A DNA stretch of 32,085 nt from Syntrophomonadaceae bacterium (GTDB lineage Bacteria; Bacillota; Syntrophomonadia; Syntrophomonadales; Syntrophomonadaceae), in contig JAAYRQ010000138.1 of the NCBI GenBank assembly GCA_012518685.1, positions 1 through 32,085 of the forward strand. The letters run 5' to 3'. This document shows, piece by piece, positions 1 through 32,085 of the stretch (position 1 is its first letter; each line of letters begins with the position of its first letter). The translations under genes were made by a program, and so were the position numbers. Under the pieces are notes generated by a model. It was not told where the DNA came from, did not search any database, and saw only the letters and a list, made by a program, of their open reading frames with translations.

Positions 1-72
1 CTTTATTAATGAAGAGTATAACATTTTGCTAAAATGCTTACAAATTAAGATTGTCCCATAATAATTAAGTAT

Positions 73-114
73 AAAAAAATGGATAAAAGTTACGACCTTT
101 ATCCATTTTGAAAA
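73..114 (-). terminator. Rho-independent terminator downstream of the uspA-like gene
   Basis: Perfect inverted repeat aaaatggataaa / tttatccatttt (76-87 / 98-109), flanked by an A-run on the left, which is a U-tract on the - strand. Confidence 0.8.
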
Positions 115-116
115 AA

Positions 117-554
117 CTATTTTATGACTAGAACTGGCAGATTGACTAATCTAGTTACTTTATCAGTAACACTACCTAGGGCTAATTCTTGGAATTTGTT
201 AAGCCTTCTGCTGCCCATAATTATTAGATCAAAGTCTCCCTCATTGTCAACTAGGTCTAAGATTAAGGAAGCTGGATCCCCGCCTGCCCTTTTAATCTCA
301 TTAGGAATATTTAATGTATCAAGTTTTTCTGCAAACTGTTTAAGGGTGATTAAGGAATTGCCCCTTTTCTCATCTAATTTTTCTTGATATGAAAGCTTGG
401 TAACATCTAAATCAGAAGTATTATAAACATTAAACACTACAATTTCACTAATCTGTCCCACCTGAAATAATTCTATCGCTTTTTGTGCTGCCCGCTCTGA
501 TTGTTCTGAATTGTCCACCGCTAGCAATACTTTTTTAAAAATAGGATTGCTCAA
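117..554 (-). CDS. Universal stress protein, UspA family
   Basis: 145 aa; 'KKVLLAVDNSEQSERAAQKAIEL' N-terminus and 'DLIIMGSRRLNKFQELALGSVTDKVTRLVNLPVLVIK' C-terminus match the Usp G-2X-G-9X-G(S/T) region. TTG start with upstream gggggt RBS. Confidence 0.9.
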   Translation of the reverse strand: MSNPIFKKVLLAVDNSEQSERAAQKAIELFQVGQISEIVVFNVYNTSDLDVTKLSYQEKLDEKRGNSLITLKQFAEKLDTLNIPNEIKRAGGDPASLILDLVDNEGDFDLIIMGSRRLNKFQELALGSVTDKVTRLVNLPVLVIK

Positions 555-685
555 AATTATTACCCCCTCAAATATTATTTTATTTTTATAATCTTTTTGG
601 TTAATCTGATAGTAATTATAGCAAACTTGACTATATACTTAAAATATATAAACTAGATTTTAGTATGTTTGGGGAGGTTTTTTAT

Positions 686-1486
686 ATGTCGGGCAAATTA
701 CGGGTAATAGTAACAGGGGTTTTAGGAAAAATGGGTCTAGAAACTGTACGAGCTATTAGTCAAGATGAAGGGCTAGAATTAGTTGGGGTAGTAGATGTAA
801 GGGGTAAGTATGAACCTATAGCAAGTATTATTAGTGGGATTAAGGAAGATATTACAATTGCTAATGATTTGGAAGCGGTAATAAAAGATACTAAGCCTGA
901 TATAATGGTAGATTTCACCAATCCCCAAGCGGTATTTAATAATGCTAAAACCGCCTTAAAAAATAAGATTATTCCCATTATAGGTACTACTGGTCTTAAT
1001 GATGTTGAATTAAATCAATTAGAAAGGTTAGCTCTAGAAAATGATATAGGGATAGCTATAATACCAAACTTTGCTATCGGAGCGGTCTTGATGATGAAAT
1101 TTGCCAAAGAGGCAGCAGGGTATTTTCCTGATGTGGAAATAATCGAGATGCATCATGATCAGAAGATGGATGCACCGTCTGGCACTGCCATTAAAACTGC
1201 GGAAATGATTAGTGAGAACCGTCCTATTAGGACGCCTAAAAACATTAGGGAATACGAAAAGATAGCAGGTTCCCGTGGTGGCGATCTTAATCAAATTCGC
1301 ATACATAGTGTAAGGCTACCTGGTTTTGTAGCCCATCAAGAAGTAATTTTTGGCGGCTTGGGACAAACTTTAAGAATAAAACACGACTCTATTGATAGAA
1401 TTGGTTTTATGCCAGGAGTAATTATGGTTATTAAAAAAATGGCCACTCAAAAAGGCTTAATCTATGGCATGGAAAACTTGATGTAG
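686..1486 (+). CDS. dapB: 4-hydroxy-tetrahydrodipicolinate reductase
   Basis: Motifs 'VTGVLGKMGLETVRAI' and 'EMHHDQKMDAPSGTAIKTAEMI'. The ORF track starts at 665, but the RBS ggggagg (671-677) lies inside that extension, so ATG 686 is the more likely start. Confidence 0.95.
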   Translation: MSGKLRVIVTGVLGKMGLETVRAISQDEGLELVGVVDVRGKYEPIASIISGIKEDITIANDLEAVIKDTKPDIMVDFTNPQAVFNNAKTALKNKIIPIIGTTGLNDVELNQLERLALENDIGIAIIPNFAIGAVLMMKFAKEAAGYFPDVEIIEMHHDQKMDAPSGTAIKTAEMISENRPIRTPKNIREYEKIAGSRGGDLNQIRIHSVRLPGFVAHQEVIFGGLGQTLRIKHDSIDRIGFMPGVIMVIKKMATQKGLIYGMENLM

Positions 1487-1540
1487 CTTAATATTTTTAT
1501 TCATATTCTAACTATAAAATCATAGTTTTTCTGAATTCTA

Positions 1541-1567
1541 AGGGTGTATGTCATACACCCTTTTTTC
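1541..1567 (+). terminator. Rho-independent terminator after dapB
   Basis: gggtgta-tgtca-tacaccc followed by a T-run. Confidence 0.85.
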
Positions 1568-1680
1568 ATGGTATTTATTTCTTAGGCTTTAATTTGGGGC
1601 TTTTAAAGGGGTATATTTATCTAAATCAAACATTTCGCTCAATTTTATGTGTAAGGATGTCAATAGATTGTAAGTACAAG

Positions 1681-1709
1681 CACCGCGATAAAGAGTTATA
1701 CATATAATG
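1681..1709 (+). promoter_or_regulatory. Candidate sigma-K-type promoter for dpaAB
   Basis: CACC (1681-1684), 16-nt spacer, CATATAATG (1701-1709), compared with sigma-K consensus mACm-N16/17-CATAnnnTA (one mismatch). Lies between the dapB terminator and the dpaA RBS. Confidence 0.5.
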
Positions 1710-1748
1710 CTATTAATTGTAGCTAATTCGTAATCAAAAGGGGGAGTA

Positions 1749-2666
1749 TTGGTGAATTCAGTACTTTCAAGAATTAAAACTGCCGTTGTAGGGGGAGATG
1801 AACGAGAACTAATATTGCTTTCTGATTTAATTTCAAAGGGAGTTAAAGTTACAGTAACTGGTTTTCCCAAAGAAAAAATACCTAATAATGCTAGCTATGT
1901 CAGCACTGTAGCTGAAGCCTGCAAAAATGCAAATGTTCTAATATTGCCTGTGCCAGGAGTCAATGCTGATAAGGTAATTAGGGCTGTATATGCAAGTGAA
2001 GAGTTAATTTTAACTGAACAAGATATTAGTAGCTTAGCTCCTAATGCTCTAATAATTATAGGGCGTGCCCGTCCTTTTTTAAGGGAATGGTCTGAAAAAT
2101 ACCATATAAAATTATTAGAAATTATAGAAATGGATGAGGTGGCAATCTTGAACTCTATTCCTACTGCCGAGGGGGCTATACAAATTGCTATGGAGGAAAC
2201 AGCTATTACAATTCATAATAGCAAAATTTGCGTAGTAGGTTTTGGTCGAGTAGGCCTTACTTTGGCTAGAGCTTTAAAGGCACTAGGTGCCGAGGTAATT
2301 GTAGTTACTAATTCTAGTAATGAAGAGGCTAGGGCTTTTGAAATGGGCTGCCATACTGATAATCTAGAAAATCTAGCTAAGATTTTGCCTAACTTAGATA
2401 TATGTTTTAATACTATTCCACACTTAGTGCTTAACAAAATGGTATTACAGCATGCGAACCGAGATATGGTTATTATAGACTTGGCTACTGAGCCTGGAGG
2501 AACTGATTTTGAAGCGGCCAACATTTTAGGTATAAAGGCTATATTAGCTCCAGGTCTTCCAGGTAAGGTTGCCCCTATTTCTGCAGGAAAAGTCCTAGTT
2601 AATACTATACCCCGCCTAATTATCAAGGAAATGTCTATGATAGATAAAGGTTTACTTTTAGGATAA
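1749..2666 (+). CDS. dpaA: Dipicolinate synthase subunit A (SpoVFA)
   Basis: 'NSIPTAEGAIQIAMEETAITIHNSKICVVGFGRVGLTLARALKALGAEV' and 'APGLPGKVAPISAGKVLVNTIP' match SpoVFA. Followed by SpoVFB. The start could be TTG 1749 or GTG 1752. Confidence 0.93.
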   Translation: MVNSVLSRIKTAVVGGDERELILLSDLISKGVKVTVTGFPKEKIPNNASYVSTVAEACKNANVLILPVPGVNADKVIRAVYASEELILTEQDISSLAPNALIIIGRARPFLREWSEKYHIKLLEIIEMDEVAILNSIPTAEGAIQIAMEETAITIHNSKICVVGFGRVGLTLARALKALGAEVIVVTNSSNEEARAFEMGCHTDNLENLAKILPNLDICFNTIPHLVLNKMVLQHANRDMVIIDLATEPGGTDFEAANILGIKAILAPGLPGKVAPISAGKVLVNTIPRLIIKEMSMIDKGLLLG

Positions 2667-2686
2667 TAGGGAGGTGTTATTTAGTA

Positions 2687-3292
2687 GTGAATAAGCTTAA
2701 AGAGGCTCGCTTAACTGGAGTTAGAATTGGAATAGTAATAACTGGTTCCCACTGTACAGTTGATGAAGTAATTCCCCAGTTCATATTACTAAAAAATGAG
2801 GGTGCCATATTATATCCAATATTTTCTTATACTGTAGATGAAACAGATAATAGATTTTATGATGTTTTAGAACTGAAAAGGGTAATTAAAGATATTACAG
2901 AACAGCCCATTATTAATACTATTGTAGGTGCTGAACCTATCGGACCAAAACATTTATTAGATATAGTTATTATTGCCCCAGCCACAGGTAATACGATTGC
3001 CAAATTAGCTAATGGCATTGTGGATACCCCTGCATTAATGGCAGCAAAAGCACAGTTAAGAAACCAAAGACCAGTAGTAATTGCGGTATCGAGTAATGAT
3101 GCTCTAAGTCTAAATGCCAAGAATATAGGCACATTGTTGAGTATGAAGCATATATATTTTGTACCTTTTAGGCAAGATAATCCTATAGAAAAGGCTAATT
3201 CTCTAGTATCTGCTATGGAAAAAATACCAGATACAATAGTTAATGCTCTGCAAGGTAAGCAAATTCAACCTGTTATATTAGGTCCTTGCTAA
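2687..3292 (+). CDS. dpaB: Dipicolinate synthase subunit B (SpoVFB), flavoprotein-like
   Basis: 201 aa; 'RIGIVITGSHCTVDEVIPQFILLKNEGAILYPIFSYTVDETDNRF' and 'DIVIIAPATGNTIAKLANGIVDTPALMAAKAQLRNQRPVVIAVSSNDAL'. Downstream of dpaA. Confidence 0.93.
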   Translation: MNKLKEARLTGVRIGIVITGSHCTVDEVIPQFILLKNEGAILYPIFSYTVDETDNRFYDVLELKRVIKDITEQPIINTIVGAEPIGPKHLLDIVIIAPATGNTIAKLANGIVDTPALMAAKAQLRNQRPVVIAVSSNDALSLNAKNIGTLLSMKHIYFVPFRQDNPIEKANSLVSAMEKIPDTIVNALQGKQIQPVILGPC

Positions 3293-3296
3293 TTTC

Positions 3297-3326
3297 TTGA
3301 GACTAGTATCGTTAGTATGCTAAAAT
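3297..3326 (+). promoter_or_regulatory. Candidate sigma-A promoter for asd-dapG-dapA
   Basis: TTGAGA (3297-3302), 18-nt spacer, TGC TAAAAT (extended -10; TAAAAT 3321-3326). Confidence 0.55.
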
Positions 3327-3360
3327 AATCGTTAGATATTTTTTTCAGGAGGTCGTTCTT

Positions 3361-4377
3361 GTGTCTAGAGGAGTTAAATTAGCAATAGTAGGAGCAACTG
3401 GAGCAGTGGGTCAAGAAATGATGCAAATTTTAGAAGAAAGGAATTTACCATTAGAGGAATTAATATGTTTAGCTGCACCTTCAGAGGTGGGAACTAAGCT
3501 ATCATTTAAAGGTGAAACGATTATCGTACAAAGTGCTGATGAAAAAGTATTTAAAGCTGCAGATATAGCACTTTTTGCAGTAGAAACTGATATTAGTAAC
3601 AAGCTGGCACCTTTAGCCCAGAAAAATAATTGTTTGGTGATAGATAACAGCAATGCTTTTCGCTTAGCAGAGGGAGTACCCTTAGTAGTACCAGAAGTTA
3701 ATGCTAGAGATATTAAAGACCATAAGGGCATTATAGCTAGTCCCAATTGTTCTACTATTATTATGGTGGTAGCTATTAATCCTATTTATGAAAAATACGG
3801 TTTGAAGAGAGTAATTGTTTCAACATATCAAGCTGTATCTGGTGCAGGGGTAGCTGGAATAGAGGAGCTTGATACCCATATTAAAACATACCAAGCTGGC
3901 CAAAAACCGATACCAAAAACTTTCCAACATCCCATATCTTTTAATGTAATTCCTCATATCGATGTTTTTGTAGAAGATGATTACACTAAGGAAGAAATGA
4001 AAATGGTATATGAAGCAAGGAAGATTATGCATGCGCCAGAACTTAGAATTTCCGCAACGGCTGTTCGGGTTCCAGTATATAGGAGCCATTCTGAAGCCAT
4101 TACCTTAGATTTAGAAAGCCCCGCTACTGTTGCTGAAGTTAAAGAACTCTTAGCCAATGCTCCAGGCATTATAGTTCAAGATGATATTACTAATAATATT
4201 TATCCAATGCCTTTATACGCTTCTAATACTGATGAAGTATATGTAGGCAGAATAAGGACAGATATATCAGGTGATAATAGTATTGCTTTGTGGGTAGCAG
4301 CAGATCAAATTAGAAAAGGTGCAGCTACTAATACTATTCAAATAGCGGAGGAAGTAATTGCGAAAAACCTTTTTTAA
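3361..4377 (+). CDS. asd: Aspartate-semialdehyde dehydrogenase
   Basis: 'AIVGATGAVGQEMMQILEERNLP', 'IIASPNCSTIIMVVAINPI', 'RISATAVRVPVYRSHSEAITLDLE'. GTG start with aggagg RBS. Confidence 0.95.
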   Translation: MSRGVKLAIVGATGAVGQEMMQILEERNLPLEELICLAAPSEVGTKLSFKGETIIVQSADEKVFKAADIALFAVETDISNKLAPLAQKNNCLVIDNSNAFRLAEGVPLVVPEVNARDIKDHKGIIASPNCSTIIMVVAINPIYEKYGLKRVIVSTYQAVSGAGVAGIEELDTHIKTYQAGQKPIPKTFQHPISFNVIPHIDVFVEDDYTKEEMKMVYEARKIMHAPELRISATAVRVPVYRSHSEAITLDLESPATVAEVKELLANAPGIIVQDDITNNIYPMPLYASNTDEVYVGRIRTDISGDNSIALWVAADQIRKGAATNTIQIAEEVIAKNLF

Positions 4378-4392
4378 AAGAAGGTGAATTAT

Positions 4393-5610
4393 TTGAAAAT
4401 AACCGTCCAAAAGTATGGCGGAACTTCGTTGGCAACCCCAGAATTGAGGGCTAAGGTCTGCGATATAATTAGGAACTCGGTTGATGATGGATATAATGTA
4501 GTAGTGGTGGTGTCAGCTATAGGGAGAGATAAAGATCCTTATGCAACTGATACCTTACTCAATTTGGCTAGGTCTATTAATCCTTTAATATCTAATCGAG
4601 AATTAGATTATTTAATGGCTTGTGGTGAAACTATATCAGGGATAATTTTGGCTGCTCAGTTAGCTACATTAGGGCTAGAGACCCAATTTCTTAACGGTGA
4701 GCAAGCTGGGATAGTAACTGATGGCAATTATGGTGATGCTCATATTTTATATGTAAATAAAGAAAGAATTGTTAATGCATTAAATCAAGGGGTTATTCCT
4801 ATTGTGGCAGGATTTCAAGGGGTTAGTGAAACTGGCGAATTAACTACTTTGGGTAGGGGTGGTAGTGATACTACTGCTAGTGCTTTAGGGGTGGCTTTAA
4901 ATGCGGATTTTATAGATATATTTACCGATGTCGAAGGGGTTATGACTGCTGATCCTAGAATTGTGGATAATGCCCGACTATTAAATGAAATAACTTATAA
5001 TGAAATATGCCAACTAGCTCACGATGGTGCCAAAATAGTCCATCCCCGAGCGATTGAAATAGCGATGAGGGCTAATATTCCTTTAAGGATTAGGTCAACT
5101 TTTAACCAAACTACGGGAACTTTAGTAACTAATAAAATGTCTAATGTTGATAATATTAGAATAATTAATGATACAATAGTAACAGGTGTAACTTACAGTT
5201 CTGATTTAAGCCAATTTAACATTAGTTTAGTTAAGGATAATGAAGGTAAGGGGCTTTTGGTTTTTAAGGCTTTAGCCCTAGCTAATATTAGTGTTGATTT
5301 TATAAATATTGGTACCAATGATATTAAATTTACCGTTCCTTATACCTTAACAAGTAAAACTGAAGCTGTATTAAAAAATATGGGCATATTACCCGAAGTA
5401 GAGCTTGGCTGTGCTAAAGTAGCCGTGGTTGGTGCGGCTATGATGGGGATACCAGGGGTTATGGCCAAGGTAATAGAGGCCTTAAGTAAAAAAGATATCC
5501 CGATTATACAATCTGGTGACTCTTATACTAATATCTGGTGTTTAATTAAAAAAGAGTATATGACTATAGCTATTAAAGCATTACATGATATATTTGAACT
5601 AGGAAAATAA
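4393..5610 (+). CDS. dapG: Aspartokinase, DapG type
   Basis: 'KITVQKYGGTSLATPELR', 'LGRGGSDTTASALGVALNADFIDIFTDVEGVMTADPRIV', C-terminal ACT domains. The track start (4384) overlaps the RBS aagaaggtg, so TTG 4393 is preferred. Confidence 0.93.
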   Translation: MKITVQKYGGTSLATPELRAKVCDIIRNSVDDGYNVVVVVSAIGRDKDPYATDTLLNLARSINPLISNRELDYLMACGETISGIILAAQLATLGLETQFLNGEQAGIVTDGNYGDAHILYVNKERIVNALNQGVIPIVAGFQGVSETGELTTLGRGGSDTTASALGVALNADFIDIFTDVEGVMTADPRIVDNARLLNEITYNEICQLAHDGAKIVHPRAIEIAMRANIPLRIRSTFNQTTGTLVTNKMSNVDNIRIINDTIVTGVTYSSDLSQFNISLVKDNEGKGLLVFKALALANISVDFINIGTNDIKFTVPYTLTSKTEAVLKNMGILPEVELGCAKVAVVGAAMMGIPGVMAKVIEALSKKDIPIIQSGDSYTNIWCLIKKEYMTIAIKALHDIFELGK

Positions 5611-5631
5611 AACATTGGTGGTGTTATATTA

Positions 5632-6510
5632 ATGGAATCAGTTCGTTTATTAACAGCTATGATTACCCCTTACGATGAGAATCTAGAAATAAACTATGAA
5701 AAAGCTGGAGAAATAGCTAATTATCTGGCTAGTAATGGCAGTGATGGGGTAATAGTATCAGGTACTACTGGTGAATCACCTGTATTAACTGGAGAAGAAA
5801 AATTACAATTGCTAGAAACAGTAAAAAAAGCGGCTGGAGATAAAATGCAGGTATGGTCTGGTACAGGAAGCAATAATACTAAGGAAACGATTAAACTTAG
5901 TCTAGAAGCAGAGAAATTAGGGGCTGACGGCATCATGTTAGTAACTCCTTACTATAATAAACCTAGCCAAGAAGGGCTGTATCAGCACTTTAAGGCTATT
6001 GCTTCTAAGCTTTCTCTTCCTGTAATGCTTTATAATGTGCCTGGTCGAACTAGCTCGAATCTTTTGCCAGAAACTGTGGCTAAGTTAGTGGAAATAGATA
6101 ATATAGTGGCAGTTAAAGAAGCCAGTGGGAATATGGATCAAGTATCTTTGTTAAAATCATTAATAGCAGATAGGGCTATGATTTATTCGGGTGATGATTC
6201 TTTAACTTTGCCTATTATGGCCTTAGGGGGGCAAGGTGTAGTTAGTATAGCTTCACATATTATCGGTAATGAGATTAAAGAAATGATTAGTCTTTTTGCT
6301 GCTGCTGAAGTTAATAAGGCTACCGAAATGCATATTAAGTTATTCCCTATATTCAGAGGTCTGTTCATAGCTTCTAATCCAGTACCCTTAAAAGAGTCCT
6401 TAAATCTTTTGGGTAAAGAGGTAGGTAACTTAAGATTGCCATTAACCAGTGCCTCCGATGAGGAAAGAGAATTTATAAAAAATCTTTTAAAAGAGCATAA
6501 TTTATTATAG
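5632..6510 (+). CDS. dapA: 4-hydroxy-tetrahydrodipicolinate synthase
   Basis: 'GSDGVIVSGTTGESPVLTGEEKLQLL', 'PYYNKPSQEGLYQHFKAIA', 'PVMLYNVPGRTSSNL', 'VAVKEASGNMDQV'. Confidence 0.96.
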   Translation: MESVRLLTAMITPYDENLEINYEKAGEIANYLASNGSDGVIVSGTTGESPVLTGEEKLQLLETVKKAAGDKMQVWSGTGSNNTKETIKLSLEAEKLGADGIMLVTPYYNKPSQEGLYQHFKAIASKLSLPVMLYNVPGRTSSNLLPETVAKLVEIDNIVAVKEASGNMDQVSLLKSLIADRAMIYSGDDSLTLPIMALGGQGVVSIASHIIGNEIKEMISLFAAAEVNKATEMHIKLFPIFRGLFIASNPVPLKESLNLLGKEVGNLRLPLTSASDEEREFIKNLLKEHNLL

Positions 6511-6536
6511 TTGTTATAAAATAATATGAATTTTAA

Positions 6537-6570
6537 GAGATAGCATAGCAGCTATCTCGTATTTTTTATT
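6537..6570 (+). terminator. Rho-independent terminator after dapA
   Basis: gagatagc-atagca-gctatctc followed by gtatttttta. Confidence 0.85.
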
Positions 6571-6601
6571 TATACATACAATAGCAAGGATAAACTTTGT
6601 G

Positions 6602-6630
6602 TTGTATATAAGAGACACATAGACTACAAT
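6602..6630 (+). promoter_or_regulatory. Candidate promoter for RNase J gene
   Basis: TTGTAT, 17-nt spacer, TACAAT (6625-6630). The -35 match is weak. Confidence 0.4.
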
Positions 6631-6681
6631 TATTAGATACGGATATTGTGCGGAAAAATTGAATATAAGGAGGTGTATTTG

Positions 6682-8343
6682 TTGTCTGAAGAATCCCGCA
6701 TTCAGATTATCCCCTTGGGCGGTATGGGGGAAATCGGCAAAAATATGATGGCCATCAGATATGCTGATACCATCATTGTTATTGATGCAGGGCTAATGTT
6801 TCCTGAAGATGAACTATTAGGCATAGATGTTGTAATTCCAGATATAACTTATTTAGTAGAAAACAAAGACAAGGTTAAGGCAATTCTTTTAACACATGGT
6901 CATGAGGATCATGTCGGTGCTCTACCCTATGTATTAAGAGAATTGAACACACCAGTATATGGAAGTAAATTGACCTTGGGCTTAGTAAGAGAAAAATTAA
7001 AAGATCATAACTTAAATAATGTTAAGCTAAATACAGTTAGACCTAGAGATATCGTGCGTATAGGTGAATTTGAGATTGAATTTATTAGGGTTAGTCATAG
7101 TATTCCTGATGCTATGGCGATCGCGGTTCATACCCCTATAGGGATAATTTTGCATACTGGTGATATTAAGCTAGATCAGACTCCCGTAGATGGGCAAATC
7201 GTTGATTTTCGTAAATTTGCAGAGTTAGGGGAAAAAGGTGTACTACTAATGGCTTCCGATAGCACTAATGCAGATAGACCTGGGTTTACTGCATCGGAAA
7301 AAATAGTAGGAAAGACATTTGACGAATTATTTGGTAAGTGTGAAGGCCGTATTATTGTAACTACTTTTGCTTCTAATGTTCATAGAATCCAGCAAGTGGT
7401 TACCACAGCAGAAAAATATAAACGCAAAGTGGCCATAGTAGGTCGCAGTATGATTAATAATGTCCGTATTTCTGTGGAATTAGGGTATATGCATATAGAA
7501 GATAATACTTTAATTGAAATGGAAGATATTAACAAGTATCCGCATAATGAAATTGTTATTGTTACTACTGGTTCCCAAGGTGAACCAATGTCTGCCTTAA
7601 CTAGAATGGCTACAGCTGATCATCGCTGGATAGGTATAGAGCCAGGTGATACGGTTATAATATCGGCTACTCCTATTCCTGGTAATGAAAAACTAGTATC
7701 CAAAACAGTTGATTTGTTATTTAAGCAGGGTGCCGAGGTTATTTATGAAAGAGATATGGGAGTGCATGTTTCAGGTCATGCTGCCCAGGAAGAATTAAAG
7801 ATTTTAATTAATCTTATTAGACCTAGGTATTTTTTACCTGTGCATGGTGAATATCGGCATTTGAAAAAACATGCAAAAATCGCTGAGAGTCTAGGTATTC
7901 CTCGCTCTCGTATATTTGTGCCAGATAATGGCCAGGTCATAGAAATTAGCCGTAAAAAAGCACTAATAACTAACAAAGTAACCGCTGGTAATGTATTAGT
8001 AGATGGCTTAGGTGTAGGTGATGTAGGTAATATAGTGTTAAGGGATAGAAAACAACTTTCCCAAGATGGTATTATGATAGTTGTAGTAACTATGGATAAA
8101 AATCTTGGGCGGGTAATAGCTGGTCCCGACATTGTTTCGAGGGGTTTTGTCTATGTCCGAGAATCGGAAGAATTAATCGAAGATGCTAAAACTAAGGTTA
8201 AAGAAGCCTTAGATATTTGTGAAAAGCGTAATATTACAGAATGGGCTGCTATCAAATCACAAGTAAGGGATAGGCTTAGTAAGCATTTATATGACAAGAC
8301 AGGCAGAAGACCTATGATACTTCCTATTATTATGGAAGTATAA
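6682..8343 (+). CDS. rnj: Ribonuclease J
   Basis: Metallo-beta-lactamase motif 'LLTHGHEDHVGALPY', beta-CASP region 'ASDSTNADRPGFTASE', 'PVHGEYRHLKKHAKIA'. RBS aaggaggtg at 6668-6676 supports TTG 6679/6682 rather than the track start 6646. Confidence 0.93.
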   Translation: MSEESRIQIIPLGGMGEIGKNMMAIRYADTIIVIDAGLMFPEDELLGIDVVIPDITYLVENKDKVKAILLTHGHEDHVGALPYVLRELNTPVYGSKLTLGLVREKLKDHNLNNVKLNTVRPRDIVRIGEFEIEFIRVSHSIPDAMAIAVHTPIGIILHTGDIKLDQTPVDGQIVDFRKFAELGEKGVLLMASDSTNADRPGFTASEKIVGKTFDELFGKCEGRIIVTTFASNVHRIQQVVTTAEKYKRKVAIVGRSMINNVRISVELGYMHIEDNTLIEMEDINKYPHNEIVIVTTGSQGEPMSALTRMATADHRWIGIEPGDTVIISATPIPGNEKLVSKTVDLLFKQGAEVIYERDMGVHVSGHAAQEELKILINLIRPRYFLPVHGEYRHLKKHAKIAESLGIPRSRIFVPDNGQVIEISRKKALITNKVTAGNVLVDGLGVGDVGNIVLRDRKQLSQDGIMIVVVTMDKNLGRVIAGPDIVSRGFVYVRESEELIEDAKTKVKEALDICEKRNITEWAAIKSQVRDRLSKHLYDKTGRRPMILPIIMEV

Positions 8344-8361
8344 AAAGCTATGATTATAGTT

Positions 8362-8396
8362 AACCCACCTTTTTAAAAAGGTGGGTTTTTTGTTTT
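8362..8396 (+). terminator. Rho-independent terminator after RNase J
   Basis: aacccacctttttaaaaaggtgggttttttg. Confidence 0.9.
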
Positions 8397-8478
8397 TCAT
8401 TCATGCATTATTTTTCTTTTTAAGGCAATTATAATAAAGAGAAATCTTAATTAGCTAGGAAAGGGGAAATATATAGTA

Positions 8479-9195
8479 ATGAAAAACGATTATGAGCCCT
8501 ATAATGATGATGATAATCAAGATATTTCACAAGCCCAAGGGATGGAAAATATTAAAGAATTTGGACAAATACAAATACCCTTATATAAAAGTGACATCCA
8601 CTGTCTTACTATAACAGGTCAAGTTGAAGGGCATATGGTTTTGCCACCTAATAATAAAACTACTAAATATGAGCATGTCATTCCTCAGTTAGTGGCCGTA
8701 GAAGAAAATCCCCAGATAAAAGGGCTCTTAGTAATCTTAAATACGGTAGGTGGGGATGTTGAAGCTGGTCTGGCTATTGCAGAAATGATTAGTAGCCTAT
8801 CCAAACCCAGTGTTTCCATTGTCGTAGGCGGGGGACATTCGATAGGTGCGTCTATTGCAGTAAGTGCGGATTATTCTTTTATTGCGCCTTCCGCTACTAT
8901 GACGATTCACCCTATTAGGCTAACAGGTTTAGTAATAGGAGTTCCCCAAACTTATGAATATCTGGATAAAATGCAGGAAAGAGTGGTTAAATTCGTGGTA
9001 GAACATTCCAATATTAGTGCGGAAAAGTTTAGAGAATTAATGTTTAGAACTGGTGAACTAGCAAGGGATATTGGTACGGTATTGGTGGGCAAAGATGCCA
9101 TTGAATGTGGTCTGATTGATCAAGTAGGGGGGATTAAAGAAGCGATTGATAAGATGCAAGAATTAAAGGGTGATAAGGGAGGTATTTTACAATGA
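8479..9195 (+). CDS. tepA: ClpP-fold serine protease, TepA/YmfB family
   Basis: '[83 protein letters not shown]'. Synteny with ylzJ and spoIIIE. Confidence 0.9.
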
Positions 9196-9407
9196 TAGTA
9201 TATTTGCCCTATCCCTTTGAAGTCTGGGATTTACCTGTGGATAATTTAGTGAATATTAAATTAGCCTCGGGAGGTATCCTAACCGCAGAGTTACAAGAAT
9301 ATAATAAGCTGAAAGTAATAAGCATATCTAGCACTGATCCTAGTGATTATTTGAAAGATAATCTTATGCCAGGCAGTATTATTTCTTTAAATACAACAAT
9401 AGAATAA
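9192..9407 (+). CDS. ylzJ: YlzJ-like protein
   Basis: 71 aa, overlaps the tepA stop, '[12 protein letters not shown]', conserved position between tepA and spoIIIE. Confidence 0.75.
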
Positions 9408-9462
9408 ATTACCCATCAACCAGCTTTTTATCGTTAATACTACTTTTTTTTAATGGTCTGTA

Positions 9463-9471
9463 TGCTATAAT
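9463..9471 (+). promoter_or_regulatory. Extended -10 promoter for uppP
   Basis: TGC TATAAT with TATAAT at 9466-9471, about 32 nt before the ATG. Confidence 0.55.
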
Positions 9472-9502
9472 TTACAAGAATGATTTTATGGAGGAATAAT
9501 AA

Positions 9503-10285
9503 ATGACAGTATTACAGGCTTTAATTTTGGGTGCGGTGCAGGGGCTGACAGAATTCTTACCCGTAAGTAGTTCAGGGCATTTGGTAATTTTTCAGCATTT
9601 GTTTGGAATTAGTGATACCCCTTTAACTTTTGATGTATTAGTCCATATTGGCACATTAGTAGCGGTTTTTGTGGCTTTTTGGCCAGATATAGTTTCCATA
9701 TTAAGAAAACCTTTTCGCAAATTAACTTATTTAATACTTATTGGTATCATTCCAGCAGGCTTGGCAGGTTATTTGTTAGCCTCATATTTTGAAGCAACCT
9801 TTAAATCACTATTAGTAGTAGGTATAGGTTTAATTTTTACAGGGATTATTTTGATGGCTTCTGAAAAATATGCTAATAAGAATATAGGTTTAAAAGAAGA
9901 ACAAGAAACATCTTACTTGGATGCTATTTTTATTGGAATAATTCAAGCTATAGCTATTATACCAGGAATATCGAGGTCTGGTTCTACTATTTCAGCCAGT
10001 TTATTTGCTGGATTAGATAGGGATTTTGCCGCCCGATTTTCATTTTTATTATCTATACCAGTTATTTTAGGTGCAGGAATTTTTGAATTAAAAGATATCA
10101 TGGGGGTAGGCATAGCAACTGCTAATATTATGCCTTATACTATAGGGGTTATTGCAGCCGCTATTTTTGGATATTTTGCTATCAGGGTCGTATTAAGGCT
10201 GGTTAGAAAAGGAAGACTGTCATATTTTTCTTATTATTGCTGGGCTGTAGCGGCATTAACCTTGGGTGCACATTTCTTTTTTTAA
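9503..10285 (+). CDS. uppP: Undecaprenyl-diphosphatase
   Basis: '[26 protein letters not shown]' and '[48 protein letters not shown]' are the BacA/UppP signatures. Confidence 0.95.
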
Positions 10286-10442
10286 ATATTAAATGTTATT
10301 ACTAATATGGGGAGCATTAGCTTCCCTTATTATTTTTATATAATTTGCTTTTTTAAAATAAAAGAGGGGATTTTCATATCATCATAGAAGTTTACAGATA
10401 ATTTAGTTAAATATTTTGTTAAATAAAACGAGGTTTTTAATA

Positions 10443-12749
10443 ATGTCAACTACAAGCAAAAAAACAAAATCTCAAACCAGAAAAGTTAAAAAAAAAGTTA
10501 CCCCTAAAAAATCCTTACCCAAAGAAAAAGGTAAAGAAAAAGCCCCTATGGTTAATAATATCAAGCTAGAAATTATTAGTATTTTATTATTTGTTTTAGC
10601 TATTTTCATTTATATTAGTGTAGCAAAATTTCAAGGCTTACCTGAAGATATAGAATTTATAGGCTTGTTTGGTAGCTACATAATGAAAAGTCTAGTGTTG
10701 GCATTAGGGGAAGCGGCTATTTTTGTGGCTTTTTTTATTTTGCTATGGTCCATTCATATTGGAATTTTAAAAGAGGTCTGGTCCTTACGGATGTGGGGGG
10801 TTAGTCTCTTGTTTTTAGCCATAGTTATTGCTATTGGCATTTATAATATACCTGGTGGTCTAACACCTATAGAAGCTGGACAAAAAGGTATGGGTGGCGG
10901 GTATATAGGAGGGTTTTTGGCTTATATTTGGACTAAATTATTAGGGAGGATAGGTTCTCTCATTGTTTTATGTTTATCTGTAATTGTAGGTTTGTTAATG
11001 ATTATTAATAAGCCACTACGAGATATTTCTGACTTCTTTAACAAACAGCTTAAAATTTTAGGGGCAAAGTTTTCTGACTGGCTTTTTGTAGAAGATGAAG
11101 CTCTGGAGGCAGATATAAGTAAAAATGAAGCAAGTGTTAGACAAGCTATATTGATAAATGATTTGGATGCTAAGGATATTCACTCGGCGGCGGCTGAGCC
11201 TAAATTAAAGCTGGTAGTACCCCCGAAAATTGATGTGTATGAACCCAGCCTCTTAACAGATGAATTTACTAGTGGTGAAGCTATTAATACTAAGGAAGGT
11301 TTGCAACAAGTATTGAAAGATTCTAAATCCAGCACTTATCATAAACCACCCCTCGATTTACTAGCTGATATGGATGTTGAAAGGAATATTGATAAAAAAA
11401 ACATTAAGGATAGTATTGCCGTTTTAGAAGAAACATTCTCCAACTTTGGTATTTTAGTAAAGGTTAACCAGGTTAGTTGTGGTCCTACTGTGACTCGATA
11501 TGAATTAACTCCTGCCAAGGGGGTTAAAGTGAGTAGGATTCTGAGTTTAACTGATGACTTACAATTAAACTTAGCGGCTCCTGGTATAAGGATAGAAGCA
11601 CCTATCCCAGGTAAATCAGCCATAGGTATCGAGGTCCCTAATGTTAAAGTATCTAATGTGGGATTAAAAAACTTATTACAATCACCTAATTTTATAAAAC
11701 TGAAAACACCTTTGGCTTTTGTATTAGGTGAAGATATTACAGGTAATACTGTAGTAGCAAGATTAAGTGATATGCCGCATTTATTAATTGCAGGTTCGAC
11801 AGGTTCAGGTAAAAGTGTTTGTCTAAATAGTATTATAATGAGTCTTATTTTTAATACTAGCCCCGAGGAATTAAAATTAGTTCTAATTGATCCCAAAATG
11901 GTTGAGTTAACAGTATATAATGGTATTCCTCATTTACTTACACCAGTGGTAACGAACCCTAAAAAGGCATCTATAGTATTACGATGGATGGTTACGGAGA
12001 TGGAAAAGAGGTATCGTTTATTTGCACAAAATGGAGTAAGAGATATAGCAAGGTACAACCAAATAAATGATGATAAGTTACCTTTTATCATAATAGTAAT
12101 AGACGAATTAGCAGATTTAATGATGGTTTCACCTGTGGAAGTAGAAGACACTATATGCCGTCTGGCTCAAATGGCTAGGGCGGCAGGTATGCATCTGATA
12201 GTAGCTACACAAAGACCTTCGGTGGATGTAGTAACAGGTATTATAAAGGCTAATATTCCATCCCGAATAGCTTTTGCAGTTTCTTCCCAGGCAGATTCTA
12301 GGACTATTTTAGATATAGGAGGGGCTGAGAAACTACTAGGTAAAGGTGATATGCTCTTTTTCCCTGTAGGGGCTATTAAGCCTTATCGAGTACAAGGAGC
12401 CTATGTGTCTGATAATGATATTGAACAAACGGTGGAATACATTAAACAGTTTGCCGAAGCTGTGGCTACTACTGAGCAATTGGAGGAAATAGAAGCTTCT
12501 TTAGATAATGTGGAATTAGAAGAGGATGAATTATTCTGGGAGGCTGTAAATATTTTTGTAGAAGATCAAAAAGCTTCCGTATCTTTATTACAAAGAAGAT
12601 TAAGAATTGGTTATGCTAGGGCTGCAAGGTTGGTAGATATTATGGAGGATAAGGGTATTGTATCCAAATTAGACAATACTCGCAGAAGGGAAATCTTAAT
12701 AGATAGTGAACAACTAGAAAAACTCCAGACTAGTCGTAAGTTAAGTTAG
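10443..12749 (+). CDS. spoIIIE: DNA translocase SpoIIIE/FtsK family
   Basis: Multiple N-terminal TM segments, 'LIAGSTGSGKSVCLNSIIMSLIF' Walker A, 'IIVIDELADLMM' Walker B, C-terminal gamma winged helix 'SVSLLQRRLRIGYARAARLVDIMEDKGIV'. RBS acgagg supports ATG 10443. Confidence 0.95.
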   Translation: MSTTSKKTKSQTRKVKKKVTPKKSLPKEKGKEKAPMVNNIKLEIISILLFVLAIFIYISVAKFQGLPEDIEFIGLFGSYIMKSLVLALGEAAIFVAFFILLWSIHIGILKEVWSLRMWGVSLLFLAIVIAIGIYNIPGGLTPIEAGQKGMGGGYIGGFLAYIWTKLLGRIGSLIVLCLSVIVGLLMIINKPLRDISDFFNKQLKILGAKFSDWLFVEDEALEADISKNEASVRQAILINDLDAKDIHSAAAEPKLKLVVPPKIDVYEPSLLTDEFTSGEAINTKEGLQQVLKDSKSSTYHKPPLDLLADMDVERNIDKKNIKDSIAVLEETFSNFGILVKVNQVSCGPTVTRYELTPAKGVKVSRILSLTDDLQLNLAAPGIRIEAPIPGKSAIGIEVPNVKVSNVGLKNLLQSPNFIKLKTPLAFVLGEDITGNTVVARLSDMPHLLIAGSTGSGKSVCLNSIIMSLIFNTSPEELKLVLIDPKMVELTVYNGIPHLLTPVVTNPKKASIVLRWMVTEMEKRYRLFAQNGVRDIARYNQINDDKLPFIIIVIDELADLMMVSPVEVEDTICRLAQMARAAGMHLIVATQRPSVDVVTGIIKANIPSRIAFAVSSQADSRTILDIGGAEKLLGKGDMLFFPVGAIKPYRVQGAYVSDNDIEQTVEYIKQFAEAVATTEQLEEIEASLDNVELEEDELFWEAVNIFVEDQKASVSLLQRRLRIGYARAARLVDIMEDKGIVSKLDNTRRREILIDSEQLEKLQTSRKLS

Positions 12750-12782
12750 TTTTTAAGGTATTCTTATAAAAGGAGTAATAGT

Positions 12783-13748
12783 ATGAGGCTTACCTCGCGT
12801 GAACAAGAGATAGTAAATATATTGAAGAAAAATCCGCTAATATCTCAAGAGGAATTAGCTGATGTTTTTGGTATTACTAGATCGTCAGTAGCAGTTCATA
12901 TATCAAATCTAATGAAAAAGGGTATAATACGAGGTAAGGGTTATGTATTCAATGAAGGACCACTTATAACTATAGTGGGGGAATGTTATTTAGATATTAA
13001 TATATATCAAAAGGATTATACTAATTCCCATGTTGAAACTATTGATATAAAATATAAGGGGGTTCCTCTTGAAATTTGTAAAGTTTTCGGTAATTATGGT
13101 ATAAGACCAAAAGTTATAACATTCCTAGCAAATGATCAAGTAGGAGAACACTTCCTTAAACAAATGCAAGAATTAGAGTTAGATACTCAAAACATTCTTA
13201 AGCTTAATGATAGCCGAAGTATTCGTAGGGTTCATATTAATGATACCCTAACTTATGCGGAGGACATTAGTGATTCAGATTATTATGAGGCGATTAAAAC
13301 GAAGGAAAGGTTGCTTTTAAATTCTGATTGCCTAATAACTGATTATAAGTTTGCCACCGAAATTGTTGAAGAAATATTATCTAAAAAACCCGATATATTT
13401 CCAGAGCTATGTACTTATATTATAGATAAGAACTTGCCAGACATACCTGATTATATAAGCAAATTTAAAGTAGTAGTTCTAGGGGTTAATAATACATTAA
13501 AAAGTGAAAGAGCTATTAACACTTTCTTAGATTTTAATTTAGACGCAGATCAAGTATTTGCTATAACTGACGGTAAGTCGGAAATAATAGCTATCAATGA
13601 TAATAAAACACATAGATTTCCTTTATTACCTAACCAAACTTTTTCTGTCGAAGAAAAAATCCCGTCTTTTTTGGCAGGTTTAATATGTGGTATTTTAAAC
13701 AAACATCCTTTAAGACAAGCTATTAGGATAGCGGTAGGTTCTATTTAA
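12783..13748 (+). CDS. Winged-HTH protein with C-terminal PfkB/ribokinase-like domain, apparently catalytically degenerate
   Basis: N-term 'TSREQEIVNILKKNPLISQEELADVFGITRSSVAVHISNLMKKGIIRGKGYVFNE' resembles wHTH-PfkB kinases of the PsuK/YeiI type. The C-terminal half is ribokinase-like, but the GG and GAGD motifs are not recognisable. Confidence 0.7.
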   Translation: MRLTSREQEIVNILKKNPLISQEELADVFGITRSSVAVHISNLMKKGIIRGKGYVFNEGPLITIVGECYLDINIYQKDYTNSHVETIDIKYKGVPLEICKVFGNYGIRPKVITFLANDQVGEHFLKQMQELELDTQNILKLNDSRSIRRVHINDTLTYAEDISDSDYYEAIKTKERLLLNSDCLITDYKFATEIVEEILSKKPDIFPELCTYIIDKNLPDIPDYISKFKVVVLGVNNTLKSERAINTFLDFNLDADQVFAITDGKSEIIAINDNKTHRFPLLPNQTFSVEEKIPSFLAGLICGILNKHPLRQAIRIAVGSI

Positions 13749-13802
13749 TAATTACTAACTTATAATCAGTGGATAGTAGTATAGTCTGTTAGGAGTGAAA
13801 AA

Positions 13803-14543
13803 ATGGGAATAGGAGAAAAATTCAAAGCCGAAAGAATAAAACAAGGTTATTCTTTGCAAGAAGTTGAAGACGATACTAAAATTCGTAAATATTACTTAGA
13901 GGCGATTGAAAATGATAATTACGACTTATTGCCACCCAAAGTATATGCAACTGGTTTTGTAAGAAGATATGCTAAATTTTTAGACTTAGATGTGGAAGAA
14001 TGTGCCCAGATTTTTAAGTATGCTGCTTATGGTTCGAGTGTAAAAGAAGAGTTAATGGAATTGAATCCAACCTCTACACCTACTAGAGGTATAGAGAGCT
14101 CCATAACCTGGAAAAATGTTGCTATTGCATTAGTGTTTTTAATCGCAGTAATATGGGTGGGAGATTTTTTAATAGCTTATTTTACTGAAGGACATAAAGT
14201 CCCTCCCCAAAATAATCTGCCTATAGTTGAAAAGAGCGATCCTGAAGAAGAAAAGCCTCCAGAAGTTGTTAAACCTAATAAGGTAATAAGGGGTGTAGAA
14301 ATTATTGTTGAAGCAGAGCAAAATTGTTGGTTAAGTGTTATAGTAGATAATGAAAGCCAGTATAATGCGACCTTACCAGCAGGTGAAGAATTAGCCTTTC
14401 AAGGAGAAAACAAGATTAGCTTAACAGCTGGTAACGCAGGTGGGATAACTATTACTTATAATGGTGAGAAAATGCCCCCCTTAGGTAATATAGGGGATGT
14501 GAAGGATGCTACTTATACAGCATTAGATAATACAGGAGAATAA
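13803..14543 (+). CDS. RodZ-like HTH membrane protein (HTH_25, TM, DUF4115); YmfM position
   Basis: 'GEKFKAERIKQGYSLQEVEDDTKIRKYYLEAIENDNYDLLPPKVYATGFVRRYAKFLDLD', one TM, C-terminal 'VEIIVEAEQNCWLSVIVDN'. Confidence 0.85.
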   Translation: MGIGEKFKAERIKQGYSLQEVEDDTKIRKYYLEAIENDNYDLLPPKVYATGFVRRYAKFLDLDVEECAQIFKYAAYGSSVKEELMELNPTSTPTRGIESSITWKNVAIALVFLIAVIWVGDFLIAYFTEGHKVPPQNNLPIVEKSDPEEEKPPEVVKPNKVIRGVEIIVEAEQNCWLSVIVDNESQYNATLPAGEELAFQGENKISLTAGNAGGITITYNGEKMPPLGNIGDVKDATYTALDNTGE

Positions 14544-14547
14544 TTAA

Positions 14548-15879
14548 GTGGATATAGGGTTTATAAGTCTAGGTTGTGCTAAAAACCAAGTTGATACCGA
14601 AATAATGATGGCGATTTTGAAGGAAAATGGACATAAAATAGTAAATACGGTGGAGCGTTCTGATTTAGTAATAATTAATACTTGCGGATTTATTAACGAT
14701 GCTAAGGAAGAAGCCATAGATACTATAATAGAAATGGGACAGCTTAAAGAACAAGGGGTAATTGACTATATAATAGCCACAGGTTGTTTATCACAAAGAT
14801 ACGCTAAAGAATTAATGGCGGAAATGCCTGAATTAGATGCTGTGGTTGGTATAGGGGACTACCATAGTATCGGTCAAGTTGTGGAGCAGGTTGTTAAGGG
14901 CGATAAAATAGTTTTAGTAAATAAGCCACCAGAAGTGTTTATAGAAAAAGGCCCCCGTATATTATCAACACCTAAAGGGCTAGCCTATTTAAAAATAACT
15001 GAGGGCTGTAATAATAAATGTACTTATTGTGCTATACCTCTTATTAGAGGCAAGCTTAGGTCTAATTCCCTAGAAAGTTTAATAGATGAAGCGAGATTCT
15101 TAGTTAAAGCTGGGGTCAAGGAATTAGTTCTGATAGGACAGGATACAGCATCCTATGGTCAAGATATTGGATATGAACAAGGATTAAGCAACTTATTGGA
15201 AAGACTCGTGGAAATACCCGATTTAGAATGGATTAGGGTTATGTATATCCACCCAGCCCATTTAACTGCTGATATTATTAAAATAATGGCAAAAGAAGAT
15301 AAAATAATACCTTATATTGACTTGCCTATTCAACATAGTTCTAGTAGTATTCTAAAAAGTATGAATCGAAAACATTCGGTAGAAGACTTATCATTAATAA
15401 TTCATAATTTACGGGAAAATATTAAGGATTTAGTCTTAAGAACTACGGTTATGGTAGGCTTTCCTGGGGAAAGGGAAGCTGATTTTATGGAATTATATGA
15501 TTTTGTAGAGAAAATTGCTTTTGATTGGTTAGGTGTTTTTAAGTTTACAGCTGAAAAGGGAACTCCAGCCTATTTATTACCTAACCAGCTAGATGAAGAT
15601 ATTAAGGAAGAAAGATTAAACAAAATTCTTAAACTGCAAAAGGAAATAACCCGACAAAAAAACATTAACCGCATTAATAGTAAACAAAAAATACTAGTAT
15701 CGTCACGAATAGCTCCTAACTTATATATTGGTCGTGGATATTTTCAAGCTCCTGAGGTCGATGGGGTTACAATGATTAAAAGTAATTGTGCTTTAGAACC
15801 AGGGGCTTTTGCTGAAGTTACCTTAAAAGCGGTTAGGAATTATGATATGATTGGAGAATTTGACAGTGAATCTCCCTAA
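14548..15879 (+). CDS. rimO: Ribosomal protein S12 methylthiotransferase
   Basis: 'GFISLGCAKNQVDTEIM', radical SAM 'KITEGCNNKCTYCAIPLIRGKLRS', 'VMVGFPGERE', C-terminal TRAM. Confidence 0.95.
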   Translation: MDIGFISLGCAKNQVDTEIMMAILKENGHKIVNTVERSDLVIINTCGFINDAKEEAIDTIIEMGQLKEQGVIDYIIATGCLSQRYAKELMAEMPELDAVVGIGDYHSIGQVVEQVVKGDKIVLVNKPPEVFIEKGPRILSTPKGLAYLKITEGCNNKCTYCAIPLIRGKLRSNSLESLIDEARFLVKAGVKELVLIGQDTASYGQDIGYEQGLSNLLERLVEIPDLEWIRVMYIHPAHLTADIIKIMAKEDKIIPYIDLPIQHSSSSILKSMNRKHSVEDLSLIIHNLRENIKDLVLRTTVMVGFPGEREADFMELYDFVEKIAFDWLGVFKFTAEKGTPAYLLPNQLDEDIKEERLNKILKLQKEITRQKNINRINSKQKILVSSRIAPNLYIGRGYFQAPEVDGVTMIKSNCALEPGAFAEVTLKAVRNYDMIGEFDSESP

Positions 15880-16399
15880 TGCCTTAACAATTTCAAGAAT
15901 ATTATTAATCCCAGTATTTATAATAGCTTTATTAGTAGATACTCCGAGATATGATTTAATAGCTTTAGGGGTATTTTTAATTGCTTCTTTTACGGATACC
16001 CTAGACGGGTATTTAGCCCGTAAATTAAAGCAGATTACAAAATTAGGGATTATTCTAGACCCCTTAGCAGATAAAATCTTAATTACCGCGGCTATGATTA
16101 CTTTTGTGGAATTAGGCAGGATGTCAGGGTGGATTGCTATAGTGATAATAGCTCGAGAATTTGCTGTGACTGGTCTTAGGGCAGTAAAGGCTGAAGATGG
16201 GGTAATAATAGCGGCTAGCAATCTCGGAAAGCTTAAAACTGTTACCCAAATAATCGCCTGTATGCTTTTAATTGCACCTTCGCTATACCAGCCATACATT
16301 GCTTTTCCTATTGGAATTTGGGCTATGTATTTAGCAGTAGTTATTACAGTTTTATCGGGCATAGAATATTTTTATAAATTTAACATAATAGATAAATGA
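15866..16399 (+). CDS. pgsA: CDP-diacylglycerol-glycerol-3-phosphate 3-phosphatidyltransferase
   Basis: 'NLPNALTISRILLIPVFI' and the CDP-alcohol phosphatidyltransferase motif 'DTLDGYLARKLKQITKLGIILDPLADK'. GTG 15866 fits the RBS better than track start 15851; overlaps the rimO 3' end. Confidence 0.93.
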   Translation: MNLPNALTISRILLIPVFIIALLVDTPRYDLIALGVFLIASFTDTLDGYLARKLKQITKLGIILDPLADKILITAAMITFVELGRMSGWIAIVIIAREFAVTGLRAVKAEDGVIIAASNLGKLKTVTQIIACMLLIAPSLYQPYIAFPIGIWAMYLAVVITVLSGIEYFYKFNIIDK

Positions 16400-16432
16400 T
16401 TTTTTAAAAATATTATATATATACTGGTAAAA

Positions 16433-16463
16433 GGGATGTCTGTACAGACATCCCTTTTTTTGT
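16433..16463 (+). terminator. Rho-independent terminator after pgsA
   Basis: gggatgtctg-ta-cagacatccc plus T-run. Confidence 0.9.
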
Positions 16464-16514
16464 TTATCTATATCTAATATCCATATATTACACAACAAAT
16501 ACCTATGTAGCCTA

Positions 16515-16523
16515 TGTTATAAT
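16515..16523 (+). promoter_or_regulatory. Extended -10 promoter for the small membrane protein/FtsH-like pair
   Basis: TGT TATAAT with TATAAT at 16518-16523. The track start ATG (16522) lies within this element. Confidence 0.5.
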
Positions 16524-16545
16524 GAGTTGGCAAAGGGGGAGAAGA

Positions 16546-17064
16546 ATGATGAAAAAAAGCGATTTTAAAATTAAGATAGCCCTTTTATCCCTTATAATGG
16601 CATTGGCTATATTTTTGGTGGGTTTTACTTTATATAACAAATTGAGCATTGTAGAACCTATCATTTCCGAAATAAGCAGTATCGAGGCTGTTAAGGAAGT
16701 AGAAGTAAACAAGGAAAAGGATTATTTAATAGAGGTAGGCTTATTAAAAGTTAATAATTTTGCACAAGTATATAGTGACATAAAAGATATTTTAGACAGC
16801 AAACTTAATGGAAAGGCTTATGAATTAGTGATTAAGGATAAACCTAATCTATTGCTAAATGAAAGCTATACTTCCCTTCAACCCGCTCTATATCAGGCTC
16901 TAGCTAACCATGAATATGTATGGCTTAATGAAAAACTAGCTGAAATAGCTGAAGTTAAAGGTATATCTTATGCTTTTTTCCTGGATGATAATTATTTATT
17001 TATACAATTAATTGATGAGGAAAACTATATATATAAAGCTATCAAACATAATAAGGATTTATAA
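16546..17064 (+). CDS. Single-TM protein with a predicted extracytoplasmic domain, unknown function
   Basis: 'KIKIALLSLIMALAIFLVGFTLYNKL' N-terminal TM followed by about 140 soluble residues. RBS aggggga at 16534-16540 supports ATG 16546. Confidence 0.75.
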   Translation: MMKKSDFKIKIALLSLIMALAIFLVGFTLYNKLSIVEPIISEISSIEAVKEVEVNKEKDYLIEVGLLKVNNFAQVYSDIKDILDSKLNGKAYELVIKDKPNLLLNESYTSLQPALYQALANHEYVWLNEKLAEIAEVKGISYAFFLDDNYLFIQLIDEENYIYKAIKHNKDL

Positions 17065-17092
17065 ACTACAAGGGTAGGGGGCAAAAAATAAA

Positions 17093-18574
17093 GTGGATAA
17101 TATAAAAGAAATATTAGCAGGAATAATTATAGCATTGATAATTTTTTTAGCTATTATCGGGGTTAATGTTACCCCTGCCATAATTTTATTATTAGTTATA
17201 GGGGGCTTGTATTTTTTTCTCCATTATACTGGGGGTATTAAGGTTGGCAGTATTGCTAGAGGGGTTAATAATAATCACAGAATTAGTTTCGAGGATATTG
17301 GGGGTCAAGAAACAGCGGCTAATGAGTTAAAAGAAGCTTTGCACTTTCTATTAAAGGCCGAAAATATGAAGCGTATGGGAATAAGACCCTTAAAGGGAGT
17401 GCTTTTAGAAGGTCCTCCTGGGACAGGCAAGACCTTGCTGGCTAGGGCTGCTGCAAGTTATACTAAATCAGTCTTTTTGACAGTTTCGGGTAGTGAGTTT
17501 ATTGAAATGTATGCAGGGGTAGGAGCCAAAAGAGTTAGAAATCTATTTGCCGAAGCTCGTAAAAAAGCACATAGCGAAAAATGTCATAGTGCAATTATAT
17601 TTATTGATGAATTAGAAGTATTAGGGGGTAAAAGGGGTTCCCATTCGGGGCATTTGGAATATGATCAGACTTTGAACCAACTATTAGTAGAAATGGATGG
17701 AATTAATGCCAATGATAATCCTCGGATTTTATTAATTGGGGCTACTAATAGAATAGATATGCTAGATGATGCCTTAATAAGACCTGGTAGATTCGATAGG
17801 CAGGTGCAAGTAGGCTTGCCTGATAAACATGGCAGACTGAAAATACTGCAAATTCATACTCGTAATAAGCCCATCCGCGATATAGATGATTTGGAGGATG
17901 TGGCTCGGGCAACCTTTGGCTTTTCAGGTGCCCACTTAGAAAGTCTATGTAATGAGGCGGCCATACTAGCTATGCGTGAAGAAAACACCCACATCGAGAA
18001 AAGGCATTTTGCCGAGGCTACTGACAAGGTTATATTAGGGGAGAAACTAGACCGGAAGCCTTCTGATTACGAATTAGAAAGGGTTAGCATCCATGAAACA
18101 GGACATGCTATCGCTAGTGATATAGTAGAAGCAGGCTCAGTAGCTTCGGTAACTATTATTCCTCGGGGTAAGGCCTTAGGATTTATGCGAAAATCACCCC
18201 AGGATGACCAATATCTATACACTAAAACTGAATTAGAAAATCAAATTATAGTAAGCTTAGCAGGTGCGATAGCAGAGGAAATAAAATATGGGAATAAGAG
18301 TACAGGGGCTAAAAATGATTTTGCCCAAGCTTGGCATATAACTAAACAAATAATTGATACAGGTCTATCTTCCTTAGGTATTGTAAATAGTGAAGATATT
18401 CCTGCCGAAATTCTATATAAAGAATGTAAAAACATACTAAGTGAATTAGAAGGAAAAACTAAAGAAATCTTATTAGCCAAGGAAGTGGCCTTAAATAAAA
18501 TAGCGAATTATTTGTTAGAAGAAGAAACTATAGATAGTGATAAGCTGAAAGAATTGCTATATAATTCCGTTTAA
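17093..18574 (+). CDS. FtsH-like AAA+ zinc metalloprotease (M41) with reduced N-terminus
   Basis: Walker A 'GPPGTGKT', Walker B 'IIFIDELEVLGG', SRH 'ATNRIDMLDDALIRPGRFDRQV', protease 'HETGH', downstream 'STGAKNDFAQAWHITKQII'. The N-terminus is a short hydrophobic hairpin without the usual extracytoplasmic domain. Confidence 0.9.
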   Translation: MDNIKEILAGIIIALIIFLAIIGVNVTPAIILLLVIGGLYFFLHYTGGIKVGSIARGVNNNHRISFEDIGGQETAANELKEALHFLLKAENMKRMGIRPLKGVLLEGPPGTGKTLLARAAASYTKSVFLTVSGSEFIEMYAGVGAKRVRNLFAEARKKAHSEKCHSAIIFIDELEVLGGKRGSHSGHLEYDQTLNQLLVEMDGINANDNPRILLIGATNRIDMLDDALIRPGRFDRQVQVGLPDKHGRLKILQIHTRNKPIRDIDDLEDVARATFGFSGAHLESLCNEAAILAMREENTHIEKRHFAEATDKVILGEKLDRKPSDYELERVSIHETGHAIASDIVEAGSVASVTIIPRGKALGFMRKSPQDDQYLYTKTELENQIIVSLAGAIAEEIKYGNKSTGAKNDFAQAWHITKQIIDTGLSSLGIVNSEDIPAEILYKECKNILSELEGKTKEILLAKEVALNKIANYLLEEETIDSDKLKELLYNSV

Positions 18575-18610
18575 AATTATTGCATTAAGAAAATATCTAT
18601 CAAAAGCATT

Positions 18611-18640
18611 AAAGCAGGGCTAGATACCCTGCTTTTTTAT
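18611..18640 (+). terminator. Rho-independent terminator after the FtsH-like gene
   Basis: aaagcaggg-ctagata-ccctgcttt plus T-run. Confidence 0.85.
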
Positions 18641-18646
18641 TCTATA

Positions 18647-18721
18647 TGGTGGGTCGTATTGGATTTGAACCAATGACTTCTTCCGTGTCGGGGAAGCACT
18701 CTTCCGCTGAGTTAACGACCC
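18647..18721 (-). tRNA. tRNA-Val (anticodon GAC), CCA encoded
   Basis: Reverse complement GGGTCGT TA ACTC AGCGGAA GAGT G CTTCC CCGACAC GGAAG AAGTC ATTGG TTCAAAT CCAAT ACGACCC A CCA folds as a complete cloverleaf. Confidence 0.93.
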
Positions 18722-18734
18722 TTAATGCAAATTG

Positions 18735-18763
18735 ATTATAATACTTATTTAAGTAAAAATCAA
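18735..18763 (-). promoter_or_regulatory. Promoter of tRNA-Val
   Basis: On the - strand: TTGATT, 17-nt spacer, TATAAT. The -10 is about 13 nt upstream of the tRNA 5' end. Confidence 0.8.
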
Positions 18764-18847
18764 TAGAAGCAATTTATCTTTATATTTTATTAACTTTTTT
18801 GATTTTTTTACATTTATTAATAGTAAGGATTTTAGTTAATTATGATT

Positions 18848-18878
18848 TGAATAATGGTTTTAGGTAAAACATATAATA
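18848..18878 (+). promoter_or_regulatory. Candidate promoter of ytxC (sigma-E-like or sigma-A)
   Basis: CATATAATA (18870-18878) preceded by TGAATAAT. An alternative reading is TTGAAT, 19-nt spacer, TATAAT. Confidence 0.35.
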
Positions 18879-18906
18879 AACTAAATTTTTTTTTGGGAGG
18901 CTTAGT

Positions 18907-19830
18907 ATGTTTTATGAATATCAAGTAACTACTATGAAAGATAGTAATTATATAATGACTGGTTTTACAGAACATTTAAAATGGTTACGAGAAAGGGGTT
19001 TTTGCTTAAATATTGATAACTATGATAATAATCAACTTTCTCAAACTTATCATCTAGAGTTACATGGTAAAAGTTATGAAAACATTTATAATGATGCTGA
19101 TATTATTTTTATTTTTAAACATCAAATGGCCCAAGTTTTGGCGGAACACATTATTGATGACTGGGAAGACAATTTATTATGGAAAGAAGTAGTAAAGACC
19201 TGTAAGGCTATTCCTAATGAGGAAAAAAGGGAAGTTTATTTTAAGGCTAGTAATTTTATGAAGAATTATAATGATAATGCAGCACTTAATATGTTAGTTA
19301 GGTATAACCGTAAAAATAAGTTAGCACATCATTTATTAGATTATATTCATAATAGTAAGTTGATGGTCTTAGAAGGCTTTATTAATTTTTGTTTGGCTGA
19401 TTATTTAGAAGAGATTAGGATAGCGGTTGATTTGGCTTTTGAAGAATATAAAAATGAGCAGGAATACAATGAGTTTGTCAAGCTTTTACGGTATTTTGTT
19501 GATACGCAGTTGCCTAAGTCTAATGAAGTGAATTTATTGATGGCAAATAACGGCATTTTCTATTTATGGGATGAGGAGGGTGTAGCTATTGAAGATAAGT
19601 ATATTAATTATTATTTAGATGATATTTTGTTAGATGATATTAATCTGGATGATATTTTGATTAGTATTTTAATAACGGTGGCTCCGCGTCACATTGTTTT
19701 GCATAATGTTAGTGCCTATTATCAAAATGAAGCTGTTAAGGCTATTCAAAGGGTTTTTGATGATAAAATTAGTTTTTGTGATAGTTGTGAAAGATGTTAT
19801 AAGTTTATTAGGGAAATGGATAGAAGCTAA
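18907..19830 (+). CDS. ytxC: Putative sporulation protein YtxC
   Basis: 307 aa with C-terminal 'LDDILISILITVAPRHIVLHN'. Located upstream of thrS, as in Bacillus (established synteny). Confidence 0.8.
   Translation: MFYEYQVTTMKDSNYIMTGFTEHLKWLRERGFCLNIDNYDNNQLSQTYHLELHGKSYENIYNDADIIFIFKHQMAQVLAEHIIDDWEDNLLWKEVVKTCKAIPNEEKREVYFKASNFMKNYNDNAALNMLVRYNRKNKLAHHLLDYIHNSKLMVLEGFINFCLADYLEEIRIAVDLAFEEYKNEQEYNEFVKLLRYFVDTQLPKSNEVNLLMANNGIFYLWDEEGVAIEDKYINYYLDDILLDDINLDDILISILITVAPRHIVLHNVSAYYQNEAVKAIQRVFDDKISFCDSCERCYKFIREMDRS
19615..19659 (+). repeat. Three imperfect 15-nt tandem repeats within ytxC
   Basis: ttagatgatattttg / ttagatgatattaat / ctggatgatattttg, encoding LDDIL-LDDIN-LDDIL. Confidence 0.7.
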
Positions 19831-19863
19831 TAGTATTTAATATATTTTGTAATAAGTAATTAG

Positions 19864-19890
19864 GGCTAGGGATAAGTTCTAGCCTTTTTT
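19864..19890 (+). terminator. Rho-independent terminator after ytxC
   Basis: ggctag-ggataagtt-ctagcc plus TTTTTT. Confidence 0.75.
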
Positions 19891-19953
19891 ATTGCGGTTT
19901 TTAAGTTTATTTGTTATATTTTTTAAGTATATTATTAATATTAGGGTGGTTTT

Positions 19954-20550
19954 ATGCTTTATTTAATAGTTATTCCTATCATTAGTGCTTTGATTGGATA
20001 TATTACTAATGTAGTAGCGATTAAGTTGTTGTTTTGGCCTAAACATCCTATTAACCTTGGTTTTTTTAAGTTACAAGGGGTTTTGCCTAAAAGGCAGGCA
20101 GAGATTGCTACTAGTGTGGGTGAATTAGTGGAGGAACAGTTATTATCGCTAGATGAAGTTTTTGATGAAGTGGATACCCCCGAAATGCATGCTAAGTTTG
20201 TGGACAAAATTAGTGATGTCTTAAAAGATAGATTGGCTAGTATTATGCCTAGTTTTTTACCGAGTAAGGTTACTAAGTTAATAATTGACAACCTTAATCG
20301 GGTCTTACGCCAAGAGGCACCGAATATTATCATACAAGTTATTAATTCGGCTAGGGATTATCTTACGGAAGAAATTAAAATTAGTGTTATAGTAGAAGAT
20401 AAGATTAATGAATTTGACTTGGATGAATTAGAGGATATGATTACGGGCATATCTTCTACGGAAATAAGATTTATTGAATTATTAGGTGGTGTCCTTGGTT
20501 TTATTATCGGCTTAGTACAGCTAGGCTTTATTTATTTATTTCCTATGTAA
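19954..20550 (+). CDS. DUF445-family membrane protein (short form)
   Basis: 'PIISALIGYITNVVAIKLLFWPKHPINLGFFKLQGVLPKRQAEIATSVGELVEEQLL' N-terminus and C-terminal TM 'LGGVLGFIIGLVQLGFIYLFPM'. Confidence 0.85.
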   Translation: MLYLIVIPIISALIGYITNVVAIKLLFWPKHPINLGFFKLQGVLPKRQAEIATSVGELVEEQLLSLDEVFDEVDTPEMHAKFVDKISDVLKDRLASIMPSFLPSKVTKLIIDNLNRVLRQEAPNIIIQVINSARDYLTEEIKISVIVEDKINEFDLDELEDMITGISSTEIRFIELLGGVLGFIIGLVQLGFIYLFPM

Positions 20551-20577
20551 TTAGTCAGTATTTAAGGAGGATTTTTT

Positions 20578-22485
20578 ATGGTTACTATTAGTTTACCCGA
20601 TGGATCAAAAAGAGAATTTGTAAAAGGGACAACTTTAATACAAGTTGCTAAAGATATTAGCTCTAATCTGGCTAAGAATGTTGTTGTAGCTGTTTTTAAC
20701 GGTGTGGAAACCGATCTGAATAGTGAGCTTTTTACGGATGGTTCTGTGGAATTTCTGGATTTTTCTGATGAAAGGGCGAAGGAAGTCTATCGCCATTCTT
20801 CCGCCCATATTTTAGCTCAAGCTGTAAAAAGGCTATGGCCTGATACTGCTTTGGCTATTGGTCCTGCTATTGATAAGGGTTATTATTATGATTTCAATAG
20901 TTCCCATACCTTTACCCCTGAAGATATGCCCTTAATTGAGAAGGAAATGAAGAAGATTATTAAGGAAAATCAACCTATTCTTAGAGAAGTGATGTCTAGG
21001 GATGAGGCTGTAGAATTTTTCGCTAGTATTAATGAACCTTTTAAGGTGGAATTAATTAAAGACCTTCCTGATGATGAAGATATTAGTTTATATAGGCAAG
21101 GGGAGTTCGTTGATTTATGCAAGGGGCCTCATTTACCTACCACAGGCAAGGTTAAGCATATTAAGCTGATGAGTTTAGCTGGTGCTTACTGGAGAGGTGA
21201 TAAAGACAATCCTATGTTACAGCGGATTTATGCTACTTCTTTTCCTACTTTGGAGGAATTGGAAGATTATATAACTAAGGTTGAAGAGGCAAAGAAGAGG
21301 GACCATCGTAAATTAGGTAAGGAATTAGGCTTGTTTGTCTTGTTAGATGAAGGACCTGGTTTCCCGTTTTTCTTACCTAAGGGTATGATTTTACGCAATG
21401 AACTGGAAAATTTCTGGCGGGAGGAACATGCCAAAGCAGGTTATAATGAAATTCGTACCCCAATTATTTTAAATAGGCAATTATGGGAAAACTCTGGACA
21501 TTGGGAACATTATCAAGAAAACATGTATTTTACTACTATAGATGAAACTGATTTTGCCATTAAGCCTATGAATTGTCCTGGTAGTATGCTGGTCTATAAG
21601 CAGAATTTGCATAGTTATCGTGAGTTTCCTTTAAGAATTGCGGAAATGGGATTGGTGCATAGGCATGAGTTGTCTGGTGCTTTACATGGCTTGATGCGGG
21701 TTCGCTCTTTTACCCAAGATGATGCCCATATTTTTATGTTACCTGAACAAATTATTGATGAAATCAAGGGCGTTATTGATTTGGTTGATAGGTTTTATAG
21801 TTTATTTGGCTTTTCTTATCATGTAGAACTTTCAACTAGACCTGAAAAAGCTATGGGCTCTGCGGAAATGTGGGATAAGGCTACTAATGCTTTAATCACT
21901 GCTTTAAATGAAAAGGGATTAACTTATAAGCTTAATGAAGGTGATGGGGCTTTTTATGGACCTAAAATTGACTTTCACCTACAGGACTCTTTAGACAGGA
22001 CTTGGCAATGTGGCACTATTCAGCTAGATTTTCAGATGCCTGAAAAGTTTGACTTAACTTATGTAGGTGAGGATGGGGAAAAACATCGGCCAGTTATGAT
22101 ACATCGGGTTATCTATGGAAGTATAGAAAGATTTATCGGTATTTTAACGGAACATTTTGCTGGGGCTTTCCCAGCTTGGTTAGCTCCTGTACAAGTTAAG
22201 GTATTGCCCATTGCGGAAAGACATCATGCTTATGCTTTAGAGATAGTTAAGATGTTGCAAAATAGTAATATCAGAGTTGAAGCTGATACAAGAAGCGAAA
22301 AAGTCGGCTATAAAATAAGGGAAGGTCAACTGCAGAAAATCCCTTATCTATTGGTGGTGGGGGATAAGGAGATAGAGGGAGCTACCATTTCTATTCGACA
22401 TCGAAAAAAAGGGGATCTAGGTTCTCAATCAGTTAAAGATTTTATTAACACCCTTAGTGAGGAAATAGGAAATAAAATTATATAA
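20578..22485 (+). CDS. thrS: Threonyl-tRNA synthetase
   Basis: TGS domain, editing-domain 'HSSAH' and 'CKGPH', catalytic 'NCPGSMLVYKQ' and 'GLMRVRSFTQDDAHIF'. Confidence 0.97.
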   Translation: MVTISLPDGSKREFVKGTTLIQVAKDISSNLAKNVVVAVFNGVETDLNSELFTDGSVEFLDFSDERAKEVYRHSSAHILAQAVKRLWPDTALAIGPAIDKGYYYDFNSSHTFTPEDMPLIEKEMKKIIKENQPILREVMSRDEAVEFFASINEPFKVELIKDLPDDEDISLYRQGEFVDLCKGPHLPTTGKVKHIKLMSLAGAYWRGDKDNPMLQRIYATSFPTLEELEDYITKVEEAKKRDHRKLGKELGLFVLLDEGPGFPFFLPKGMILRNELENFWREEHAKAGYNEIRTPIILNRQLWENSGHWEHYQENMYFTTIDETDFAIKPMNCPGSMLVYKQNLHSYREFPLRIAEMGLVHRHELSGALHGLMRVRSFTQDDAHIFMLPEQIIDEIKGVIDLVDRFYSLFGFSYHVELSTRPEKAMGSAEMWDKATNALITALNEKGLTYKLNEGDGAFYGPKIDFHLQDSLDRTWQCGTIQLDFQMPEKFDLTYVGEDGEKHRPVMIHRVIYGSIERFIGILTEHFAGAFPAWLAPVQVKVLPIAERHHAYALEIVKMLQNSNIRVEADTRSEKVGYKIREGQLQKIPYLLVVGDKEIEGATISIRHRKKGDLGSQSVKDFINTLSEEIGNKII

Positions 22486-22491
22486 AAATCT

Positions 22492-22520
22492 TTGCAAATG
22501 ATTTATTGATGTGTTAAACT
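22492..22520 (+). promoter_or_regulatory. Candidate promoter of the infC operon
   Basis: TTGCAA (22492-22497), 17-nt spacer, TGT-TAAACT. Confidence 0.45.
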
Positions 22521-22526
22521 ATTAAA

Positions 22527-22672
22527 TGGTTTTAAGTAGAAGCCTCGCTTCTCACCTTACAACGATGCTAGTTCGTAAGGTCTAGATAACTCTGATTTTT
22601 AATATATAATTTCTTATATATTATTCTTAGTTATTATTGAGCGAGATTTTTCATAAAACTCGCTTTTTTTAT
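22527..22672 (+). ncRNA. L20-type autoregulatory leader of infC-rpmI-rplT
   Basis: Structured leader directly before infC. Local hairpin agaagc/gcttct, hairpin cttac/gtaag, terminal hairpin agcgag..ctcgct + T7. The upstream 'cctcgctt' can also pair with the terminator 5' arm. Confidence 0.75.
22640..22672 (+). terminator. Attenuator terminator in the L20 leader
   Basis: agcgagattttt-cat-aaaactcgct followed by TTTTTTT, ending about 7 nt before the infC RBS. Confidence 0.8.
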
Positions 22673-22694
22673 TTTATTAGGAGGTGAACTTCTT

Positions 22695-23228
22695 ATCAGC
22701 AAGGATTGGAGAGTTAATGAGGAAATTCGGGCTAGAGAGGTAAGGCTAGTCAGTGATACAGGAGAACAACTAGGCATAGTGTCTGTTCAAGAAGCACTTG
22801 ATATGGCTATGCAAAAGGGTTTGGACTTAGTTGAGGTTGCTCCGTCTGCTAAGCCGCCAGTATGTCGTCTTATGGATTTTGGTAAATTTAAGTTTGAACA
22901 AGGAAAAAGGGAAAAAGAAGCCCGCAAAAAACAAAAAGTAATTTCGGTTAAGGAAATTAAGATGCGTCCTAATATTGAGGACCATGATTTACAAACTAAA
23001 GCAAAAAACGCCCGTAGGTTTATAGAAGCTGGGGATAAGGTCAAGGTTACGATAATGTTCAGAGGCAGACAAATAACCCATCCCGAAATTGCTGAAAAAC
23101 TTTCATATAAATTTGCCGATGTTATTTCGGATGTTTCTGTAATTGAAAAAGTACCTAAAGTTGAAGGTAGAAACATGGTAATGATTCTAGTACCTAAAAC
23201 TGATAATGATAAAAAGGAGGAAGCTTAA
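22695..23228 (+). CDS. infC: Translation initiation factor IF-3 (ATC start)
   Basis: Reading the frame upstream of track start 22779 gives (ATC)[67 protein letters not shown] aggaggtg (22679-22686) is 8 nt before ATC 22695. Confidence 0.92.
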
Positions 23229-23422
23229 TGCCTAAAATGAAAACACATAGGGGTGCTGCTAAAAGATTTAAAAAAACTGGCACTGGTAAAATAAAAAGAT
23301 CTAAAGCCTACAAAAGCCACTTATTAGGTGGTAAGACTTCAAAAAGAAAAAGAAATCTTCGTAAACCAGGACTAGTCAGTAAGCAGGAAACAAAAAGAAT
23401 TAGTAAACTAATTCCCTATTAA
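23228..23422 (+). CDS. rpmI: 50S ribosomal protein L35
   Basis: '[33 protein letters not shown]'. Confidence 0.98.
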
Positions 23423-23452
23423 GCCTTAAAATTAAAAAAGGAGGTATAAGAA

Positions 23453-23809
23453 ATGCCTAGGGTAAAGCGTGGAGTAACTTCACATAAAAGACATAAAAAA
23501 GTATTAAAGGCTGCCAAGGGTTATACTGGCAGTAAGTCTAAGCTATATAGAGTCGCTAATCAGCAAGTTATGAAATCTGGAAATTATGCTTATGTGCATA
23601 GAAAGCTGAAAAAAAGGGATTTTAGAAAGTTATGGATAAGTAGAATTAATGCAGCTGCTAGGGAAAATGGCACTACATACAGTAGATTAGTACATGGTCT
23701 TAAGCTAGCGGGTGTAGATGTTAATCGTAAGGTGTTAGCTGATCTTGCAATTACAGATCCCCAAGCATTTTCGGAGTTAGCTGAACTTGCCAAACAAAAT
23801 GCTAATTAG
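23453..23809 (+). CDS. rplT: 50S ribosomal protein L20
   Basis: '[70 protein letters not shown]'. Confidence 0.98.
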
Positions 23810-23817
23810 CTGTTCTT

Positions 23818-23851
23818 AAAATATGGTCTATTTTTGACCATATTTTTTTAT
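23818..23851 (+). terminator. Rho-independent terminator after rplT
   Basis: aatatggtc-tattttt-gaccatattttttt. Confidence 0.88.
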
Positions 23852-23874
23852 ACTATTTTAATCAGAGGTGGATA

Positions 23875-24639
23875 GTGAAGGTCATATCTTCTAGGGATAA
23901 CCAACATATTAAGAACTGTCTTAAACTTAAACAGAAAAAATACCGTGATGATACTAAGCTCTATGTTGTTGAAGGGCAAAGAATCTATGACGAAGTTACA
24001 ACTTATAGTTCTCATAGCATTAAGCAAGTATTCGTAGTGGAAACTGAAGTCGCTAAATATAATTTTACTAGTTTATCTGCAGATATATTTATTATTAATG
24101 ATAAACTTATGCAGGAGATTAGCGATACTACTAGCCCTTCTGGTATTTTAGCTATATTAGAAAAACCCATTTGGGATATAGAAACTGTAAAACAAGAGGG
24201 TAAATTATTAGTTCTGTTAGATAATATTGCTGATCCTGGGAATGTAGGTACCATTATTAGAACCTCTGCAGCCTTTGATGTAGATGGATTATTCCTAAAT
24301 AAAGGTTGTGTTGACCCCTATAATCATAAAGTTGTGCGGGCGACAATGGGTGGAATTCTTCATTTGCCCATTTTTGCGAATATTACAATAAGTGATATTT
24401 TAGATTTTAAAAATGCTGGCTATATGCTTGTTGGTACTTCTTTAGATAATGCTATTAATTACTATGAATATGACTTTACTAGCCCGACTATTCTTGTAAT
24501 TGGCAGCGAGGCCTTTGGTATTAGTTTGGAATTGCTTAATAAATGTGATAAATTAGTGAAAATACCAATTAATCCTGCCATGGATTCGTTGAATGCAGGA
24601 GTTGCCTGTGGTATAATTTTAAGCGAAGCAAGAAAATAA
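23875..24639 (+). CDS. TrmH/SpoU-family RNA 2'-O-methyltransferase
   Basis: 'LLVLLDNIADPGNVGTIIRTSAAFDVDGLFLNKGCVDPYNHKVVRATMGGILHLPIF', 'LVIGSEAFGIS', 'KIPINPAMDSLNAGVACGIILSEARK'. Confidence 0.95.
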   Translation: MKVISSRDNQHIKNCLKLKQKKYRDDTKLYVVEGQRIYDEVTTYSSHSIKQVFVVETEVAKYNFTSLSADIFIINDKLMQEISDTTSPSGILAILEKPIWDIETVKQEGKLLVLLDNIADPGNVGTIIRTSAAFDVDGLFLNKGCVDPYNHKVVRATMGGILHLPIFANITISDILDFKNAGYMLVGTSLDNAINYYEYDFTSPTILVIGSEAFGISLELLNKCDKLVKIPINPAMDSLNAGVACGIILSEARK

Positions 24640-24674
24640 ATGGTATTTTAATATAGCAAAAATATATTACAATA

Positions 24675-24683
24675 TGTTATAAT
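24675..24683 (+). promoter_or_regulatory. Extended -10 promoter upstream of the YqzL-like ORF/T-box/pheST
   Basis: TGT TATAAT with TATAAT at 24678-24683. Confidence 0.5.
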
Positions 24684-24728
24684 TGTTGCGAAAAGGCCTA
24701 CTTTTGAGGGGAAAGGTGGACCAAGGGC

Positions 24729-24821
24729 ATGTGTAAAGATGCAGAAACTCTTTGGAGATTATTTGAAAAGTCTGGGTGTATAACCTACTATTTGTTATAC
24801 AAGATGATGGTCACCCATTAG
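24729..24821 (+). CDS. YqzL-like small protein (30 aa), not in the ORF track
   Basis: Manual translation: MCKDAETLWRLFEKSGCITYYLLYKMMVTH*. The 'W-x-L-F-x-x-[ST]-G-x-I-x-x-Y-L-L-[FY]-K' pattern resembles YqzL (W-x-x-F-x-x-T-G-x-[IV]-x-x-Y-L-L-[FY]-[KR]). G-rich RBS-like aaaggtgg precedes the ATG. Confidence 0.65.
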   Translation: MCKDAETLWRLFEKSGCITYYLLYKMMVTH

Positions 24822-24829
24822 TATTTTAA

Positions 24830-25092
24830 ATAATAAGACTAGGAACAAGACAAGTAGCTTATCTTACAACCTATACAGGGACTCTGTATTATGAACTGAA
24901 AGTACAGTTAGGGGCAGGTAAGTGAATTCACTTGGGAGTTGAAGGCTGAAAATCAATAAAGTAAGTCTATCCGGCGGTCACCGTTATCGACTTTAAGTGA
25001 GCCAATCTTTGCTTAATGGTTGGCTAAAAAGGGTGGTACCGCGGAAACCAAATATAGACTTTCGTCCCTTGTGGGGGTGAAAGTTTTTTTAT
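24830..25092 (+). promoter_or_regulatory. T-box leader upstream of pheST
   Basis: Canonical T-box 'aagggtggtaccgcgg' (25029-25044), AGTAGCTTA-type Stem I element (acaagtagctta), candidate specifier TTC (Phe) at 24927-24929 in 'gtgaaTTCactt', and terminator gactttcgtccc-ttgt-gggggtgaaag + T7. Confidence 0.93.
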
Positions 25093-25114
25093 TTTTATTT
25101 AAGGAGGAAGTGTC

Positions 25115-26137
25115 GTGTTAGAAAAGTTAGAACTAATTAAGTCTAAAGTCGAGGAAAATTTAAATAATATCAATTCTATTAGTAATTTGAATGACTTGAA
25201 GGTAAAATTATTAGGTCGCAAAGGCGAGGTAACTTTGCTACTTAGAGGACTTAAAGATATTCCTGCTGAGAAAAGAAGCGAGATAGGCAAGATTGCTAAT
25301 GAAGTTAAGATAGAGTTAGAAAAGCTTTTTATGGAGAGAGAAGAAAATATTAAGCAAAAGGCATTAGATATTAGGCTTAAGGAAGAGGAGATTGATGTTA
25401 CCTTACCTGGTTTACCCATACCATTAGGTGCCAAACATCCTTTAACTCAAATGGTGGATGAGATTAAAGATATATTTATCGGTTTGGGTTTTACGGTTGC
25501 GGAGGGACCCGAAATAGAATTAGATTATTATAATTTTGAAGCCTTGAATATTCCTCGTGAACATCCAGCACGAGATATGCAAGATTCATTTTACATATCT
25601 TCAGATATCGTGCTTAGAACCCATACTTCACCAGTACAGGTAAGAACTATGGAGGAGCTTGCTCCAAGTTTGCCTGTGAAAATAATAGTGCCTGGCAAGG
25701 TGTATCGAAGGGATGATGATGCTACACACTCCCCTATGTTCCATCAAGTAGAGGGTCTCTTAATAGATCATAATATTACTTTTGCTAATTTGAAGGGGAC
25801 TTTAATGCTATTTGCCAAAAAGGTATTTGGGAATGAACTTGAGGTAAGGTATAGACCTAGTTATTTCCCTTTTACAGAGCCTAGTGCAGAGATGGATATT
25901 TCCTGTGTTAATTGTAAAGGAGTGGGTTGTAGGGTATGTTCTTATACAGGATGGTTAGAAATACTAGGTGCAGGTATGGTTGACCCTAGGGTACTTAAAA
26001 ATGGAGGCTATGATCCTGAAAAAGTATCGGGTTTTGCTTTTGGCATGGGTGTAGAGAGGATTGCCATGCTCAAGTACGGGGTTAATGATTTAAGATTATT
26101 TTTTGATAATGATAAACGCTTTTTAAGTCAATTTTAG
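25115..26137 (+). CDS. pheS: Phenylalanyl-tRNA synthetase alpha subunit
   Basis: '[63 protein letters not shown]', '[28 protein letters not shown]'. Confidence 0.97.
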
Positions 26138-26150
26138 GAGGTAAGTGTAA

Positions 26151-28202
26151 GTGAATATTTCTTTAAATTGGTTAAGTAAATATGTGGATATTAATATAGA
26201 TGAAAAGGAATTGGCTCATAAATTAACTATGGCTGGGGTTGCGGTTGAGGGGATAGAAGCAGCCCAAGGTGACCAGGTATTTGAATTAGATTTAACCCCT
26301 AATCGGGGCGATTGTTTAGGCTTAATTAATATTGCTAGAGAAGTTGCTGCTATTACTGGTGAAAAGCTTAATATCCCCCTTATTGATATTACGGAGAATA
26401 ATGAGGATATAGCTGACTACATAGATATCGAAATTGCTGATACGGATTTATGTCCTAGGTATGCAGTTAGGATTATTAAAAATGCTGAACTTAAGCCCTC
26501 ACCTGAGTGGCTACAAGAAGCTTTGATTAATTCGGGAATTAGGCCTATTAACAATATTGTTGATATTACGAATTATGTAATGCTGGAAACTAACCAGCCC
26601 CTACATGCCTTTGATTATGATTTGTTAGGTGATAATAAAAAAATATTAATCAGACGGGCTACTGATGGTGAGAAAATTATAACTTTGGATGATAATGAGC
26701 GTAATTTAGATAAGGACATGTTAGTAATTACAGATGGTGACAAGCCTATTGCCATAGCTGGTGTAATGGGGGGGCTTAATACTGAAATTAATGATAAGAC
26801 AGTTAATATTTTAATCGAATCAGCTAATTTTTCGGCCATTAGTGTAAGAAAAACCTCTAAAAAAGTAGGATTAAGAAGTGATGCCTCCATGCGTTTTGAA
26901 AAGGGAGTAGATGTTAACGGGGTTATTTATGCTGCTAACCGTGCTAGCCAATTAATTCAAGAATTAGCTGGGGGGGAAGTAGTTGGAGGAGTTTTAGATG
27001 TATATCCTAAAGTGCTTCCTAACCACCATATTACTTTACGAATTAAGAAGGTTAATGATTTGTTAGGTACTAATCTCAGTTTAGATGAAATCGAAAAATA
27101 CTTGTTGAATCTTAATTTTAAAGTCGAAAGAAAGGGGTATAACTTATTTGTAGAGATTCCGACTTATCGCCCAGATTTAGAGATTGAAGTTGATTTAATC
27201 GAAGAAATTGCACGATTATATGGTTATGAAAATATAGCTGCAACCCTTCCCCAAGGTACGACCTCGCAAGGGGGGCTAGATGAATACCAGAAGTATAAGA
27301 AAAAGGTTACTGCTATATTATCTAAGTATATGTACGAAGTAGTTAATTATAGTTTTATTAATAACCATATATATGACAAGTTATTAATGCCTAATGATAG
27401 TGACTTAAGGCAGGTGGTCAAGGTGGCTAATCCTTTATCTGAAGAACAAGGGGTAATGAGGACTCTATTATTGTCTGGTTTATTAGATAATATTAGTAAG
27501 AATTTAGCTAGACAGAATAATAGTTTAAGCTTTTTTGAAATAGGTTCTGTTTTTATGCCTAAGTCGGAAGGCTTGCCTATAGAAATATTAAAAATAGGCG
27601 GTATTGTAAGTGGACAGGGAGAAATTAATTGGCTTAAACATAATGTCGATTATGATTTTTTCTACTTAAAGGGTATTTTGGAGAACTTATTTTTTGAACT
27701 AGGTGTGAGTGAGTATGAATTTGTAGCTTTTAATGATGTCAGCTATCATCCTGGGAGAAATGCGAAGATTCTTATTAAAGGACAAAAATTAGGTGTTATA
27801 GGGGAAGTACATCCTACTGTGTTAGAAAACTTCGACATTAAGCAGAAGGCCTCTGCATTTGAGCTGGATTTAGATGCATTATATAAGCTCACTACTACTA
27901 AAGCTAGGTTAGAGACTATAACAAAATATCCTGCTGTAGAACGAGATATTGCTATTATAATTGCTAAGGACATTACCGCGACTAGGATTGTTAATGATAT
28001 TAAAGGAAATGGTACTAGTCTTCTCAAAGATGTAATAGTATTTGACATATATACTGGTGAGCAAGTTCCAGATGGATATAAGAGTGTAGCTTTGAAATTA
28101 AAATTCCAAGCAACTGAAAAAACCCTTACTGAAGGGGAAGTTAATGAAATAGTGAAGAATATTTTAAGTAGCCTTAATGAACTAGGCGGTAAACTAAGAT
28201 AA
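26151..28202 (+). CDS. pheT: Phenylalanyl-tRNA synthetase beta subunit (short form)
   Basis: 'MNISLNWLSKYVDINID', 'ELDLTPNRGDCLGLINIAREVAAITGE', C-terminal ferredoxin-like 'KYPAVERDIAIIIA'. The N-terminal EMAP/tRNA-binding insertion of longer PheT appears absent (683 aa). Confidence 0.95.
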   Translation: MNISLNWLSKYVDINIDEKELAHKLTMAGVAVEGIEAAQGDQVFELDLTPNRGDCLGLINIAREVAAITGEKLNIPLIDITENNEDIADYIDIEIADTDLCPRYAVRIIKNAELKPSPEWLQEALINSGIRPINNIVDITNYVMLETNQPLHAFDYDLLGDNKKILIRRATDGEKIITLDDNERNLDKDMLVITDGDKPIAIAGVMGGLNTEINDKTVNILIESANFSAISVRKTSKKVGLRSDASMRFEKGVDVNGVIYAANRASQLIQELAGGEVVGGVLDVYPKVLPNHHITLRIKKVNDLLGTNLSLDEIEKYLLNLNFKVERKGYNLFVEIPTYRPDLEIEVDLIEEIARLYGYENIAATLPQGTTSQGGLDEYQKYKKKVTAILSKYMYEVVNYSFINNHIYDKLLMPNDSDLRQVVKVANPLSEEQGVMRTLLLSGLLDNISKNLARQNNSLSFFEIGSVFMPKSEGLPIEILKIGGIVSGQGEINWLKHNVDYDFFYLKGILENLFFELGVSEYEFVAFNDVSYHPGRNAKILIKGQKLGVIGEVHPTVLENFDIKQKASAFELDLDALYKLTTTKARLETITKYPAVERDIAIIIAKDITATRIVNDIKGNGTSLLKDVIVFDIYTGEQVPDGYKSVALKLKFQATEKTLTEGEVNEIVKNILSSLNELGGKLR

Positions 28203-28272
28203 ATGAAATAGAGGATATATGCTCCTATTTTTATAATTAGTGTTTTTTAGATAATAATGAGGGGGAGTAGCT

Positions 28273-29931
28273 ATGAACCATAATGAGATAATAGTTAATA
28301 TTAATAATCATCCAGATATTAAAGTGAAGAAAAACACTACTATTCTAGATTTTCTAAGCGAAATTGATTATGATAACCAATATCCTATAGTTGCCGCTAC
28401 GGTTAATAATAATTTATGTGAATTAACTACTTCTTTAACCGAAGATGCTTCAATTAATTTGCTAGATATAACGACAGACACTGGGGCTAGGATATATAGG
28501 CGTACTGCTACTTTTATATTAATTAAGGCTGCCTACAATATCTTTCCTAACCGCAGAATAATGATTAAACATGCCTTATCTAATGGGCTATATTGTGAAT
28601 TTATGGATAGGGATACTAATCCAGAAGAGGTTAATCTAATTAAGCAGGAAATGGCGGATATTGTTAAAGATAATGATTTTATAAATAGGCTAGTCTTATC
28701 CAAGGATGAGGCTATCAATATATTTGAAAAACAGGGGCAGGATGATAAAGTGGCCCTATTGAAATTAAGGGATAAGGAAGATATTCATGTCTATGAATTA
28801 AAAGGCTTTTATGAGTATTTTTATGGTTATTTAGCACCAAGTACTAATATAGTAAATGATTTTGACTTGTTTTTTTATAATGATGGCTTAATTATGAGGA
28901 CTCCTGGGGTAAGAGATCCTGATTTTAAAAAGCCTTACAAGGAACAAACCAAGCTAGCAGCTATTTTTAAAGAAGCCAAGAAATGGGCGGATATGCTAGA
29001 AACTCCACATGTGGCAGCTTTGGACAAGAAGATAATTAATAATGAAATAGATGAAATTATTCAGATTAATGAGGCACTACATGAAAAAAAGATTGCCCTA
29101 ATAGCTGATGAAATTTGTGCTGACCAAGATAAAAGGATTATTTTAATTTCGGGACCTTCTTCTTCTGGAAAAACCACTTTTGCGGAACGCTTATTAATTC
29201 AACTAAAAGTAAATGGTAAAAAGCCTATTTCTATTTCTATGGATAATTATTTCGTTGATAGAGAACTGACTCCTTTGGACGAGGAGGGTAATTATAATTT
29301 TGAAGCTTTAGAAGCTTTAAAATTAGAATTATTTAATGAACACTTGATAAGTTTGTTAAATGGGGAAGAAATAACTATGCCCATTTTTAATTTTCACACT
29401 GGCACTACTGAGCCTGAAGGACTTAGGTGTGGGGTTCCCATAGGTGAACCTATTATTATTGAGGGAATCCATGCTTTAAATGATAAATTAACATATAGTA
29501 TTCCAGCTAAAAATAAGTATCGGATATATGTAAGTGCTTTAACCCAGCTCAATGTTGACTATTCTAATCGCATAGCTACAACAGACTGTCGTTTATTAAG
29601 ACGCCTGATAAGGGATAGTAGAACTAGGGGTTATTCAGCTTTGGAGACTATTAGTAGATGGCCTTCGGTAAGAAGGGGTGAGGAAATTAATGTATTTCCC
29701 TTCCAAGAAAATGCCGATATTATGGTTAATACATCTTTAGTATATGAATTAGCCATTATTAAGCCCTATGCAGAAAAATTATTAAATGAAATAGGTAGGG
29801 AACATCCAGAATATGCGGAAGCTCAGAGATTATTAAAATTTTTAAGCTTTTTTAAGGAAGCTAATACTGATAAGATTCCTCCTAATTCTATTTTGCGGGA
29901 ATTTATAGGTGGCAGTTGGTTAAACTGCTAG
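28273..29931 (+). CDS. Nucleoside (uridine) kinase-like protein with N-terminal TGS and ThrRS-editing-like domains
   Basis: C-terminal P-loop 'IILISGPSSSGKTTFAERLLIQLKVNGKKPISISMDNYFVDR' (uridine kinase/PRK). The N-terminal about 230 aa is collinear with the N-terminus of ThrRS in this window. Confidence 0.88.
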   Translation: MNHNEIIVNINNHPDIKVKKNTTILDFLSEIDYDNQYPIVAATVNNNLCELTTSLTEDASINLLDITTDTGARIYRRTATFILIKAAYNIFPNRRIMIKHALSNGLYCEFMDRDTNPEEVNLIKQEMADIVKDNDFINRLVLSKDEAINIFEKQGQDDKVALLKLRDKEDIHVYELKGFYEYFYGYLAPSTNIVNDFDLFFYNDGLIMRTPGVRDPDFKKPYKEQTKLAAIFKEAKKWADMLETPHVAALDKKIINNEIDEIIQINEALHEKKIALIADEICADQDKRIILISGPSSSGKTTFAERLLIQLKVNGKKPISISMDNYFVDRELTPLDEEGNYNFEALEALKLELFNEHLISLLNGEEITMPIFNFHTGTTEPEGLRCGVPIGEPIIIEGIHALNDKLTYSIPAKNKYRIYVSALTQLNVDYSNRIATTDCRLLRRLIRDSRTRGYSALETISRWPSVRRGEEINVFPFQENADIMVNTSLVYELAIIKPYAEKLLNEIGREHPEYAEAQRLLKFLSFFKEANTDKIPPNSILREFIGGSWLNC

Positions 29932-29946
29932 TATTAAGTGGTTCTT

Positions 29947-29978
29947 AACATCAGGTCATTGATCTGATGTTTTTTTTA
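29947..29978 (+). terminator. Rho-independent terminator after the nucleoside kinase
   Basis: aacatcag-gtcattgat-ctgatgtt followed by T-run. Confidence 0.85.
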
Positions 29979-29988
29979 TGTAATTTTA

Positions 29989-30010
29989 TATTAAATATTA
30001 ATATTTAATA
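29989..30010. repeat. 22-bp perfect AT-only palindrome
   Basis: tattaaatatt|aatatttaata, upstream of the acyl-CoA synthetase gene. Confidence 0.85.
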
Positions 30011-30128
30011 ATTTTTGGGATAATATTAATGTAAATTATAACAAAAGGCTTTTTTTATCGAAATATGTAATATTGTGTGATAAACTTTTATATAAATTAA
30101 ATTATTTTTTAAGGAGGATGGAACTATA

Positions 30129-32051
30129 ATGTTTAAGCGTGATCATATGAGAATATGCACAGTACCACAAATGTTTAATGAAACAGTGGTTAGATATGGG
30201 GAAAGAAGATGTCAATGGTTTAAGACTGGACCAACCGAAACTTCCTCCCTAACTTATGATGAAGTCGGCAGAATAGTTAAGGATTTAACTGGTGGCTTAT
30301 TATCATTGGGTATGGCTAAACAAGATAGAGCTGCGATAATGTCATATAATTGCCCTGAGTGGTTATGGGCTGATATGTCTATTCTATGTGCTGGAGCTGT
30401 AACAGTCACTATTTACCCATCGCTCTCGGCGAATGAAATGAAATATATTATTAATAATTCGGATGCTAAATTCTTCTATGTAAGGGATGAAGAAGGTCTT
30501 GATAAGGTATTATCTTGTATTGATGAAATGCCAACTTTGGAAAAAGTAATTGTATTCGATAATAATTGCCCATTACCTGATGACAGTAGATTTATTAACA
30601 TTAATGCTTTAAAGGAATTAGGTCGCAGATATTTACACCAAAATCAATATGCTTATGAAAAGGCGTGGCATAATATAGAAGTTTGGGATTTAGCTACGAT
30701 TATTTATACTTCTGGTACTACGGGTAACCCTAAAGGGGCTATGCATACTCACCAGACTTTTATGAGCGCTTGTCAAGCAGATAATAATAATTTTGCTAAT
30801 GCTGGATATATGATTGATGAGCAGGATGTTAATCTATCCTTTTTACCCCTTTCACATTCTTATGAGAGACAATGTGGACAAATGATTTCCCTTAATGCTG
30901 GTTGTACTATTGCCTATGCTGAAAAACCTCAAACTGTGGTAGCTGATTTTCAAACATTTAGACCTACTTGGTTCTGTTCGGTGCCTAGAATTTTCGAAAG
31001 AATTTATATGGCTATTAGGGATGCAGCTTCTGGAACACCAGAAGGCAAAGCCGCTTTTGAAAAGGCATTAGATATCGGACTTAGGGTAGTTGACACTAGG
31101 GCTGATGAGCATGGCTTTGTGGATATGGGCTTTGATGTTGATATGACAGCTGGTTTGTCAGAAGAACTATTAGCTGAGTATAAGTGGGCTGATGAGGCTA
31201 TTTTCAGTAAGGTTCGGCAAATATTAGGGGGGAATTTCAGGGTATCTTTTTCCGCTTCGGCTGGTTTACCTGCTGATTTATGTAAGGTGTTTATGGCGAT
31301 GGGAATTAGAATATGTGAAGGTTATGGTTTAACCGAAACTATGAATGCAGTAAACTTTAATGATCTTAGGGCAGTTTTGCCTGGCTCAATAGGACCTACT
31401 TTATATCTTTCTGAAGAAAGGTTAGCTGAAGATGGAGAGCTATTAGTTAGAGGTGAAACCGTTTTTATGGGTTATTTTAAAGATCCCGAAGCTACTGCAG
31501 AAGCTTTTACAGAAGATGGTTTTTTCAAAACGGGTGACATAGCTGTCTTAGAGGCTAATAATTATTATCGTATTATTGACCGCAAAAAGAGTATTATGGT
31601 CTTAGATACTGGCAAAAATGTACCCAGGGCAAAGGTGGAAAATAAGTTTTCGACGGCTCGTTATATTGAACAAATATGTGTAGTAGGTGATGATGCAAAA
31701 TTTGTTACTGCGGTGGTAGTTCCTAAGTATGAATATCTCATACAAGTATTGGCATCAGAGGGCATTACCTTCGATAATGAAAAAATAGTATTTGTTGGCG
31801 AAGGTGTGGAAAGGGTATGTGTAAGCGTAGGTGAGGATTTTACGAATCATCCCGAAGTTAGAAAATTGATTGATGAAGATATTGCTAATGCTAATCAAGA
31901 ATTAGAAGGTTTTGAACAGATTAAGAAATATCATATTTCTAAGCGGAGATTTTTAGAGACTTTAGATGAAGTTACTCCTACCCTAAAAAATAAATATAGA
32001 ATTATTATTAAAAACTTCCAAGAGGAAATAGCAGCCTTATATAAAGAGTAA
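30129..32051 (+). CDS. AMP-forming long-chain fatty-acid--CoA ligase (FadD-like)
   Basis: 'TIIYTSGTTGNPKGAMHTHQTF', 'CEGYGLTETMNAVNF', 'GELLVRGETVFMGYFKDPEATAEAFTEDGFFKTGDIAVLEANNYYRIIDRKKSIMVLDTGKNV'. ATG with aaggagg RBS. Confidence 0.93.
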   Translation: MFKRDHMRICTVPQMFNETVVRYGERRCQWFKTGPTETSSLTYDEVGRIVKDLTGGLLSLGMAKQDRAAIMSYNCPEWLWADMSILCAGAVTVTIYPSLSANEMKYIINNSDAKFFYVRDEEGLDKVLSCIDEMPTLEKVIVFDNNCPLPDDSRFININALKELGRRYLHQNQYAYEKAWHNIEVWDLATIIYTSGTTGNPKGAMHTHQTFMSACQADNNNFANAGYMIDEQDVNLSFLPLSHSYERQCGQMISLNAGCTIAYAEKPQTVVADFQTFRPTWFCSVPRIFERIYMAIRDAASGTPEGKAAFEKALDIGLRVVDTRADEHGFVDMGFDVDMTAGLSEELLAEYKWADEAIFSKVRQILGGNFRVSFSASAGLPADLCKVFMAMGIRICEGYGLTETMNAVNFNDLRAVLPGSIGPTLYLSEERLAEDGELLVRGETVFMGYFKDPEATAEAFTEDGFFKTGDIAVLEANNYYRIIDRKKSIMVLDTGKNVPRAKVENKFSTARYIEQICVVGDDAKFVTAVVVPKYEYLIQVLASEGITFDNEKIVFVGEGVERVCVSVGEDFTNHPEVRKLIDEDIANANQELEGFEQIKKYHISKRRFLETLDEVTPTLKNKYRIIIKNFQEEIAALYKE

Positions 32052-32085
32052 TCAAGCTTAGTAGTTTTTAAATGATAAAAGCCTA

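Follow-up and report, generated by a model that had tools for sequence, protein, structure and literature searches.

The proteins closest to the one described here, referred to as X, are pseudouridine kinases of the PfkB family. The wHTH-PfkB pseudouridine kinases (NCBIfam PRK09954, 'sugar kinase' type), encoded in psuK-psuG operons, have the same two-domain architecture and the same fold as X, a near-identical recognition region in their winged helix-turn-helix (wHTH) and, in several families, the same type of operator upstream. These enzymes keep the GGVxRN motif, the equivalents of N14, D16, N143 and K170, GAGD and, in most of them, PNxxE, and they adjoin psuG, whereas X and its orthologs keep none of these motifs as conserved features and sit in a spoIIIE-rodZ locus. 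E. coli PsuK (PDB 7vtg/7vkp), the top structural match of the X model, differs from X in having no wHTH and in keeping all its ligand and catalytic residues. PsuK is a homodimer formed via its beta-thumb, and holds pseudouridine by the residues N14, D16, S30', G41, V42, N45, N143, V166, S167, K170 and D256 (PMC9247573).

Other PfkB-fold proteins are tied to transcription, as X probably is: the plastid fructokinase-like proteins FLN1 and FLN2 are subunits of the plastid RNA polymerase (PMC3409070). Unlike X, they are eukaryotic, lack a wHTH and belong to another PfkB subfamily, and the profile of the X orthologs (alignment A1, see below) gave no significant match to them (E 0.2-0.4). Metabolic-enzyme domains have been reused as regulatory parts in ROK repressors, ThiR and Gal3. 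The same holds for the transcription factor NrtR, the Nudix-related repressor (PMC6800001). The folds of these four cases are unrelated to that of X, and their ligand is a metabolite of the pathway, whereas in X the ancestral substrate contacts are gone too. No description of a wHTH-fused PfkB/PsuK pseudokinase as a conserved family was found in the open-licence literature searched; the reuse of enzyme domains in regulators is already known.

The gene of X and its neighbours lie as follows in the window, i.e. the whole stretch of 32,085 nucleotides that was analysed:

10416 to 12749, forward strand: SpoIIIE/FtsK, upstream syntenic neighbour
12770 to 12775, forward strand: ribosome-binding site AAGGAG of X, read from the sequence
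12783 to 13748, forward strand: X, wHTH-pseudo-PsuK protein, 321 aa, uninterrupted ORF with its ATG at 12783
12783 to 12953, forward strand: N-terminal wHTH of X, residues 1-57
12954 to 13745, forward strand: ribokinase-fold (PfkB/PsuK-like) domain of X, residues 58-321, predicted fold
13803 to 14543, forward strand: RodZ-like protein, downstream syntenic neighbour
14548 to 15879, forward strand: RimO, syntenic neighbour
15851 to 16399, forward strand: PgsA, syntenic neighbour

The gap is 33 bp between SpoIIIE and X and 54 bp between X and RodZ, after which RimO and PgsA follow. X is the sole PfkB match in the window's genome. Pfam recognised HTH_24 at residues 7-50 (2.6e-11) and PfkB (4.2e-7) over residues 62-147 only. 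The wHTH, described as intact in the initial annotation, is complete: the HTH_24 match and the conserved recognition helix bear this out, the recognition region ITRSSVAVHISNLMKKG being near-invariant among orthologs and common to the intact wHTH-PsuK proteins. The AlphaFold model of X, with a mean pLDDT of 90.6 and a pTM of 0.81, exhibits a predicted ribokinase fold with a beta lid. Compared with the PDB by Foldseek, its top match is PsuK with pseudouridine bound (E 6.6e-16, TM 0.64-0.69); 337 PDB matches were obtained at E <= 0.001, and all 50 of the matches listed are PfkB-family kinases.

The positions of the kinase motifs in X, together with a pair of arginines in its last helix, are the following:

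13056 to 13073, forward strand: KGVPLE (residues 92-97) in place of the hinge/substrate motif GGVGRN; the Asn equivalent to PsuK Asn45 is gone
13470 to 13490, forward strand: VVVLGVN (residues 230-236) in place of [KT]PNxxE; the motif is gone and the loop shorter
13650 to 13664, forward strand: EEKIP (residues 290-294) in place of TGAGD, the motif of the anion hole and catalytic Asp
13713 to 13727, forward strand: R311-x-x-x-R315 (RQAIR) in the C-terminal helix of X, from the alignment

The initial annotation had reported the C-terminal signature as lost, and X indeed shows EEKIP at residues 290-294 where its relatives show TGAGD. Its claim for the GG hinge holds in part. In X only half of the hinge is missing (K92 G93), and many orthologs retain GG; the R-N found next to it in intact relatives, by contrast, has disappeared from almost every ortholog. 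NxxE is a third lost motif, which that annotation did not mention. Of the three observations named there as speaking against its reading, two were checked, a displaced GAGD and orthologs with mostly intact GAGD. The first was sought in the profile alignment to PsuK and not found. As to the second, alignment A1, made of 41 full-length orthologs from the Syntrophomonadaceae and their order (the order being the entire class in the genomes sampled here), contains no protein with GAGD or NxxE.

The same was observed in a wider alignment, where GAGD is absent from 43 of 43 inactive proteins and present in 32 intact ones. The catalytic Asp column has a conserved acid in none of these 43 proteins, and the tail after the GAGD position is about 24 residues shorter than in the intact kinases (medians of 29 and 53 residues). 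Conservation is also gone in the inactive clade at the equivalents of N14, D16, S30', N45, N143, V166/S167, K170 and D256 and at the Asn of PNxxE, as it is over T-G-x-G-D; the Asp that X holds at the PsuK D16 position (D71) is not conserved in the clade. G66, G93, G116 and D118 are retained. The loss of the catalytic and ATP-site motifs suggests that X is a pseudokinase without catalysis.

X was found by profile search once per genome in 49 of the 63 genomes of the order. The class orthologs sit between SpoIIIE and RodZ wherever the contig reaches far enough, with rodZ just downstream in nearly all of the 41 loci and spoIIIE usually just upstream. Where X is missing, SpoIIIE abuts RodZ and the remaining locus is unaltered; since these genera keep spoIIIE-rodZ after a clean loss of X, the protein is not indispensable. 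Among 399 genomes of the phylum, full-length matches beyond the class came from four further families (f14, f30, f62 and f67). The 18 loci fetched from them all have RodZ just downstream; SpoIIIE is immediately upstream in 12 and farther upstream in one more, and none of the 18 proteins has GAGD or PNxxE. The motif loss is thus repeated in 59 loci (the 41 aligned orthologs of the class and these 18), far beyond chance. The same phylum search yielded 22 wHTH-PfkB proteins with GAGD, in a few cases altered to GGGD or GSGD; neither SpoIIIE nor an aligned RodZ neighbours any of their genes. One protein of family f67, at locus L164 (3946-4560 on the reverse strand and beyond), is an inactive wHTH-PfkB that retains GGTGRN and has neither GAGD nor PNxxE; it may represent a step on the way from intact PsuK to the inactive clade.

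Trees were computed after the motif columns had been taken out of the alignment. One branch separates all 43 inactive proteins from the intact ones, with an SH-aLRT of 99 for the whole proteins; the same split was recovered with the kinase-like domain alone, together with E. coli PsuK and PDB 3kzh (94/99, 96% of bootstrap trees). L077 and L164 are long-branch rows. E. coli PsuK falls within the intact side, so that the intact state is ancestral and one loss explains the data; PfkB kinases in general carry GAGD, and it is on this that the direction rests, the root not being inferred by the method. Inactive and intact proteins share on average 56% identity in the wHTH and 17% in the kinase part. 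The combined alignment (A2) gave a profile with PsuK as its top PDB match (1.4e-40), while the A1 profile, from the inactive proteins alone, matched PsuK weakly (0.005).

Next to the gene and in the same orientation, 61 of 61 intact loci and 0 of 59 inactive loci carry a psuG relative, which identifies the ancestor as a wHTH pseudouridine kinase; two of these neighbours were confirmed as PF04227 at about 1e-135. The intact wHTH proteins show 97-100% conservation at the positions that hold pseudouridine in PsuK, and are very probably pseudouridine kinases bearing their own DNA-binding domain. By psuG linkage and ligand residues, an ancestral pseudouridine kinase function is assigned to a large group annotated merely as 'sugar kinase', and for the inactive group the kinase annotation is unwarranted. 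The X clade offers a many-sequence case, dated by the tree, of a bifunctional kinase and wHTH regulator dividing its two jobs: in the intact relatives the gene remained beside psuG, and a single lineage retained the regulator only.

Distant PsuG relatives (PF04227, E from about 1e-14 to 6e-19) were seen in 9 of the 63 genomes of the order, e.g. L235 (783-1583, contig C53 of genome G000), L236 and L237. They adjoin ribose-type ABC transporter genes or a cluster resembling uroporphyrinogen decarboxylase and corrinoid-protein genes. They are unlinked to X and were rejected as true PsuG.

An operator motif was learned de novo from non-redundant regions upstream of the intact genes only, and then tested on the inactive genes. 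In the intact genes it reads TAA[AG]CA-NN-TG[CT]TTA and lies mostly 19-50 bp before the start. Outside the window's family, 8 of 19 inactive genes carry it above the 99th percentile of shuffles (0.19 expected), and none of 200 shuffle sets reached the observed mean. Within that family it is found in 2 of 30 upstream regions (0.3 expected), and the region upstream of X in the window, when scanned, was unremarkable. These counts suggest that self-regulation goes back to the psuK ancestor and has mostly disappeared in the window's family. As the wHTH is near-invariant there while the operator is mostly gone, the targets would lie elsewhere. Exact operator matches in ten genomes numbered 38, against 8 for a reversed control pattern, and no shared intergenic target emerged from these sites; in the window's genome both exact sites (n = 2) lie inside ORFs and pointed to no target gene.

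Many psuK-psuG operons (e.g. L078, L087 and L099) have a perfect palindrome, TAAGCATATGCTTA, about 36 bp upstream of their start; it is likely the operator of the pseudouridine operon. Locus L206 (Syntrophomonadaceae) has two exact operator-like palindromes, at 1501 and 1592, in one intergenic region upstream of an mqnE-like radical-SAM gene; they could be a candidate target or the site of another regulator.

Conservation of the wHTH and the operator outside the window's family support the reading, already put forward in the initial annotation, of X as a transcription factor, and suggest that the X of the window binds DNA. We consider it fairly probable that X is a transcription factor of wHTH-pseudouridine-kinase descent, that its pseudo-PsuK domain has been repurposed for regulation, and that X acts as a dimer at an inverted repeat and probably binds a ligand. 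In one ancestral lineage, a copy of such a kinase would have come to lie in the spoIIIE-(mnmH)-rodZ locus. Its ATP binding, its catalysis and its contacts to pseudouridine would have disappeared, with purifying selection preserving the fold and the wHTH. X would most likely bind DNA as a dimer at an inverted repeat of the TAARCA-NN-TGYTTA type, its operator presumably still lying, outside the window's family, on its own promoter region. Retained as a regulatory part, the pseudo-kinase domain would dimerise and probably bind a ligand, possibly an anionic one, close to the invariant R311 and R315 on what was the nucleotide side. Sensing by this domain, as proposed in the initial annotation, is plausible, perhaps half likely. 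Since the pseudouridine-binding residues were lost with the ATP site, any sensing would not go through pseudouridine bound in the ancestral way. Intact and inactive proteins share the recognition helix and the operator, which makes the change from enzyme to regulator tractable with few constructs.

The main rival, which we consider rather unlikely, is that the pseudo-kinase domain is a mere dimerisation scaffold for the wHTH, with no small-molecule ligand and with constitutive or protein-contact control. The substrate- and ATP-binding residues are both gone, and few residues of the kinase domain are conserved across families (G66, G93, G116, D118, P283, G299, G303, R311 and R315), as a scaffold would allow; the strands corresponding to the beta-thumb of the PsuK homodimer (PMC9247573) are also predicted in X. 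What argues against it is a dN/dS near 0.1 in the kinase-like domain and the pattern of newly conserved residues. R311 and R315, in the last helix, are invariant in 43 of 43 inactive proteins and not conserved in intact kinases, P283 and G303 are present in at least 95% of the inactive proteins, and D263, Q285 and Q312 are invariant within the class. They align in or near the ATP-side segments of PsuK, namely the small ATP loop, the strand preceding the large loop and the C-terminal helix, and may face one pocket. R311 and R315, and within the class also D263, Q285 and Q312, lie far from the beta-thumb and would be needless for a plain dimer interface, and the invariant R311/R315 pair would suit an anionic ligand.

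The reading of X as a ligand-binding regulator can be extended tentatively. X may represent an undescribed transcription-factor family, vertically kept in the spoIIIE-rodZ (division/cell-shape) locus of several Bacillota families, in which a pseudouridine kinase emptied of its substrate and ATP sites was rebuilt around R-x-x-x-R near the old nucleotide pocket and senses a new ligand. If so, a nucleotide-like signal would possibly be coupled to chromosome segregation, envelope or tRNA-modification genes.

A more specific proposal, which we regard as doubtful, is that X controls, or responds to, something connected with the modification of the tRNA wobble uridine by MnmH, the tRNA 2-selenouridine synthase (TIGR03167), its neighbour in the ancestral locus. 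The gene mnmH directly follows X in 13 of the 59 inactive loci, from five families, and in none of the 61 intact ones; it lies between X and RodZ in, e.g., L147, L149, L150, L068 and L160. Against such a link, genomes of the window's family keep X without mnmH and family f2 keeps mnmH without X. The gene arrangements SpoIIIE-X-mnmH-RodZ in f3, SpoIIIE-mnmH-RodZ in f2 and SpoIIIE-X-RodZ in the window's family indicate that X and mnmH were lost independently from a common arrangement; independent loss of one or the other is seen across families f1, f2 and f3 of the order.

That X is still an enzyme, with an altered active site, is very improbable. In its favour, the ribokinase fold is retained and purifying selection is strong. 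Against it, 43 of 43 aligned proteins have lost GAGD and NxxE at once with the C-terminal segment of the ATP side and every sugar contact, and the catalytic column has no conserved acid.

Selection on X was estimated from 13 close pairs by the simple NG86 method, with dS high in several pairs. The wHTH has dN/dS values of 0.00-0.07 and the kinase-like domain values of 0.07-0.15, similar to those of RodZ and RimO from these pairs. X is under strong purifying selection, at a dN/dS of about 0.1, and of about 0.03 in the wHTH. The idea of a degraded copy on its way out deserves next to no credence, as the initial annotation had argued from the uninterrupted ORF: X is deleted in some genera of the family and the window's protein diverges more than most, but the ORF is uninterrupted in 49 of the 63 genomes of the class and present in at least six families, dN/dS is far below 1 in both domains and the wHTH is near-invariant.

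A link of X to sporulation was considered and rejected as non-discriminating, SpoIVA being present in 54 of the 63 genomes of the order, including those without X. At the upstream border of the gene, many Syntrophomonadaceae (L032, L037, L046, L054, L055, L064 and L067) conserve AATAAACTATGTTAGTATGA over the stop codon of spoIIIE; it is absent in the window and is possibly a candidate promoter for X.
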